From the NCBI RefSeq assembly GCF_023213175.1, contig NZ_CP093312.1, forward strand, positions 1,984,001 through 2,048,000: DNA of 64,000 nucleotides. Reading direction: 5' to 3'. Below the pieces are notes generated by a model, which worked only from the letters and a program-made list of their open reading frames with translations, was not told where the DNA came from and ran no database searches. This DNA comes from Sulfurovum sp. XGS-02 (GTDB lineage: Bacteria > Campylobacterota > Campylobacteria > Campylobacterales > Sulfurovaceae). A program made the position numbers and the translations under genes. Below are positions 1 through 64,000 of the stretch, one piece after another. How positions within the stretch are numbered: the first letter of the stretch is position 1; every line of letters begins with the position of its first letter.

Positions 1-107
1 GTTCAACTCTTACAAGCACAGAGGTGAGACTTTTATAGAACTGGTGAAAAATTTAAAAAAATAATTTATTTTGTCTGTTACATACTATTTTTTTAAGTTT
101 ATGCAGT

Positions 108-113
108 TATAAT
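108..113 (+). promoter_or_regulatory. -10 box of tRNA-Phe promoter
   Basis: A perfect TATAAT lies 36 bases before the mature tRNA-Phe. No TTGACA-like -35 is seen, which is usual for sigma-70 promoters in Campylobacterota; the upstream stretch is T-rich. Initiation about 7 bases downstream would start the transcript near base 120, at the foot of the leader hairpin. Confidence 0.6.
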
Positions 114-120
114 TCTATCC

Positions 121-147
121 ACTTAAACAGAGATCTTCTCTTTAAGT
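121..147 (+). other. Leader hairpin abutting tRNA-Phe
   Basis: Bases 121-127 (ACTTAAA) pair with 141-147 (TTTAAGT), and 130-133 (GAGA) with 137-140 (TCTC), giving an 11-bp stem with a 2-base bulge and a 3-base loop. It fills the whole leader between the predicted start and one base before the tRNA. It may guide RNase P or protect the precursor; that is inference. Confidence 0.6.
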
Positions 148-148
148 T

Positions 149-224
149 GGCTCCATAGCTCAGTTGGTAGAGCAAAGGATTGAAAATCCTTGTGTCGGCG
201 GTTCGATTCCGTCTGGCGCCACCA
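149..224 (+). tRNA. tRNA-Phe (GAA)
   Basis: A 76-base cloverleaf with encoded CCA. The D-stem GCTC/GAGC, anticodon stem AAGGA/TCCTT, anticodon GAA at 182-184 and the T-loop TTCGATT are all clear. Odd point: acceptor position 4 is T (152) opposite C (217), a U-C mismatch in an otherwise paired 7-bp stem; the T-stem also has a G-U pair. Confidence 0.96.
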
Positions 225-387
225 TTATCTTTTATAATCACCCTCAAAATATTCATATCCATTAACCAAAACCTTCAAAAAGTAGTCATTTTTCTTAAAA
301 ACAACGTCAAAATCGCTATTTTCTTATGCTGATTATTTGTATTGTTACCCCAAAACTCTACGTAAATACGACACCTCTTCACATTTA

Positions 388-448
388 TTAACTATTTGTT
401 AACTAATTATTAATTTTATTGACATTATTCAAGAATTTAGGTTATACT
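388..448 (+). promoter_or_regulatory. Porin promoter with upstream direct repeats
   Basis: TTGACA at 419-424 and TATACT at 443-448 are separated by 18 bases, a near-consensus sigma-70 promoter, predicting a start near 455. Just upstream, TTAACTA occurs twice (388-394 and 399-405), 11 bases apart, so both copies face the same side of the helix. That spacing fits an activator or repressor site, but the protein is unknown. Confidence 0.75.
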
Positions 449-482
449 TATGCTGTATTCAAACAAATTCAAGGAGATTACA

Positions 483-1709
483 ATGAAAAAAACATTATTA
501 CTTTCAGTAGTAGCGTCAACAATGATCATGGCTGGTGGAGATATCGCTCCAGTTGAGCCAGTAGTAGAAGCACCGGCAGCAGCATCTGCATGGGAATTTA
601 GTGGAAACGCGGTAGTTTATTACCAGACAGCTGACCAATGGTATGGAGACTACAGTCTTTTTGACCAAGAAGCATCAGCAGCAGACGCTGGTATCCAACT
701 TAGAGCGACTAACAACGATGTAGTTGCTGGTATCGGTGCAGGTTTTGCAGTAAATGGACTTTCTACTCTTAACTTAGAAAATAGTGTAGTAAATGGTGTT
801 ATGCAACTTACTGGAAACCCAGTAGCTGGAAATGATATTGATGATGTAACTGACGGTGGGTGGATCTCAGAAGCTTACTTGACTTACGGATTTGGTAACA
901 CAAGCATCAAAGCGGGTCGTCAAACACTTCCAAAATCACTTTCTCCATTTGCATACTCAGAAAACTGGAATGTATTTGCAAACACATTTGATTCTGTATT
1001 AGTAGTAAACACTGATATTGAAAACACAACTATCGTTGGTGCATGGGTATATGGCGGTAACGTTAACTCTTTTGGAATGACTAACCTAACTGATTTCAAT
1101 GCATTGAATGATGATGATGGTGTATATATGTTAACACTACAAAACAAGTCAATCGCAGATTTAACATTGACAGGTTCTTACTACTATGGTTCTGAGCACA
1201 TTGGTGGAGAAGATACTCAAATTCTATGGGGTGATGCTGCATACGATGCAGGAAGCTTTGGTCTTGGTATCCAAGGTGGGACTTTGATGAATGATAGTTT
1301 TGTAGATGACATGACTGCATTTGGTGCAAAAATCACTACTGAAGTAAGTGGTTTCAACCTTATGGCTGCATACTCTGATGTACAAGATGGTGCAATGTTA
1401 CAACTAGGTGGAACAACTTCAGCACTTTATACTAATACAGTTGCAAACGAATTAGTTAATGGTCTTTTAGAAATAGATGCTTCTAAAATCCTTGTTGGTG
1501 CAGGTGTAGATGCACTTGGAGGAAACTTCAATGCTGCATATGCAATGACTGATTCTGATGTTACAGGTGATGTAAATGAGTTTGATCTTGTTTATTCAAC
1601 AAACCTTACAGATGCTCTAGGTCTAACTGCTGCTTACGTAAATATTGATGCAGATGCAATGACTGATTCACTTAACGTTGTACGTCTAATCGCAAACTAC
1701 AACTTCTAA
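483..1709 (+). CDS. Outer-membrane porin (Campylobacterota major-porin type)
   Basis: The product (408 aa) is a secreted beta-barrel protein that probably forms a diffusion channel in the outer membrane. The start is set at the ATG at 483, preceded by AAGGAG; an upstream in-frame ATG at 450 lies on the -10/start region and would spoil the signal peptide. Residues 1-17 are a signal sequence (MKKTLLLSVV...). The mature start has the motif AGGDIAPVEPVVEAP. The rest alternates short Gly/Asn/Asp turns with amphipathic strands, and the protein ends in Tyr-Asn-Phe, the aromatic C-terminus recognised by the BAM machinery. It is monocistronic, with its own promoter and terminator. The strong promoter suggests high expression. 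Family assignment to OprD-like or Campylobacter porins is by overall look; the substrate is unknown. Confidence 0.85.
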   Translation: MKKTLLLSVVASTMIMAGGDIAPVEPVVEAPAAASAWEFSGNAVVYYQTADQWYGDYSLFDQEASAADAGIQLRATNNDVVAGIGAGFAVNGLSTLNLENSVVNGVMQLTGNPVAGNDIDDVTDGGWISEAYLTYGFGNTSIKAGRQTLPKSLSPFAYSENWNVFANTFDSVLVVNTDIENTTIVGAWVYGGNVNSFGMTNLTDFNALNDDDGVYMLTLQNKSIADLTLTGSYYYGSEHIGGEDTQILWGDAAYDAGSFGLGIQGGTLMNDSFVDDMTAFGAKITTEVSGFNLMAAYSDVQDGAMLQLGGTTSALYTNTVANELVNGLLEIDASKILVGAGVDALGGNFNAAYAMTDSDVTGDVNEFDLVYSTNLTDALGLTAAYVNIDADAMTDSLNVVRLIANYNF

Positions 1710-1738
1710 GAATCACTTCTTTAAGTTTTACTTGCTTT

Positions 1739-1775
1739 AGAGTTCAGGCTTTTGCCTGGCTCTAACCTCTTTTTA
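1739..1775 (+). terminator. Rho-independent terminator after porin
   Basis: AGAG(T)TCAGGC pairs with GCCTGGCTCT around a TTTT loop, about 10 bp with one bulged T, followed by a T-rich tail (CTCTTTTTAC). It lies 30 bases past the porin stop. Confidence 0.7.
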
Positions 1776-1829
1776 CTTCTTAAATCCTTTTACATTTTTT
1801 CAACCTTATACATTTTTTTATCTTTTGGC

Positions 1830-1835
1830 TATAAT
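1830..1835 (+). promoter_or_regulatory. -10 box before rimO
   Basis: TATAAT lies 32 bases before the rimO ATG, after a T-rich stretch and with no clear -35. The predicted leader is about 26 bases and carries no good Shine-Dalgarno sequence. Confidence 0.5.
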
Positions 1836-1867
1836 GCTGAAAAAGTTTAAAATACAAATGAGTTTTA

Positions 1868-3184
1868 ATGAACAGTAAAAAATTACACTTGGTCAGCCTT
1901 GGCTGTACTAAAAACCTTGTCGACAGCGAAGTGATGCTCGGTCGTCTGAAAGAGTATGAGATCACCGATGACAATACTGAGGCTGATGTCATCATCGTAA
2001 ACACCTGTGGATTCATCGATGCGGCCAAAGAAGAGAGTATCAACACGGTACTGAACCTGCATGACGAACGTAAAGAGAACTCTATCCTGGTGATGAGCGG
2101 ATGTTTGAGCGAACGTTATAAAGAAGAGCTACAGGCAGATATGCCTGAAATTGACATCTTTACCGGTGTAGGTGACTACGAGAAGATCGATGAGCTGATC
2201 GCCTCTAAACAGAGTACTTTCAGCCCGGAAGTCTACCTTGCTACGGAAACATCCGGAAGGGTCATTACAGGATCCAACTACCATGCCTACATCAAGATAG
2301 CAGAAGGGTGCAACCAGGCATGTTCTTTCTGTGCGATCCCAAGTTTTAAAGGAAAGCTGCATTCGCGCTCACTCTCTTCCATCATCAAAGAGATAGAGAA
2401 CCTTGTAGACCAAGGCTTTTATGACTTCTCTTTCATCTCTCAGGATAGCTCCAGCTACGGACGTGACATGGGGATTAAAGATGGTCTGGTCGACCTCATC
2501 AAAGGTGTTGAAGCTATAGAGGGTGTCAAGTCTGCACGTATCTTGTACCTTTACCCTAGTACCACAACTTTTGCACTTGTCGATGCCATCGCGGACTCTG
2601 ATGTATTCCAGACCTATTATGATATGCCTATCCAGCACATCGATGATGGGGTGCTCAAAACCATGAAACGCGGGTTCGGAGAGAAGAAGACCATCGAACT
2701 GCTTGAATACATGAAAAGCAAACCGGGTGCCTTTTTACGTACCTCTGTGATCGCAGGACACCCTGGCGAAAGTGTAGAGAGCTTTCAGCGACTGTGTGAC
2801 TTTATGGAAACCTTCGAGTTTGACAGATTTAACACCTTCCACTACTCTAATGAAGAGACAACCGCTGCTTATAACATGGAACAGGTCGATGAAGAGACCA
2901 TTGACCAAAGAGCACAAATTCTTGGTGAGATCGCAGAAGAGAGTACGCTCAAGTCGCTTGAAAAAACGGTCGGACAAACCCTTACGGTCGTCATAGATGG
3001 CGAAAGTGATGAACACGAATACCTGCTTTCAGCAAGACCGCTCATCTGGGCGGTGGATATCGATGGTGAGATCCTCATCAATGATACCTCTGACCTGCCT
3101 GTTGAGTATGGGAAAAGATATGAGGCAAAAGTGACTGAACTGGTGGGTACACAACTTCTTGCTACACTGATCAAGGCACTCTAA
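1868..3184 (+). CDS. rimO: Ribosomal protein S12 methylthiotransferase RimO
   Basis: RimO is a radical SAM enzyme that adds a methylthio group to an aspartate of ribosomal protein S12. The 438-aa product has the family's three parts. The N-terminal UPF0004 domain holds cluster cysteines C13, C47 and C79. The radical SAM domain has the CxxxCxxC motif at C148, C152 and C155. The C-terminus is a TRAM-like domain (from about residue 370) where S12 is bound. The opening LHLVSLGCTKNLVDSE is diagnostic for RimO rather than MiaB, whose separate gene lies at 5661-6959. tilS follows after 8 bases, so the two are probably cotranscribed. Length is normal for the family. Confidence 0.97.
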   Translation: MNSKKLHLVSLGCTKNLVDSEVMLGRLKEYEITDDNTEADVIIVNTCGFIDAAKEESINTVLNLHDERKENSILVMSGCLSERYKEELQADMPEIDIFTGVGDYEKIDELIASKQSTFSPEVYLATETSGRVITGSNYHAYIKIAEGCNQACSFCAIPSFKGKLHSRSLSSIIKEIENLVDQGFYDFSFISQDSSSYGRDMGIKDGLVDLIKGVEAIEGVKSARILYLYPSTTTFALVDAIADSDVFQTYYDMPIQHIDDGVLKTMKRGFGEKKTIELLEYMKSKPGAFLRTSVIAGHPGESVESFQRLCDFMETFEFDRFNTFHYSNEETTAAYNMEQVDEETIDQRAQILGEIAEESTLKSLEKTVGQTLTVVIDGESDEHEYLLSARPLIWAVDIDGEILINDTSDLPVEYGKRYEAKVTELVGTQLLATLIKAL

Positions 3185-3192
3185 ACCAGCCT

Positions 3193-4176
3193 ATGCTCAC
3201 ACTCGACCTCTCACACCTCAAAGGGAAAAAGAATTTATTGGCTTTTTCCGCAGGTGTGGACTCCTCTGCACTCTTCTTTTTACTCCTGGAACACCATATA
3301 AAGTTCGATATCGCCATCGTCAATTATGGTACACGCGAAACGAGTGATGAAGAAGAGGCGCATGCCAAAGCCCTTGCTAAAAAATATAAACTCTACTGTC
3401 ACAGCATTAAAGCCCCTACATTTCACAGCCATTTTGAAAAACAGGCTAGAGACTTTCGCTATGAATTTTTTGAATCTCTTATCACTATAGAAGGCTACGA
3501 TACCCTGATCACTGCCCATCAGCTCAATGATCAGCTGGAGTGGCTACTTATGCGTCTTAGCAAAGGAGCAGGCTTAAGTGAACTTCTGGGCCTTGAACCT
3601 ATCACACAAAAAGGGCATTATGCCCTCATACGTCCACTGCTTGCCTATAGTAAAGAAGAGTTGCTTGAGTATCTGCAAACCAACGAACATCCTTATTTTG
3701 TGGATGAGAGCAACACGGATGAAAGCTATGAGCGCAATAAATTCAGAAAACACTTCTCCAATGCACTGATAGCAGAATACAAAGAGGGTATCAAACGCTC
3801 TATAGTATACTTGAGAAAAGACAAAGAGATACTGGAAAGCGGCTTTGAATCGATCTACAGCAACAAACTGCTGCACATTGTCCAGCTGCATACCCCCACT
3901 GCTAAGGTGAAAGCAGCGGATCTCACACTCAAAAAACTGGGCTACCTCCTCTCGGCTCCTCAGCGCCAGGAAATAGAGAAAGAATCCTCTTTGGTCATAG
4001 GCGGAGTGTGGAGTGTCGTACTTCAAGAGGATCTGCTCTTCATTGCTCCCTATCTCACAGTCGATATGCCAAAGAAATTTAAAGAGCTCTGCAGGGTACT
4101 AAAAGTACCAGGGAAGATAAGGCCTTACCTTTTTGAAGCACATATTGACCCTTCAGAGCTTACCTTCAGCCAGTGA
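3193..4176 (+). CDS. tilS: tRNA(Ile)-lysidine synthase TilS
   Basis: TilS joins lysine to C34 of tRNA-Ile(CAU), changing both its charging and its codon from AUG to AUA. The N-type ATP pyrophosphatase P-loop is seen as SAGVDSS at residues 19-25, a variant of SGGxDS. A conserved AHQLNDQLEWLLMRLSKG segment follows, where the usual HHxDDQxE is partly changed. The 327-aa protein is shorter than E. coli TilS (over 400 aa) and lacks much of the C-terminal substrate-binding region, as other short TilS proteins do. It is 8 bases downstream of rimO on the same strand. It meets the convergent recombinase gene 6 bases past its stop. Confidence 0.9.
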   Translation: MLTLDLSHLKGKKNLLAFSAGVDSSALFFLLLEHHIKFDIAIVNYGTRETSDEEEAHAKALAKKYKLYCHSIKAPTFHSHFEKQARDFRYEFFESLITIEGYDTLITAHQLNDQLEWLLMRLSKGAGLSELLGLEPITQKGHYALIRPLLAYSKEELLEYLQTNEHPYFVDESNTDESYERNKFRKHFSNALIAEYKEGIKRSIVYLRKDKEILESGFESIYSNKLLHIVQLHTPTAKVKAADLTLKKLGYLLSAPQRQEIEKESSLVIGGVWSVVLQEDLLFIAPYLTVDMPKKFKELCRVLKVPGKIRPYLFEAHIDPSELTFSQ

Positions 4177-4182
4177 TCACAC

Positions 4183-5025
4183 TTACTGCTCTTTTGCATC
4201 GGCTAAAGGGTGTGCTTTCATGTACTCCTGCATTTTTTTGACACTTCCAAGCTTTGTGTAGACCTGTGTAGTTGCCATCGTTTCGTGCCCTAAAAGTTCA
4301 CTCACATCTGCGATACGTGCACCGTTATTGAGCAGATGCGTGGCAAAAGAGTGCCGCAGTTGATGCGGTGTCACTTTCAAGCCCTGTCTCTTGAAAAGTT
4401 TTGTAAGTATATAACGTAACTGTGCAGCGTTCATAGGTGCGGCACCTTTTTCAAACAGATACTTTTTAGGAGATCTGCTCTTAAGATACAAAGTAATAAG
4501 TTGTTGCAAACTGCCCAACAAAGGCAGCTCTCTTACCTTGTTCCCTTTACCATGGATCTGTATCCATCCCCCTTTGATATCTTCAAGTTTGAGAGTACTC
4601 AGTTCAGAGATACGCAACCCCAATCCGTAGAGCATAGAAATAAGCAGTTTCTCCTCCATATTGGCATGACTCAGTACCTCTTCTATATAGTTCTCTTCAA
4701 CGGGCTTAGGGAGGCTTTGAGGTACCTTTATGGACTCATCCCCTATAAGTCTGATACGCAGATGACACTGATCTTCGAGGTATTTTGTAAAAGAGTGGAT
4801 AGCAGAGAGTTTTTTGACAATGGTCTTTTTATGATTTTTAACGATCTTGAAACGAAAAGGAGTGATATCCAGCACCGTGATACCATCTTCTTCATACACA
4901 TGGCTCTCTTCGAGCATTTGCCTCAATACTATCTCATACGTCACTATAGAGGTTTCAGAATAGCCTCTAACGTCAAACAGATAATGTAAAAACTCCTCAG
5001 ATGCCTCTTGAAGTTTATCTTTCAT
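4183..5025 (-). CDS. Xer-type tyrosine recombinase (XerH-like)
   Basis: A 280-aa tyrosine recombinase with the SAM-like core-binding domain at about residues 5-95 and the catalytic domain at 105-275. The active-site set is complete: R138, K160, H221, R224, H247 and nucleophile Y256. Campylobacterota generally use one Xer protein (XerH) acting at a difH site to resolve chromosome dimers, so that is the likely role. No integrase-style accessory genes or att-like repeats are nearby, so it looks like a housekeeping gene. It lies downstream of the DUF374 gene (3-base gap) and miaB in a minus-strand operon. XerD or a plasmid-type integrase is less likely from size and context. Confidence 0.85.
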
Positions 5026-5028
5026 CTC

Positions 5029-5652
5029 TTAATGCACCGTATGGGTTAACATTTTTTCTCTAAGGAAGTTTCTGGCATCATCCAGTTCCATACCCTCCAA
5101 AGAGACACTCTCCAAATAGAAATCGATGGTCGTAAAAGGTTTGGGAATAAGAAATTTGTCCCAGCTTCCAAGCTGCCAATACGCCTTAGGTATATAATTG
5201 ACTGTTAATACCGGTGCCTTGGCTTTATGTGCCAACGCGATAGCACCATCACTGATGCTGTGGCGCGGCCCCCTGGGACCATCAGGGGTCACCAGCAGGT
5301 CATCCCCTTTTTTGAGTGCCCTGAATGCTTCTAAGAGTACCTGTTTGGCTCCACGGCTACTAGAGCCTCGCAAAGGCGCTATAGAGAAATAGATCAGTAT
5401 CCTTGCGATCATCTCGCCATCGAAGTGCCTGGAGATGATCCCGGAAGCTGACTGTTTTTTATGAAAATGGCGATAGGCTTGGGGAGACATCAGCAGTTCA
5501 CCGTGCCAACAGACCACTATCGACTGATCCTGGCTTATCTCACCCATGATATGAAAGTTTTTTTTAGAGGTAAGCCAGTAAAAACGCATCAGAAGATAGC
5601 CCAGCGGGGGGAGCAGGACTTGAGCAATACTTCGTGATAGTGTTTTAAACAT
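5029..5652 (-). CDS. DUF374 lysophospholipid acyltransferase-family protein
   Basis: A 207-aa DUF374 protein, related to the LPLAT acyltransferases. An N-terminal hydrophobic stretch (about residues 8-27) probably anchors it to the inner membrane. The acyltransferase-like blocks seen are CWHGELLMSP (residues 48-57), where a histidine sits in the position of the catalytic HxxxxD region, then SRHFDGEMIA, and TPDGPRGPRH, the DUF374 hallmark. The substrate is not known; a lipid or lipid A-type acyl transfer is inferred from the fold. The ATG follows an AGGAG that overlaps the end of miaB, suggesting translational coupling. In H. pylori I recall a homologue adjacent to miaB as well. Confidence 0.8.
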   Translation of the reverse strand: MFKTLSRSIAQVLLPPLGYLLMRFYWLTSKKNFHIMGEISQDQSIVVCWHGELLMSPQAYRHFHKKQSASGIISRHFDGEMIARILIYFSIAPLRGSSSRGAKQVLLEAFRALKKGDDLLVTPDGPRGPRHSISDGAIALAHKAKAPVLTVNYIPKAYWQLGSWDKFLIPKPFTTIDFYLESVSLEGMELDDARNFLREKMLTHTVH

Positions 5653-5660
5653 TAGCTCTC

Positions 5661-6959
5661 CTAAACAAGCACTCCATCAAGAGCACCCCTAGAGGTTTTT
5701 GTCACTTTGACATCTACTATTTTACCTAAAAGCTCTTCACTTCCCTGAACGAAAAAGAGTTTACCATCATCTGAACGCCCTGAAACCCTTCCGTTGGGTT
5801 TGAGTTCATCAAAATAGACTTGATGTATAGTACCCAACTGCGCATCCATGATCTCATCCAGGATCTCAGTATGTCGTGCCTGAAGTCGTGTCAATCTCTC
5901 TCCGGCTACATCGCCGTCGATTTGATTATCAAACTCTGCTGCTTCAGTATGCGGACGGGGAGAGTATTTGAAAGAGAACATCTGCTCAAAACGTACTTTT
6001 TCCAGTACATCCATCGTATCTTCAAAGTCCGCATCACTTTCACCCGGAAAACCAACGATGATATCTGTAGAGATCGTGGCTTCAGGGCAAAGTGTACGGA
6101 TCTTTTCACAGCGGTTCAGGAAGTTCTCTTTGGTATACCCTCTTTTCATTGCTTTGAGCAGTGATGTCGAGCCACTTTGCAAAGGCACATGTATCTGTTT
6201 GCATATCTTAGGATTAGAGGCGAACTCCTGAATGAAAGCATCATCCATATGTAAAGGGTGAGGAGAGGTAAACCGTATGCGCTCCAACCCCTCTATCTTA
6301 GAGATCTTTTGTAATAACTGTGTAAAATCACACTGTTCTTCTGAAGATCCGAATCGTCTTCCGTAGTTATTGACATTCTGTCCAAGAAGCATCACCTCTT
6401 TTGCACCGGTAGCTACCGCTTTTTTAATCTCTTGTACGATAAGGTCAGAAGGAATCGATATCTCTTCTCCACGTGTTGCAGGTACGATACAGAAGGTACA
6501 AGACTTGTCACATCCTATGGAGATATTGACCATCGCTTTGTAAGGGTTGCTTCTGTACTCGCCAAAGGCATAGGTACTTTCATCAAAATCCGTACTGACC
6601 TCTACGGCATGCTTTTTATGGACCACTTCAGTGATCTTCGAGACATTTCTTGCGCCTAGCACAAAGTCTACAGAGGGTGCACGTTTGATGATCTCATCAC
6701 CTAAATGGGAAGCGGTACATCCTGTCACACCGATTTTGGCAGAGGGTTTTTTGTTTTTGTTAAAGACACCGATCTCTGAAAAGAGTTTTGCAACAGGCTT
6801 CTCTCTGACAGAACAGGTATTAATGATGATAAGGTCAGCATCTTTCAGATTTTCAGTGATTTCGTAGGATTCTTTTTGGTTCAGCTCTGCGATCATATGT
6901 TCACTGTCACGAACGTTCATCGCACAACCAAGTGTTTCTATAAATAATTTTTTACTCAA
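5661..6959 (-). CDS. miaB: tRNA-2-methylthio-N6-dimethylallyladenosine synthase MiaB
   Basis: MiaB is a radical SAM methylthiotransferase that converts i6A37 to ms2i6A37 in tRNAs reading UNN codons. The 432-aa protein shows UPF0004 cysteines C12, C49 and C81, the radical SAM motif C150-xxx-C154-xx-C157, and a C-terminal TRAM domain from about residue 370. The start is a TTG at 6957-6959, with an AG-rich ribosome site 8 bases before it. The gene supplying its i6A substrate, miaA, is at 20945-21847. It heads the minus-strand run miaB-DUF374-xer. Confidence 0.96.
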
Positions 6960-7003
6960 ATGTTATCTCTTCTTTAATGGGGTAGTTTTTTGAACTGAAG
7001 CCC

Positions 7004-7026
7004 AAAAAACCATGCTTACGCCAAGC
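7004..7026 (-). terminator. Weak terminator after HP0268-type gene
   Basis: On the minus strand GCTT-GGCGT-AAGC is followed by ATGG and a run of six T. The stem is only 4 bp, so it may work poorly and let transcription run on into miaB. Confidence 0.35.
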
Positions 7027-7043
7027 CTACCTTAGAAGCAGTC

Positions 7044-7283
7044 TTATGCGATAATGTGTACTTCGTAGATATATTCATTCTCATCCAGTCCGTACTTGAC
7101 TTCTCTCATATATACAGAGAAACCTTTTTCTTCAAAATATTCGATCAACTCTTTCAGCTCTTTATGCGAGTTATCTTTATCAAAATAAAAGATAGATCTA
7201 TTCGCTAGTTCATCTTCTATTTTTTGCAATTCAATCGTTTTCGGCTTCGCTTTAAGGGTTGTTCTAGCAAGTTTTAATTTCAT
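7044..7283 (-). CDS. HP0268-family small nuclease
   Basis: A 79-aa protein matching my memory of H. pylori HP0268 in length and landmarks: start MKLKLARTT, central RSIFYFDKDNSHKEL, and end YEVHIIA. HP0268 was described as a small MutS2 Smr-like fold protein with nicking and purine-specific RNase activity; that function is carried over by family only. As in H. pylori, it lies immediately upstream of miaB and DUF374 on the same strand, so the order is conserved. About half the residues are charged, and no signal or membrane segment is seen. Confidence 0.75.
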   Translation of the reverse strand: MKLKLARTTLKAKPKTIELQKIEDELANRSIFYFDKDNSHKELKELIEYFEEKGFSVYMREVKYGLDENEYIYEVHIIA

Positions 7284-7482
7284 CTATGGATACCTTTTAA
7301 ATTATATTATTTATTCTTCCGATTTATACAACAATTATACTTTATTTTCTGTAAAGCTTTGGTTAGCTATAATAATCAACTTCAAAAACAACACCTCCCA
7401 AGACGTTATTGACACTGTTATGTTACCTCTTGTAGCGGTATATTGTATTGATTAGAAAAACATTTATAAATTAGGAAAAATC

Positions 7483-8646
7483 ATGGAAAAAATATTAGAC
7501 ATCATAGAAGCGATAGCACACGAAAAAAATATCTCTAAAGAGCATGCGATAGAAGCGTTTAAAGAAGCTTTGATCAATACAGCTAAGAAACTGACAAGCT
7601 TTACAAGTACCTTTGAAGTGAACATAGACAATGATACAAAAAAATATTCTGTCTATAAGGTCATTACCGTTGTAGCCGATGATGATGAACAACTTTATGT
7701 GGAAGTAGGAAAAGAGGGGAACAAGCAAGAAATCGAGTCAGACAGTTTCATCGCTCTCTCCGATGCACAAGAGTTTGATGACTCTTTAGAGGTAGGAGAC
7801 CAGTTAAAAGAGGAATTCATCTTGGAAGAACACGGGCGTACAGCTTCAGCAAATCTTTTCAGAGAGCTTGAGTACCATGTACAAAGACGTATAGAACAGG
7901 ATCTCTTTGAGAAATACAAAGAACAAGTAGGTTCAGTGATGTTAGGTACCGTGAACCGTGTGGATGCAGATGACAATACACATGTTGAGATCGGTGAGCT
8001 TAAAGGTATTCTTACACAGAGAAACCGTATCAAAGGTGAGAAGTTTAAACGCGGAGACTCTATCCGTGCACTTCTCAGATATGTAAGTGTTGATCCGGAT
8101 CATGGTCTTTTCCTGGAATTGACAAGAACTTCACCTAAATTCCTCGAAGCACTGATGGCCAATGAAGTACCTGAGATCGATGACGGTGTCGTAGAGATCG
8201 TGGCTGCAGCGAGGATCCCGGGGGAAAGAGCAAAAATAGCACTGAAAACAGAGCAGATGAATGTCGATCCTATCGGTGCAGCTGTGGGGGTTAAAGGTGT
8301 ACGTATCAATGCCGTCAGTGAAGAGCTTAACGGTGAAAATATCGACTGTATCGAATTCTCACCTATCCCTGAAGTTTTCATCACACGTGCATTAAGTCCT
8401 GCCATTTCTCAGAGTATCAAAGTAGATGCTGATGAGAAAAAAGCGGTTGTCAACATTACAAGCGATCAAAAAGCAAAAGCGATCGGTAAATCCGGAATTA
8501 ATATCCGTCTAGCCTCTATGCTGACAGGATATACGATAGAATTGAACGAAATTGAAGGGGTAACCGAAAGACAAGTAGATAGTTCAGAGAGTGCAGAAGT
8601 TACAAAAACGACTGATACATCAGCACTGGAAGATCTCTTTAAATAA
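7483..8646 (+). CDS. nusA: Transcription termination/antitermination factor NusA
   Basis: NusA binds RNA polymerase and nascent RNA and modulates pausing, termination and antitermination. The 387-aa product has the N-terminal polymerase-binding domain (about 1-130), an S1 domain (about 135-200, GSVMLGTVNRVD), and two KH domains (about 205-350, with GVKGVRINAVSEEL and IGKSGINIRLASML). It lacks the C-terminal acidic repeats of E. coli NusA, as is usual outside gammaproteobacteria. The ATG follows AGGAAAAATC. It stands alone rather than in a rimP-nusA-infB operon. A strong hairpin follows its stop. Confidence 0.95.
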   Translation: MEKILDIIEAIAHEKNISKEHAIEAFKEALINTAKKLTSFTSTFEVNIDNDTKKYSVYKVITVVADDDEQLYVEVGKEGNKQEIESDSFIALSDAQEFDDSLEVGDQLKEEFILEEHGRTASANLFRELEYHVQRRIEQDLFEKYKEQVGSVMLGTVNRVDADDNTHVEIGELKGILTQRNRIKGEKFKRGDSIRALLRYVSVDPDHGLFLELTRTSPKFLEALMANEVPEIDDGVVEIVAAARIPGERAKIALKTEQMNVDPIGAAVGVKGVRINAVSEELNGENIDCIEFSPIPEVFITRALSPAISQSIKVDADEKKAVVNITSDQKAKAIGKSGINIRLASMLTGYTIELNEIEGVTERQVDSSESAEVTKTTDTSALEDLFK

Positions 8647-8670
8647 GAAAATAGCTTGAAATAAACGCTC

Positions 8671-8699
8671 GTCATCCTCGGATTAGGTCCGAGAATGAC
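8671..8699. terminator. Bidirectional hairpin between nusA and tpiA
   Basis: GTCAT-c-CTCGGA and TCCGAG-a-ATGAC form an 11-bp stem with one C-A mismatch and a TTAGG loop. It sits between convergent genes, 25 bases past nusA and 10 bases past tpiA. There is no T-run on either side, so it may be a REP-like palindrome or a Rho-assisted terminator. Confidence 0.55.
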
Positions 8700-8708
8700 A
8701 CTATATGA

Positions 8709-9398
8709 CTACGCTAAAATTATTTCGGAAAAACTCTCTACATCCAAAGAGGCAGATCCTACTAAAACACCGTCCACACCTCTAATCGCAGCAATCTCTT
8801 GAATATTAGATGTCTTCACACTACCTCCATAGAGCAGCGGCTTTTGTACAGTTTGTTTTAACGCTTGATGGGTAGAAGCTATCTCTTCAACCGTAGCAGA
8901 TCTTCCTGTTCCTATCGCCCAGATAGGTTCATAAGCAACGATAAGATTTTTATAGCTGATATCAATACCATCAAACTGTGCAAGCAGATACTCCATCACC
9001 GCTTCATCACCCTTTTCTCTTATCTCAAGCGGTTCACCAATGCAGTAGAGTATTTCATACCCCTGCTCTTTAAAAAATGTAAATTTCTCTGCTACTTTGT
9101 CTTGGGACTCGCCTAAATGTTCCCGTCTTTCGCTATGTCCGATGAGTATCGTTCTGATACCGAATTCATCAAGCTGCTCTGTACCTATTTCTCCGGTAAA
9201 TGCACCGTTTTGCACAGGATAGGCATTTTGTGTACCGATAGTAAAATCACCCTCATATCTACCTAAAGCTGTTGCAGGAGGAAAGATATAAACTTGGTCT
9301 TCAGGTTTTTTTGCAAGCAACTTCTCATTCAATACTTTAATGTATTTTTCTGTTGATGCTCTGGTATGATTTGTTTTAAAATTTGCTGCAAAAATCAA
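8709..9398 (-). CDS. tpiA: Triosephosphate isomerase
   Basis: Interconverts dihydroxyacetone phosphate and glyceraldehyde 3-phosphate. The 229-aa TIM barrel has the substrate lysine in FAANFKTN (K8), the catalytic histidine in LIGHSERRE, and the catalytic glutamate in AYEPIWAIGTG. The phosphate-binding end is seen as YGGSV and GVLVGSASL. It is about 20 residues shorter than the E. coli enzyme, as is usual in Campylobacterota. The start is a TTG (9396-9398) placed 6 bases after AAAGGA. It is the last gene of gap-pgk-tpiA, 11 bases after pgk. Confidence 0.95.
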   Translation of the reverse strand: MIFAANFKTNHTRASTEKYIKVLNEKLLAKKPEDQVYIFPPATALGRYEGDFTIGTQNAYPVQNGAFTGEIGTEQLDEFGIRTILIGHSERREHLGESQDKVAEKFTFFKEQGYEILYCIGEPLEIREKGDEAVMEYLLAQFDGIDISYKNLIVAYEPIWAIGTGRSATVEEIASTHQALKQTVQKPLLYGGSVKTSNIQEIAAIRGVDGVLVGSASLDVESFSEIILA

Positions 9399-9409
9399 TC
9401 AAAATCCTT

Positions 9410-10600
9410 TTACTCAAGTGCTTCTATTCCTGGCAGAGAAATACCTTCTATCAGTTTCAAGCTTGCTCCACCACCTGTACTTACAAAGGTCATCTCATCT
9501 GCATCACCGGCACGTTGTGTCACATCGGCAGTGTCACCACCCCCTACGATCGTCGTCGCATGTGTTTGTGCAATGTTATTTGACATAGCGAAACTACCTT
9601 TTGAATATCTATCCATTTCATAGACACCCATAGGACCGTTCCATATAATCGTTTGTGCATCATTAAGTGCTTCACGGAAAAGTCTTGAAGATGCAGGACC
9701 TATATCCAGTCCCATCCAACCTGCAGGGATCTCTTGTATAGGCAGAAATTTGACTGTCGTCTTCTCTGAAAACTCTGGTGCCACCACGACATCAACCGGT
9801 AAATAGAGTTTAACCCCCAGCTCTTTGGCTTTGGTCATAATACCTTTTGCTTCATCCAACAGATCATCTTCAACCAAGGAATTACCTACTTCATACCCTT
9901 GTGCCTTAAGGAATGTAAATGCCATTCCACCGCCGATGATGATCTTGTCGACTTTATTGATAAGGTTTGTCAAGGCCTGAAGTTTACCAGATACTTTGGA
10001 TCCACCCACAACTGCAATAAAAGGACGCACAGGGTTTTCAAGTACTTTAGAGAAGAAATTGATCTCTTTACTCATAAGAAAACCTGCTGCCTTATGGTCT
10101 GCATCAAAGAATTTGGTGATCGCATCAATAGAAGCATGTTTTCTATGACAGGCACCAAATGCATCATTCACGTAAAACTCTGCAAAACTTGCCAACTGCT
10201 CAGCAAATGCCATATCATTTTCTGTTTCCCCTGCTTCATAACGGAGATTTTCAAGTAAAAGCATATCGCCTTCTTTCATCACCGCTGCTTTTGCTTTAGC
10301 ATCTTCACCTACGACATCTTCTGCCATAAAAATTTCATTTTCTACTTTGAGTAAGGTACGCAGTCTTTTTGCTATAGGAGCCAATGAATACTTCTCTTCA
10401 TACTTCCCTGGTTCTGGTCTTTCATAGTGTGAAGCAAGAATGATTTTACAGTCTCTGTCTATGCAATAGCGAATTGTCGCCAATGCAGAACGTATACGTC
10501 TGTCATCTGTAATATTCCCAAATTCATCCTTTGGTACATTAAAATCACATCTTATAAAAACTCTTTTACCGTCAATCTTTAAATCTTTTAATGTTTTCAT
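9410..10600 (-). CDS. pgk: Phosphoglycerate kinase
   Basis: Transfers phosphate between 1,3-bisphosphoglycerate and ADP, or in reverse during gluconeogenesis, the likelier direction in an autotroph. The 396-aa protein has the N-terminal signature [12 protein letters not shown], the hinge and nucleotide-binding blocks ([20 protein letters not shown]), and the C-terminal GGGDTADV and [10 protein letters not shown] motifs. It lies 12 bases after gap and 11 bases before tpiA on the minus strand. Length is normal for the family. Confidence 0.97.
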
Positions 10601-10612
10601 CTATTCCCTGTC

Positions 10613-11608
10613 TTACTTTTTACTTACGTGTACTGCCATATCTACCAGACGTCGAGAGTATCCCCACTCATTGTCATACCAAGAAAGCACTTTAACCATG
10701 TTATCTCCTATCACCTGGATAGTATCGAGAGGTACTACCGTACTTAACTCTTCACCCACAAAATCCTGGGAGACCCTGTACTCTTCATCTACACCTAAAA
10801 TACCTTTATGTGACCCTTCACTGGCTGTTTTGAATGCAGCTTGTACCTCTTCAACTGTTACGTTTGTGTTGAGGGTTACTGTGAGATCGACCATAGAGAC
10901 ATCCGGCGTTGGTACTCTTATCGCCTGCCCGTTTAACTTGCCTGAAAGGTTTGGAAGTACTTTGGAGATGGCTTTTGCTGCACCCGTTGTTGTGGGGACA
11001 AGATTCGTTGCACCGGCACGCCCTTTTCTCGGATCTTTTTTATGTTTTGCATCCAATATAGGCTGAGAAGAGGTATAAGAGTGTATCGTGGTCATCAATC
11101 CTTTTTCTATACCAAATACATCATCCAAAACCTTTGCTACAGGAGCCAATCCGTTGGTCGTACAGCTAGCATTTGAAATGATCGCTTCACCTGCATAATC
11201 ATCAGCATTGGCTCCAAGTACGAATGTTGCCGTATCATCTTTTGCCGGTGCAGAAAAAACCACTTTCTTTACACCATTGTCCAAATAAGGCTGTACACTC
11301 TCCGCTGTCAAGAACGCTCCTGTACACTCTAAGACAAGATCAGCACCGCAAGAGGCAAAATCAAGCTTGGAAAGATCACGTTCTGCAAAGATCTTGGCTT
11401 TCGTTCCACCGATATTCAAATAGCCGTCGGCTACAGTGATATCATTGCGTCTTCCATGGACAGAGTCATATTTTAGGTTGTATTGGATCATCTCATCAGT
11501 CCCCGAAGCATTTACTGCAACAAGTTCAATATCATCTCTATCTGCAATAATACGCGCCACACATCTACCGATTCTTCCAAGTCCGTTAATTGCTACTTTT
11601 ACAGCCAT
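10613..11608 (-). CDS. gap: Glyceraldehyde-3-phosphate dehydrogenase, type I
   Basis: Interconverts glyceraldehyde 3-phosphate and 1,3-bisphosphoglycerate with a nicotinamide cofactor. The 331-aa protein shows the Rossmann start VAINGLGRIGR, the active-site SNASCTTNGLAP with nucleophile C149, the histidine in TTIHSYTSSQ, and the C-terminal WYDNEWGYSRRL. It is first in gap-pgk-tpiA. The divergent nadD-rsfS gene begins 61 bases away, so the promoters of both must share that short gap. I cannot tell the direction of use or the cofactor preference from sequence alone. Confidence 0.97.
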   Translation of the reverse strand: MAVKVAINGLGRIGRCVARIIADRDDIELVAVNASGTDEMIQYNLKYDSVHGRRNDITVADGYLNIGGTKAKIFAERDLSKLDFASCGADLVLECTGAFLTAESVQPYLDNGVKKVVFSAPAKDDTATFVLGANADDYAGEAIISNASCTTNGLAPVAKVLDDVFGIEKGLMTTIHSYTSSQPILDAKHKKDPRKGRAGATNLVPTTTGAAKAISKVLPNLSGKLNGQAIRVPTPDVSMVDLTVTLNTNVTVEEVQAAFKTASEGSHKGILGVDEEYRVSQDFVGEELSTVVPLDTIQVIGDNMVKVLSWYDNEWGYSRRLVDMAVHVSKK

Positions 11609-11669
11609 ACTTTACCCTTATGATTATTATGCTAAAATTACGCAATTTTACAGTAAATGAGGTTAGTAT

Positions 11670-12587
11670 TTGGTTAATCATCAAAAGCCTACTATAGCTA
11701 TCTTTGGGGGGAGTTTTGACCCTCCGCATAAAGGACACCAACTAATCGTTGAAAAAGCTGTAGAAAAGTTACAAATTGATCAACTGTTAGTCGTACCTGC
11801 CTATCTGAACCCTTTTAAAACATCTACACTGGCTGATGCTCCTACACGGCTTGCATGGTGTCATACACTATTTGACCCTATTGAGCGTGTGAAAGTAGAT
11901 GACTATGAGATCAAAGAAGGTAAAAGTACAGTCACCTCACAAAGTGTAAAACATTTTAACCAAAGATACCATGTCAAGTATCTGATCATAGGATCTGACA
12001 ACCTGTCAACATTGACAAAATGGCATGCATTCGAATGGCTGAATGAAACAATAACTTGGGTTATAGCAACACGGGACGATCATCATTTAGAGACGGATGA
12101 ACTTAAAAACTGGAAGCTTCTGCATATAGATGCCCCTATAAGTTCAACCCAAATAAGAGAAGAGAAAGATTTACAATTTATTGACGGAAAGATCAGAGAA
12201 TCTGTCAAGCATATATTAGAAAGGCCACACCATATGACAATAGACGAAAGAATAGAAAATATCGTAAAAGTACTTGACGATAAGAAAGCTGAAGAGATAG
12301 AAGTATTTAACCTTGATGATGCAGATTATATAGCAAAACGTGTAGTGATCGCAAACTCACTCAATCCTAAACACACCCTTGCACTTTTTGACCATCTAAA
12401 AACGGAGCTTAAAAAACAAGGAGATACATTTCTTGCATCAGACTCAAGTGATGAGTGGTCCGTAGCTGACCTTGGAGATATACTTATCCATATCATGATA
12501 CCTGAATACAGACAACGCTATTCACTTGAAACATTTTTAAATGAACTCGTTGAGAATCAGAAGAAACAGGATAGCGATCTAGCATAA
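11670..12587 (+). CDS. nadD: NadD-RsfS fusion: nicotinate-nucleotide adenylyltransferase plus ribosome silencing factor
   Basis: One 305-aa reading frame covers two proteins that are normally separate. Residues 1-188 are NadD, which makes deamido-NAD from nicotinate mononucleotide; its nucleotidyltransferase motifs are GGSFDPPHKGH near residue 14 and ISSTQIRE near 157. Residues 189-305 are a complete RsfS/Iojap protein, starting MTIDERIENIVKVL and ending with the family block DEWSVADLGDILIHI. RsfS blocks subunit joining on the 50S subunit during starvation. The start is a TTG with GAGG 7 bases upstream. An in-frame ATG at 12234 falls exactly at the RsfS start, with AGG 9 bases before it, so separate RsfS could also be made. 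In Campylobacter I recall gap, nadD and rsfS adjacent but unfused. Confidence 0.93.
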   Translation: MVNHQKPTIAIFGGSFDPPHKGHQLIVEKAVEKLQIDQLLVVPAYLNPFKTSTLADAPTRLAWCHTLFDPIERVKVDDYEIKEGKSTVTSQSVKHFNQRYHVKYLIIGSDNLSTLTKWHAFEWLNETITWVIATRDDHHLETDELKNWKLLHIDAPISSTQIREEKDLQFIDGKIRESVKHILERPHHMTIDERIENIVKVLDDKKAEEIEVFNLDDADYIAKRVVIANSLNPKHTLALFDHLKTELKKQGDTFLASDSSDEWSVADLGDILIHIMIPEYRQRYSLETFLNELVENQKKQDSDLA

Positions 12588-12590
12588 AGA

Positions 12591-12929
12591 TCAATGCGCA
12601 GGGAGTATTCCCTCGTGCCCCGATCCTGTTAACCACTCCATTAACAAAAACAATCCAATAGTCACCAGCGGTGAAAAGATCACCCACCCGATATATCGGT
12701 CTTTTACAAGATAGAGTATCAATCCACCCCATGAAACAATCATCAATATCATATGTGCCAGATATAGGGGCATGACCTGTCGTGTTACATTTCCCATAAC
12801 TGCCAATGCAATGATCACGCCAAACGTAAGAAACGCTATCAAAAGTTTTTTGAGGTTTTTGCTTCGATAATACTGAAAAAATATGATGCCCAGCGTAGCA
12901 AAGATCGCTAGAATAATGAGTGCTTTCAT
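12591..12929 (-). CDS. Small four-helix membrane protein, unknown function
   Basis: A 112-aa protein I do not recognise. Hydrophobic segments at about residues 3-18, 29-45, 52-73 and 82-100 suggest four membrane helices. Short basic loops (RSKNLKK) point to a cytoplasmic side. The tail ends GSGHEGILPAH, with two histidines that could bind metal. It follows argS on the same strand after 60 bases. That gap holds interleaved inverted repeats running right up to its ribosome-binding site (GGGAGAAG, 12936-12943), so its translation may be controlled. Its end is 3 bases from the convergent nadD-rsfS stop. Confidence 0.7.
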   Translation of the reverse strand: MKALIILAIFATLGIIFFQYYRSKNLKKLLIAFLTFGVIIALAVMGNVTRQVMPLYLAHMILMIVSWGGLILYLVKDRYIGWVIFSPLVTIGLFLLMEWLTGSGHEGILPAH

Positions 12930-12942
12930 ACGTACTTCTCCC

Positions 12943-12975
12943 TTTGAAGCGGCAAAATCCCTTCAAAATTTTGCC
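12943..12975 (-). promoter_or_regulatory. Interleaved inverted repeats before a ribosome-binding site
   Basis: Two perfect inverted repeats interleave: 12943-12949 pairs with 12961-12967 (7 bp), and 12951-12958 pairs with 12968-12975 (8 bp). In the minus-strand RNA the last arm, CUUCAAA, ends directly at the GGGAGAAG ribosome-binding site of the membrane-protein gene. The CUUC of this arm could also pair with the GAAG of that site. The two stems are mutually exclusive in practice, so this could be a switch or simply the argS terminator region. Confidence 0.55.
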
Positions 12976-12989
12976 AAACGTTGTAGATA

Positions 12990-14687
12990 TTATAGCTTAT
13001 CGACAGTCTCGATCCCGAGTATATCCAATCCTTGTTTGATCGTCTTAGCTGTCAGATCAGCCAAGAGTAATCGACTCATCTTTGTTGCTTCATCCACACC
13101 CTCTTTGAGTATAGGGTTCTGTTCATAGAAACGCATGAATAACGTTGCCAACTCATAGAGATAGGTTGTGATCTGGTTAGGTGCGGCATCCACTGCTGCA
13201 CGGTTCAGTATATCTTCAAAACGCAGGATCATTGTAGCAAGTCTATGCTCCAATGCATCGCCGATAACAATATCTCCCTCCACTGGGCCGCCATACTTTC
13301 TGAAGATACTTTGAATCCTTGCATAGGCATACTGCATATAGAGCGACGTGTTACCCTCAAAACTCAACATCTTATCCCAGTTGAAAATATAGTTGGATTC
13401 ACGGTTGATCGAAAGGTCTGCATACTTCACTGCACCGATACCTATGGTCTTTGCCAGTGCTTCTAGTTCTTCTTCCGAATAGCTCTCTTTGTCATTGATC
13501 GTCTCTTTGGCTTTTGCAACAGCCTCATCAAGCAGCTCAATCAGTTTAACTGTTCCGCCTTCACGTGTTTTAAATGGTTTTCCGTCTTTACCCATCATCG
13601 TACCAAAGGCAATATGCTCAAGCTTCACCTCTTCAGGAACAAAGCCGGCCTCTTTTGCCACTTTGAATACCTGTTTAAAGTGTTCCCCCTGTCTTGCATC
13701 CACCACATACGCAATACGCTCTGCCCCCAGTGTCTTTGCCCTATAACGCAATGCTGCAAGGTCGGTAGTGGCATAAAGGTAGCCTCCATCACCCTTTTGA
13801 ACGATCACCGGGATTTCCTCCCCTTCCAAAAAGACACACTGTGCACCATCACTCTGTGTCAATAATCCTTTGGCATCCAGATCACTTATGACACTATGCA
13901 GGTCATCATTGTAAAAACTCTCTGCACGGACATCTTCACGCGTCAGGTTAACACTCAGTTTTTCATACACCTCTTCACAGTGCCCCAAAGAGATATCTAT
14001 AAATTTTTGCCAAAGTGCCAAACAGTGACTGTCACCACTTTGGATCTTGACCACATACTCTCTAGCTTTATCTGCAAATGCCTCATCTTCATCAAAACGC
14101 CCTTTCGCATCCTTATAAAACTGCTCAAGGTCTTTCAAACTTACCGTACCCTCTTCATGTATCTCTTCAAGGTAGGCAATAAGCATTCCAAACTGTGTAC
14201 CCCAGTCTCCAATATGGTTTTGACGTATGACCTCATCCCCTAGGTAGGTTAAAAGGTTTGCCAAGGTATCACCGATGATCGTTGAACGCAAGTGTCCTAC
14301 ATGCATCTGTTTTGCCATGTTCGGACCGGAATAATCTACCACTACCTTGATAGGTGTTTCTCGCTCTTCTACACCAAGCCTACTATCTTTACGTGCCACT
14401 TCACATTGTGAAGCCAACCAAAAAGGATTGAGCCATAGGTTAATAAATCCCGGTCCTGCTATCTCTGCTTTCGCCAAAATCCCTGTTAGGTCAAGATTTT
14501 CTATGATCTCTGTAGCTATCATCCTAGGATTTTTACCCAGTTTTTTAGACAATGCCATCGCACCGTTAAACTGAAAGTCCCCAAACTCAGGCTTTGTTGC
14601 TTCCGTTACGCTCATAGGCTCAGCATCTATACCTGCTTTGGAAAAAGCTTCTTTGATCACATGATTGATTTGTAATTTTAATTTCAT
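12990..14687 (-). CDS. argS: Arginyl-tRNA synthetase
   Basis: Charges tRNA-Arg. This class Ia synthetase (565 aa) has the N-terminal Add1 domain for the tRNA D-loop (about 1-85), the HIGH-type motif HVGHLRS (about 124-130), the catalytic core with VVDARQGEHFKQVF, and an anticodon-binding domain from about 445. The KMSKS signature is degenerate, as in many ArgRS. A tRNA-Arg gene lies at 18265-18341. The order argS-tatA-gmk-acidic protein, read upstream along the minus strand, matches what I recall in Campylobacter jejuni (Cj1175c-Cj1178c). Confidence 0.97.
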   Translation of the reverse strand: MKLKLQINHVIKEAFSKAGIDAEPMSVTEATKPEFGDFQFNGAMALSKKLGKNPRMIATEIIENLDLTGILAKAEIAGPGFINLWLNPFWLASQCEVARKDSRLGVEERETPIKVVVDYSGPNMAKQMHVGHLRSTIIGDTLANLLTYLGDEVIRQNHIGDWGTQFGMLIAYLEEIHEEGTVSLKDLEQFYKDAKGRFDEDEAFADKAREYVVKIQSGDSHCLALWQKFIDISLGHCEEVYEKLSVNLTREDVRAESFYNDDLHSVISDLDAKGLLTQSDGAQCVFLEGEEIPVIVQKGDGGYLYATTDLAALRYRAKTLGAERIAYVVDARQGEHFKQVFKVAKEAGFVPEEVKLEHIAFGTMMGKDGKPFKTREGGTVKLIELLDEAVAKAKETINDKESYSEEELEALAKTIGIGAVKYADLSINRESNYIFNWDKMLSFEGNTSLYMQYAYARIQSIFRKYGGPVEGDIVIGDALEHRLATMILRFEDILNRAAVDAAPNQITTYLYELATLFMRFYEQNPILKEGVDEATKMSRLLLADLTAKTIKQGLDILGIETVDKL

Positions 14688-14724
14688 AGGTTGTCCGTCA
14701 TAGTTAATATGGAATTGTAGTAGA

Positions 14725-14782
14725 AAATAGCTTCATAGCTATTTGGAGGAGTATTTTCAACACTGAGTCACAAAGTACTCAG
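14725..14782 (-). terminator. Two hairpins after tatA
   Basis: On the minus strand CTGAGT/ACTCAG (14763-14782, 6 bp) is followed by AAATAGC/GCTATTT (14725-14744, 7 bp), which runs into TTTTC. The second resembles a weak intrinsic terminator and separates tatA from argS. Confidence 0.45.
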
Positions 14783-14790
14783 CATTAAAC

Positions 14791-15012
14791 TTAAGCATTT
14801 TCGCTTTTTTTCTCTTCTGTTGAAGCTTCAACTTTAGGCTCATCTTTTGAAGCAATCTCTTTAGGCTCTTCTTCGTCCTCTTTAATTGCTTTTTTAAAGT
14901 CTTTGATACCTTTTCCCATACCTTTAGCAAGATCTGGAATCTTCTTTGCTCCAAAAAGAAGCACAACAATCGCCAATACGATTAGTAATTCTGGCATACT
15001 TGGCATACCCAT
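14791..15012 (-). CDS. tatA: Twin-arginine translocase subunit TatA
   Basis: TatA forms the protein-conducting part of the Tat system, which exports folded redox proteins such as hydrogenases. The 73-aa protein begins MGMPSMPEL, followed by one membrane helix (about residues 8-20), the hinge [17 protein letters not shown], an amphipathic helix, and a highly charged cytoplasmic tail (DEEEPKE...). These are the full set of TatA/E features. The ATG follows AAAGGATTAAC. No tatB or tatC is in the window. Confidence 0.93.
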
Positions 15013-15077
15013 GTTAATCCTTTATATTCGCTACAATGAGCATTAATTTGAACAATTATACTGCAATAAATTTAATA

Positions 15078-15695
15078 TTACTTTTCACCTAACCATTGTC
15101 TTATAAATTTTTCTTCCTCTTCTATACTTTGTTTCAATCTAGCGGCCCTTGCAACGATCACAAAACGTTTGGTCGCTTCCTCTACCGTATCATTGATAAT
15201 CGTAAAGTCATACTCCCCGACTGCTTTTATCTCACCTTTTGCATTTTCAATGCGCTTCACGATCACTGACTCATCATCTGTAGATCGTGCCCGAAGTCTT
15301 GTCTCCAATGCGTTTAATGTCGGCGGTGTGATAAATGCTGAAGTAGTAATGTCGTTCATCTTTGCACGCACAAGTCTATGACCCTGTACATCGATGTCAA
15401 ATATCACCAGTTTTCCCTCTTCCAGGGCTTCTCTTACAGGCTTGAGTGATGTACCGTAGTAGTTGCCGTGCACCTCCGCATACTCAAGAAAATTTCCCGC
15501 TTTGATATCTTCTTCAAAACTCTCTTTGGTGACAAAAAAATAATCTTTACCATCTTCTTCGCCTACTCTGGGGGCACGTGTGGTCGTCGATATAGAAAAA
15601 TAATATTCACCTATCTCATCTGATGCTGCGTTGATAATGGTACTTTTACCCGCACCGCTTGGGCCTGAGAGCACTAAAATAGCACCTTTTTGCAT
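15078..15695 (-). CDS. gmk: Guanylate kinase
   Basis: Phosphorylates GMP to GDP with ATP. The 205-aa protein has the P-loop LSGPSGAGKST (about residues 8-18), the GMP-binding block STTTRAPRVGEEDGKDYFFV, YYGTS, and the lid region. Its ATG overlaps the stop codon of the upstream acidic-protein gene (TAATG), so the two are translationally coupled. Confidence 0.97.
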   Translation of the reverse strand: MQKGAILVLSGPSGAGKSTIINAASDEIGEYYFSISTTTRAPRVGEEDGKDYFFVTKESFEEDIKAGNFLEYAEVHGNYYGTSLKPVREALEEGKLVIFDIDVQGHRLVRAKMNDITTSAFITPPTLNALETRLRARSTDDESVIVKRIENAKGEIKAVGEYDFTIINDTVEEATKRFVIVARAARLKQSIEEEEKFIRQWLGEK

Positions 15696-16582
15696 TATTG
15701 ATCATCCTCTAATTTTATTTTGATTTTTGTCTCTTTGCCTTTTAAAAGCTTTTTGATCTTTTTAGGCTTCATTCGAACCAGTGCAGCCATGATCGCTTCT
15801 TCAATGCGAAAAAGCTCATCTTCATCCAATCCTATCTCTTCTTTTTTCTTTATCTTAGAAGATGTCTCATCTGTATCTTCTGGAGCATTGACCGTATCCT
15901 TGCTCAACTCTTCGACTATTTCATCTTCTTCTACGATCTCTAATCCATCAGCGATCAGCTGTTCTTTGATCACTTTCACTTTGCGTGCCGCAACCTCATC
16001 ATCGCTCAAAGAGATAGTATCTTCTTCATTCTCTTCTAGCTCATCGTCCATATCCAGCAATGCTTTGATCTTTGCTATTTCATCACTGTCCAGTACTTCC
16101 GGGGGGCCCATATCTTCTTTCGGTTCGGGCATATCATCACTCTCTTCATCCTCTACAGACGAAAGAAAAATATCCGGCAAGATCTCATCCTCCGCCTCTT
16201 CATTTTCCAAAGAGAACGAACCCATAGAAATATCTTCATCCAAAGCAACTTTTTCTTTTGCCTCATCGGGATCATCCGGAGTGATACTTTCAATAATGTT
16301 GATGATCTGTGAAGGCAGGAACGGTTTCTTGACACTCTCATCAAAGCCTTTCACCGCTTCACCGGTATAAGAGATAAAAACTTTTTTACTGGCTTGCAAT
16401 GCTTCAAGTAACGCCTGAACATCCTCCGTATAAGAAGCTTCATCCACAAAAACGATCTCATATGAAGCTTTATCCACTGCATCTGCACTCACCACTTCAT
16501 CCAGCACTATATACTCATCTCTCGTGCAAAGCGCAAGCAGTCTTGAAACTACAGGATTGATGTTAATGAGTAAAATGTTCAT
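15695..16582 (-). CDS. Highly acidic protein with receiver-like N-terminus
   Basis: A 295-aa protein. Residues 1-110 look like a degenerate response-regulator receiver: MNILLININPVVSRLL at the start, a central VFVDEASY where the phospho-aspartate strand would be, and an ending KPFLPSQIINIIESI like the KPF of receivers. Residues 110-260 are extremely Asp/Glu-rich and probably unstructured. The end (about 265-295) turns basic and leucine-rich (MKPKKIKKLLKG). C. jejuni has a highly acidic protein (Cj1178c) in the same place before gmk. The role is unknown; a scaffold or polar-localised factor is possible. Confidence 0.75.
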   Translation of the reverse strand: MNILLININPVVSRLLALCTRDEYIVLDEVVSADAVDKASYEIVFVDEASYTEDVQALLEALQASKKVFISYTGEAVKGFDESVKKPFLPSQIINIIESITPDDPDEAKEKVALDEDISMGSFSLENEEAEDEILPDIFLSSVEDEESDDMPEPKEDMGPPEVLDSDEIAKIKALLDMDDELEENEEDTISLSDDEVAARKVKVIKEQLIADGLEIVEEDEIVEELSKDTVNAPEDTDETSSKIKKKEEIGLDEDELFRIEEAIMAALVRMKPKKIKKLLKGKETKIKIKLEDDQ

Positions 16583-16735
16583 TGATATTAACTCCCTAAA
16601 GTTATTACTATCATTATAATATAAATCTGGTTAGGACTTGGTTGTTTATAAGGGGTGTGTAAAAAGTAAATATTTTTAATAAGAATAGAAAAAGATAAAA
16701 AGAATATCTACATCGTAAATACTCTATTATTTATT

Positions 16736-16771
16736 ATACACAAAGATGGATAGTTCTCCATCTTTGTGTAT
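16736..16771 (-). terminator. Strong hairpin after lipoprotein gene
   Basis: A perfect 15-bp stem (16736-16750 with 16757-16771; core ACACAAAGATGGA) closes a 6-base loop. It lies 14 bases past the stop of the lipoprotein gene. There is no proper T-run, so it may stop polymerase weakly or protect the 3' end of the mRNA. Confidence 0.6.
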
Positions 16772-16785
16772 TATTGATTGATAAA

Positions 16786-17274
16786 TTATACTGGTCCCAT
16801 TTGACAATCAGTTTTTTGAATGTCTAAAATCGTCCAATTCTCATTTGGACCTCCTGGACCCTCTAGAAAATAGGTTGCTCCCACTTCCAATCTGCCAGGA
16901 GTACCACCCTCTGCAGTACTAAGGTTCATATCTGCCTCCTCAGGTATCCATGCTATTACATCGCCAACTATGTTATAGTAAGATACATTATTCCAGCTTA
17001 TAAATGAGTCGCCATCAAAAGGTGCCTCAGGGTCCAAACAAATAAATTGTATCGAACTATTATTCTCCTCCCCTTGAATACTTGTACCCGTCACTTTATA
17101 GCCAAGTGACAAGTCATTAATATCCACTGATACAGCAGCTGGAGTACTAACACCTGCACTCCCTGCAAGAGGTTCATCAGATGGTGCCCCTGTCGTTCCA
17201 TCACATCCGCTTAAAGTCAAAAATGCAGCACCTGCAAGTATAAATGGTAATATTTTCAAATTTGGTGATTTCAT
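16786..17274 (-). CDS. Lipoprotein, unknown function (riboswitch operon)
   Basis: A 162-aa predicted lipoprotein. The signal peptide ends in the lipobox LSGC, making C24 the lipidated residue after cleavage. A low-complexity Gly/Ser/Ala/Pro linker follows (about 25-48), then a compact domain with C78 and C157, which could form a disulfide in the periplasm. I do not recognise the domain. It starts 13 bases after the outer-membrane protein gene, so both are in one operon behind the structured RNA at 17931-18029. Whether it stays in the inner membrane or is sorted to the outer membrane is unclear. Confidence 0.75.
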   Translation of the reverse strand: MKSPNLKILPFILAGAAFLTLSGCDGTTGAPSDEPLAGSAGVSTPAAVSVDINDLSLGYKVTGTSIQGEENNSSIQFICLDPEAPFDGDSFISWNNVSYYNIVGDVIAWIPEEADMNLSTAEGGTPGRLEVGATYFLEGPGGPNENWTILDIQKTDCQMGPV

Positions 17275-17287
17275 TATCTAATCCTTT

Positions 17288-17899
17288 TTAAAAGTTATAA
17301 GAGAGACCAACTGTCCAAGCGTCTGCATCTACATCTGAAGTCTGTGCTCTATAGCCAAATCCTGTATCATCATACAAAGATACATAATCAGCAAAGATAG
17401 AAATCTCTTCTGTGAATGCATAACTTGCTCCAACTCCCCACTGGAACCCACCTTCCACGGCGTCACCGCCTGCAAGATCGTCAAGCATCACTTCACCATA
17501 TCCCAAAAGCGCATAGAGTGAGAACTCTCCGATCGGATACATAGGTTTAACATAAACTCCCCAAGTAGATACATCACCATCATAAGCATTTGCCACATTT
17601 GTCAAATTCCCTGCATCATAATCTGAATCTCCCAAACCAAATGAATAACGACCTTCAAAAGCCAGATATTCATTGACTTGATAACCTGCTTGAATCATTA
17701 AGGTTGTTGAAGATATTTCTTCATCAGTGGTATCATTATTCACAGATACTTCACCTAGACCAAATCCTGCATAAAAAGGATTTACTTCAACCTCTGGTAT
17801 TTCAACAACAGGCTCTACAACTTTCGTCATATCACCACCCGCATAAGCCATTCCGCTTAGTGCCATAATGGACACAAGAGATACAATACTCTTTTTCAT
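17288..17899 (-). CDS. Outer-membrane beta-barrel protein (OmpA/OmpW-like size)
   Basis: A 203-aa outer-membrane protein. The start is placed at 17899 because AAGGGAAG precedes that ATG and a signal peptide (MKKSIVSLVSIMALSGMAYA) follows directly; a longer frame to 17986 would run into the structured RNA. The mature end begins AGGDMTKVVEPVVEIP, almost the same motif as in the porin at 483-1709. The rest shows about eight amphipathic strands with turns rich in Asp/Gly and ends WTVGLSYNF, with the terminal Phe needed for BAM. It is cotranscribed with the lipoprotein gene. A c-di-GMP-responsive surface role is inferred from the leader. Confidence 0.82.
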   Translation of the reverse strand: MKKSIVSLVSIMALSGMAYAGGDMTKVVEPVVEIPEVEVNPFYAGFGLGEVSVNNDTTDEEISSTTLMIQAGYQVNEYLAFEGRYSFGLGDSDYDAGNLTNVANAYDGDVSTWGVYVKPMYPIGEFSLYALLGYGEVMLDDLAGGDAVEGGFQWGVGASYAFTEEISIFADYVSLYDDTGFGYRAQTSDVDADAWTVGLSYNF

Positions 17900-17930
17900 T
17901 ACTTCCCTTTTTATTATAATGTTGTGTTGA

Positions 17931-18029
17931 TTGTGTAACCTGGCGGTCTTTTCATCTACTATAGAGTTACAGTATCCAAGATCCATGGCTTTCTGGCCCT
18001 ACCTCACGATAGGTGTAGCATTTATACAA
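17931..18029 (-). ncRNA. Structured RNA leader, probable c-di-GMP-I (GEMM) riboswitch, copy 1
   Basis: Read on the minus strand, the element opens with TTGT, pairing with ACAA at its end (P1). A stem CCUAUC/GGUAGG capped by GUGA follows, then the core GGGCCAGAAAGCCAUGG. A second stem UCUU...AAGA encloses a variable apical hairpin (UACUGU/AUAGUA). It closes with CGCCAGGUUACA. This order matches the class I c-di-GMP aptamer: GNRA stem, AAAGCC, then GCCAGGUU. The junction before the first stem (GCUACACC) differs from the common GCAAACC, so ligand identity needs testing. Thirty bases separate it from the outer-membrane protein start codon. That is short for a terminator, so translational control is likelier. 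Confidence 0.7.
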
Positions 18030-18081
18030 AATAAACATTTTATTATAATTTGAATTTTTAAAAAATATATCCCAATATTTT

Positions 18082-18139
18082 AATTTATATATCTAAATTC
18101 ATAACTTTGTACTATTTTTACTCAATTTATATATCTAAA
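18082..18139. repeat. Direct repeat upstream of riboswitch copy 1
   Basis: AATTTATATATCTAAA occurs at 18082-18097 and again at 18124-18139, 42 bases apart. This is about four helical turns, within the AT-rich promoter region of the riboswitch operon. It may be a regulator-binding pair or chance in a very AT-rich stretch. The rest of 18030-18264 shows no gene. Confidence 0.5.
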
Positions 18140-18264
18140 ATGAAAATAAATACATTTTTGATAAAAAATAACATGTAAATTATTGTATGACTCTCGGGTG
18201 GGAATTATTGAAATCTAAAGTATGCTATTAACACCGGTATGTTAGTTTTATTGTTGTTTAGAAG

Positions 18265-18341
18265 TGGTACACCCATCAGGATTCGAACCTGAGACCTTCG
18301 GTACCGCAAACCGATGCTCTATCCAGCTGAGCTATGAGTGC
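18265..18341 (-). tRNA. tRNA-Arg (GCG)
   Basis: A 77-base cloverleaf with encoded CCA. The anticodon stem is TCGGT/ACCGA around loop TTGCGGT, giving anticodon GCG, which reads CGC and CGU. The T-loop is TTCGAAT. The first acceptor pair is G1-U72. Most bacteria read CGN with an A34 tRNA edited to inosine, so a GCG anticodon is uncommon. Confidence 0.92.
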
Positions 18342-18394
18342 ACATTAAAAGTGTAGTAGCGATAATTTAGAGCGCAATTATAGCAGAGAAATCT

Positions 18395-19096
18395 TTATTT
18401 ATCAAGTAAATTCATAGGGCCGAATAATTTAATTGCCTTGGGGTTGGAAATGAATGTGTGATTGTACGGATGCTCCAATTCGATCGTTTCAAATTTCTCC
18501 AGTGTAAATTGCTTTCTCAGTGCTTTTGCATGTGTACCGAACAAGATGAGTTTCGGTGCATCCTCTTCCATTGCATTCAAGAGTGTCTGCACAAAAGGTT
18601 TCCATGCCTTTATATGTTTTGCGCTGCTCTTTTTATCTGTAAAGATCAATGCTGTATTTAAAAGCAATACCCCGTTTTTTTCAAAATTACGCCGCAGGTC
18701 ATCTATAGAGTCGATCATATGCGTTTTATCTAACTTGGTAATGGCTTCTTGCGAAGTATCCTCTGTTGTCAGCTTTTGGCTTGCGACGAGCGCCATCTTC
18801 ATAAAGTTACGTAGACTGGTTGCACGATTGACCTCTTTACTTAATCCAGATGTGGAAAAGAGCTTCTCTACTTTGGTATCTATAAAGGCATATCCCCCGG
18901 CACTCTCTCTTCTCGGATAGGGATCCTGGCCAAAGAGGATATATTTGACCTTCTCTTTAGCAAGCGTGTTAAAGGCATTGAAGTAGTTTTCTTTGGTAGG
19001 GAAGTAGTGCTCATCTTCTTCTAAAAATCTCTGATACTCTGCCTCAAGAGAGGCATACGCTTCAGACAATACTCCTTCCCATGAGCTTCTGGACAT
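18395..19096 (-). CDS. Uracil-DNA glycosylase-family protein (Ung-like)
   Basis: A 233-aa protein with the family 1 UDG active-site blocks. GQDPYP carries the catalytic aspartate and the tyrosine that excludes thymine. VLLLNTALI carries the uracil-binding asparagine, and EHPYNHTF stands where classic Ung has HPSPLS. The histidine is kept but the loop around it differs, and the region after GQDPY (RRESAGGYAFID) is also unlike standard Ung. So it probably removes uracil from DNA, but as a divergent branch. It ends 53 bases before the tRNA-Arg and starts where the small membrane-protein gene stops. Confidence 0.8.
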   Translation of the reverse strand: MSRSSWEGVLSEAYASLEAEYQRFLEEDEHYFPTKENYFNAFNTLAKEKVKYILFGQDPYPRRESAGGYAFIDTKVEKLFSTSGLSKEVNRATSLRNFMKMALVASQKLTTEDTSQEAITKLDKTHMIDSIDDLRRNFEKNGVLLLNTALIFTDKKSSAKHIKAWKPFVQTLLNAMEEDAPKLILFGTHAKALRKQFTLEKFETIELEHPYNHTFISNPKAIKLFGPMNLLDK

Positions 19097-19419
19097 CAGT
19101 CTCTCTTTTTGAGTTTGTCGAACTTGATGATCAATTCTATCTTGCTCACAGGGATACCAAGTTTCTCAGAAACAGAAGCTTTACTTTCACCCGCGTTGAT
19201 CAGTTCCATCACATCATCAAGAGAAGAGAAGTTGTCTATCACATCTTTCACTGCAACACGTGATGCTTCATAGTTTGCTATCGTCACATTCTTTACATCC
19301 AGTATCTCATTGAGCTTTTTATTTTCTTTTGCCAATTTACTGTTTTTCCCCACAAGCATAAACAGTATGATCACCAAGAGTGCCAATAACCCTAAAACTG
19401 TGATATCGATCATTTCCAT
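19096..19419 (-). CDS. Membrane-anchored coiled-coil protein, unknown
   Basis: A 107-aa protein. The start is the ATG at 19417-19419, preceded at 9 bases by GGAGG inside the end of mqnP; a longer TTG start at 19437 would put that site inside the gene. One membrane helix (about residues 5-23) leads to a charged coiled coil (SKLAKENKKLNEIL). A C-terminal domain with a helix-turn-helix-like stretch (ASVSEKLGIPVSKIELIIK) follows. This plan recalls DUF2802/DUF6115-type proteins, but the match is by feel only. Function unknown. It ends where the UDG gene begins. Confidence 0.65.
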   Translation of the reverse strand: MEMIDITVLGLLALLVIILFMLVGKNSKLAKENKKLNEILDVKNVTIANYEASRVAVKDVIDNFSSLDDVMELINAGESKASVSEKLGIPVSKIELIIKFDKLKKRD

Positions 19420-19420
19420 C

Positions 19421-20275
19421 TTATAGTACCTCCACAATAATCAAAGTTAAAAAAACAAATCCCAAGTACCCATTCACCGTAAAAAAGGCTTTGTCTATTT
19501 TTGTAAAATCTTTGTTGACGATGTAGTGTTCATAACTCAACATGATAGCAGAAAAAAGTATAGCAAGCTGCGCCCAAAAACCTAATACTGCGCTGACTAC
19601 AAAATAAGTCCAAAAAACAATGGCTAAAAAATGGAATACCCTTGCGATCCACATAGTCTTATTTGCCCCAAATTTAGAAGGGATAGAGTGTAATCCATGT
19701 GCTTTATCAAATTCTATATCTTGCAGAGAGTAGAGCAAGTCAAATCCTGAGACCCAGAACATTACCCCGATTGCCAGATAGACAGACCATAGAGTTATCT
19801 CGCCGTTTACTGCCACTACACCTGCTATGGGTGCCAGTCCCAAGCTCACCCCTAAGATAAGGTGTGCCATTGATGAGAAACGCTTAAAAAGTGTATAGGC
19901 CCCAAGGACAACTAAAATAGGCAGTGAGAGCTGAAAAGCCAATGGGTTCACGAAATACGCCACCACCATAAACAACAATGCATTCATCACGACAAACCCG
20001 ACCATTTGTCTATTGGATACCCTACCGTCTACAGAAGGACGATTTTTCGTACGTGGATTCAGTCTATCAATATCTCTATCCAGATAACGGTTGACACCCA
20101 TAGCAAAGTTTCGTGCAGTAACTGCAGCCAATGTGCCTAAAAACAATAGCTTCCAGCCAAACCAACCTTGTGCAGCCACAAGCATGGCTATAAAGATAAA
20201 TGGCAGGGAAAACACTGAGTGTTTAAACATGACCAATTCTGAAAAATGGTTCAATTTCTCTCTAAAACGATTCAC
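19421..20275 (-). CDS. mqnP: Menaquinone prenyltransferase MqnP (UbiA family)
   Basis: A 284-aa integral-membrane prenyltransferase of the UbiA family with about eight or nine membrane helices. The two aspartate-rich motifs that bind Mg-diphosphate are present: NRYLDRDIDRLNPRTKNRP near residues 62-80 and DLLYSLQDIEFDK near 180. The family includes UbiA, MenA and MqnP. Campylobacterota make menaquinone by the futalosine route, so MqnP, which prenylates the dihydroxynaphthoate-carboxylate precursor, is the best fit. No other mqn gene is in the window. It follows pssA by 9 bases. Confidence 0.82.
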   Translation of the reverse strand: MNRFREKLNHFSELVMFKHSVFSLPFIFIAMLVAAQGWFGWKLLFLGTLAAVTARNFAMGVNRYLDRDIDRLNPRTKNRPSVDGRVSNRQMVGFVVMNALLFMVVAYFVNPLAFQLSLPILVVLGAYTLFKRFSSMAHLILGVSLGLAPIAGVVAVNGEITLWSVYLAIGVMFWVSGFDLLYSLQDIEFDKAHGLHSIPSKFGANKTMWIARVFHFLAIVFWTYFVVSAVLGFWAQLAILFSAIMLSYEHYIVNKDFTKIDKAFFTVNGYLGFVFLTLIIVEVL

Positions 20276-20284
20276 TGTTTCACT

Positions 20285-20845
20285 CTATGGATGAGGGATT
20301 TTCAGTTTAGAATTCAGTGACCATGCAATGATCAGTACCAAAACAGCGATAATGTAACTATTTGTGATCACACCGTAGGCATTTAAGAGATAGAGTATCC
20401 ATAAAAGAATGGCTCCCAGCGGTGTAGGCACACCTTCAAAGTATTTTTCAACCTCTCCAACATCTACTTTCAGATTAAATTCTACCAGTCTTCTCAATCC
20501 ATTGATGATATACCAGATAAATACCAAACCTAACAGCAATTCTTCAACCCCTGTAATGCCACTGTAGTGTTTGACCGCATAAAAAAGTAAAAATGGAGGC
20601 ATGACCACGAAAGAGAGAAAATCTGCAAAACTGTCAAGTTGGATCCCAAATTCGGTTGATAGTGCGTATTTACGTGCCAGCTTACCATCTATAATGTCAC
20701 AGGCACCCCCTATCCATGCCAAAACAATAGCAGTAAAGAAATCACCTCTAACGATAAAAAATATTGCCATGATGCCTACTGTAACATTCATATAGGTTAC
20801 AAGGTTTGCAATGTTAAAACGATTGTTCTTGTCAAATAAATTCAT
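20285..20845 (-). CDS. pssA: CDP-diacylglycerol-serine O-phosphatidyltransferase
   Basis: A CDP-alcohol phosphatidyltransferase of 186 aa with the motif DG-x2-AR-x8-G-x3-D-x3-D, seen as DGKLARKYALSTEFGIQLDSFAD (catalytic aspartates at its ends). YFEGVPTPLGA, like the FxGxPxPxxA block of PssA, separates it from PgsA. About six membrane helices are visible. It makes phosphatidylserine, the precursor of phosphatidylethanolamine. It heads a minus-strand run with mqnP, the coiled-coil gene and the UDG gene. Confidence 0.85.
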   Translation of the reverse strand: MNLFDKNNRFNIANLVTYMNVTVGIMAIFFIVRGDFFTAIVLAWIGGACDIIDGKLARKYALSTEFGIQLDSFADFLSFVVMPPFLLFYAVKHYSGITGVEELLLGLVFIWYIINGLRRLVEFNLKVDVGEVEKYFEGVPTPLGAILLWILYLLNAYGVITNSYIIAVLVLIIAWSLNSKLKIPHP

Positions 20846-20944
20846 TCTTGCCTCTCTTTATCAATAGTGGTATTTTATCCTTTTTGGGGTTATGGTATGA
20901 TTACGCTATGAGAAGTATTAAAATAGACTACAGCGAGACACTAT

Positions 20945-21847
20945 ATGCAAGATACTAACACCTTTGAGCAACTGGCTCTCATTGGTCCTACTGCATCAGG
21001 AAAAACTGCGCTTTCCATCAAAATAGCACAACATATGAATGCCTATATTTTATCCCTCGATTCACTCTCTATCTTCAAAGAGATAGATATTGTTTCAGCA
21101 AAACCTACACTCAAGGAACGCGCCGGCATCGAACACTTTGGTATGGATTACCTCTACCCTGATGAAAGTTTTGATGTCACTACCTTTATCAGACTCTACC
21201 ATGAAGTCCATAGTCGCTGTCTGGAAGATGGTAAAAATCTTGTTATTGTCGGAGGTACCAGTTTTTATCTGAAGATGCTCATTGAGGGTATCAGTGAACT
21301 GCCCAGTATCTCAAATGAAACAAAAACAAAAACCAGTAGATATTTACAAGATTTGCAAAAGAGCCATGCGTGGCTTTATAGTTTAGATTCGCTCTATATG
21401 TCAAACATAGAGCCCAATGATCCTTACCGTATAGAAAAAGCTTTGGATATCTATTTGGAAACGGGACTGACCCCCACACAATACTTTAAACAATTTCCGC
21501 CCCGACCTACGGTGACTGAGCCACTTCCTATCTACCAGATAGAGATCGAGCGAGAGAAACTTCGTGAACGTATAGCATTGCGTACCAACATAATGATCAA
21601 TGACGGATTGATCGATGAGATATGTATGCTCGAAAAGAAATATACACGCTCACCTAACTGCATGAAATCTATAGGGATCAAAGAGACATTGGCTTACTTA
21701 GACGGTATCTATGACAAAAAGATGCTTAGTGAAAAGATCACCACCAATACTGCACGATTGGCTAAACGACAGACAACATTCAATAACTCTCAGTTCAATA
21801 ACGTGATAAAAGGATCTGTAAAAGAGTTGGAAAAGATTTTACTATAA
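20945..21847 (+). CDS. miaA: tRNA dimethylallyltransferase MiaA
   Basis: Transfers a dimethylallyl group to A37 of tRNAs reading UNN codons, making the substrate of MiaB. The 300-aa protein has the P-loop IGPTASGKTALS (about 13-24), the catalytic LSLDSLSIFKEIDI, SAKPTLKER, and VGGTSFYLKMLIEG. The C-terminal part has MKSIGIKETLAYLDG and RLAKRQTTF. DSLS replaces the more usual DSMQ, a Campylobacterota trait as far as I recall. It is divergent from pssA and convergent with nuoN. Confidence 0.95.
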   Translation: MQDTNTFEQLALIGPTASGKTALSIKIAQHMNAYILSLDSLSIFKEIDIVSAKPTLKERAGIEHFGMDYLYPDESFDVTTFIRLYHEVHSRCLEDGKNLVIVGGTSFYLKMLIEGISELPSISNETKTKTSRYLQDLQKSHAWLYSLDSLYMSNIEPNDPYRIEKALDIYLETGLTPTQYFKQFPPRPTVTEPLPIYQIEIEREKLRERIALRTNIMINDGLIDEICMLEKKYTRSPNCMKSIGIKETLAYLDGIYDKKMLSEKITTNTARLAKRQTTFNNSQFNNVIKGSVKELEKILL

Positions 21848-21850
21848 AAA

Positions 21851-21894
21851 GGTCGGCTTCCCGACCATTCTGAACGCTCAGCGCTTAACGCTGA
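21851..21894. terminator. Twin hairpins between miaA and nuoN
   Basis: GGTCGG-CTTC-CCGACC (21851-21866) and TCAGCG-CTTAA-CGCTGA (21878-21894) are two 6-bp hairpins in the 57-base gap between convergent genes. On the minus strand, A-rich flanks of miaA give a TTTTTATAG tail after the first hairpin, so it can end the complex I transcript. Confidence 0.65.
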
Positions 21895-21904
21895 ACGCTA
21901 AATA

Positions 21905-23395
21905 TTAGTACCCGCTGGCACTGATCATATAATAGATATACGATACAAGCGGCTGTACATAGAAGATAGCTGCAACGGTTGCAACGGTTGCAAACCCGAC
22001 CATCGTCATCAATGGTTTAGAGATATTATAGTAAACCACATCCACATCTTTAACCGGCTCTTTCAAGAACATATATACAACAAGCTTCATGTAGTAGTAT
22101 GCAGCGATAGCCGAGTTAAGTCCCATAATAATCGCTAACCAGATATACCCTGCATTCACCGCTGCTTGCATCACATAGATCTTACCCCAGAATACTGAGA
22201 ATGGTGGAACGCCTGCCAGTGAGAACATAAAGAGCCCCATAATGACTGCACCCATAGGCATGATCTGGATCAGACCTGCAAACTTTTCATACGGATGGTC
22301 ATAACGCGAATCGAATCTTCTCTTTTTGTGACGGGAGATCCATAACATGGAGAATGCGCCAAGATTAGTAAACATAAAGAGTGCATAATATAAGAATATC
22401 GCTGTGTTACCCTCTGTTGTATCCAGTGCCAATGCTGCGATGATGAACCCTGCATGAGAGATAGATGAGTATGCAAGCATACGTTTAACATCATTCTGTA
22501 CCAATGCCATAATGTTAGATAGTGTCATTGTAAGTACAGCCATGATAAGGATCGTCCATCTTACCCACTCAACACCAAGATCAATATACATACCAAAGAG
22601 TCTGATACTCACTACGAATGCAGCAATTTTAGGCACCACTGACATATATCCAGCCAATGCCGCAGAAGCTCCCTCATAGACATCAGGTACCCATGTATGG
22701 AACGGGAAGAGAGAAAGTTTGAAGGCGAAAGCAACAAGTAACAGTACAGATGAACTAAATACAGCGATCATTACTCCTGCTTCATTCAATCGTGTTGCCA
22801 TAACCTCTGCCACTTTATAGAGTTCTACTGAACCTGTAAGTGCATAGATCACTGCTGAACCCATCGCAAAGAAACCTGCTGCCAGTGCACCCATTGTAAA
22901 GTACTTGACCGCTGCTTCATACGAATTCGCTCTGTTGTGCAGTGCGATCAGTGTATAGAGTGCAAGTGATGCTGTCTCAAGACCGACAAAGATAAGGATA
23001 AGGTTATCCGTTGCTACCATGAACTGGAATCCTGCGATCATAAATAAGAACAATGCAAAGAATTCAGGATACGAGTACTCATGGAATCTTTTTGATGTCA
23101 ATGCAAGCGGTATAAATATCATCGAACCACCAATGATCATTAGTTGAGAAATGATAGAGATACCATCGATCAACATGACATCAAAGAAGCCGCGTTCATT
23201 GACATTGAGTCCCAATACAGAACCAAAATCAACAAAGAGTACCAAGATCGTCAACATGACATAGAGTGATTTATGCAATTTCCCATTAAGAAGATCAATA
23301 ATTAAAATAATCAAACCACCAGCAATCGCTATAAGCATCGGTGCTAGTGTAATAAGGTTTAGGCTGGCTAAACTCACATTAATTGGCTCTAACAT
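21905..23395 (-). CDS. nuoN: Complex I subunit NuoN
   Basis: An antiporter-like proton-pumping subunit of the membrane arm of respiratory complex I (496 aa, about 14 membrane helices). It has the family's conserved charged residues on helices, for example the glutamate in FVGLETASLALY and the lysine in VAFAFKLSLFPFHTWVPDVYEGA. The block HAGFIIAALAL is also typical. It is the last gene of the cluster; its ATG overlaps the nuoM stop (TAATG). The twin hairpins after it probably end the transcript. Confidence 0.96.
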   Translation of the reverse strand: MLEPINVSLASLNLITLAPMLIAIAGGLIILIIDLLNGKLHKSLYVMLTILVLFVDFGSVLGLNVNERGFFDVMLIDGISIISQLMIIGGSMIFIPLALTSKRFHEYSYPEFFALFLFMIAGFQFMVATDNLILIFVGLETASLALYTLIALHNRANSYEAAVKYFTMGALAAGFFAMGSAVIYALTGSVELYKVAEVMATRLNEAGVMIAVFSSSVLLLVAFAFKLSLFPFHTWVPDVYEGASAALAGYMSVVPKIAAFVVSIRLFGMYIDLGVEWVRWTILIMAVLTMTLSNIMALVQNDVKRMLAYSSISHAGFIIAALALDTTEGNTAIFLYYALFMFTNLGAFSMLWISRHKKRRFDSRYDHPYEKFAGLIQIMPMGAVIMGLFMFSLAGVPPFSVFWGKIYVMQAAVNAGYIWLAIIMGLNSAIAAYYYMKLVVYMFLKEPVKDVDVVYYNISKPLMTMVGFATVATVAAIFYVQPLVSYIYYMISASGY

Positions 23396-24921
23396 TAGTT
23401 CGCCTCCTTACTTGATTTTGCAACTTTTATCATATCTTTTGCCTCTTGTGTAATCGCTTTTTCATCCATAAAGCTTAGCAATGCTTTTACAGAGTTGTCT
23501 ATCGGCTCTAGTACCGGTTTAGGGTATACACCTAACCAAATCACTATTGCAACCAACGGGATAAGCGACCATGTCTCTCTACCATTGAGGTCTTTTAGTT
23601 TTTTGTTCTCTTCGTTATTCAACGGACCAAAGAAAGTACGTTTCATGACTCTTAGCATATAGACCGCACCTAGGATGATAGATGTACCTGCCAAGATAGT
23701 CATCATCGGAGTGACTTGGTAAAAACCAAGAAGTACAAGGAACTCACCGACAAAACCGATTGTTAACGGCAATCCGACCGATGCCATCAGCATGATTCCG
23801 AATATTACTGCAAACTTAGGCATAACGGATGCGATACCCCCAAATTCAGACATCAATTTCGTATGTCTTCTGTCATAGATCATACCTACAAGCATAAACA
23901 GTGCCCCCGAAACGATACCGTGAGAGAGCATTTGGAAGACTGAACCTGACAGACCTTCTGCATTCATCGCAAAAAGACCAAGCATGATAATACCCATATG
24001 CGATACAGAAGAGTATGCGATCACTTGCTTCATATCTTTTTGCGCGTAGGCGATCATTGCCGTATAGATGATCATGATCAGTGATAATACAGCCACTGGT
24101 GTAATAGCCAATACAGAAGCATCCGGGAACATTGGAAGTGAGAATCTTACAAATCCGTACGTACCCATTTTAAGCAATACTGCTGCAAGAATGACCGAAC
24201 CAATCGTAGGTGCTTGACCATGTGCATAAGGGATCCAAGTATGGAATGGGAACATCGGTACTTTAATCGCAAATCCGATAAAGAACGCAGCAAATAACCA
24301 CAACTGGTAATTCACCGGCAGTACCAACGCATACCAGTCTGTGATAGCAAAGCTCCATACACCTGTAAGGTTATGGTAAATGTATGCAACAAACAACATA
24401 CCTACCAACATGATAAGTGACCCCATGAATGTATAGAGGAAGAACTTGATCGCTGCATAGACTCTTAATGGTCCACCCCATGCACCTACGATATAGAGCA
24501 TCGGTACAAGAGAAAGCTCCCAGAACAAGTAGAAGATAATTGCATCAAGTGCAACAAATACACCGACCATTGTCATCTCAAGGAAAAGGAGTGTCACGAT
24601 CATATTTTTAATATTCTTCGTCTCACCCATACTTGCCATACCGATCAGTGTCATCAATGTTGTCATAAGAATAATGAACAATGAGATACCATCCGCACCA
24701 AGATAATAGGAGATACCCATATCAGGGATCAACGGGATCATCTCTACAAACTGCATACCTGCGTTAGCTGTATCAAAACTAAACCATAACCATAGAGAGA
24801 GCAAGAATTCAATTGCCGCTACAGTGATACCGTAGGTTCTTGCACTCTCCTTATCTACTATAAACCCAAGCAGTCCTGCAACTGCCGGGAAGAAGACCAA
24901 TATACTTAAAATATTTTCCAT
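23395..24921 (-). CDS. nuoM: Complex I subunit NuoM
   Basis: The second antiporter-like proton-pumping subunit (508 aa, about 14 helices). Conserved features include the glutamate in FYLFWELSLVPMLYIVGAWGG, the lysine in GFAIKVPMFPFHTWIPYAHGQAP, and YSSVSHMGIIMLGLF. It has a charged cytoplasmic tail (EAKDMIKVAKSSKEAN). It lies between nuoL (9-base gap) and nuoN (overlap). Confidence 0.97.
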   Translation of the reverse strand: MENILSILVFFPAVAGLLGFIVDKESARTYGITVAAIEFLLSLWLWFSFDTANAGMQFVEMIPLIPDMGISYYLGADGISLFIILMTTLMTLIGMASMGETKNIKNMIVTLLFLEMTMVGVFVALDAIIFYLFWELSLVPMLYIVGAWGGPLRVYAAIKFFLYTFMGSLIMLVGMLFVAYIYHNLTGVWSFAITDWYALVLPVNYQLWLFAAFFIGFAIKVPMFPFHTWIPYAHGQAPTIGSVILAAVLLKMGTYGFVRFSLPMFPDASVLAITPVAVLSLIMIIYTAMIAYAQKDMKQVIAYSSVSHMGIIMLGLFAMNAEGLSGSVFQMLSHGIVSGALFMLVGMIYDRRHTKLMSEFGGIASVMPKFAVIFGIMLMASVGLPLTIGFVGEFLVLLGFYQVTPMMTILAGTSIILGAVYMLRVMKRTFFGPLNNEENKKLKDLNGRETWSLIPLVAIVIWLGVYPKPVLEPIDNSVKALLSFMDEKAITQEAKDMIKVAKSSKEAN

Positions 24922-24930
24922 TTTTCCCCC

Positions 24931-26850
24931 TTAACCTATCATCGCTGAAATCGCAGCAATTACCAATAACAGTACCGCACCAACAGCCATCCAGTTTAGA
25001 TAGTTTGAAAGGTTACCTGTTTGCATACTTCTTGTTTTATCACCAGAACCGTAAAGGAACTTCGCAATATTGTCTACTGTTGCATCGACTATTTTCAGAT
25101 CCACTTGTGTCCAGAACTTTTCAGAGATCATCATATACGGCTTTGTAATAAACTCTTCATAGAATTTTGGCACATAATATTGGTTGGCAAGCAGTTTATA
25201 GAAGAAACCACTTTCAACTTTCTCACTTCTTTTCCAAGCCTTTTCGCCTGTTCTTGCATATCTATAGTACGCATACGCGATACCTGAGAGTGCAAAAAAG
25301 ATAACAATAAGCCCCAAATAAGTTGCCAAGTGGTGTGTATGTTCAGACATTTCATACTGTACAGTGTTACCTATCTCATAGATAAATGCTTTGTATGACC
25401 CCATGAACCATCCTGTGATGATAGCAAGGACTGCAAGAGGAGACATCGCTACCAGTACAAACTTGTACATTTCATGCGGATGGAAACCTAATGGCGTGTG
25501 ACGGTCTTCACCATGGAACGAAAGGAATATCTGTCTAAATGAATAGAATGCTGTCATACCCGCAGTAATCACCAACATAGCCCATAATACATAGGTGTGT
25601 TCGTTAAATGCTGTCTCGATGATCGCATCTTTTGACCAGAATCCTGCTAGTGGCGGCAATCCGGCGAGTGCAACAGACGCGATGGTCATGTAGATCCATG
25701 TTCCTCTCATCTTCTTTCTAAGTGCACCCATTTTAAAGAGATCAAGCTCATCATGCATCGCATGCATTACGTTACCTCCACCAAGGAAGAGGAGTGCTTT
25801 AAAGAATGCGTGTGCTGCAAGGTGGAACATTGCGATCCAGTACGCACCCAGACCTGCTGCTGCAAACATATACCCTAACTGTGAAAGTGTAGAGTATGCA
25901 ATAATTCTTTTCAAGTCACGTTCAACCAGTGCCATTGAAGCTGCATAGAATGCAACAAATGTACCAAGTGATGCAATGAAGAAACTCACCCCTGCAACTT
26001 CTTCCATACTATAAAGCGGGTTAGATCTTATGACAAGAAATACCCCTGCTGTTACCATCGTTGCTGCGTGAATCAATGCAGAAACAGGTGTAGGACCTTC
26101 CATAGCATCTGTCAGCCATGTGTGAAGAGGGAACTGTGCTGATTTACCCATTGCACCGATAAAGAGTGCGATCGCCGCTGTTACAAGGACTGTTTCGCCA
26201 AGATATGGAAGCTGAGCAAATACTTCGTCATACTGTAAAGAACCAGTGTTCCAGTAAAGGATAAAGATACCGACCAACATACCAAGGTCGGCAATACGGT
26301 TCATAATAAATGCTTCATTCGCTGCCCATGACGGAGAGATAGAAGGATTGTCTTCTCTTGCCTGATCCGGCTTATGATACCAGAAACCAACAAGCAGCCA
26401 TGAACAGACACCAACACCTTCCCAACCTATAAAGAGACCGGCAAAGTTATCTGACATCACAAGTATCATCATAGAGAATACAAATGCTGAGAGATATGAG
26501 AAGAATCTGTTAAAACTCTTATCATGATCCATATATCCAATCGCATAGATATGTACTACAGTAGAAACCAAAGTCACCACTGTCATCATCGTTACAGAGA
26601 TCTGGTCAACTACAAAACCAAACGGTATATTTAGGTCTCCTGCATTGATCCAATCCATCATCGTTACATGTACGACCGTACCTGTTGTGTAGAGGTTGAA
26701 TGCCAATGTTGCCGAAGCAACAAATGCTACACCTATAAGTATAGAACCCACGATACCTACAAATATTTTTCTTTCACTCATACCAAATAAAGCTGCAAAA
26801 AGAGAACTTACAAATGGTGCAAAAAGTGCTACATATACTAAATTTTCCAT
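24931..26850 (-). CDS. nuoL: Complex I subunit NuoL
   Basis: The distal antiporter-like subunit (639 aa), with about 14 core helices and the C-terminal extension that in NuoL forms a long lateral helix along the membrane arm. Conserved blocks are FIGWEGVGVCSWLLVGFWY, GKSAQFPLHTWLTDAMEGPTPVSALIHAATMV, and AYSTLSQLGYMFAA. The C-terminal region (about 540-639) has a long charged and amphipathic stretch before the last helix. It follows nuoK by 2 bases. Confidence 0.97.
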   Translation of the reverse strand: MENLVYVALFAPFVSSLFAALFGMSERKIFVGIVGSILIGVAFVASATLAFNLYTTGTVVHVTMMDWINAGDLNIPFGFVVDQISVTMMTVVTLVSTVVHIYAIGYMDHDKSFNRFFSYLSAFVFSMMILVMSDNFAGLFIGWEGVGVCSWLLVGFWYHKPDQAREDNPSISPSWAANEAFIMNRIADLGMLVGIFILYWNTGSLQYDEVFAQLPYLGETVLVTAAIALFIGAMGKSAQFPLHTWLTDAMEGPTPVSALIHAATMVTAGVFLVIRSNPLYSMEEVAGVSFFIASLGTFVAFYAASMALVERDLKRIIAYSTLSQLGYMFAAAGLGAYWIAMFHLAAHAFFKALLFLGGGNVMHAMHDELDLFKMGALRKKMRGTWIYMTIASVALAGLPPLAGFWSKDAIIETAFNEHTYVLWAMLVITAGMTAFYSFRQIFLSFHGEDRHTPLGFHPHEMYKFVLVAMSPLAVLAIITGWFMGSYKAFIYEIGNTVQYEMSEHTHHLATYLGLIVIFFALSGIAYAYYRYARTGEKAWKRSEKVESGFFYKLLANQYYVPKFYEEFITKPYMMISEKFWTQVDLKIVDATVDNIAKFLYGSGDKTRSMQTGNLSNYLNWMAVGAVLLLVIAAISAMIG

Positions 26851-26852
26851 TA

Positions 26853-27158
26853 TTATCCTCTCATACTTGCAAGGTCGTCAAGATCAAGACTTCCTGTTTT
26901 TTTATACAATACAATCAATATACCTAGACCCACTGCCACTTCACTCGCTGCAATCGCAATGATAAAGAATGCAAACATTTGACCTGTCAAATCATTGTAA
27001 TAGTGTGAAATCGCTGCAAATGCTATATTGACTGCATTCAGCATAACCTCAGTTGCGAAGAAAAGCATTAAAAGGTTTCTTCTTCTAAGTACACCGATCA
27101 ATCCTATAGAGAAGAGTATCGCAGATACAATCAAATAGTGAGAAAGACCTATTATCAT
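26853..27158 (-). CDS. nuoK: Complex I subunit NuoK
   Basis: A 101-aa membrane subunit with three helices. The two membrane glutamates used in proton transfer are seen in FATEVMLNAVNIAF and AIAASEVAVGLGI. Length is normal. It overlaps nuoJ by 4 bases. Confidence 0.96.
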   Translation of the reverse strand: MIIGLSHYLIVSAILFSIGLIGVLRRRNLLMLFFATEVMLNAVNIAFAAISHYYNDLTGQMFAFFIIAIAASEVAVGLGILIVLYKKTGSLDLDDLASMRG

Positions 27159-27718
27159 TTTTCATCCTTTACTATCATAATTTCATCATCTGCACCCATA
27201 TCTTCAGTGAGACTCACATCCATTTTCTTACCGGCAAGTATAATCCCAGCGATCATCGCTACAAGTAACATCAGTGCTGCCACTTCAAACGGTACAAGAT
27301 ACTTTGTAAAGAGTACAATACCTACATCTTGTGCATTTCCTACACCTTCATGCATTGGGTATAGTGCCTGTACACTCTCACTAAAGATAGGTGCAGCAAA
27401 CATCAGTACCAGTACCAATGCCGACAACCCGCCAAGCAAGAAGACTAGCGCATTATTTGTATTTTTCTCTTTGATATCTCTTGTTGCATCAAAGAACATC
27501 ATCGCAAATGCATAGAGAGCCATGACTGCCCCGACATACACAACAAGTTGCACTACACCAAGGAAGTCTGCACCCAAGATGAAAAAGAATCCAGAGATAA
27601 GTACCATACCCGCTGCGAGTGATGTCATCGCATAGAGTATGTTTTTACTCATCACTGTGATCAAGAAAAGTCCTATTATTAAAGCCGAAAATAGGTAAAA
27701 GGCTACGATTTCATACAT
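27155..27718 (-). CDS. nuoJ: Complex I subunit NuoJ
   Basis: A 187-aa membrane subunit with five helices and the conserved block LGADFLGVVQLVVYVGAVMALYAFAMMFF (residues about 46-75), where NuoJ shapes the quinone-to-pump coupling region. The tail (about 160-187) is charged and cytoplasmic. It lies 10 bases after nuoI and overlaps nuoK. Confidence 0.95.
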   Translation of the reverse strand: MYEIVAFYLFSALIIGLFLITVMSKNILYAMTSLAAGMVLISGFFFILGADFLGVVQLVVYVGAVMALYAFAMMFFDATRDIKEKNTNNALVFLLGGLSALVLVLMFAAPIFSESVQALYPMHEGVGNAQDVGIVLFTKYLVPFEVAALMLLVAMIAGIILAGKKMDVSLTEDMGADDEIMIVKDEK

Positions 27719-27728
27719 TCTACTCTCC

Positions 27729-28352
27729 CTAATATGCTAATGGTGTTTTTTTAATGTTTTCATCTGCATTTGGAGATATCGCACCAAATCCATCATACTC
27801 TTGCTGTAAGTTCAGTTTATCCAGAGGTGTTAACATATCTTCAAAGAGGGAGAATCCAGCTCTTTGCTCTGAAGCATTCTCATAACGCGGCCCGTGAACA
27901 ATCGCAAGTTCAGGACACACTTCTGCACAATACCCACAGAAGATACAACGACCGAAGTTGATCGTATATTCACTCACTTCTTTACGTTGGTTCTCGTCAT
28001 ATCTTGTATCCATAGAGATACAATTGGAGATACATATCTTTTCACAAAGACCGCAACCGATACATCGGTAGTTACCTGACTCAAGTAGTCTAAGCATATC
28101 ATGGATCGCTCTATATCTTGGAGAGATAGGCATTTTCTCAAATGGATACTTGACTGTATGCATATCATTTTTAAAAAGTGCTTTGACCATTGATCTCATG
28201 GTGACCCATAGTCCTACAAAAAGCTCACCTTTCACCGTTCTTTTCGCCACTTGAGAGAACTGTGCCATAGCGGTTTCAGGTTTACTTCCTGCATCCACTG
28301 TCATGTAGTTTTGTGTACCTACATTTCTGTTTTTAAATTGTTCTAAACTCAT
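27729..28352 (-). CDS. nuoI: Complex I subunit NuoI (two 4Fe-4S clusters)
   Basis: An 8Fe ferredoxin-like subunit (207 aa) carrying clusters N6a and N6b in the arm leading to the quinone site. Both CxxCxxCxxxC motifs are intact: CIGCGLCEKIC (about 96-106) and CIFCGYCAEVC (about 135-145), each with a distant cysteine or proline pattern. The N-terminal 40 residues and the tail are specific extensions. It lies 10 bases after nuoH. Confidence 0.96.
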   Translation of the reverse strand: MSLEQFKNRNVGTQNYMTVDAGSKPETAMAQFSQVAKRTVKGELFVGLWVTMRSMVKALFKNDMHTVKYPFEKMPISPRYRAIHDMLRLLESGNYRCIGCGLCEKICISNCISMDTRYDENQRKEVSEYTINFGRCIFCGYCAEVCPELAIVHGPRYENASEQRAGFSLFEDMLTPLDKLNLQQEYDGFGAISPNADENIKKTPLAY

Positions 28353-28362
28353 ACCTAACTCC

Positions 28363-29400
28363 TTATACCATCATCACGATAGCAGTGATCAAAATATTGA
28401 TAACCGCGATCGGCATTAATACTTTCCAGCAAAGCCACATGAGCTGATCTGGTCTGATATGTGGCCATGATGCTCTTACCCATAACATCAAGAAGAAGAA
28501 GAATGCAATTTTAAGGATAATAAACAACCATCCAAATGCACCTTCTACATCAAATCCACCTAGGAATACGATCGAAGCGATGATCGCAACAGTGATCATG
28601 TTTGCATATTCACCGATAAAGAACATACCCCATCTCATACCCGAATATTCTGTTGCATACCCCGAAACAACCTCTGCTTCATGCTCAAGAAGGTCAAATG
28701 GTGTTCTGTTCGTCTCTGCAAATCCTGCGATCAGGAACAGTACGAACGCTACAGGTTGTTGCCAGATCAGCCATGAACCGATACCGCCAGACTGTGCTTC
28801 ATTAAAATCAACAAATGACAATGAACCCACCAACATGATAGGAGCCAAGATCGAAAGACCTGTCACGACTTCATATGACAAAAACTGGATCGCCGTTCTC
28901 GCTGATCCAATGATCCCCCATTTGTTCGCCTGTGACATACCAGCCAAAAGTGGGCCATAAAGTCCTGCTGCCATCATACCAAGTACAAACAATACACCGA
29001 TGTTCAAGTCAGATGCGATCGACGGTACAAATGTACCGCCAAGCACAGGAATAAACTCAGGAATCGTAAAATCCGGAAAAACCGGTACAGCAGAAAGTGC
29101 AATAAATGCTGTTGCTGCTGTAATGACCGGTGCAACCATAAAGATCAGTTTATTTGCATTTTGTGGGATGATGTCCTCTTTTGTAAAGAGTTTAATACCA
29201 TCAGCCGCAATTTGCAGTAAACCATAAGGTCCTACGTGCATCGGCCCAAGACGTCTTTGCATAAATGCAAGTACTTTTCTTTCTATATATGTACCAAAAC
29301 CTGCAATTGCCGAAATCACAGCCAAAATGATAATGGCTTTAATGATCACACCTAATGCAGTAACTTCTGGTAGGTTTTGTATAAGTGTTGTTTCTTCCAT
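28363..29400 (-). CDS. nuoH: Complex I subunit NuoH
   Basis: The membrane subunit next to the quinone-binding cavity (345 aa, about eight helices). Conserved blocks are YIERKVLAFMQRRLGPMHVGPYGLLQ (about 40-65), GIKLFTKEDIIP, and AGFAETNRTPFDLLEHEAEVVSGYATEYSG, with the acidic residues of the quinone channel. It lies 1 base after nuoG. Confidence 0.97.
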   Translation of the reverse strand: MEETTLIQNLPEVTALGVIIKAIIILAVISAIAGFGTYIERKVLAFMQRRLGPMHVGPYGLLQIAADGIKLFTKEDIIPQNANKLIFMVAPVITAATAFIALSAVPVFPDFTIPEFIPVLGGTFVPSIASDLNIGVLFVLGMMAAGLYGPLLAGMSQANKWGIIGSARTAIQFLSYEVVTGLSILAPIMLVGSLSFVDFNEAQSGGIGSWLIWQQPVAFVLFLIAGFAETNRTPFDLLEHEAEVVSGYATEYSGMRWGMFFIGEYANMITVAIIASIVFLGGFDVEGAFGWLFIILKIAFFFFLMLWVRASWPHIRPDQLMWLCWKVLMPIAVINILITAIVMMV

Positions 29401-29401
29401 A

Positions 29402-31882
29402 TTACACCTTTCTCAATGTTACTGTTTGATATCTTGATTCTCCAAAGAGACCATATACATCTTTAGCCGCTTTGAAATCTGGAACTTTTACAATGTCACC
29501 TTCGATCTTTTCATCAGCTACAACATCTAGAGTAATGCTTCCATTTTCAAACACTACCTCTACTTTTTCTCCCAAGCTCTCAGCTTTTGCCGGACTTACA
29601 TAGAGTGCGAATGCTTCAAAGATCTCATGTGCCTTATCTGTAAAGTCATTAAACTGTCTAGCAGGGTTACATCTGTATGCGATCTCACCTTCAAGTGCCA
29701 AACTCTCGTCAAACTTCTCAACGGTTGGCAATGCTACCTCTTCTACTGTGACATCCAGTCTATACCCGCGGTTATCTACACCGGCATTCGTATATGCATT
29801 TGGTAAAGAGTCAAATGCTACAGCTTTAAAGCCTTTAGACACAGGAAGCATCTCTGTCCAGTCAATTGTCAGCTCTGGTGCACCTACAAGTGCTTTCATA
29901 ACGTCATTCAATTCATATCCGTCGTACTCTAGTGCAGCATTGGTAGGAAGTACTCTTTTAGCCATAGAGGTCAATGTCCCCTCTTGCTGGTTCATTGCCG
30001 GCATATCCAGATCTCCATCACCCAGTGCAGAGAGTCTGAAGTCACCGTTTTCATTGTAACCTACAGTATACCCAGAACACTCATCATCAAGATCACAGAT
30101 CAGTGCAACACCCAGTGCATTTGACTTTGGTGGGGTCATCACTACATCAATGTTACATGTCGCTTCAACCAGTGCTACCAATTTAGCCAGGTTCTCTGCT
30201 TTTTCATGGAAGTAAAGGTCTTCACCGATCATCAGAGAGAAAGCCTCTTTTTTCTTCATCATTTTTTCAAAGGCATCATCAAACTTCTCAGAATCTTTAC
30301 CTAAAAGTGTTACAAGCCCGTTGATCGTCACAGTGATCTCTTTTTCAACCGTCTCTTTTACCTTTTTAGATACCTCTTCCTCTTCGCCTGTTTCCTCATT
30401 GACCACCATCTCTTTGACAGTTTTCATCACCTGCTCTTTTACCGTTCTGGTCTCTGAACTTTTAAAGCTTTCAATATACTCTTTTACATCAGCCGGAAGT
30501 TTCTCTTTATCTGCAAAGAGATCCAAGATAAGGTAGAGTGCTGCTTCTTCAAGACCTGCTTTGTGAACAAATGTTTCAACAGTCTTACCGAATGTAGGGA
30601 TGAGTGTGTCACCTACAGGGTGGAAATAGAGTCCTGCACCTTTGTTAAGCTTTTGTACATTGTTAAACGCATATTTAAGTGCTGGAGAGTCATTTCTAAG
30701 TGCTGCCCCTACAGAGATAACAAAATCACTCTTCTTCATGATCGCATCTGTATCTGTTGAGTATAAAGAGCTACCTGACGCTGCAGCATAGTGACCTAGG
30801 AACTTTTGGAATGCTCTTACCTCTGGGTTATAGAGTTTAAGCCCCATTTTTTCTTTGAGTGTCTGAAGCATCATCGCCTCTTCATTTGTGATCATAGAGT
30901 TGAAACGTACTGTGTCCGCTTTTTTAAAGGCTTCAAGTGCTGCATTGAATGCTGCTTCATCTTTCGTGACACCTCTGTTCTCAAAGTCATAGGCAAAACG
31001 TGCAGAACCGTCCAATGATACATAAGACCATTCATTCGTAACACGATAAATTTTTTCAGATCTGTCTTCAATCGATGTGTGTTTCACTTCATAGTAGATT
31101 TGTGCACCGTCACTTGAGTGTGCTGCAACCGCAGGTACTCTTTTCAGATCCCATGCATTTGACTGATAGACAAAATCACGGCTTACGAGTGCACCCACCG
31201 GACATACTGCGATACATTCACCACAGTCTGAACAGTTTGTCTCACCTGTACCGTTACTTGGAGCGATGACAGACTTTTGAAGTTTATTCCACATAGAGTA
31301 TGCATCTTTTGGCATCGTATCTTTATAGCTTTTGTCAAGTTCAGCCCCGCCTCTTTTTACCGTAGTAATAGCCGCGTCTCCGACCATATCTTTACAGACA
31401 GTCGTACAACGCTCACATACGATACAAAGACCCGGATCATAGTGCAATACTGAAGACCAGTTTGTTGTCTCTCTTTTTGTATCCGGGATCATATACGATT
31501 GTGAATCTACTCCAAGTTCAAGCGTATAGTTCTGCAGCTCACACTCACCAGACTTATCACATACCCCACACTGGAGCGGATGGTTCACATCATAGACTTC
31601 CATGATAGCTCTACGCTCTTCAAGAATATTTGGTGTCTCAGTAGTGACTTCCATACCTTCTTTCACTTTAGCGTTACATGCATATACCTGTTTACCGTCT
31701 GCCTCCACTAGACAAATACGGCATGCCAATGTTGGCGAACATCTTGTCAGGTAACATATAGCCGGGATGAAAACATCATTGGCACGAGCAGCATTAAGGA
31801 TATATTCACCCTCTTTTGCTTTGTACTCTATACCATCAATCGAAATTGAGACCATATTATCTACTGTTTGTACTTCACTCAT
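29402..31882 (-). CDS. nuoG: Complex I subunit NuoG
   Basis: An 826-aa iron-sulfur subunit. The N-terminus holds a 2Fe-2S ferredoxin domain (CYLTRCSPTLACRIC), then the HPLQCGVCDKSGEC motif (His plus three Cys), then two 4Fe-4S motifs (CIVCERCTTVC and CSDCGECIAVC), in residues about 40-240. From about 310 on it has a degenerate molybdopterin oxidoreductase-like domain without cofactor motifs. A long Lys/Glu-rich insert (about 470-530) breaks this domain. It overlaps the upstream nuoG paralogue by 8 bases. In Campylobacterota, electrons probably enter complex I here from a flavodoxin or ferredoxin rather than from NADH. Confidence 0.96.
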   Translation of the reverse strand: MSEVQTVDNMVSISIDGIEYKAKEGEYILNAARANDVFIPAICYLTRCSPTLACRICLVEADGKQVYACNAKVKEGMEVTTETPNILEERRAIMEVYDVNHPLQCGVCDKSGECELQNYTLELGVDSQSYMIPDTKRETTNWSSVLHYDPGLCIVCERCTTVCKDMVGDAAITTVKRGGAELDKSYKDTMPKDAYSMWNKLQKSVIAPSNGTGETNCSDCGECIAVCPVGALVSRDFVYQSNAWDLKRVPAVAAHSSDGAQIYYEVKHTSIEDRSEKIYRVTNEWSYVSLDGSARFAYDFENRGVTKDEAAFNAALEAFKKADTVRFNSMITNEEAMMLQTLKEKMGLKLYNPEVRAFQKFLGHYAAASGSSLYSTDTDAIMKKSDFVISVGAALRNDSPALKYAFNNVQKLNKGAGLYFHPVGDTLIPTFGKTVETFVHKAGLEEAALYLILDLFADKEKLPADVKEYIESFKSSETRTVKEQVMKTVKEMVVNEETGEEEEVSKKVKETVEKEITVTINGLVTLLGKDSEKFDDAFEKMMKKKEAFSLMIGEDLYFHEKAENLAKLVALVEATCNIDVVMTPPKSNALGVALICDLDDECSGYTVGYNENGDFRLSALGDGDLDMPAMNQQEGTLTSMAKRVLPTNAALEYDGYELNDVMKALVGAPELTIDWTEMLPVSKGFKAVAFDSLPNAYTNAGVDNRGYRLDVTVEEVALPTVEKFDESLALEGEIAYRCNPARQFNDFTDKAHEIFEAFALYVSPAKAESLGEKVEVVFENGSITLDVVADEKIEGDIVKVPDFKAAKDVYGLFGESRYQTVTLRKV

Positions 31883-33221
31883 CGTTGTTTCCTATTTTTT
31901 GATTATTTATTTTTTCAAAAGCTAGTCTGCTAAATCTATAGGAGGATATCAAAGAAGTACTTAAGTCTATCTCATAAGTAGGATTCAACGCAATGATTCC
32001 TTTCATATATGTATCAATTTTAAACACACGTATAAATTTCACCCCCTCTACCTCAAAAGAAATGAAGTCACCGTCTTGTAATTTTGTTGCCATGGAAAAT
32101 TGTTTAGAGCCGATCAAGACCTCATCTATTTGACCCTTTTCCATCGTATTTTCAACTTTTTTATAGGTATAGATCACGGCGCCATCATATACAGGCAGAT
32201 CATCCACTTCATCAAGTGTAAAGTCCCCTATTTGTTCTTGTGGAATCACTCTGTAGATACATGGCTTTTTGAGATCATCTTCACTCACTCCTTGAAACCC
32301 TTTCTCTTGCGGCAATTGATTCGTATAGTCTATAAGCTTTTGGGTATCTAATCCTAATGTATCAGAAATGCTATCTAATCCCTCCACATCGAAAGTTTCC
32401 ATTTTCTCATCGAGGCAGAGACATTTATCACTATTTACATAGGTGCCCTCTTTACAACTTTTATAGATGAAGCTTTGACCTTGAACCACATCATCAAGAT
32501 CACAGATCAATGCAACCCCTGAGGCATTATGTGCAGGCGGTAAGCACAGAACGTTGACACCGGCATATCGTTCCAATAATGCTAAGAGTTTTGCTATCTG
32601 GCCTGCCTTTGGATGCGTATAGAGATCACTGCCTATGATCAAAGATGTTGTAGTTTTAGCATCTATCAGACCAAGCATCGATTCTAGTTCTTCTTCTCCC
32701 ACGTTACTTTCCGCACTGAGATAACCGATGTCAAGATCATCTAAAATATCCTCTATCTCTTCGGGAAGCGCTTTATCTTGCAAGAGTGCATCCACCAACA
32801 GTGCAGCAACACCCTCTTCGCTCCCCACTTCATATTTGATAAACTGTGTAACAGTGGCTTGAAGTCTTGCATCTTCTATAGGATGCATATAGACAAGTTT
32901 GGGCTTTTTTTCTTCTAACACCTTGTGTACCAATGGTATAGACTCTGTACTTTCATCCCGAAACCATACACCCAAAGAGATCACTGTTTCAGAAGCAGCC
33001 AAAGTCCCTAAATCACCTTTAAAAATATGATACCCGCTACTGCTACTGTATGCTTTTAAGAAATCCTGGAAAAACTTTGCTTCAGGACATATCAGCCTTT
33101 TTCCCTGTTTCTCTTTCAACACTTGAAATATCTGCGCTTCTTCATTGGTAATATCTGCTGAAAAAACTATACTCTCAGCCTCTTTGATTTTCTCTTTCTG
33201 ACTTTCATATGTGGACTCCAC
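31875..33221 (-). CDS. NuoG-like protein lacking the iron-sulfur region (in the NuoF position)
   Basis: A 448-aa protein in the place of nuoF. It has no FMN, NADH or iron-sulfur motif. Instead it aligns by eye with the back half of the adjacent NuoG: TNEEAQIFQVLKEKQGKRL here against TNEEAMMLQTLKEKMGLKL there, SSSSGYHIFKGD against AASGSSLYSTD, and GVALICDLDD in both. So it is a truncated NuoG paralogue, comparable in position to HP1265/Cj1574c, and probably a structural cap or donor-docking subunit. It starts at a GTG (33219-33221) with AGGAGG 11 bases upstream. It begins a second transcription unit, divergent from the FqrB-like gene. Function is inferred. Confidence 0.85.
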   Translation of the reverse strand: MESTYESQKEKIKEAESIVFSADITNEEAQIFQVLKEKQGKRLICPEAKFFQDFLKAYSSSSGYHIFKGDLGTLAASETVISLGVWFRDESTESIPLVHKVLEEKKPKLVYMHPIEDARLQATVTQFIKYEVGSEEGVAALLVDALLQDKALPEEIEDILDDLDIGYLSAESNVGEEELESMLGLIDAKTTTSLIIGSDLYTHPKAGQIAKLLALLERYAGVNVLCLPPAHNASGVALICDLDDVVQGQSFIYKSCKEGTYVNSDKCLCLDEKMETFDVEGLDSISDTLGLDTQKLIDYTNQLPQEKGFQGVSEDDLKKPCIYRVIPQEQIGDFTLDEVDDLPVYDGAVIYTYKKVENTMEKGQIDEVLIGSKQFSMATKLQDGDFISFEVEGVKFIRVFKIDTYMKGIIALNPTYEIDLSTSLISSYRFSRLAFEKINNQKIGNNDE

Positions 33222-33521
33222 TATCGTCTCTTCCTCCTACTTTTCTTGCCTTTCTCTAACGTCAGACAATACTACCCTATTGTCTCTGCTTAAAATGCTT
33301 GAGAAGATTGTATTAGAAAACAAATTAAAAAACAAAGTTCTGTGTTAAAATGACTCATTCACGATGCATTGAGCCATTTTTTACCGCCTTATTCTCGTTT
33401 TTATTGTTACATATACTCACATCGTAGCTCAACTTATGAAAATTATAAATTCCATATTGTTATTTTCTTAATTCTCTATGTTACAATTCATATCAAAATA
33501 AAGTTTTATAAGGGTAAACAC
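33222..33521. promoter_or_regulatory. Divergent promoter region between nuoG paralogue and FqrB-like gene
   Basis: This 300-base gap has no gene I would support; a frame on the plus strand runs through part of it but lacks a ribosome site. It must hold the promoters of both divergent genes. A hairpin lies at 33347-33382: AAAATGxCTCA pairs with TGAGxCATTTT around a 12-base loop, one A-C mismatch, followed by TTTTTT on the plus strand. It could end a short plus-strand RNA. AAGGG at 33511 serves the FqrB-like gene. Confidence 0.5.
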
Positions 33522-34538
33522 ATGATACACGAAAACGGAAAAATAGTTGACATCGCGATTATCGGAGCTGGACCTGGCGGTATGGCAGCTGCTATCGAAG
33601 CAAAGCTGGCAGGTATTGAGAACATTGTTGTGATTGACAAAGCGCCTCACCACAATGATATGATCCACAAGTTTTACAAAAAAGGTAAAAGAGTGGATAA
33701 AGACTGGATGGGTATTAAATTTGAATTTACTGGTAACGTTACTTTTGAAGAGTGTTCTAAAGAAGAGTATATTGAGCAAATGGATAAAAAGCTCACTGAT
33801 GCTGGCGTACTTGACAGATTTGAGTATAACCATGAGATCATGAGAGTTGAAAAAGGTGAAGATGGTCTTTTCTCAATTATTTATGGTACAGACGGTGTAG
33901 ATGAAGCAATGGAAACATTGAAAGCTAAAAATGTTATCCTTTCAGTAGGTCGTATGGGTAAACCAAACAAACCTAAATATAAGTTCCCTAGAGAGCTTAA
34001 AGATGTACTTAACTTCAACCTTTCAAAAGTTCAAAATGGTGAGCACGTAATGGTTGTTGGTGGTGGTGACACTGCTGGTGAGTACGCTTATGGTCTAGTT
34101 GAGATGGAAGGTATGGAAGATTGTGTGGTAACGCTGAACTACCGTAAAGCAGAGATCACACGTATGAATCCAATCAATACTGAAATGTGTACAAAATATC
34201 TTGACAATGGCAAAATTGTTAACAAAATGGGTGTAGATGTTGAGAGCGTTGAGCCTTCACCAGCTGGTAAAATCCAAGTAAACTTTACGGATGGCTCAAC
34301 AGGTGAGTATGACAGAGCAGTATATGCACTTGGAGGAACGACTCCAAAAGATATCCTTGTCAACTCTGGTGTTAAAACTGGTGAGTGGGATGTTCCTGTA
34401 TATAATGAAGCAACATTTGAGACAAATGTAGAAGGTCTTTACACGATTGGTGATGTTGTAACTGATCAAGGTAGTATTGCCCTTGCATTCAACCATGCGA
34501 GTGATGCAGTAAAAGATATCGCATCTAAACTAAAATAA
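33522..34538 (+). CDS. fqrB: NAD(P)/FAD-dependent oxidoreductase, FqrB-like flavodoxin reductase
   Basis: A 338-aa two-dinucleotide-fold flavoprotein. The FAD motif IIGAGPGGMAAAI is at about residue 13 and the nucleotide motif VVGGGDTAGEYAYG at about 180; the FAD-closing block YTIGDVV is near the end. There is no CxxC redox pair, so it is not thioredoxin reductase. Landmarks such as FYKKGKRVDKD and VGRMGKPNKPKYKFP fit the YpdA/FqrB group; H. pylori FqrB passes electrons between NADPH and flavodoxin. The start is the ATG at 33522 with AAGGG 7 bases before it. It is inserted head-on inside the complex I cluster, between the nuoE-like gene and the nuoG paralogue, which suggests a role in feeding complex I or in making NADPH. 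The exact partner is inferred. Confidence 0.7.
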   Translation: MIHENGKIVDIAIIGAGPGGMAAAIEAKLAGIENIVVIDKAPHHNDMIHKFYKKGKRVDKDWMGIKFEFTGNVTFEECSKEEYIEQMDKKLTDAGVLDRFEYNHEIMRVEKGEDGLFSIIYGTDGVDEAMETLKAKNVILSVGRMGKPNKPKYKFPRELKDVLNFNLSKVQNGEHVMVVGGGDTAGEYAYGLVEMEGMEDCVVTLNYRKAEITRMNPINTEMCTKYLDNGKIVNKMGVDVESVEPSPAGKIQVNFTDGSTGEYDRAVYALGGTTPKDILVNSGVKTGEWDVPVYNEATFETNVEGLYTIGDVVTDQGSIALAFNHASDAVKDIASKLK

Positions 34539-34545
34539 ATCCTCT

Positions 34546-34580
34546 ATACCATGCTCTATGTTGAGCATGGTATTTATATA
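34546..34580 (+). terminator. Terminator after FqrB-like gene
   Basis: ATACCATGCTC pairs perfectly with GAGCATGGTAT (11 bp, 6-base loop), followed by TTATATATA. It lies 7 bases past the stop. The rest of the gap to 34744 is AT-rich, with a weak 5-bp hairpin (GGCTG/CAGCC) over the end of the nuoE-like gene on the minus strand. Confidence 0.75.
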
Positions 34581-34744
34581 TACTTACTTCAATACTTTTT
34601 TAGAGTACATACTCAAACTTTTAATTTCCCACTTAACAATATGATATAAAATAATTTGATTGATATTTTGTGCGGTAAGATAGTAGAACCCTATAACATC
34701 TTCACACAAAGAAAGATGCTATAGTCTATGAAAACAGCAGGCTG

Positions 34745-35068
34745 CTATTCAGCCTTTTCTGCTTCAGCCTCTTCTGCTTCAGATTCAGCAGCAGCTTTTT
34801 CAGCCTCGATCTTTGCAGCTCTCTCCTGCTTCGTTGCTTCATCTACTTTCTTGACGACGACCGTCCAGTCCACTTCATTGAACTTAAGAGAGTTCATCAA
34901 GTCGTGTCCTGTTGCCTTGATCACATCTGCAGATTTTTGGATAGAAGTAAAATCCCCTACCTCAAAAAGGAAAATACCTACTTCCCCTACTTTGAGTCCC
35001 TGATCAATAAGTTCGACCATTCTGTCATAGAAATCATCTTTCAAGTGTCTTAAATCGTATCTTTTCAT
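34745..35068 (-). CDS. NuoE-substitute subunit of Campylobacterota complex I
   Basis: A 107-aa protein in the nuoE position. It has none of the four cysteines that bind the 2Fe-2S cluster of true NuoE, so it cannot do the same job. Residues 1-78 form a compact domain (start MKRYDLRHLKDDFYDRM; WTVVVKKVDEATKQ near 68-80), matching in size and place HP1264/Cj1575c. The tail (about 80-107) is almost only Ala, Glu and Lys and is probably a helix. It is the last gene of nuoABCD-E; the weak hairpin after it suggests this half of the cluster may be a separate transcript from the nuoG half. Confidence 0.75.
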   Translation of the reverse strand: MKRYDLRHLKDDFYDRMVELIDQGLKVGEVGIFLFEVGDFTSIQKSADVIKATGHDLMNSLKFNEVDWTVVVKKVDEATKQERAAKIEAEKAAAESEAEEAEAEKAE

Positions 35069-35077
35069 GGTCTCTCC

Positions 35078-36307
35078 TTATCTGTCAACTTCACCGAATA
35101 CGATGTTGGTAGAACCAATGATCGTAACGACGTCTGCTATATATGTACCAACGAGAAGTTCTTGAAGAAGTCCTGTATGGAAGAAACTCGGCGCTCTACA
35201 CTTCAATCTGTAGGCATACGGCTCACCCTCTGACTTGATGTAGAACCCAAGTTCACCTTTTGGTGATTCAGTCGGACTGTAGACTTCACCTTTCGGCGGT
35301 CTCATACCTTGAGTAACCAATACAAAATGCTGCATCAATGCATAGTTTTGTGTCATGATCTCTTCTTTCGGTGCTGAGATATACTGTGGTGAATGCGCCA
35401 TCAATTGAGGCTCAGTCTCAGCATACATAGGAATGAGCTGTCTGATAATTCTTGTCGACTGTCTGATCTCTTCCATATAGAGTCTGTAACGTCCGTAAGA
35501 GTCACATCTTTCACTCACAGGAACATCAAAGTCAAGCTCTGAATAAAGCTCATACGGCTCCTCTTTTCTGATGTCATACTTCACACCGGAACCTCTAAGC
35601 ATAGGACCTGTACATCCCCATGAAAGGGCATCTTCTGCAGAGATGACCCCTACATCTTCCAGACGCATTTTCCAGATACGGTTCTCTGTAAGCAATGCTT
35701 CATAGGTATGCTCTACTTCATAATCTACTTTGTCACAGAATGCTGCGATATTTTCAAGCCAACCTGCAGGCAGGTCTAGTGGAACACCACCAATACGTAC
35801 TGCAGAGTGGGTCAATCTTGCACCACAATAGTCTTCCATTAAATCCATGGCAAATTCACGTTCACGGAATGCATAAAGGAAAACTGACATTGCACCGACA
35901 TCCAAAGCATGTGTTGCAATAAAGAAGAGGTGTGAAATGACACGATTCAGCTCAAGCAACATGGTTCTGATCACTTGTGCTCTTCTTGGTGCCTCTATAC
36001 CGAGAAGTTTTTCAACTGCCAATGCATAGGCATAGTTGTTTGATGTTGAAGCGATATAGTCAAGCCTGTCTGTTGTTGGCAAAAACTCATTATAGGTCAT
36101 GTTCTCTGCCATTTTCTCGATACCTCTGTGAAGGTAACCGATATCCGGATAGGCTTTCACTACCTGCTCACCCTCGAGTTCAAGCACAAGTCTTAACTGA
36201 CCGTGTGCCGAAGGGTGCTGAGGACCAAAGTTGATAACCATAGTATTGTCGTCACGCTCAAAATTGAGGTTCTCAAAAAATGGTGTTAATTTATTTGCTA
36301 CTTGCAT
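35078..36307 (-). CDS. nuoD: Complex I subunit NuoD (49-kDa type)
   Basis: A quinone-site subunit related to hydrogenase large subunits (409 aa). Conserved blocks are [23 protein letters not shown] (about 25-47, with the quinone-binding histidine), [27 protein letters not shown], and the end [19 protein letters not shown]. The nickel-binding cysteines of hydrogenases are absent, as expected. It is separate from nuoC, which is 8 bases upstream. Confidence 0.97.
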
Positions 36308-36315
36308 CGGCTCCC

Positions 36316-37098
36316 CTATTTTCTTTCGTCTAATTGCTTAGCTGATTTTTTATTATAGTTGACCATGAATGTTTCACTATACTCAACTGCTTGTTCTTTT
36401 TCGCCTTCAGAAATATCTGCACCGAACGGTACTTCATATCCTACCCTTGAGAAACGTTTTGTATCATGTCTGTCTACTTTTGCAGGATCTCTGTTTTCCG
36501 GTCCGATGATATCTCTATACTCTTTCCCGAAGATCTTATCGACTTCATACCATGAAGCGAACTCATCTCCATGCAGAGGATAGGTTTTAAGCAATGGATG
36601 CCCTTCCCAGTCATCAGGCATAATGATACGTTTAAGGTATGGATGATTGTTCACTTTGATACCGAACATGTCATACATTTCACGTTCTGCGAAATTCGCA
36701 GATTTGAAAAGAGGTACAACACTCTCGATCGCTTCACCCTTTTTAATACGGCATACAACCCTTACTCTTTTAGCTTCGTTCACATTAAGAAGCTGATAAA
36801 AAAGTTCAAACTCTCCATCTTTTGCCAGGTAATCTACAGCAGATTGCTCAGAACATTGTGTGTATCCGCATTCTTCTTTCAGTGTTTTGAGTACAGCAAA
36901 GTTATTGGTCGCATCGATATGTACGACAAGCTGTCCGATCTCCATATAGGATTCATTCGATTGATCACCCAATGCTTTCACTACTGCTGCGAAATGCGCA
37001 TCTTCTACTTCACTTCTTGGTACACGTGGTGCTACCCAAAATCTATCTGTATAGTATGCTTTCCCTTGAACGTTGTCTTTTGGTACGTATTTTCTCAT
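36316..37098 (-). CDS. nuoC: Complex I subunit NuoC (30-kDa type)
   Basis: A hydrophilic connecting subunit (260 aa). The family signature is [44 protein letters not shown], split here into two parts around residues 130-170. The N-terminal 60 and C-terminal 80 residues are extensions over the shortest NuoC proteins. It overlaps nuoB by 1 base. Confidence 0.95.
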
Positions 37099-37640
37099 TA
37101 GATCAACCTCGCTCTTTTACCCGTTTGATTTGTCAGGTCTTGTTTTGTGTTTTTCTTCATATCTGCAGACTCTTTACGAATCTTTTTTTGAAGCATCATC
37201 AGTGCATACTGAAGTGTTTCAGGTCTTGGTGCACATCCTGGAAGATAGATATCTACAGGGATGATACGATCCACACCCTGTACTGTTGCATAGGTGTTGA
37301 ACATACCACCGGTATTTGCACATGACCCCATAGAGATCACCCATTTAGGCTCTGTCATTTGGTCATAAAGTCTTCTAGCAAACTCAGAGTGCTTTTTAGA
37401 GAGTGTTCCAGCGAGGATCATCACATCTGCTTGTCTTGGAGAAGCTCTAAAGATCGTTCCCATTCTATCGAAGTCATAACGGGATGCCCCCGATGCCATC
37501 ATTTCGATCGCACAACATGCGAGTCCATATGTGAGCGGCCAAAGTGAGTTTGAACGCCCCCAGTTTACGAGTTTGTCTACCGAAGTCAATGCTATCGGCA
37601 AGCCAGCTGCGCTGGCGTAGTTTACTTGATGCTGTGCCAT
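37098..37640 (-). CDS. nuoB: Complex I subunit NuoB (cluster N2)
   Basis: Carries 4Fe-4S cluster N2, the last before quinone. The 180-aa protein has the adjacent cysteine pair in [11 protein letters not shown] (C41-C42), [11 protein letters not shown] and LPGCAPRPE, giving all four ligands. The tail (about 150-180) is basic and specific to this lineage. It overlaps nuoA by 19 bases. Confidence 0.97.
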
Positions 37641-38011
37641 TCAAGTGCTCCTTTCTTCCATGCATATACGAAACCAATCGCAAGTAGTAAGATAAATAGT
37701 ATCATCTCAGCAAAACCGAACCAACCGAGTAATTTAAAGTCGATTGCCCAAGGGAACATAAAAATGATCTCTACATCGAACAAGATAAACAAAAGTGCTA
37801 TCAGATAAAACTGTGCAGAAATGGCGTTAGGTTGTTTAGTCACCTCTGGTCCACATTCGTATATACTTAATTTAAGTCTTTCCGTATCAAGTCTTGCAAA
37901 TTTTCTACTAACGAAACGTGCAGCCCATAGCGTCGCTGGGAACGCCACTGCTGTCAACGCAAATAAAACAAATACACCAAAATACGGATGTTCTGTAATT
38001 ACATGAGTCAT
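37622..38011 (-). CDS. nuoA: Complex I subunit NuoA
   Basis: A 129-aa membrane subunit with three helices and the conserved acidic loop YECGPEV[31 protein letters not shown]. The start is set at the ATG at 38011 ([12 protein letters not shown]), with AAAGGG 6 bases upstream; a longer frame to 38068 would add a soluble leader unknown in the family. It is the first gene of the cluster. I could not settle its promoter. Confidence 0.93.
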
Positions 38012-38296
38012 GTTAATCCCTTTAATTTCATCAATTCTCTTTGAAACACAGGCGGAGCCCGTTTTCAATTCCTCTCACTGAAGTTCACCTTAGGCTTAAG
38101 TTTTCACTTGCTTTTTCCAGTAGAGAAATTCCTTTAGAATATTAGCTTTATATTATCTAAAAGATGATTAAAAGATTTTGGGAGGGTTTCATCCTTCCTA
38201 TGATTACTGTTTGTTATGTAACGAGATGTAACGATGCATAAAGAAAATAGCGCTACAATATCAAATAAAATTATAATAACTATAAGGAACAAAAAA

Positions 38297-38710
38297 ATGG
38301 CTCTTTTAAAAAACCCTATGAATGTACTCTACTGGATCGCCATGTCAGGCCTGGTTTTCTGGTTTGCCTACTCAAAAGGGTGGATACTTGCCAACTTTGA
38401 ATCCATAGATGCCAAACAGGCGATCTATCTGCTGGAAAATGACGATAATGTGACACTTCTTGATGTAAGAACGATACAGGAGTATAAAAGCGGTCATCTC
38501 AGAGATGCGACACTTATTCCTGTAGATGCACTCAGTCAAAACCTGGGAATGCTCAAGCAAGATAAAGATAAAAAGATCATTGTCTATTGTAGAACAGGAA
38601 GCAGAAGTGTGTCTGCCTCGCGCATATTAGAAGAGCACGGGTTTACCCCACTTAATGTCAAGGGAGGGATCATCCAATTGATCGGTGCAGGAGCTACACT
38701 CGTAAAATAG
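38297..38710 (+). CDS. Membrane-anchored rhodanese-domain protein
   Basis: A 137-aa protein with one N-terminal membrane helix (about residues 9-27) and a single rhodanese domain. The active loop is CRTGSRS with nucleophile C98, and LLDVRTIQEYKSGHL is the usual rhodanese entry. The start is the ATG at 38297 with AAGGA 8 bases before it. It probably binds or moves sulfane sulfur at the membrane, a plausible task in a sulfur oxidiser. The topology would place the domain in the periplasm if the helix is an N-in anchor. Partner genes are not adjacent. Confidence 0.85.
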   Translation: MALLKNPMNVLYWIAMSGLVFWFAYSKGWILANFESIDAKQAIYLLENDDNVTLLDVRTIQEYKSGHLRDATLIPVDALSQNLGMLKQDKDKKIIVYCRTGSRSVSASRILEEHGFTPLNVKGGIIQLIGAGATLVK

Positions 38711-38714
38711 CTGC

Positions 38715-39983
38715 CTATGTACCACACTCTATACAATACTGAATGTGTTTGGGTGTGCGTTTATTACATGCGCTGCACACCCTGTTCAACTCCTCTTTGC
38801 AAAAACCGCAATAGTTTTTACTATAATCCACCCTGTTTTTACAGTGTGGGCACCTGCTTTGATTATAGGCATCAATATAGAGGGTCTTCTCCTTCATCTC
38901 TCTTCTTCGTTTTTCTCTTCGGGAAACACTTCTTTGTATAAAAAAAACAACCAGACCGATACCCACAATACCAAGCAACATCAAAAAATAGTACCCCAAG
39001 AATATAAAGCCGTATTCATATAAAAAAGTAATGATCTTCTCTAAAAACCTTTTTGGAATAATATGAAAGATCAAACGCATCACATCAATACATAGTGGAA
39101 GTAAAGTAATGATGATGATATGAGAACTGATCAAGGTGACAAGTTTATTGGGTACGGATATTTTTCTTGCAGGACTTGTAGAGAACCTATGGGCTAAAAA
39201 AGATAAAAGTAATAAAGGAAAGGTAAATTTTAACAAATAGAGAAATGAAATAAAGGGTTGCCAAAAGGCATAGGAATCATAGGCTTCGTTAAATCTCTCT
39301 CTATTTGTATTGACAAAATCCACATACGCCTGATAGCCTTTATAAGCAGCTACTGATTTGATCTCTTTGATCTGCCTATCAATATTTTTCTCTTTTTCAA
39401 GCAAACTGTAATATTTATCCCTTATCTTCTTATCTCGCTCTTCCTGGGAAGAAGAAATTTTTTCGAAAAGTGCAGTATTGTATCTTTTTTCAATACTATT
39501 GATTTCTGATAACACATTTCGTTTCTCATTTCTTAGATTATGCGTGAGCTCTTTGTTATTTTTAAATGCTTTGGTTTGAGCAAAAACAGCGATTTTTTGA
39601 TACAGCTCGGTACAGAGAGGTGCCATTCTTTTATCCGTATAGGATTGGAACTTTTTACCGCTCTCATATGTTGAATGGGCAGTGATATAAAAAGATGCAT
39701 ACTCTGAAAAAGGAAACCTGTCATAGGTATATCCTCTTGTTGCACTGTTCCAGACACTACGTTTATATTTTGGGTCAAAATGACTCTTACACTGGTAGGG
39801 ATATTTGACACTGACCGCAGGAGACATATCTTTTTCAGAGTCGATCCCCGTTAAGATCGTAATGAACAAAAAGATATCTAAAATGAGGATCAAAAGTATC
39901 GAAAACTTGGAAAAGGGTTCATTGTTGAACGTAAATAACGTTGACTTGGTCTTTGTCATGAATGATCTTAGATAAGAAAACAT
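38715..39983 (-). CDS. Membrane protein with C-terminal zinc ribbons, unknown
   Basis: A 422-aa protein I do not recognise. A helix at about 25-45 is followed by a large, probably periplasmic region (50-240) with two cysteines (C65, C105-area) and a strongly charged coiled coil (about 150-215). Membrane helices follow at about 245-265, 285-305 and 335-360. The end is cytoplasmic and basic, with two zinc ribbons: CPHC...CGFC and CSAC...CIEC. AAGGAG lies 4 bases before the ATG. It is 27 bases after the AAA+ gene on the same strand, so they may act together. The coiled coil plus ribbons suggests a scaffold or sensor; this is a guess. Confidence 0.65.
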   Translation of the reverse strand: MFSYLRSFMTKTKSTLFTFNNEPFSKFSILLILILDIFLFITILTGIDSEKDMSPAVSVKYPYQCKSHFDPKYKRSVWNSATRGYTYDRFPFSEYASFYITAHSTYESGKKFQSYTDKRMAPLCTELYQKIAVFAQTKAFKNNKELTHNLRNEKRNVLSEINSIEKRYNTALFEKISSSQEERDKKIRDKYYSLLEKEKNIDRQIKEIKSVAAYKGYQAYVDFVNTNRERFNEAYDSYAFWQPFISFLYLLKFTFPLLLLSFLAHRFSTSPARKISVPNKLVTLISSHIIIITLLPLCIDVMRLIFHIIPKRFLEKIITFLYEYGFIFLGYYFLMLLGIVGIGLVVFFIQRSVSRREKRRREMKEKTLYIDAYNQSRCPHCKNRVDYSKNYCGFCKEELNRVCSACNKRTPKHIQYCIECGT

Positions 39984-40010
39984 CGTACTCCTTTGTTTGA
40001 AGAGGTAAAA

Positions 40011-41744
40011 TTACACTTTGAATCCCATACTTTTTGTCCCTTCAAAGCTCGAACCGAGTTCTTTCTCGATCTCTTCAAGGAAGTCTTGATTTCCGAACAC
40101 ACTCTCTTCACGCACCGCTACTTTATAGGCTGTGTTTTTGATGATAAGATTGATCTGCCCGCCGGTGAGTTCGTATTTGGAAAGTTCTGCCATATCAAAT
40201 CCCTCCTCATAATCTGCATTTTCAGGAAGCATGAACTGCCAGAGTCTGAGACGCTGTTTTTTCCCCGGCTTCTTAAATTCGATCTTATAGTTGAATCGTC
40301 TCGAAAATGCTTTATCAATATTACCAAGCAAATTGGTCGTAGCGATGAGTATACCTTCAAATTTCTCTATCTGTTCGAGGAAGATATTTTGCATTTGGTT
40401 ATGCATTTTATCTGCCGAACTTCCTGTCCCTTCGCTTCTTGAACTCAAAAACTGGTCTGCTTCATTGAGCAGCAAGATAGGGTCCACTTTTGCTTTTTTG
40501 CTTAATTCTTTAAAATCATCAAATATCCTACGTACGTTCTTTTCGCTCTCCCCTACATACATAGAGAGGATCTTCGAACAGTCAAAGGAGAGTATAGGAC
40601 GTTTGAGTGTTTTTGCCAAACTCATGGCTGTCATTGTTTTCCCTGTTCCTGCGGCACCGTAGAAAATGATACGCGCATCAATACCTTTACGTTTGTCTTT
40701 GATCCCCCACTCTTTGAGCTTCTTGAACACCTCTTTGTCAACCTGTTTAACAACATTATGTAAAGTCTCTCTTGTCTTAGGATGCAACACAACATCATCC
40801 AGGGTGGTTGTAGGTTTTAAGTACTCGAAAAGCTCTTGTTCCTGTACCAGTGCATCCAACTTAAGTTTGGTGACTTTTTTGCTTTTTTTGGGGTGTATAA
40901 TGCGCTGCATCACCTCTTCTTGCAGGTAAAAAGAGCGGCTGACCCCACCGAACATGTTGAGTATCTCTTCATAATCGATGATATCCTCAGAGATCAGTTT
41001 TGCACCATCTTCAAGCAATGCACGGTTCTTTATCTTCTCGTACTCGTCAAAGCTGATGAGTTCTATCAACGTATTCATATCCCTGAATTGTCCTTCTCCT
41101 CCGCTATACTCCTCTTTAAGCAGTGCCAGGAATATCCGCTTCTCTTTTTCATCCAGCTCTTTCTCTTTAAAGAACTCTTCGACAACGATAGGTGTCTCTG
41201 TCATTTTGACACGTTCCTCTATACGCGTTGTCAAAAGTGTCAATTTGTTCTTCAATCGTCCTATACTGAGTGAGTTGTCTGCAAAACCTTGTTTGAATGT
41301 AGCGATCTTATGTAAAAGTGACACCATATCAAACTGATCCTGGAGATACTCAAGATGGTCTGTGTAAGGTTTGACTTCCGGAAGGAATATCTCCAGTGAT
41401 CCCTCTTCGAGCAGACGCAGCAAAGAGATACTTGGTGTCACGGATGTACTGAGCAGTTCCAATGTGGATGCTTCATGTGCTTTGACCTGTCCGAAACTCA
41501 CTTGTATCATCCATCCCAGGTCCAAAAGGTTTTTGATCAATCCCAGTTTTTTCAGATACTCGTACCCTTCTGATGAAAAATTCTCTTGCAGTATCTCCAG
41601 TACAGAGATCTCTTCCAGCCCTGCCACATAACGTTTACAAATATACTGTACCAAAGATGCTTCTTCTTTCGTGCATTTCAAATGTTCAAAGATCAATGTC
41701 TTCTTTACATCTTTTGTCTCAATAAAATCAATAAGGTATTTCAA
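40011..41744 (-). CDS. AAA+ ATPase, classic clade, unknown target
   Basis: A 577-aa protein with a helical N-terminal region of about 310 residues that I cannot assign, then one AAA+ module. Walker A is GAAGTGKT (363-370). The pore-loop-like stretch MYVGESEKN follows. Walker B reads LLLNEAD (425-431), with asparagine in place of the usual aspartate before the catalytic glutamate. An arginine-finger region is at AFSRRFNYKIEF. The module resembles FtsH, Vps4 and p97-type unfoldases, but no protease domain or zinc motif is present. It is monocistronic or paired with the downstream zinc-ribbon membrane protein. A remodelling role is likely; the substrate is unknown. Confidence 0.75.
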   Translation of the reverse strand: MKYLIDFIETKDVKKTLIFEHLKCTKEEASLVQYICKRYVAGLEEISVLEILQENFSSEGYEYLKKLGLIKNLLDLGWMIQVSFGQVKAHEASTLELLSTSVTPSISLLRLLEEGSLEIFLPEVKPYTDHLEYLQDQFDMVSLLHKIATFKQGFADNSLSIGRLKNKLTLLTTRIEERVKMTETPIVVEEFFKEKELDEKEKRIFLALLKEEYSGGEGQFRDMNTLIELISFDEYEKIKNRALLEDGAKLISEDIIDYEEILNMFGGVSRSFYLQEEVMQRIIHPKKSKKVTKLKLDALVQEQELFEYLKPTTTLDDVVLHPKTRETLHNVVKQVDKEVFKKLKEWGIKDKRKGIDARIIFYGAAGTGKTMTAMSLAKTLKRPILSFDCSKILSMYVGESEKNVRRIFDDFKELSKKAKVDPILLLNEADQFLSSRSEGTGSSADKMHNQMQNIFLEQIEKFEGILIATTNLLGNIDKAFSRRFNYKIEFKKPGKKQRLRLWQFMLPENADYEEGFDMAELSKYELTGGQINLIIKNTAYKVAVREESVFGNQDFLEEIEKELGSSFEGTKSMGFKV

Positions 41745-41767
41745 TGCGTGTTCCTCATAGTTAATAA

Positions 41768-41806
41768 TTTGAGTATAACAAATATTTGCTATACTTTGAG
41801 TAATAC
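41768..41806 (+). promoter_or_regulatory. Promoter region of the PTS operon
   Basis: An extended -10 box, TGCTATACT, lies at 41787-41795, 37 bases before the small upstream ORF. TTTGAGTATAAC (41768-41779) and TTTGAGTAATAC (41795-41806) form an imperfect direct repeat on either side of the -10, a plausible repressor or regulator site. Confidence 0.5.
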
Positions 41807-41831
41807 ATTAATGTGCACAAAAGGAGAACAG

Positions 41832-41909
41832 ATGTGTCTTGCCCTGATAACGACTAAAGCACACTCTATAGCCATGGCCGAACCTCTCTGTTCAAAAGAT
41901 ACAAAATAA
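41832..41909 (+). CDS. 25-codon upstream ORF before the HPr-EI gene
   Basis: A short frame (MCLALITTKAHSIAMAEPLC...) with the best ribosome site of the region, AAGGAG 5 bases before its ATG. It ends in TAA at 41907-41909, and the HPr-EI ATG follows after only GCG, in the same frame. HPr-EI itself has no Shine-Dalgarno, so its translation probably depends on ribosomes finishing this ORF. It could be a leader peptide or a real small protein with two cysteines. Stop-codon readthrough would simply extend HPr-EI. Confidence 0.5.
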   Translation: MCLALITTKAHSIAMAEPLCSKDTK

Positions 41910-41912
41910 GCG

Positions 41913-43739
41913 ATGTTCCTGTTTAAAAACCTCTTCTCAAAACCTCTCTCTGTACAACTTACCGTCACCTCGCATAACGGTTTTCACCTCAGACCCGTTG
42001 CACAGTTTGCTTCATTGGCCAAATCATTCTCCTGTCAGCTTACTGCGACCTTTAACAACAAAAGTGTCGACACCAAAAGTGTCAATACCTTACTTTCACT
42101 CTCTTTGGAGAAAGGCGATACCTTCACGTTGGTTGCTCAAGGGAAAAAGGCAGACGAGGCACTTGAAGCACTGCAGCGTCTTTTTGAAACACTGATGCAA
42201 AATGACAAAGAGATCAAACAGAGAGAAAAAGCTGTATACAGTTATGAAGGCTCTGTCATAGAAGGAGAGATCATCTCTGAGGGTATTGCCATTGCCCCTA
42301 CCTACACCTACCGCACAACAGAGGTACAGCATCAAAGTGAGATGGACTTTAGTACCGCACTTTCTAAAAGTATAGAGGAACTGGAAACACTTTATCGCAA
42401 CAAAGAAGAGGATGAAAATGCCGCTATCTACCTTGCACAAAAAGAACTCCTTCTCTCTCTAGGTACAGACTGTCACACTTTGAGGGAACTCGAAGAGAAA
42501 GTCGAAGAGGGATCCAAAAACCTGATAGGTACAAAACTGGATGCGAAAAAAAGTGATTATCAGGATATACTCCAACGTGTCAAAAAACATTTGGGGCTGG
42601 AGATACAAGTCACTTTTCCTGACAGCCCCTTTATACTGCTATGTGAGGACCTGCTCCCCAGCGAAATAGACCATCTGCAGCAGACAAACGTTACAGGAGT
42701 GGTCTTGAAAGAGACTTCTATCCACTCTCATACCGCTATTTTGCTCCGTGCTTCGGGTATCTCTTCTCTTATTGCAGATACGCAGAACCTTAGTGAAGGA
42801 GAGAGTGTCATACTCGATACACACGCCGGTGTGATCGTTCAAGATCCAAGTGCCAATGATCTGCAAAAAGCAAAAGAACATAGGGGAAAAGATCATGTAC
42901 AAAAAGTACGTGCTGCTGAAAAACGTTTTGAACCGGCCATCACACAAAAAGGAAGACCTATCAAAGTGTTTGCCAATGCTGCAGATCCAAATACAGCAAA
43001 AACGGCAAAAGAGGAAGGTGCCGAAGGGATAGGTCTTTTGCGTTCAGAATTTTTATTCAAGGATGTCAAACCCTCTTTAGAGACACAGCAAAAAGCCTAC
43101 AAAGAGATCTTTGAACTCTTTGATGATATCACCGTTCGTACACTGGATGTTGGCGGGGACAAATCCCTGCCCTATATAGAGATACCTGCTGAAGAGAACC
43201 CTTTTTTAGGAGTACGCGGGGTACGTCTATTCCAGACACATCCCGAACTTCTCGAAGAGCAGTTACATGCGATCTTCCTGGCTGCAGGAGATAAACCTAT
43301 CAAGATCATGTTCCCTATGATCAGTTCGGTGGAAGAGTTCACGCAAACAAAATCCTTTGCACAGAACGTAGCCCGAAAATACCAGCTTGATATTTCACAC
43401 CTTCAATTTGGCATCATGATAGAAGTACCCTCAGTACTTTTCTTGCTGGAATCATTCAATGATGTCGTAGATTTCTACTCTATCGGCACCAATGACCTTA
43501 CACAGTATCTTTTTGCCATAGAGAGAACACATCCTCTGCTCAAAGCGGATGAACTCTCACCGGCACTCTTTTCTGCCATTGAGACCATTCTTCATACCGC
43601 AACCAAACCGGTAAGTATCTGTGGTGAGCTGGCGGCAAATAAAGATGCCATACCTCAGCTTTTAAACCTGGGGATGGAGACGCTCAGTGTTTCCCCCAAA
43701 AGTATCGCGCAAACAAAAGAGGAGATAAGAGATGTTTAA
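41913..43739 (+). CDS. PTS phosphocarrier HPr-Enzyme I fusion
   Basis: A 608-aa fusion of the two general PTS proteins. HPr is at about 12-95 with the phospho-histidine in HNGFHLRPVAQ (H25) and the SVNTLLSLSL helix. Enzyme I follows from about 110 (GEIISEGIAIAPTYTY), with its phospho-histidine in SIHSHTAILLRASG (H273), the PEP-binding blocks GLLRSEFLF and DVGGDKSLPY, and the active cysteine in SICGELAAN. It takes phosphate from PEP and passes it to EIIA. EI is about 60 residues shorter than the E. coli protein, mainly in the N-terminal helical part. It overlaps nagE by 8 bases. EIIA is made from a separate gene at 47907. Confidence 0.94.
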   Translation: MFLFKNLFSKPLSVQLTVTSHNGFHLRPVAQFASLAKSFSCQLTATFNNKSVDTKSVNTLLSLSLEKGDTFTLVAQGKKADEALEALQRLFETLMQNDKEIKQREKAVYSYEGSVIEGEIISEGIAIAPTYTYRTTEVQHQSEMDFSTALSKSIEELETLYRNKEEDENAAIYLAQKELLLSLGTDCHTLRELEEKVEEGSKNLIGTKLDAKKSDYQDILQRVKKHLGLEIQVTFPDSPFILLCEDLLPSEIDHLQQTNVTGVVLKETSIHSHTAILLRASGISSLIADTQNLSEGESVILDTHAGVIVQDPSANDLQKAKEHRGKDHVQKVRAAEKRFEPAITQKGRPIKVFANAADPNTAKTAKEEGAEGIGLLRSEFLFKDVKPSLETQQKAYKEIFELFDDITVRTLDVGGDKSLPYIEIPAEENPFLGVRGVRLFQTHPELLEEQLHAIFLAAGDKPIKIMFPMISSVEEFTQTKSFAQNVARKYQLDISHLQFGIMIEVPSVLFLLESFNDVVDFYSIGTNDLTQYLFAIERTHPLLKADELSPALFSAIETILHTATKPVSICGELAANKDAIPQLLNLGMETLSVSPKSIAQTKEEIRDV

Positions 43740-45111
43740 TTTACTTCAACGCATCGGAAAAGCACTGATGACCCCTATTGCAGTACTCCCTGTAGCTGCA
43801 CTTCTGCTTCGCTTGGGTTTTGGTGATATCTTTGACGGCCAGATAGCCCTCATTATGAAGAGTGCCGGAGATGCGATCTTTTCCCATCTTGATCTTCTTT
43901 TTGGTATAGGTATCGCCTATGGATTGGCAAAGAACAATGACGGTGCCGCAGCACTTTCAGGTGCGATAGGTGTACTCATCGCCAAAGCGGTCTATCTCAG
44001 CATAGACAAAGAGGTCAATATGGGTGTATTTGTCGGTATCATCATCGGTGTCATAGCCGGTACTCTTTATAACCGTTATCACACCATCAAACTGCCGGAA
44101 TTTTTAGGCTTCTTTGGGGGAAAACGTTTCATCCCTATTCTCACTGCTGTCTCTGCTATAGGGGTTGGGATCCTTGCAGGGTATTTCTGGCACTTCGCGC
44201 AAAGCGGTATCGATGCATTTTCAAATACTATCATTGGATTAAAAGAGACAGGCACATTTATCTACGGCACACTCAACCGTCTTCTCATTCCGCTGGGACT
44301 GCACCATATACTCAACTCTGTGTTCTGGTTCCAGCTGGGAGAATACACATACATCAAAGAGGGTGCAGAAGTGGTGGCCAACGGTGATCTGCATCGTTTT
44401 TTTGCCGGCGATAAAACCGCGGGTGTCTATATGTCAGGGTTTTATCTCATCATGATGTTCGGTCTGCCTGCAATGGCCTATGCTATCTACCTGAACACCC
44501 CAAAAGAGTCACGTAAAAAAGTCGGTGCTATTTTGGCCGGTGTGGCATTTACCTCGTTTCTCACGGGTATCACGGAACCCTTGGAGTTTCTCTTTTTGTT
44601 CGTAGCCCCTCTGCTCTTTGTTTTACATGCACTGCTTACCGGTCTGGCACTGTCAGCAGCACAGATGTTAGACATTCACGCAGGATTCGGCTTTTCGGCA
44701 GGTTTTATAGATTATGTGATCAACTATAAACTGGCTACAAACCCCCTGCTTATCCTCCCACTGGGAGCAGTGTTCGCTCTTATCTATTTTATCACTTCCT
44801 ACTACACGATCAAACTCTTTAAACTCAATATCTTTGAAGAGATGATAGAAGAGAAAACGGTCGAATCGGATGAGGAGACAAAAGCATTTATTGCTGCTTT
44901 GGGAGGAGAAGAGAATATTATTCATACCGATGCATGTATCACACGATTGCGTATGCAGGTTCATGACAGTTCGCTGCTTAGGGACGATGCCTTGATTCGC
45001 TTAGGGGCAAAAGGTGTCATCCGTCCGGATAGACGCAGTGTCCAAGTCGTATTGGGGACGAAAGCAGAGGGTATCGCAGAGAAGATAAAGACATTCTTGC
45101 AAAGAGGCTAA
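43732..45111 (+). CDS. nagE: N-acetylglucosamine-type PTS EIICB permease
   Basis: A 459-aa glucose-superfamily PTS permease. The EIIC domain (about 1-365) starts LLQRIGKALMTPIAVLPVAALLLRLG and has about ten membrane helices plus the LTGITEPLEFLFLF block with the sugar-contacting glutamate. The EIIB domain (about 380-459) has the phospho-cysteine in DACITRLRM (C402), with Ile replacing the more usual Ala-Thr order. It lacks the fused EIIA of E. coli NagE; a separate EIIA is at 47907. GlcNAc is the likely substrate because nagA is in the same locus; glucose cannot be excluded from sequence alone. Confidence 0.88.
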   Translation: MFNLLQRIGKALMTPIAVLPVAALLLRLGFGDIFDGQIALIMKSAGDAIFSHLDLLFGIGIAYGLAKNNDGAAALSGAIGVLIAKAVYLSIDKEVNMGVFVGIIIGVIAGTLYNRYHTIKLPEFLGFFGGKRFIPILTAVSAIGVGILAGYFWHFAQSGIDAFSNTIIGLKETGTFIYGTLNRLLIPLGLHHILNSVFWFQLGEYTYIKEGAEVVANGDLHRFFAGDKTAGVYMSGFYLIMMFGLPAMAYAIYLNTPKESRKKVGAILAGVAFTSFLTGITEPLEFLFLFVAPLLFVLHALLTGLALSAAQMLDIHAGFGFSAGFIDYVINYKLATNPLLILPLGAVFALIYFITSYYTIKLFKLNIFEEMIEEKTVESDEETKAFIAALGGEENIIHTDACITRLRMQVHDSSLLRDDALIRLGAKGVIRPDRRSVQVVLGTKAEGIAEKIKTFLQRG

Positions 45112-45188
45112 CTATTGGTTAAGATTGTATTAGCCATATATTAACTTATAAGCATTATACTTATAGAAAAAACCTTCAGGATATATCT

Positions 45189-46082
45189 ATGCGTACAGTT
45201 GTCTTGTTTCTCTTCTTTATACTTCTTAGCGGCTGTTCTTTAAACAGACTGTATGTCCCCGGAGAGATCAATAAAGTCACTGTTGTAGAGTATACCCCCT
45301 ACATGAAACACCACCGTGCGTACTTCACAAGAACAGAATTAGAAACGATCAACGAGGATCAGAAATACCTCTACCTTTATGATAAAAAAAATAAGTACCT
45401 TGGCTTCCTGCTTCATCGTAAGAACGAATATATACTTTACAATCTCAGTAAACCCGAACAAGCAGCACTTACACTGCATACCGATCCAAAGACAAACTAT
45501 ACCCATATATTGAAACGTTTGAAACGTCAGGGGTTTACTCCTGTTGATTCTTTATATTCAGTGGGGGTGATCGCATCTGTAGCGCCGAGAAGATACAAGG
45601 GTGTAAAAACTCTTTTGGTTGAAGTTCAGGACTATTCACATCTCCAGGAGCTCTACAAAGATGCCATTAGAAGATACCATGCAGATGGGATCGAAAGCAT
45701 TCAAACAAAGCTGCCAAAACAGCTCATCTATGAGTATTATAGACGCTACGAAAAACGGGCCCGCACACGAAAACAATTAGCACAGTTGCAGATCATCGCT
45801 CAAAAGCTACAGATCAAAACACAAGAAGAGATCTACACATATTATTTATATGAGGCACCTCTTGATACATTATCCGCATATCTTTCACAAAAAGAGACAA
45901 GAGGTGCACTCTCAAACCACCAATACAGTATGTTAAAAAGAAGAAAAAAATCCTTACAAGAAGAAAAACTCTTCAATGAAGGATCGCTTGAAGATCTCAT
46001 TGCTGCATACAAAATCAATAAAGACCCAAACTACAAAAAACGTATCCTGCTGCTTATAAAAGAGAAGCAGGAAAATAAATAG
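45189..46082 (+). CDS. Lipoprotein, unknown
   Basis: A 297-aa predicted lipoprotein with lipobox LSGC (C16). The N-terminal half (about 20-150) has beta-strand character and many tyrosines. The back half (about 160-297) is helical and very basic (RRYEKRARTRKQLAQLQ, KRRKKSLQEEK), with Sel1/TPR-like periodicity that I cannot confirm. I do not recognise the family. A TATACT at 45156-45161 and AGGA 8 bases before the ATG support its own promoter. It is convergent with the histidine kinase gene. Confidence 0.75.
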   Translation: MRTVVLFLFFILLSGCSLNRLYVPGEINKVTVVEYTPYMKHHRAYFTRTELETINEDQKYLYLYDKKNKYLGFLLHRKNEYILYNLSKPEQAALTLHTDPKTNYTHILKRLKRQGFTPVDSLYSVGVIASVAPRRYKGVKTLLVEVQDYSHLQELYKDAIRRYHADGIESIQTKLPKQLIYEYYRRYEKRARTRKQLAQLQIIAQKLQIKTQEEIYTYYLYEAPLDTLSAYLSQKETRGALSNHQYSMLKRRKKSLQEEKLFNEGSLEDLIAAYKINKDPNYKKRILLLIKEKQENK

Positions 46083-46092
46083 GATCTACCAG

Positions 46093-47145
46093 CTATTTGA
46101 CAGAGATAACGTTGTAGAGATTTAATTCGATCTTTGTACCTTTATTTTTCTTGCTTTGTATCTTAATAGGTATGGTCAATTCATCACACAGTTTTTTTAC
46201 AATATGCAACCCTATTCCTATGCCTCTGGCTTGTTCTTTATAGTATCTGTCAAACACTTTGGAAGGATGCTTAATACCTTTTCCTGTATCCTGTATCGTT
46301 AAAGTGCTCCCTTGCAATATAATATCGACAGTACCATTGACACTATTGTATTTGCCTGCATTGCTTAAAAGATTATCCAAAATACGTGTAAATGCATCTT
46401 TGTTTGTCTCCAAAGTCGTTTTCTCTATAGCCGTTTTATATCTCACATCAGGGTAGAGTACCTCAAAATAGTGTACACGGTCCTGCACCAACTCTTTCAA
46501 GGAAAATCTTTCTGATTGTGCCGGAACCCCCTTGAGAAAAATACGCAGGTTATCCTGTAAAGAGAGTATGCTTTGGATATTGTTTTCAAGTCTCTGTATT
46601 TTTTGATTCTCCCCTATCTCTCTTTTAAAAAGTTTTAAGTTGATAAGCATAGAACTGATAGGGGTATTGAAATCATGGAGGATATCTTTTACGAACTCTT
46701 CATTGATACGAAGTGCTCTTTGCAATGGCATCAGTGAATAGATAGAGAAAAGAAGAGAGACAAATGCAGCAAAGACAGAGTAAAACCAAAATTTTCCATA
46801 CAGTTTATTGGCCAACTTCTCCACTCTCTGTATATAATTTTCTTTTGAATACATGACCTTCATCAGATACTTTTCTGATGTCGGCACCTTGAAATAGCTA
46901 TAAAAACCGCCATCTTGATAGAGGATGTTCTCCTCTTTGGTTTCATCCTTATCCACAAAGTCTGTTGTAAGCCCTGCACACTGTAAGGAAAAAGCACAGA
47001 GTTTCATCTCTATATGGATCTTGTCTTCTATCTCTACTTTTTTAATTTGATATTCATTCCAAAAATTAATCGCCAGTAAGACTTCTAAAAGTATCAGGAA
47101 TATCAAAAAACTTTTGAAAAATGATTCTCGCTCATACTTTTTCAA
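46093..47145 (-). CDS. Sensor histidine kinase
   Basis: A 350-aa membrane sensor kinase. Helices at about 8-26 and 119-139 enclose a periplasmic domain of about 90 residues with two cysteines (C50, C56), possibly a disulfide. The dimerisation domain has the phospho-histidine in ILHDFNTPISSM (H157). The ATPase domain shows DNLLSNAGKYN (N box), DTGKGI (G1) and ARGIGIGLHIVKK (G2). The start is a TTG inside the end of the response-regulator gene (14-base overlap), with AAGGGG 8 bases upstream. The signal is unknown; the GlcNAc locus around it suggests amino sugars or the envelope. Confidence 0.92.
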   Translation of the reverse strand: MKKYERESFFKSFLIFLILLEVLLAINFWNEYQIKKVEIEDKIHIEMKLCAFSLQCAGLTTDFVDKDETKEENILYQDGGFYSYFKVPTSEKYLMKVMYSKENYIQRVEKLANKLYGKFWFYSVFAAFVSLLFSIYSLMPLQRALRINEEFVKDILHDFNTPISSMLINLKLFKREIGENQKIQRLENNIQSILSLQDNLRIFLKGVPAQSERFSLKELVQDRVHYFEVLYPDVRYKTAIEKTTLETNKDAFTRILDNLLSNAGKYNSVNGTVDIILQGSTLTIQDTGKGIKHPSKVFDRYYKEQARGIGIGLHIVKKLCDELTIPIKIQSKKNKGTKIELNLYNVISVK

Positions 47146-47764
47146 TCATATACCCCTTCCCGCGTATATTTTTGATCTCTATGCCTAATTTATTCTTTAA
47201 TTTTGCAAGATTTACACGTAAGGCATTTGCGGTAGGCTGTTCTAAAAAGTCCATCAGTCTGTAACTCTCTACAATTTTATTTTGCGATGTGATGAGTGCA
47301 TGAAAAATATTTTGCTGCACATCTCCCAATCCTATGGTCTGTCCTGATTTTTGTAACACTCTAGTCACCGGATTATACGTAATATCATTCAGATAAAGCA
47401 GTTCATCCTCTTTTTGGTATTTTCGTTTAATACGTATCAGTAGCTCTTCGGGATCAAAAGGTTTTTTGATATAGTCTTCTGCTCCGATGGCAAAACCTTT
47501 GGAAATGGAGTTGATGTCAGTAAGGGCAGTGATGTAGATAGCGGGGGTTTCATCTCCTGCATCTTTGAGTGCTGAGAGCACATCAAAACCATCGACCTCA
47601 GGGACATTCACATCTAAAATGTAGAGGTCATACTTGTGGGTGAACGTGAGGTCAAATACTTCAGGTCCACGATGTGCCACATCTATCGTATACCCTTCCA
47701 GCTCCAGGAACTCTTTCAGGCTATCGCATAAAATCTGGTCATCTTCAAGTAATAGTATTCTCAT
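47132..47764 (-). CDS. OmpR-family response regulator
   Basis: A 210-aa regulator with a receiver domain (1-120; acidic pair D8/D9-area, phospho-aspartate D51 in ILDVNVPEVDG, and KKPF lysine) and a winged-helix DNA-binding domain (about 128-210) ending in GKGYMIEKV. It is about 15-20 residues shorter than typical OmpR proteins, mainly in the DNA-binding part. It overlaps the kinase gene and lies 47 bases after the 31-codon small gene. Confidence 0.92.
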   Translation of the reverse strand: MRILLLEDDQILCDSLKEFLELEGYTIDVAHRGPEVFDLTFTHKYDLYILDVNVPEVDGFDVLSALKDAGDETPAIYITALTDINSISKGFAIGAEDYIKKPFDPEELLIRIKRKYQKEDELLYLNDITYNPVTRVLQKSGQTIGLGDVQQNIFHALITSQNKIVESYRLMDFLEQPTANALRVNLAKLKNKLGIEIKNIRGKGYMIEKV

Positions 47765-47811
47765 AATATTAGAGTATACAACCAGTAATATTAAGAAAAT
47801 ATTATAGAAGA

Positions 47812-47907
47812 TTATTTCTTTTTCTTAGGCATTTTGAGCACAATGAGAAATGCGACCAAGATCAGACCGTAGATCACATAATAATAGATATTGTCATTCA
47901 TTGGCAT
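47812..47907 (-). CDS. 31-aa single-helix membrane protein
   Basis: A small gene too short for routine calling. It reads MPMNDNIYYYVIYGLILVAF and continues to KMPKKKK. A single membrane helix spans about residues 8-24 and a basic tail KKKK fixes the end in the cytoplasm. Its ATG overlaps the EIIA stop codon (TAATG), and GGAGG lies 7 bases before it inside the end of the EIIA gene, a near-ideal site. So it is very likely translated and coupled to EIIA. It may bind EIIA or the permease at the membrane, or the kinase encoded two genes further on. No family is known to me. Confidence 0.75.
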   Translation of the reverse strand: MPMNDNIYYYVIYGLILVAFLIVLKMPKKKK

Positions 47908-48377
47908 TAGTTTACCTCCATAATGATATCTTGGCTTTTTACGATATTCAATCGTTTGTCGATACTTTTCACATCACTCTCCTCGGAGATGATCACAGGC
48001 GTGATGATATCTTTAGCATGTTTCCGAATGTAGGAGAGATCAGCACGGATGATGGGGTCCCCTGCATTCACTTCGTCTCCTTCGTTCGCAAGGCGTTCAA
48101 AACCTTTGCCCTCAAGTGCCACAGTCTCTAAGCCGATGTGAACCATCACCTCTAGATCTTTTGTACTTTTTATACTATAGGCATGGTTCGTAGAAAATAT
48201 TTTTGTGATCTTTCCCTCTATCGGTGCTGAAAACACATCAGACATAGGAATGATCGCTACACCGTCACCTACAAGTTTTTGTGAAAAGACATCATCATCC
48301 ACACTTTCAAGTGCTACGACCTGTCCGTCTACAGGTGACTTTATCTCTCTTACTTTACGTTTTAAAAATCCGAACAT
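47907..48377 (-). CDS. PTS EIIA, glucose/GlcNAc type (Crr-like)
   Basis: A soluble 156-aa phosphocarrier that takes phosphate from HPr and gives it to EIIB. The active pair is H65 in STNHAYSIK and phospho-H80 in MVHIGLETVALEGKGF, as in E. coli EIIA-Glc. The conserved SPVDGQVVALESVDD and IPMSDVFSAPIEGKI blocks are also seen. It completes the PTS whose other parts are at 41913-45111. It lies 4 bases after nagA and overlaps the 31-aa gene. Confidence 0.94.
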   Translation of the reverse strand: MFGFLKRKVREIKSPVDGQVVALESVDDDVFSQKLVGDGVAIIPMSDVFSAPIEGKITKIFSTNHAYSIKSTKDLEVMVHIGLETVALEGKGFERLANEGDEVNAGDPIIRADLSYIRKHAKDIITPVIISEESDVKSIDKRLNIVKSQDIIMEVN

Positions 48378-48381
48378 TTCT

Positions 48382-49506
48382 CTACCTTTTATACTTTACT
48401 TCACCATTCACTATGGTTGATATGATACTGAAATTTTCATCAAAGATGACTATATCCGCATCATAGCCTTCTCGCAGTTCCCCTTTAGCTATACCCAGTT
48501 TGGCCGCGGGTATCTTCGTCGCAGCATTGACGATCTCAACAAGGTCCATAGAGGTGTGTTTCTTCATATTCGACAATGCTTCATTCATCTTCAGTACAGA
48601 ACCTGCAAGCGTACCGTCGTCAAGTACTGCTTTACCTTCATTGACCTCAACACGCCTGCCCCCCAGATCATAGGTGCCGCACTTCATACATCCTGCCCTC
48701 ATAGCATCTGTGATAAGTATCAGTTTCTCTTTTTTGACTCTCTGTACCAGTTCCAGTGTGCTCGGGTGGGTATGTACCAGATCTGCGATCATGTCACAGG
48801 TCACATCAGAGTCAAATACTGCACCTACGATGCCGGGTTTTCTATGATGATAGGAGTTCATGGCATTAAAGAGATGCGTGGCATGCGAGATACCCCAGGT
48901 AAAACTCTCCTGACTCTCTTCATAGCTTGCATCAGAATGCCCGATACTGAGGATGATATGAGGATATGCTTCTGTCAATCGCTTTACAAACTCTTCCGCA
49001 CCTGCTATTTCAGGTGCCAGTGTGATCATTTTAACTTCGTTCATATAGTTCTCTATCAGTGCCATGTTCGGCGGCTGCACATAGGTTCTATCCTGCGCAC
49101 CGTGTTTCTCTGCATTGATAAAAGGTCCTTCAAGATGAATGCCGAGCAGAGTTGCACCGCTGACCTTAGCCGCATGCAGTTGTATGTTTTGTAAAGCCTT
49201 GTCAATGGCTTCACTTGACATTGTCATCGTCGTAGCCAAGAAAGAGGTGGTCCCTGTTTGAAGCAGGGTTGAAGAGATCGTTTCCAGTGCATCAGGTGTG
49301 GCATCCATCACATCTGCACCACCGCTTCCGTGTATATGCAGATCAATAAACCCTGCACTGACATAAGCACCTCTGGCATCGATTATTTCGATACCTGTAA
49401 GATCGCTCTCCTCTACGATATTGACGATCTTGTGATCAAATAAAAGCACTTTATCTTCAACAATCTTGTCATCAATCAATAGCTTTGCATTGCGAATAGC
49501 TTTCAT
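48382..49506 (-). CDS. nagA: N-acetylglucosamine-6-phosphate deacetylase
   Basis: Removes acetate from GlcNAc-6-phosphate, the product of PTS uptake, giving glucosamine-6-phosphate. The 374-aa amidohydrolase has the metal HxH at H57/H59 (IDLHIHGSGGADVMDA), LEGPFINAEKHGAQ with the metal glutamate, the histidines in ILSIGHSDASYEES and THLFNAMN, and the catalytic aspartate in LITDAM. No nagB is in the window, so the product may go to cell-wall synthesis instead of glycolysis, or nagB lies elsewhere. It lies 36 bases after the acyl-CoA ligase gene and 4 bases before EIIA. Confidence 0.95.
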   Translation of the reverse strand: MKAIRNAKLLIDDKIVEDKVLLFDHKIVNIVEESDLTGIEIIDARGAYVSAGFIDLHIHGSGGADVMDATPDALETISSTLLQTGTTSFLATTMTMSSEAIDKALQNIQLHAAKVSGATLLGIHLEGPFINAEKHGAQDRTYVQPPNMALIENYMNEVKMITLAPEIAGAEEFVKRLTEAYPHIILSIGHSDASYEESQESFTWGISHATHLFNAMNSYHHRKPGIVGAVFDSDVTCDMIADLVHTHPSTLELVQRVKKEKLILITDAMRAGCMKCGTYDLGGRRVEVNEGKAVLDDGTLAGSVLKMNEALSNMKKHTSMDLVEIVNAATKIPAAKLGIAKGELREGYDADIVIFDENFSIISTIVNGEVKYKR

Positions 49507-49542
49507 TGTGTTCTTACCTCACTCTCTTTTGTCGTTCTGTGC

Positions 49543-51087
49543 TCACATACCACTCCCAAGGCTCTCTTTGAGTGCCCTTTTCAGTACTTTACCCGTTGCA
49601 TTTTTAGGGAGCCCTTTAATGAGATGTATCTGTTTGGGTATTTTATAATTTGCGAGCTGCTCTCTCATATATTTCTTTAAACCCTCTTGATCAAGCTTCT
49701 CTATCCCCTCTTCAAGTTCTATATACGCTACGGGAAGCTCCCCACTCTTCTCATCAGCCATACCGATCACAGCCGAGGCTCCAACCCCCTCAAAACTGTC
49801 TATGACCTCTTCTACTTCACGAGGGTAGATATTGATACCTTTTGAGATAATGAGATCTTTTTTTCTATCTACGATAAACAGAAATCCTTCCTCATCCATA
49901 TATCCTACGTCACCTGTAAGCAGCCACCCGTTAATGATGGTCTCATCTGTTGCTTCAGGGCGGTGCAGGTACCCCTGCATCACATTGTCGCCTTTCACGA
50001 TGATATCTCCTATCGTGCCGCGGTGTACTTCCTTTAGCTCTTGATCTACGATCTTTATCTCATACCCGTAGAGTGCTGTACCAACGGATCCTGCTTTTTG
50101 TTTTTTTAACGTGTTCATACTGACAGCAGGGCTTGCTTCGCTCAACCCATACCCTTCCAGCAATGTTGCCCGTTTAAATTTCTTTGCCATGGCATCCAGT
50201 GTTTTAGGGTGCAGGGGTGCAGCCCCTGATATAAAGGCACGTACATTGTTGAACCACATAAAATACCATGGAAGTTTCGCCTTGGCCAACGCATTATAGA
50301 CATCGGGAATACCAAAAAAGAGCGTGACCCGTTTTAACAGCGTCTGTTTAAAAATATTGGAAAAAGGCTGTATCGATTTGATGATCACAATACTCATACC
50401 TACACACAAAGGAAGCATAACGGCAATGGAAAATGTAAAGGAGTGGAACATGGGAAGAAATACGATCCCTCTGTCTCTGGGTGTCACATTGATGTGCTTC
50501 ATCCCGGAACTTCCGTTTGAAAAAATGTTCTTATGGCTTAGCATCGCCCCTTTGGGTTTACCGGTCGTTCCGGAAGTATAAATGATCACCGCTGTATCTT
50601 CCAAGGCGGTATCGGTATGGGCTACAGATACCCCTGTTTTTAACGCTTCATCAAAAGTGTAGTGTTGTTCTCCCGGCGCACTTTTGCCCCCTTCCCAAAC
50701 AAGTAATTTACACAATTTACTTGCTTTACTGTTATTGACAACCTTCTCATGGAGTGCAGAGGCGACAAGTGTGGAAGCCCCACTGTCCTCTAAAATATAC
50801 GTCAGCTCCTCTTCTTTTAAAAAGGTGTTGACAGGTACTACAATAGCCCCCAATTTTGAAGCGGCAAAGATCGTATAGATGAACTCAGGAGAGTTACGCA
50901 AAAAAAGTGCGATCCTGTCACCCTTTTTTACCCCTTTTCTCGCAAGAAAAGCAGCCAATTTATCTGCTGCTGCTAAGATGTCTTTATAGGTGATCTTCTC
51001 CTCATCTACAAACAGTGCAACTTTCTTGCCTCGCTTTTTTGCCTGAAAGGTGATCAGTTCATAAAAGTTTTTAAACCTGTAGTCCAT
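49543..51087 (-). CDS. Acyl-CoA ligase (ANL superfamily, FadD-like)
   Basis: Activates a carboxylic acid with ATP and couples it to CoA. The 514-aa protein has the AMP-binding motif IIYTSGTTGKPKGAMLSHKN (about 165-184, within the limit of the family's A3), the acyl-site block EGYGLSEASPAVSMN, the hinge TGDVGYMDEEGFLFIVDRKK, and the C-terminal catalytic lysine in LPKNATGKVLKR. A long-chain fatty acid is the usual substrate, but acetate-, medium-chain or aryl-CoA ligases look alike. It is the first gene of the run with nagA and EIIA. Acetate released by NagA could be recycled by such an enzyme, though that is speculative. Confidence 0.88.
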   Translation of the reverse strand: MDYRFKNFYELITFQAKKRGKKVALFVDEEKITYKDILAAADKLAAFLARKGVKKGDRIALFLRNSPEFIYTIFAASKLGAIVVPVNTFLKEEELTYILEDSGASTLVASALHEKVVNNSKASKLCKLLVWEGGKSAPGEQHYTFDEALKTGVSVAHTDTALEDTAVIIYTSGTTGKPKGAMLSHKNIFSNGSSGMKHINVTPRDRGIVFLPMFHSFTFSIAVMLPLCVGMSIVIIKSIQPFSNIFKQTLLKRVTLFFGIPDVYNALAKAKLPWYFMWFNNVRAFISGAAPLHPKTLDAMAKKFKRATLLEGYGLSEASPAVSMNTLKKQKAGSVGTALYGYEIKIVDQELKEVHRGTIGDIIVKGDNVMQGYLHRPEATDETIINGWLLTGDVGYMDEEGFLFIVDRKKDLIISKGINIYPREVEEVIDSFEGVGASAVIGMADEKSGELPVAYIELEEGIEKLDQEGLKKYMREQLANYKIPKQIHLIKGLPKNATGKVLKRALKESLGSGM

Positions 51088-51158
51088 TCTAGTACTCGTA
51101 CGCTAAACCTTTTACAATTTTCCCCATCCTTTTTCTCCCTCTTTTCACTATGATATAT

Positions 51159-52052
51159 TTATGCTTCGATCAACCCGTACAGTGCATTGATCTCCTGTGC
51201 CCAGATCGACTCATCGATCGTCTCCAGGACAAGTGGTATATCATCCATACGCGAGTCATTCATAATGAATTTAAAAGCATCCCATCCGATCTCTCCCTGA
51301 CCTAGCGAGTCGTGCCTGTCAACCCTTGAACCCAACTTTGGTTTAGAATCATTGATATGCATACCCATAAGATACTCTCTTCCTACGACTTTATCAAAAG
51401 TGTTCCATGTTTCATCATAGGTTTCTCTCGTACGGATATCATATCCTGCTGTGAACATATGACAGGTATCGATGCAAACGCCTACACGGCTTTTATCTTC
51501 CACCTTATCGATGATATGTGCCAAATGTTCGAACTTATACCCAAGATTGGATCCCTGTCCTGCTGTATTTTCTATAACCAGTTTTACATTGGAATCTTTT
51601 GTCGCATCTATGGCTCTATTCAGTGACTCTGCTATCACGTCAAGACATTGCAACTCTGCCTGCATGAGTTTATCATGGTATTCCGGGTCTTTTTTAGGGA
51701 TCTTTGTCAAATGAGACCCCGGGTGGAAATTAAGCCTGTCAAGCCCCAAAATACGGCAACGTTCCAACTCATCGATAAAGGCATCTCTTGATTTCTCAAG
51801 TTTTTCTGCCTCATGGTGTCCCAGATTAATGAGGTAAGAGTCATGCGGTAAAATGTGTTTAGGCAAGATACCCGAAGCCTCGAGATTTTGATGAAATGCA
51901 TCTATGGTTTTTGTCTCTAAAGGTTTTGCAACCCACTGTCTTTGATTTTTCGTAAAAAGTGCAAATGCTTTGGCCCCTATAGCCATAGCATTCAATGGGG
52001 CGTTATCCACGCCACCGCTTGCACTTACATGTGCACCGACAAATTTTGTCAT
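51159..52052 (-). CDS. nfo: Endonuclease IV (apurinic/apyrimidinic)
   Basis: Cuts 5' to abasic sites in DNA base-excision repair, downstream of glycosylases such as the UDG at 18395. The 297-aa TIM barrel with a trinuclear zinc site shows [75 protein letters not shown] and LVLET, covering all nine metal ligands. Length is normal. It starts 9 bases after the lipoprotein gene stop and shares its strand. Confidence 0.96.
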
Positions 52053-52061
52053 CTTTGTACC

Positions 52062-52550
52062 TTAATATTGTTTTTTCACTTGTATAAGTATAGAATTGAT
52101 TGTATCACGGAAAATAATTTGCTTGTTTAAAACACTATAATCGATATTATATTTATCTGTTTTTACGATCTTCTGTGTAAACCCGTCACCCTTCTTTTCC
52201 AATCCGGTACCATGAAGCAGAGGCCTCCCTCTAAATATATTTTCCAGTATATCTTCTGGGTACATGGCACTTAAGACCTCTTTGTTGAAAGCATTTTTAC
52301 TCATACATTCCAACAGACTCATGCAGATTGAGGTCTCGGATATTTCTAGAGAGATGAGTGCCTGCCCGCTGCTATAGATCTCGATCTTCATCTCTTCTTC
52401 ATTCTCATAGATGAACCCCATATCAGCATATTTGAAGGTAGGTGTTTTAAATATAATGTAGGCAGAATCTTGCTGCACATACTCTTTAGAAGCACAGGCA
52501 CTCAAAAGCAAACCCATGATAAAAATTGAAATGATTCTTTTAAAATTCAT
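52062..52550 (-). CDS. Lipoprotein, unknown
   Basis: A 162-aa predicted lipoprotein. The signal peptide (MNFKRIISIFIMGLLLSAC) ends in lipobox LSAC with C19. The mature part is mixed alpha/beta, with a cysteine pair (SICMSLLECMSK) about 70 residues in. It starts just inside the region upstream of the tRNA-Glu promoter and is followed by nfo after 9 bases, so both are probably one transcript. I recall similar short lipoproteins in Campylobacterota but cannot name the family. Confidence 0.75.
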   Translation of the reverse strand: MNFKRIISIFIMGLLLSACASKEYVQQDSAYIIFKTPTFKYADMGFIYENEEEMKIEIYSSGQALISLEISETSICMSLLECMSKNAFNKEVLSAMYPEDILENIFRGRPLLHGTGLEKKGDGFTQKIVKTDKYNIDYSVLNKQIIFRDTINSILIQVKKQY

Positions 52551-52612
52551 TTTTTTTCCTTATTTTCGACAAATTATACACTATCTTAAGAGATTTTTAA
52601 GCGCCCTATCTA

Positions 52613-52618
52613 TATAAT
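52613..52618 (+). promoter_or_regulatory. -10 box of the tRNA-Glu pair
   Basis: A perfect TATAAT lies 21 bases before the first tRNA-Glu, with a GC-rich CGCCC just upstream and no clear -35. Initiation near 52625 would give a 14-base leader. Both tRNAs are probably on one transcript. Confidence 0.6.
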
Positions 52619-52638
52619 GCCATCCACAAGTTACAGAT

Positions 52639-52713
52639 GGCCCCATCGTCTAGCGGTTAGGATCCATGGTTTTCATCCATGTTACCGGAGTTCGAGTCTC
52701 CGTGGGGTCACCA
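52639..52713 (+). tRNA. tRNA-Glu (TTC), copy 1
   Basis: A 75-base cloverleaf with encoded CCA. Acceptor GGCCCCA/TGGGGTC pairs with one G-U, the anticodon is TTC within TTTTCAT, and the T-loop is TTCGAGT. It is identical to the second copy over all 75 bases. Confidence 0.97.
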
Positions 52714-52743
52714 TTTTTAGCTTGTAACCTATCAACATTATGT

Positions 52744-52818
52744 GGCCCCATCGTCTAGCGGTTAGGATCCATGGTTTTCATCCATGTTACCGGAGTTCGA
52801 GTCTCCGTGGGGTCACCA
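52744..52818 (+). tRNA. tRNA-Glu (TTC), copy 2
   Basis: Identical to copy 1 and 105 bases downstream in the same direction, with 30 unrelated bases between. The flanks do not match, so only the tRNA itself has been kept or converted. TTC reads GAA and GAG. Confidence 0.97.
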
Positions 52819-52889
52819 TTCATTCACCCAATACACTGCTATTTTATACAAATCTTACTTCATCAAAATGAGATAAGCCTTAACCTATA

Positions 52890-54797
52890 TCATAACGCTA
52901 AATCATCAACACTGTTCAAAGTTTTCTTACGGTTCGCTTCTAAGAATAGGGTTTCAAATGCCTCATCACTCACGGGTTCTGAGAAATAATATCCCTGTAA
53001 AATATCGCATTTTTGATCTACAATGAACTGGCGCTGCTCTTCATTTTCGATCCCCTCTGCAACGATCCTTAAGTTGAGGTTTTGAGCTATGGTAAAGATC
53101 GTTTGAACAAAACATTTATCTTCCTCGTCCTCAAGATGATGCAATTCAGAGATGAATGATTTGTCGATCTTGATCTCATTGATAGGTAACTGCCGGAGAT
53201 AACTCAAAGAGGAGTATCCCGTTCCAAAATCATCCATCGAAAAATGAATACCGTAATCCTGAAGGATCTTCATGTTTGTAATCAGTTTTGCTATATCCTC
53301 TGCAACGGAAGTCTCTGTAATCTCAAAGACTATTTTTGCGCGTTGTTCTTTTGTAAGATACGTGTCACAAAGATGTTTCACATCGTTAATAAAATGATAA
53401 TGAAAGAGTTGTCGCATGCTGACGTTAATAGATATCTGTTGTAGAGAAATACCCTTCTCTTCCCACTTTTTAAATGTAAGAAAGGCCTCTTTTAATATGT
53501 AGAATCCCAACTCTATAATGAATCCCGTTTTTTCAGAGATCGGTATAAATTCAGTCGGACTGACCTCTCCTAAGGTTTCGTTATCCCAACGTGAAAGGAC
53601 TTCACAACCGATAATTTCATTCTCAGCATTATACTGTGGCTGGTAGGTCAATGATATTTCGTTCCTTTGAAGCGAGAAGTGCAATAAACGTTCTATCTCA
53701 AGTTTCCATTCGACATGTTTTGCAAGTGTGTCATTGAAGAAAATAATGCCGTTTCTTCCCCTTCCTTTAGCCTCATACATAGCGATATCCGCTTCTTTGA
53801 TAAAGTTACTGGCTTCTATTTTCGGATCACTGATGATACTCACACCGATACTGGCACTGATATATAAATAATGCTCTTCTATATGGTAGCTTTCTCTGAT
53901 CGATGCCAGCAACTCCTCTGCAAACTGGGATGCATGATGAAGACACTCCAGTTCCGTTGCAAATGTAGTACTGAGAATACAAAACTCATCCCCGCCAAGA
54001 CGGGATACAAAGTTTTGATGCTTTTTACTAAGTGTACGCATACGGTCCGCTGCTTGACAAAGCAGCATATCCCCGATATCATGGCCCAAAGTATCGTTAA
54101 TGGTCTTAAAATGATCAAGATCGATCAATAACAGATAAATATGTTTATGATCCTGTTTTTGGCTTTTCATAGCGTCATTCAGGAGTTCGATAAAGTAGCG
54201 TCTATTCCCCAGTGTCGTCAAAGCATCATGATACGCCTGGAATTGACTTTTAATAAGATAATTAAAGGTATTGTTCGCAGCATAAAGTAAAACACCGCCC
54301 AAAACGATCGTAAAAAAAGCTAGTAGATAACTGTAGAACTCACCTACCAAGATAAAATAGATGGTCAAAGGGAGCATAAGTGTGACCAAAGTAAACACAG
54401 CCAACTTTTTTTGAGAGGCTAAAATGGTCGTCGAGACAACAGTAACTCCCAATTGTGTTGCTATGGCCACATAATGTAACTCTGTATCACTGCGTGATGT
54501 GTATATCAGAAACATGATAGTCCAAACAGAAAAATAACTGAATAAAAAATATCTCAGTTGCCCAAGCCATTGCTCTTTTTGTTGCATATTAAGATCATTC
54601 TCTAAAAAGTTCTTATGCAATCGATATCCCCAAAAAGAGAGTAACAATACCAGAGAAAACCATAAGAGTTCAGGAAGAGAAGAAGAAGAGTAGAGCCATC
54701 CGATATAAAGATACCCTATACCGGTTCCTGCAAATAGTGCTATCACCACAAGTATCTGTTTGTGCATAAAATCATAAAAGTGCATATTATCAAGCAT
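52890..54797 (-). CDS. Membrane GGDEF-EAL protein (c-di-GMP synthesis/breakdown)
   Basis: A 635-aa c-di-GMP turnover protein. About six membrane helices fill residues 13-175, a sensor or anchor unlike MHYT or MASE domains I can name. The GGDEF domain (about 188-360) has an intact RLGGDEF (268-272) and no RxxD inhibitory site, so a cyclase is possible. The EAL domain (about 370-625) reads EVL at 399-401 and keeps ISINVSMRQL, FEITETS, MDDFGTGYSSL, IKIDKSF and VAEGIE, so a phosphodiesterase is likely. The ATG follows AAGG. A c-di-GMP-I-like RNA lies 40 bases before the start, so the enzyme may be controlled by its own metabolite. It ends 72 bases from the tRNA-Glu pair. Confidence 0.93.
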   Translation of the reverse strand: MLDNMHFYDFMHKQILVVIALFAGTGIGYLYIGWLYSSSSLPELLWFSLVLLLSFWGYRLHKNFLENDLNMQQKEQWLGQLRYFLFSYFSVWTIMFLIYTSRSDTELHYVAIATQLGVTVVSTTILASQKKLAVFTLVTLMLPLTIYFILVGEFYSYLLAFFTIVLGGVLLYAANNTFNYLIKSQFQAYHDALTTLGNRRYFIELLNDAMKSQKQDHKHIYLLLIDLDHFKTINDTLGHDIGDMLLCQAADRMRTLSKKHQNFVSRLGGDEFCILSTTFATELECLHHASQFAEELLASIRESYHIEEHYLYISASIGVSIISDPKIEASNFIKEADIAMYEAKGRGRNGIIFFNDTLAKHVEWKLEIERLLHFSLQRNEISLTYQPQYNAENEIIGCEVLSRWDNETLGEVSPTEFIPISEKTGFIIELGFYILKEAFLTFKKWEEKGISLQQISINVSMRQLFHYHFINDVKHLCDTYLTKEQRAKIVFEITETSVAEDIAKLITNMKILQDYGIHFSMDDFGTGYSSLSYLRQLPINEIKIDKSFISELHHLEDEEDKCFVQTIFTIAQNLNLRIVAEGIENEEQRQFIVDQKCDILQGYYFSEPVSDEAFETLFLEANRKKTLNSVDDLAL

Positions 54798-54837
54798 GGC
54801 ATACCTTAAAATAGTTCTGTAAGCGTTGTTCTACTGA

Positions 54838-54937
54838 TTGTGTGACCTGGCGATCTTTTCATCATTCTATACAATAGTGTATCCAAGACCCATAGCTTTC
54901 TGGCCCTGTCTCACGACAGGTGTAGCATTTTTACAAA
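54838..54937 (-). ncRNA. Structured RNA leader, probable c-di-GMP-I (GEMM) riboswitch, copy 2
   Basis: Read on the minus strand it has the same parts as copy 1: TTGT/ACAA closing stem, CCUGUC/GACAGG stem with GUGA loop, core GGGCCAGAAAGCUAUGG, a GUCUU...AAGAUC stem enclosing the hairpin AUACA/UGUAU, and GCCAGGUCACA at the end. Between the copies the first stem changes A-U-type pairs to G-C-type ones with partner changes, and the apical hairpin is different in sequence but still paired. The core GCUAUGGGUC here is closer to the usual class I c-di-GMP sequence than copy 1. It lies 40 bases before a GGDEF-EAL gene. The rest of the gap (54938-55115) is AT-rich without genes. Confidence 0.75.
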
Positions 54938-55115
54938 AGTATCATGTATTATAAATCATTTAGATTAAATTAATATGATAATTCTAAACATAATTCATTA
55001 TATTTACTTATGTTACTTTTAGGGTATCAAAAATGTTTCAATCAATGAATACATAGCCTATTTTAGCATATTTTAGATGGGTTAGAAAAGAGTATGGGGT
55101 TTATTGCATGTAGTT

Positions 55116-55191
55116 TGGTGGAGCATAACGGGATCGAACCGATGACCTCTTCGCTGCCAGCGAAGCGCTCTCCCAGCTGAGCTAATGCCCC
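55116..55191 (-). tRNA. tRNA-Ala (GGC)
   Basis: A 76-base cloverleaf with encoded CCA. The anticodon stem CTTCG/CGAAG holds loop CTGGCAG with anticodon GGC, which reads GCC and GCU. The T-loop is TTCGATC. The acceptor GGGGCAT/ATGCTCC includes a G-U pair. Confidence 0.96.
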
Positions 55192-55253
55192 AAAGATATA
55201 AAAAAGAGGATTCTAGCACAAGATAGATATATTTTACCTATCTTGCAGACTTT

Positions 55254-55535
55254 TTATGAACGTTCTGTGATTTCAAGCAGATGGTACCCAAATTGTGTTT
55301 TCACCGGACCATGTACGACACCAACCTCATCGTTAAAAACGACTCTGTCGAACTCCGGTACCATTTGTCCCTGACCAAATCTTCCCAGATCTCCTCCTCT
55401 TGCACCTGAAGGGCAAGTGGAGTTCTGCTTCGCTGCTTCTTCAAAAGTGATCTCACCTGCATTTATCTTCTCTTTGAGTTCCTTACAGAGTGCTTCGTCA
55501 TTGACCAATATGTGTCTTGCTGATGCTGTTGCCAT
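55254..55535 (-). CDS. ppiC: Parvulin-type peptidyl-prolyl isomerase
   Basis: A 93-aa stand-alone parvulin domain with no signal peptide, so it acts in the cytoplasm like E. coli PpiC. The family blocks are SARHILV at the start, CPSGARGGDLGRFGQGQMVPEF in the middle (split around residue 42-63), and GPVKTQFGYHLLEI at the end, including both catalytic-region histidines. It starts 25 bases after the dnaG stop and is probably cotranscribed with it. Confidence 0.9.
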   Translation of the reverse strand: MATASARHILVNDEALCKELKEKINAGEITFEEAAKQNSTCPSGARGGDLGRFGQGQMVPEFDRVVFNDEVGVVHGPVKTQFGYHLLEITERS

Positions 55536-55559
55536 TGTTGTTTCCTTAAAAACTATTTA

Positions 55560-57218
55560 TTAATCAAGCGAGTCATACGCTACCAACTCACCCTTTTTCA
55601 GTCTCGGAAGTATATCTAGTTTTATCTTTTTAAGCAAAAATGGTTTCTTCTCTGTCGCAATCGCTGTATCTCTTGGTATACTCTGCAATTTACCTCTATA
55701 ATAGATCGTAAGTATTTTTAACAGAGAACTATTGAGCGATTGTTCATCCATTGCTTTTACACTCTCATCAACACTAAGTCCTACCAGTCCGGGGTGCTCG
55801 TTTTCACCATTGATAAGTGCTGTAAAAAGGCCTGCATACGTACCAAACATCTCGATATCCATGACACTGAGAACATTATCGATAAGGTTAGGATTTTCAA
55901 TGAGTGTTTTCAGAATGCATAGCTGCTCAAGATTATCTTTTTTTTGTGTAAAACTTTCTCTTGCCCTAGCTACATTGGTCTCTTTGCCAAAAAGGGAAGG
56001 TGCCACACCCACCAGTGTCGCTGCCATAGGGATATACGCATCTTTGATGATCTGGCTGAGTGTATCAAGATACTGTTTCAGGGCGCCAAAAGCGGCTTCT
56101 TTTGCTCTGGGATCATTTAAATTATACATAGAAACAATCATCTCCAGTACAAAAGGGATCAACGGTTTGGCATTACGAAGTAACTTCGCTACGGTCTCAC
56201 TCTGTCCTTTGGCTATGAGGTCAGCAGGATCCTGCCCGTCAGGGAAAAGTACAACCCCGCCGTCAAAACCCGCTACTGACAACATCTGGGCCGCTTTCAG
56301 TGCTGCTGCCACACCTGCTTTGTCACCGTCATAGGCAAGGATCACGTTTGGATCTCCTTTGCGCAACAGAGGCAAATGCTCCGTTGTCAATGCGGTCCCC
56401 ATCCCTGCAACCGCTTCCTTAAAGCCTGCCTGATGGAACATCACGACATCCAAATATCCTTCACACACAATGATCTTTTTGTTCTTATAGATGCTCTCTT
56501 TTGCCAAGTGATACCCGTAAAGGAGTCTCGACTTGTTAAAGAGTTTTGTTTGTGGTGAGTTGATATACTTTGCAGGATGATTCGTAATGGTTCTGCCGCC
56601 AAACCCAACCAAAGAACCGCTGGTAGAATAGATAGGAAAAGTGATCCTCTCCACCAAACGTGCATAATAGCCGCTGCCGTTTTCATTTTGGGCAAGGATC
56701 CCTGCTTCTGCGGCTTTGGGCAGAGGAAGCAACGCCCTTTGCAAAAACTGCATCACTTCCCCTCCGCTTGGTACATACCCTATCTCAAACGTTTCAATGG
56801 AGTTTTGGGATATCCCTCTGTCAAGTAGATACTGCATCGCTGTTTCATTATGGTGAAGGTTTTTCACATACCACTGGCCTACGGCTTCAAGCACGCGTTT
56901 TGCATCAGAGTAATCCGAGCTTCCTTTTGTATAGCTCAACGAAAAGTTATGCATGGAAGCAAGCTTTTCGATCGCTTCAGGGTAGGAAAGTTTTTCCAAC
57001 TCCATCACAAATTTAATGCTGTCTCCCCCTACGCCGCAACCAAAACAGTGATAGATCTGTTTACTCGGGCTGACAACAAAAGAGGGAGTTTTTTCTCCAT
57101 GAAAAGGACAGTTTGCTTTGTAGTTCGCTCCGGCTTTACGCAACTCTATATAGCTGCCGATCACATCTACAATGTCAATACTGTTTTTTAAGGATTCTAT
57201 TGAGGCATTATCTATCAT
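55560..57218 (-). CDS. dnaG: DNA primase DnaG
   Basis: Makes RNA primers for replication. The 552-aa protein has the N-terminal CHC2 zinc finger (CPFHGEKTPSF...CFGCGVGGD, about 37-64), the TOPRIM catalytic domain with EGYLDVVMFHQAGF and ILAYDGDKAGVAA, and a C-terminal region that is short and divergent where DnaB binds. The total is about 30 residues under E. coli DnaG. The order dnaG-TPR-rnhA-rnc-aroC matches the block Cj1638-Cj1634 as I recall it, though here dnaG and the TPR gene are divergent. Confidence 0.96.
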   Translation of the reverse strand: MIDNASIESLKNSIDIVDVIGSYIELRKAGANYKANCPFHGEKTPSFVVSPSKQIYHCFGCGVGGDSIKFVMELEKLSYPEAIEKLASMHNFSLSYTKGSSDYSDAKRVLEAVGQWYVKNLHHNETAMQYLLDRGISQNSIETFEIGYVPSGGEVMQFLQRALLPLPKAAEAGILAQNENGSGYYARLVERITFPIYSTSGSLVGFGGRTITNHPAKYINSPQTKLFNKSRLLYGYHLAKESIYKNKKIIVCEGYLDVVMFHQAGFKEAVAGMGTALTTEHLPLLRKGDPNVILAYDGDKAGVAAALKAAQMLSVAGFDGGVVLFPDGQDPADLIAKGQSETVAKLLRNAKPLIPFVLEMIVSMYNLNDPRAKEAAFGALKQYLDTLSQIIKDAYIPMAATLVGVAPSLFGKETNVARARESFTQKKDNLEQLCILKTLIENPNLIDNVLSVMDIEMFGTYAGLFTALINGENEHPGLVGLSVDESVKAMDEQSLNSSLLKILTIYYRGKLQSIPRDTAIATEKKPFLLKKIKLDILPRLKKGELVAYDSLD

Positions 57219-57328
57219 TCTAAAATTATATCTAATTAGATATAATTTAAGGACGTAAACAGAGTAAAGCGCCTCTAACTGGCTATTGGGACCTTTTCTC
57301 CATTGCTTTGTTTCTCTTAAGGATTATT

Positions 57329-58372
57329 TTGGAACATATATTACCTGCGTATAATGACCCTCTTTTCAGTATTATGCTTATTGTTGTGATCTCTCTTATC
57401 ATTGCACTCGTTACCTATGGATGGGGGCTGCATAAACAGCAAAAAGAAGAAGGGAACCTGCTCAAGTTCTTGGAAAAGTTCGACACTGCCGAGTGTGCTT
57501 TGGAAACAGCGGACATGCCCTTCGAACCGCATATGCTTAAACCGCTTACCATTCTGGCAAAAGCATTTGAAAATGCCGGAGAGTACCATAAAGCGATCAG
57601 TATTTATCTTTTCCTTATTAAAAACATTACCCACGATTCGGGAAAAATAGAACTGATGGAACGTCTGGGGAGTACCTATCTTCATGCAGGCTTCCTGGAA
57701 CGGTCTCAGTCCATCTACACAGAAGTGCTACGTAAGAAACCCCGTAATGTGCAAGCCCTTTATGAATTGGGGATCGTGTATGAGATCATGCAAAAATACG
57801 ATAAAGCCAAAGAGGTCCTGGAACCTCTCCATGTCTTAGGAGAAGAGACCACATCACTTGAAAAATTTCTGAATCTTTCGGAGCTCCTTGTAAATAAGAC
57901 CTTAGCCATACCGGAGAAAGTGGAGAGACTCAAACAGTTATTAAACGAGGAGCCAAGTCTCTATAGACACATCATCAAAGCGCTTTTACTGCTTGATACA
58001 AAAAGTGCCTGGGAGAGCATTGATCCCGAACGTATCATGGAGATTCTTGACATCCTTTGGTTCTTACCAAATTCACAACTCGATTTAGATATAATCACAT
58101 CAAATAAACAGCTGCAAACACTTTATTATGCGAAAGGTTATTTACAGAAACCTGCAAAAGAAAGTGGTATTTTCAGTGTAGATATGTTAGCTACTGCAAG
58201 AGAAAATGGGTTTGAAGAGGGAGATCTGGTTTTCTCCTTCCTCTGTCAAAAATGTAAACAGAGTTTTCCTGTCTCTTTCAAACGCTGTCCGAATTGTATG
58301 GCTATAAATACGGTAAAAGTTGAGGAAAAAATTGCAAAATCAAGCCCGAAAACAGATTACTCTTTACTCTGA
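57329..58372 (+). CDS. LapB-like TPR protein with C-terminal zinc ribbon
   Basis: A 347-aa protein with one N-terminal membrane helix (about residues 12-32), TPR-type helical repeats from about 70 to 190 (for example AGEYHKAISIYLFLI and AGFLERSQSIYTEVL), and a rubredoxin-like ribbon at the end (CQKC...CPNC). This order, helix-TPR-rubredoxin, is that of E. coli LapB/YciM, which controls LpxC level with FtsH and thus lipopolysaccharide synthesis. The start is the TTG at 57329 with AAGGA 5 bases before it; a longer frame from 57308 would bury that site. It overlaps rnhA by about 40 bases. A LapB role is an inference from layout alone. Confidence 0.75.
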   Translation: MEHILPAYNDPLFSIMLIVVISLIIALVTYGWGLHKQQKEEGNLLKFLEKFDTAECALETADMPFEPHMLKPLTILAKAFENAGEYHKAISIYLFLIKNITHDSGKIELMERLGSTYLHAGFLERSQSIYTEVLRKKPRNVQALYELGIVYEIMQKYDKAKEVLEPLHVLGEETTSLEKFLNLSELLVNKTLAIPEKVERLKQLLNEEPSLYRHIIKALLLLDTKSAWESIDPERIMEILDILWFLPNSQLDLDIITSNKQLQTLYYAKGYLQKPAKESGIFSVDMLATARENGFEEGDLVFSFLCQKCKQSFPVSFKRCPNCMAINTVKVEEKIAKSSPKTDYSLL

Positions 58373-58775
58373 TGGTTCGAGTCTTGGAAATCCCGGACCC
58401 GGCGGTTACGGAGGTATCCTGGAATTCAAGGGCATCCGTAAAGAGTACTTTGGTGGAGATGCACATACCACTAACAACCGCATGGAACTTCAAGCTGTCA
58501 TAGAGGGGCTGAAGCTTCTTAAAGAGCCTTGTGATGTAGAGATCATCTCTGATAGTTCCTATGTCATCAAAGCCATCAATGAATGGTTGGACGGCTGGGT
58601 ACGCAAGAACTTTTCCAAAGTAAAGAATGTAGACCTATGGAAAGAGTATCTTGAAATATCGAGTCCGCATAAGATACGCGGTACATGGGTCAGAGGGCAC
58701 AATGGCCATCCTGAAAATGAACGTTGCGACGAACTGGCCCGTAACGAAGCAGAAAGAATAAAATTAACACTATAG
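58332..58775 (+). CDS. rnhA: Ribonuclease HI
   Basis: Cuts RNA in RNA-DNA hybrids. The 147-aa protein has the four catalytic acids in LYSDGSSLGNPGPGG, NNRMELQAVIEG, ISDSSYVIKAI and NERCDELARNEA, plus the basic handle (GWVRKNFSKVKN). The start is a TTG at 58332 with GAGGA 6 bases upstream; another TTG at 58320 is possible. The gene begins inside the end of the TPR gene. rnhB, for the type II enzyme, is at 60548. Confidence 0.95.
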   Translation: MQNQARKQITLYSDGSSLGNPGPGGYGGILEFKGIRKEYFGGDAHTTNNRMELQAVIEGLKLLKEPCDVEIISDSSYVIKAINEWLDGWVRKNFSKVKNVDLWKEYLEISSPHKIRGTWVRGHNGHPENERCDELARNEAERIKLTL

Positions 58776-58784
58776 GAGAAATTT

Positions 58785-59456
58785 ATGAATGATTACAGTC
58801 AACTGGAAGAGCGACTGAACTATACATTTAAAAATAAGCAATTGATTATTGAGGCTCTGACCCATAAGAGTTACAAAAAGCCTTACAATAATGAGCGGCT
58901 TGAATTTTTAGGAGATGCTGTACTCGACCTCATCGTAGGAGAGTATCTTTTTTCAAAATTCCCCAATTCAAATGAAGGTATCCTTTCAAAGATCCGTGCT
59001 TCTCTTGTTAATGAAAGCGGTTTTACCCTATTAGCAAGAAGACTCGATCTAGGCTCTTACATCTATCTCTCCTTGGCAGAAGAGAACAACAACGGCCGAA
59101 ACAAACCGTCATTGCTTTCCAATGCCTTTGAAGCGATCATCGGTGCGATCTACCTTGAAGCGGGTCTAGCTACGGCCAAAGAGATCTCTATCAAACTACT
59201 GGAGGAGAGTCATCCAAAAATTGACCTTGACTCACTCTCAAAAGATTACAAAACAGCGTTACAGGAACTCACACAGGCAACCCACGGCGTGACACCAAAC
59301 TATACGCTTTTAGACTCTTCAGGGCCAGACCACAAAAAAGAGTTCGTGATCGCAGTCACACTCGATGACAAAACCATTGCTACCGCAAAAGGTAAAAGCA
59401 AAAAAGAGGCCCAACAGAAAGCAGCAGAACTTGCATTAAAGGAATTAAAAGCATGA
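58785..59456 (+). CDS. rnc: Ribonuclease III
   Basis: Cleaves double-stranded RNA, including rRNA precursors. The 223-aa protein has the RNase III signature [22 protein letters not shown] (about 35-56) with metal-binding glutamates and aspartates, then [15 protein letters not shown], and a C-terminal double-strand RNA-binding domain (about 155-223, ending [13 protein letters not shown]). It lies 9 bases after rnhA, with AGGAG before its ATG, and overlaps aroC (ATGA). Confidence 0.96.
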
Positions 59457-60529
59457 ATACCTTTGGAAAAAAACTAACCCTTACCACGTTTGGTGAATCC
59501 CACGGTAAGGCTCTTGGGTGCATACTTGACGGTGTACCTGCCGGACTTCAGATCGATGAGGCATTTATACAAAGTGAACTCGACAGACGAAAACCCGGCA
59601 AATCCAAACTGGAAACAGGACGTAAAGAAGCTGACAAAATGGAGATTCTTTCTGGTACATTCGAAGGGGTGAGTACAGGGACACCTATCGCCATGATCAT
59701 CTTCAACACCAACCAAAAATCCAAAGATTATGAAAATGTGAAAGACCTCTTTCGTCCAGGACATGCAGATTTTACCTACTTTCACAAATATGGCCTGAGA
59801 GACTACCGTGGTGGGGGAAGAAGTTCCGCAAGAGAGACAGCTGCACGTGTAGCAGGCGGTGCCATAGCAAAACTGATGCTCAAAGAACTGGGCATCTCCA
59901 TACAGAGTGGCCTTTGTGAAGTTGACGGTATCAAAGGTAGTGTACAGGATTTTGAATATGCAAAAACTTCTAAAATGTACGCCCTTGACCCTGCACAGGA
60001 AGCTGCACAGGAGGCTGCGATATTGGCAGCAAAAGAGAATCATGACTCTGTAGGTGGCGTGGTCCTTACGACGGCTACGGGTGTGCCTATAGGACTGGGT
60101 GAACCACTCTACTACAAGCTCGATGCCATACTTGCAGAAGCAATGATGGGTATCAATGCGGCTAAAGCGGTTGAGATAGGCGATGGTGTTGCCAGTACCC
60201 ACCTCAAAGGAAGTGAGAACAATGATGAAATCACCCTCGATGGCTTTACTTCGAACCACTCCGGCGGTATGCTAGGGGGCATCTCCAATGGAGATACGAT
60301 CGTGGTGAAGACACACTTCAAACCGACACCCTCTATCTTTCAAGAGCAACAAACGATCACGACCCACAATGAAGAGGTGAAATGCAACCTCAAAGGGAGA
60401 CATGACCCATGTGTCGCCATCAGGGGTGCTGTTGTATGTGAAGCGATGATGGCACTGACATTGGCAGATATGGCACTGCTCAACATGGGTAAAAAAATGG
60501 ACCACCTGACTGCAATTTATCAAGCTTAA
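59453..60529 (+). CDS. aroC: Chorismate synthase
   Basis: Makes chorismate, the last step of the shikimate pathway, using reduced FMN. The 358-aa protein starts [31 protein letters not shown] (first signature, about 2-32, split here), then [21 protein letters not shown], and the late [24 protein letters not shown]. Length is normal. It overlaps rnc by 4 bases and is convergent with rnhB. Confidence 0.97.
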
Positions 60530-60547
60530 TGAGAATCCGGTCACACT

Positions 60548-61108
60548 TTAAAACAGAGTCGGTTCATCCAACCCTTTTACTCTAAACGTTTTACGATGCA
60601 TCTCGCATCGGTCATATTTGAGCAACGCCTCAATGTGTGCTTTAGTCCCATATCCCTTATGTTTCTCAAAGCCGTATTGAGGATATTTCTTTGCCATCTC
60701 TATCATCTCTCTGTCATGTGTCACTTTTGCCAAAATACTTGCTGCACTCACTTCCGCAACTTTCGTATCTGCTTTGACCATTGTGCTGATGTTTTCAATC
60801 CCAAAACTACTGTTCCCGTCAAAGAGATACTCAGCTTCAGTCAAATGCCTCTGTATACTTTGTAAACCTGTCTGTAAACATTTAGAGATACCCATCTTAT
60901 CTACCTCTTTGGCTGAAAATGTGACGATATGATACTCCGAATTTTCGATCACGATCGGATAGAGTGCTTCACGTCTTTTCTCTGTCAGCTTCTTGGAGTC
61001 CATCAACCCGTCGATAGGATTTTTCAACACCACTCCGGCTATCACCAATGAACCTGCCAAAGGACCACGGCCAGCTTCATCTATACCGCATAATGGTTTA
61101 TTGTTCAT
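60548..61108 (-). CDS. rnhB: Ribonuclease HII
   Basis: Removes ribonucleotides from DNA. The 186-aa protein has the type II motifs CGIDEAGRGPLAGSLV (catalytic Asp-Glu), LMDSKKLTEKRRE, VAEVSAASILAKVTHDRE and the aspartate region YGFEKHKGYGTKAH. It overlaps the end of recQ by 11 bases. Confidence 0.97.
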   Translation of the reverse strand: MNNKPLCGIDEAGRGPLAGSLVIAGVVLKNPIDGLMDSKKLTEKRREALYPIVIENSEYHIVTFSAKEVDKMGISKCLQTGLQSIQRHLTEAEYLFDGNSSFGIENISTMVKADTKVAEVSAASILAKVTHDREMIEMAKKYPQYGFEKHKGYGTKAHIEALLKYDRCEMHRKTFRVKGLDEPTLF

Positions 61109-62882
61109 TATTCAAAAGAGTCAGAAACTCTTTCCCGTAACGTTCAAATTTCACTTCCCCGATACCGTGTACTTCGAGCATAGCCTCTTTGTCTTGCGGG
61201 ATCTTCATACTTAGGTCTTTTAAGGTTTTGTCTGAAAAAACAATATAAGGCGGAATACCTTTTTCAGAAGCGATCTGTGTACGCAGGTCCCTGAGTTTGT
61301 CATAAACTTCCACATCATAGTCATCAAAATAGGTCACTCTCTTTTTGACCTCGGATTTTTGTACAGTCAGTCTCTCTTTTTTGAGTTCTATCTGATGTAA
61401 ACCTTTGATCACCTCTATGCCAAAAGCTGTCAACCGATAGACCTTGAACTCACCTATCTCAACGGCATTCAACTCCAATAACTTGTCACCGATTGTCAAC
61501 CATTGTGATTTACTGTACTCTTCGCCTATGCCATAGACAGAAAGCGTATCATGTCCATTTTGCAGTACCCTCTGCTCTTTACTCCCTTTCAATACATCTA
61601 TCACATAGTGTAAACCAAAATTCTGATCCGTACGCAGGATAGTGGAAAGTAGCATTCGTGCTGCTGTGGTGATGTCTATCTTTTCGCTAGCAGGGGCTGC
61701 ACAGTTGTCACATTTATCTTCACATGCCTCTATACGGTCATCAAAATAGGCAGCGATACTTTGATGCCTGCAGTTTTCAGAATTGGCAAAACGGACCATG
61801 CTGTCGAGCTTGTTGAATGCATGTTGTTTGTAAGGTGTTTCGGGAAGATCTTCTATGAACATTTTTTGTTGTACGATATCCTGCGCCGAAAAGAGCAAAA
61901 GTGTTTCAGATGCCAATCCATCCCTTCCTGCACGTCCTATCTCCTGATAATAGTTCTCCAAGGTCTTTGGCATGGTCATATGCACCACAAAACGGATGTT
62001 ACTCTTGTCGATCCCCATACCAAAAGCAATCGTTGCTACCACGATCTGCACCCTATCGGCCACAAAATCCGCATAGGTACGGTTCTTCTCTTCCGTAGAG
62101 AGTCCTGCATGGTATGCTCTGGCCTCTATGCCTTTGTTCTGCAAAAAGTGTGCCACTGCTTCAGTAGACTTCCTTGAAAGTGTATAGATGATCCCCGACT
62201 CATCCGTATGGAGTTTCAAGAACTCCATCAACTGTGCCCTGCCATCTTTGATACGGTGTCTGGCATTAATGGTCAAATTGTCACGGAAGAGTGATCCCCT
62301 CACACGTTTTGGATCTCGTAATCCCAGGTTGCTGGCGATGTCACTTTCCACCGCATGTGTTGCGGTAGCTGTAAATGCTGCAATAGGTGTGGTGGCGAAC
62401 TGCTCTTTCAGTAACGACAGACGCCTGTAGTTCTCTCTGAACTCATGCCCCCACTCACTCACACAGTGTGCTTCATCAATGACAAAAAAGTTGATCGGAA
62501 GCTGATGCAACAGATTTAAAAAGTACGCATTGGTAAGTCGTTCAGGTGCCACATAAAGCAGTTTTATCTCGCCTGCTCTCAAGCGTGCTTCTATCTGCTG
62601 ACTCTCCTCGAGATCCTGCATGGAAGAGAGCATCTCTGCAGCGATACCATTTTCCTTCAGTGCGACTACCTGGTCATGCATGAGTGCTAATAATGGTGAA
62701 ACCACCACGGTAATCCCTTCCATCAAAAGGGTAGGAAGCTGATAGCAGAGCGATTTTCCCCCACCGGTAGGAAGTATCATCAATACATCCTGTTTTGCCA
62801 AGATCGCATCTACCACCTCTTCTTGCAAAGGTCTAAAAGCACTGTGTCCGAAATAGTGTTCAAGGGTTTCTAATTTATTCAT
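61098..62882 (-). CDS. recQ: ATP-dependent DNA helicase RecQ
   Basis: A 3'-5' helicase for fork repair and recombination (594 aa). Helicase motifs are FRPLQEEVVDAIL (motif 0), LPTGGGKSLCYQL (I), FFVIDEAHCVSEWGHEFRENYRRL (II and RecQ loop), FTATAT (III), ATIAFGMGIDKSNIRFVVH (V) and YYQEIGRAGRDG (VI). The zinc-binding cysteines are seen in NCRHQ and CEDKCDNC, followed by a winged-helix domain, and the tail has one HRDC domain (about 515-590). Length is normal. Confidence 0.96.
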   Translation of the reverse strand: MNKLETLEHYFGHSAFRPLQEEVVDAILAKQDVLMILPTGGGKSLCYQLPTLLMEGITVVVSPLLALMHDQVVALKENGIAAEMLSSMQDLEESQQIEARLRAGEIKLLYVAPERLTNAYFLNLLHQLPINFFVIDEAHCVSEWGHEFRENYRRLSLLKEQFATTPIAAFTATATHAVESDIASNLGLRDPKRVRGSLFRDNLTINARHRIKDGRAQLMEFLKLHTDESGIIYTLSRKSTEAVAHFLQNKGIEARAYHAGLSTEEKNRTYADFVADRVQIVVATIAFGMGIDKSNIRFVVHMTMPKTLENYYQEIGRAGRDGLASETLLLFSAQDIVQQKMFIEDLPETPYKQHAFNKLDSMVRFANSENCRHQSIAAYFDDRIEACEDKCDNCAAPASEKIDITTAARMLLSTILRTDQNFGLHYVIDVLKGSKEQRVLQNGHDTLSVYGIGEEYSKSQWLTIGDKLLELNAVEIGEFKVYRLTAFGIEVIKGLHQIELKKERLTVQKSEVKKRVTYFDDYDVEVYDKLRDLRTQIASEKGIPPYIVFSDKTLKDLSMKIPQDKEAMLEVHGIGEVKFERYGKEFLTLLNNEQ

Positions 62883-62942
62883 ACAAGAAGTGTAGCCTTT
62901 CTAAGCTCAAAGAGAATTATAATATGTCAAATTGTCATGTTT

Positions 62943-63629
62943 TTAGGAGAATTTGTACCCTACCCCCCAGACAGGATGAAAATAATTCTGTTCATTTTGG
63001 GGGTCTATTTTGTTTTTGAGCCGATTAATCGCTACGTTCACCGCATTGTCATTGACACCTTCTCCATCAGATCCCCATACCTCATCACGTAGGAAATCTC
63101 TTGTCAATGCTTTATCGATATTTTTCATAAAGGTATGCAATAAATTAAACTCGAGGTTGGTAAGTAAAACACTCTGTCCGTCAACAGTAAGCGCTTTATT
63201 TTCCAGATCCATGGTAAGTAATTTATATTTGATACGTTGTTGTTTTTGAAGGGCACCGGAACGCTTAAGGAGTGCTTTGACCCTGAGTGTCAATTCTTTG
63301 GGTGAAAAAGGTTTGCTCATATAGTCATCACCTCCTGCTTCAAAGCCTTCTTCAAGCTCAGACTCTTTATCTTTGGCAGAAAGGAATATCACAGGGATAT
63401 CATAGCCTATCTCTCTAAGGTAGGCGACAAAATGGCTTCCTTCCATTCCAGGAAGGTTACGGTCAACAAGCATAAGAGAAGGGGTTTCCTCCTCTAAGAA
63501 TTGTTCTACATTTTCAGTCGAGAGAAAACCGGTCACGGTATATCCCTCTTTACTCAAATGATACTCTATAAGTTCTAAGATATCCTCTTCATCTTCGATA
63601 ACAACTATTTCTATATTTTCATTTTGCAT
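62943..63629 (-). CDS. OmpR/PhoB-family response regulator
   Basis: A 228-aa regulator. The receiver has acidic E12/D13, phospho-aspartate D56 in LMLVDRNLPGMEG, and the lysine in MSKPFSPKEL. The winged-helix domain (about 130-228) has TNLEFNLLHTFMKN, DEVWGSDGEGVNDNAVNVAINRLKNKI and ends GVGYKFS. PhoB is the likely identity because the gene upstream encodes a PhoU-like protein, but no phoR or pst genes are visible within the window. Confidence 0.9.
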   Translation of the reverse strand: MQNENIEIVVIEDEEDILELIEYHLSKEGYTVTGFLSTENVEQFLEEETPSLMLVDRNLPGMEGSHFVAYLREIGYDIPVIFLSAKDKESELEEGFEAGGDDYMSKPFSPKELTLRVKALLKRSGALQKQQRIKYKLLTMDLENKALTVDGQSVLLTNLEFNLLHTFMKNIDKALTRDFLRDEVWGSDGEGVNDNAVNVAINRLKNKIDPQNEQNYFHPVWGVGYKFS

Positions 63630-63663
63630 ACGCGCATTATAACATACACTGCATCGTTTCTAT

Positions 63664-64000
63664 TTAGAGTTTTCCACCCATCCGTGCAAATATGACACGC
63701 TGTGATACACTTTCTAAACGGTCGATGATCTTAAGATTCTTACGTATATGTTTCAAAAGATTAAAATACTCTTCTGCAAGCCCGTCTGCACTGCCTATTT
63801 GTTGTATGACATCTTTTTCGAGTAGTGTATAGATATCATCTGTTTTACTGTATTCCACATCAATTCTTGCAGCCAGTGCTTTGACTTGGTCATTGTCATC
63901 AAATGTTTGCAACATTTCAATAGTATAATCAAAAGCATTAAGCGTACAACGATTAATACTTAGGGAATCTTGGATCAGTTGTGTCATCTTATCATTTTTT
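63664..64000 (-). CDS. PhoU-like protein, C-terminal part (cut by window edge)
   Basis: The visible part encodes at least 107 residues and the frame stays open to the window edge (the ATG at 63985-63987 may be internal). It forms a three-helix bundle-like domain: SLSINRCTLNAFDYTIEML, then KTDDIYTLLEKDVIQQ, and the acidic/basic block HIRKNLKIIDRLESVSQRV. This last block resembles the E(R)xxDR/N metal motif of PhoU repeats. PhoU restrains the phosphate (Pst/PhoR-PhoB) system. It lies 34 bases upstream of the PhoB-like gene. Other four-helix regulators cannot be excluded. Confidence 0.6.
   Translation of the reverse strand, partial: KNDKMTQLIQDSLSINRCTLNAFDYTIEMLQTFDDNDQVKALAARIDVEYSKTDDIYTLLEKDVIQQIGSADGLAEEYFNLLKHIRKNLKIIDRLESVSQRVIFARMGGKL

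Follow-up and report, generated by a model that had tools for sequence, protein, structure and literature searches.

The leader of a membrane GGDEF-EAL enzyme gene in Sulfurovum sp. XGS-02 carries a class I c-di-GMP riboswitch, and we consider it highly probable that this RNA senses c-di-GMP and controls the enzyme, both the binding and the control being predicted from sequence. A cmscan search (Rfam 15) over the window, i.e., the whole 64-kb stretch of DNA that was analyzed, places a match to c-di-GMP-I (RF01051) at 54838-54936 on the minus strand. The match scores 44.4 bits against a gathering threshold of 35 (E = 2e-5), and its alignment spans the full model, positions 1-87. The features of the aptamer and its gene are as follows.

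54838..54936, minus strand: c-di-GMP-I aptamer (P2, P3 and core), from the RF01051 match and alignment
54926 (G20), 54899 (A47) and 54842 (C92), minus strand: ligand-contact bases, read from the alignment
54924 (U22) with 54901 (A45), 54922 (C24) with 54903 (C43), and 54902 (C44), minus strand: junction bases, from the alignment
52890..54797, minus strand: membrane GGDEF-EAL protein gene (635 aa) downstream of the riboswitch (Pfam GGDEF 148.2 bits, EAL 206.5 bits)

The original prediction had placed a c-di-GMP-I-like riboswitch before this gene and proposed a covariance-model check with RF01051. The significant match bears out that identification, and the coordinates first given for the aptamer are correct to within one base. 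In addition, the elements from which it had been recognized, namely, a GNRA-capped stem, a GAAAGC-UAUGGGUC block and a 3' GCCAGGUC block, are all present, with P2 capped by a GUGA loop.

The 2.19-Mb single-contig genome holds 21 RF01051 matches, all over the cut-off, and the aptamer before the GGDEF-EAL gene has the lowest score among them. A search of 14 control genomes with the same model gave no match over the cut-off. Since 21 such matches occur here and none in the controls, and since the leaders of orthologous genes keep the element, the match stands above chance, and the sequence evidence confirms that the element truly belongs to the class I c-di-GMP riboswitches.

The GGDEF-EAL protein is 91% identical to its homologue in Sulfurovum sp. 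AR, and the next relatives are mostly from Sulfurovum and Sulfurimonas. We compared six orthologous leaders (this genome, Sulfurovum sp. AR, G028, G029, G075 and G076). Common to all six are a TATAAT box, the aptamer core, the spacing, the P1 strands (in a shifted register in one leader, L182, as judged by eye) and an AAGG motif, while the P3 tip, linker and flanks drift. Within the genus, the aptamer is kept before GGDEF-EAL orthologs at 87-91% identity (six, including those of five other genomes). Among orthologs at 66-78% identity, no aptamer was seen in up to 1.5 kb of flanking sequence (the G008 gene is a fragment), a distribution that would fit either one gain or one loss of the riboswitch near the root of the ortholog group. 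Because these orthologs lack it, the riboswitch loop would not be essential to the enzyme. The next best protein matches, near 50% identity, are probably paralogs. This conservation also bears on whether the aptamer has decayed and no longer binds a ligand, as its lowest score in the genome and weak P1 might suggest. We regard decay as very unlikely, given that every contact base is kept, that the base changes are compensated and that core, TATAAT box and spacing hold across six genomes in which the P3 tip and flanks do not.

The aptamer is predicted to bind c-di-GMP. In Vc2, the ligand contacts are G20, A47 and C92 (PMC4744006; PMC3764141), and these bases are unchanged in 21 of 21 aptamers of this genome. 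The cGAMP-linked change in class I aptamers is G20A (PMC6274999). The numbering was checked by aligning aptamers of a Geobacteraceae genome to RF01051, in which L218-L220 have A20 and L216 has G20. The alignment therefore separates the two kinds, and it assigns the RNA at 54838-54936 to the c-di-GMP kind.

It had also been suggested that the unusual junction marks a variant with an altered ligand, for example cGAMP. That suggestion fails at position 20, since G20 is kept and GEMM-Ib needs A20, as found in the cGAMP-type Geobacteraceae aptamers; the odd bases U22 and C24 lie at compensated, non-contact positions. The junction bases U22, C24 and C43, together with the existence of a coupled C24/Y43 subtype (described below), would favor an aptamer for cGAMP or another cyclic dinucleotide, but the genes behind the subtype are of the same surface and membrane kinds as those behind ordinary aptamers. 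The GGDEF domain, moreover, still has the N and D of FKxINDxxGHxxGD, and is thus presumably unlike a hybrid cGAMP cyclase. Tandem pairs that combine a C24 with an A24 aptamer would be an argument for a shared ligand; none turned up among the loci compared. From the aligned bases, an altered ligand appears unlikely, and we give a switch to another cyclic dinucleotide only the slimmest of chances.

In Vc2 numbering, the junction GCUACACC reads G20 C21 U22 A23 C24 A25 C26 C27. It departs from the consensus twice, at U22, which pairs with A45, and at C24, which is coupled to C43; neither base contacts the ligand. C22 and G45 are counted as highly conserved (PMC3764141), and the present aptamer has U and A, paired, in their place. 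Since the same study leaves positions 24 and 43 outside the highly conserved set (PMC3764141), tolerance at these positions is not new. Over 102 distinct aptamers, the 22/45 pair is C-G in 71, U-A in 30 and U-G in 1. In the same set, A24 is accompanied by A or G at position 43 in 72/72 cases and C24 by C or U in 30/30 (Fisher p 2e-26, which is overstated because the sequences are related). No description of this coupling was found in open papers.

The C24/Y43 form combines with both 22-45 pairs, has C or U at position 43 and stands before several unrelated genes. It is present in 21 of 78 Sulfurovum genomes and in one genome of a sister genus, to which, within the samples searched, it appears to be confined. 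Across 38 genomes from the order of a Geobacteraceae genome, all of about 150 aptamers listed have A24 with A or G at position 43, bar two chance matches (by eye). Three C24 aptamers (L139, L142 and L178) precede a conserved gene for a protein of about 440 aa, whose first 300 residues gave no Pfam match. It is conceivable, if rather doubtful, that C24/Y43 constitutes a distinct Sulfurovum subclass with its own affinity or kinetics, giving two c-di-GMP thresholds across the set of 21 riboswitches, one member of which would feed back on a c-di-GMP enzyme.

The original prediction did not include a second aptamer in the window, whose core is nearly identical to that of the first and whose score is slightly higher (46.3 vs 44.4 bits).

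17931..18029, minus strand: second c-di-GMP-I aptamer, same C24/C43 subtype, from the RF01051 match and alignment
17288..17899, minus strand: outer-membrane beta-barrel protein gene behind the second aptamer (Pfam OMP_b-brl 75.5 bits)
18042..18047, minus strand: TATAAT, probable -10 box of the second leader, from the sequence

This aptamer precedes the outer-membrane protein gene and a small lipoprotein gene, and the arrangement has an orthologous counterpart in L181 and, in part, in L168. A tRNA gene precedes each of the two window aptamers. For the first, co-transcription with the upstream tRNA-Ala gene (55116-55191) was considered and rejected, since each window aptamer has its own TATAAT. 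Because of these boxes, and because the 3 kb of sequence covered at L166, the genome's third C24 aptamer, contain no tRNA, we take the tRNA genes ahead of both window aptamers to be a coincidence.

The features that bear on the mode of control of the GGDEF-EAL gene are the following.

54832..54941, minus strand: aptamer including the predicted P1 closing helix, from a duplex fold
54941-54938 (UACU) with 54835-54832 (AGUA), and 54936-54933 (UUGU) with 54841-54838 (ACAA), minus strand: P1 strands, with a small internal loop between the two parts
54948..54953, minus strand: TATAAT, probable -10 box, from the sequence and invariant in the six leaders
54804..54807, minus strand: AAGG, probable ribosome binding site, from the sequence and invariant in the six leaders

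Given the TATAAT at 54948-54953, the predicted transcript start is at about 54941, the first base of P1 (UACU). A generic promoter scan did not return this box, because no -35 match was found. P1 is short, A-U rich and interrupted by the internal loop, with a duplex energy of -4.2 kcal/mol. When P1 strands were compared with shuffled partners over the 21 aptamers, a strand's own partner was better, and 15 of 1000 shuffles were equally good, so that the locus-specific fit is only modest. The aptamer ends 40 nt before the gene, and 45 nt separate C92 from the AUG.

In the proposed mechanism, transcription would begin at the aptamer's own promoter, on the first base of P1, and the GUGA loop and a C44-G83 pair would hold P2 and P3 against each other. 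This inter-helix pair is predicted from the c-di-GMP-I family; the alignment positions C44 at 54902 and G83 as the G of GCC at 54851. G20 and C92 would flank the ligand and A47 would stack between the two ligand bases; binding would fix P1 and thereby alter how accessible the ribosome binding site, some 35 nt downstream, is.

For that last step, we folded the six leaders with and without a forced P1 and found no consistent difference in access to the ribosome binding site. Since predicted access is nearly equal in the free and P1-closed folds, the computation does not bear out the translational step, and translational control of the gene is a guess that we adopt by default. No terminator-like site was found in the leader. 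In this leader the linker AUCAG pairs with the beginning of the coding sequence, but the pairing was discarded because it is broken in the other leaders (by eye). Altogether, these folds leave room for a true c-di-GMP aptamer that acts through Rho-dependent termination, through RNA decay or through a long-range helix in which J1/2 pairs with the coding start, instead of local masking of the ribosome site, a reading that overlaps our preferred explanation in all but the last step. The absence of both a terminator-like site and clear masking fits it, as do unconstrained folds, which in 5 of 6 leaders have the 5' P1 strand and J1/2 paired with the beginning of the coding sequence. However, L182 does not keep this long-range helix, and the two strands of the helix are under constraint anyway (from the aptamer and the protein). 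We judge such an output somewhat less than evenly likely.

By either route, the predicted riboswitch would act on a gene in which the GGDEF and the EAL domain both seem to have intact active-site motifs. The GGDEF domain is without an RxxD inhibition site, and the EAL domain has the expected motifs. Since a class I aptamer lies in the leader of such a gene, coupling of its expression to c-di-GMP is the natural reading, and class I aptamers before cyclase and phosphodiesterase genes have been described previously (PMC3971182). From its domains, the protein could have cyclase activity, phosphodiesterase activity or both. The earlier proposal that expression depends on the enzyme's own product therefore stands as to dependence on c-di-GMP, and is uncertain in the word "product", since with both kinds of domain c-di-GMP could be product or substrate. 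We infer from the sequence that a feedback loop may exist, and it could be positive or negative. Two tRNA-Glu genes, identical over the Rfam-aligned stretch, lie at 52639-52713 and 52744-52818 on the plus strand, convergent with the GGDEF-EAL gene.

Across the genus, 72 of 78 Sulfurovum genomes have at least one c-di-GMP-I aptamer; in the phylum, 42 of 397 sampled genomes carry RF01051 aptamers, 10 of these 42 being within Sulfurovum. Eight of the 21 aptamers form four tandem pairs, 147-221 nt apart. The genes behind the 21 encode DUF4382 lipoproteins, an S8-type protease (by eye), PAS proteins, a histidine kinase, an ABC transporter, a YkuD protein, an outer-membrane protein and the GGDEF-EAL protein, which is the usual range for the class.

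Several other members of the set have features of their own. Two neighboring DUF4382-type lipoprotein genes (L003 and L005, genome ~1209353-1210949, minus strand) each have a tandem aptamer pair before them, and between the aptamers of one pair lies a terminator-like hairpin followed by a T run (AACAATACCCGTGTATTGTTGTGCTTTTT). The L007 aptamer (1501-1627; genome 246570-246696) has two alternative 3' halves, GAAAGTCGGGTTGCATC and AGATAGCCGGGTTACC, and is scored by RF01051 at 56.8 bits in a 76-nt form and 60.9 bits in a 127-nt form, possibly reflecting two competing P3 partners. Another aptamer (L019, 1501-1575) is followed after about 250 nt by a gene resembling threonine synthase (by eye), which is an unusual c-di-GMP target.

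Class I aptamers before c-di-GMP turnover genes are already known, as is their presence in many copies per genome in Geobacter, with 17 class I riboswitches in G. sulfurreducens (PMC8835794). For Campylobacter jejuni and its relatives, a lack of metabolite riboswitches has been stressed (PMC3847290). No description of the Sulfurovum set was found in the open papers searched. The additions made here are this large set and the coupled C24/Y43 subtype. With 21 aptamers in 2.2 Mb, riboswitch control of c-di-GMP signaling is placed in Sulfurovum (Campylobacterota) on a Geobacter-like scale. Feedback on a c-di-GMP turnover gene would provide a simple circuit that lends itself to testing. The coupled exchange at 24 and 43, in turn, amounts to a natural experiment on one core layer of an RNA fold that has been studied in depth.

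Compared with c-di-GMP-I/GEMM-I (RF01051) as represented by Vc2 and Vc1 of V. cholerae, the aptamer before the GGDEF-EAL gene shares the P2/P3 architecture, the GNRA loop, G20, A47 and C92, the bases C44 and G83, and the position in a 5' leader. It differs from them in having U22-A45 for C22-G45, C24/C43 for A24/A43, a GUGA loop, a long P3 tip and a weak P1. The c-di-GMP-I-GGC family (RF03167), of the same clan, also aligns end to end, but this identity was ruled out, the score being 45.7 bits in a small search against a gathering threshold of 59 and the model having G where this RNA has A47. Finally, GEMM-Ib (cGAMP) of Geobacter has the same fold and a similar helix at 21-22/45-46, and differs in carrying A20 where the Sulfurovum aptamer carries G20.
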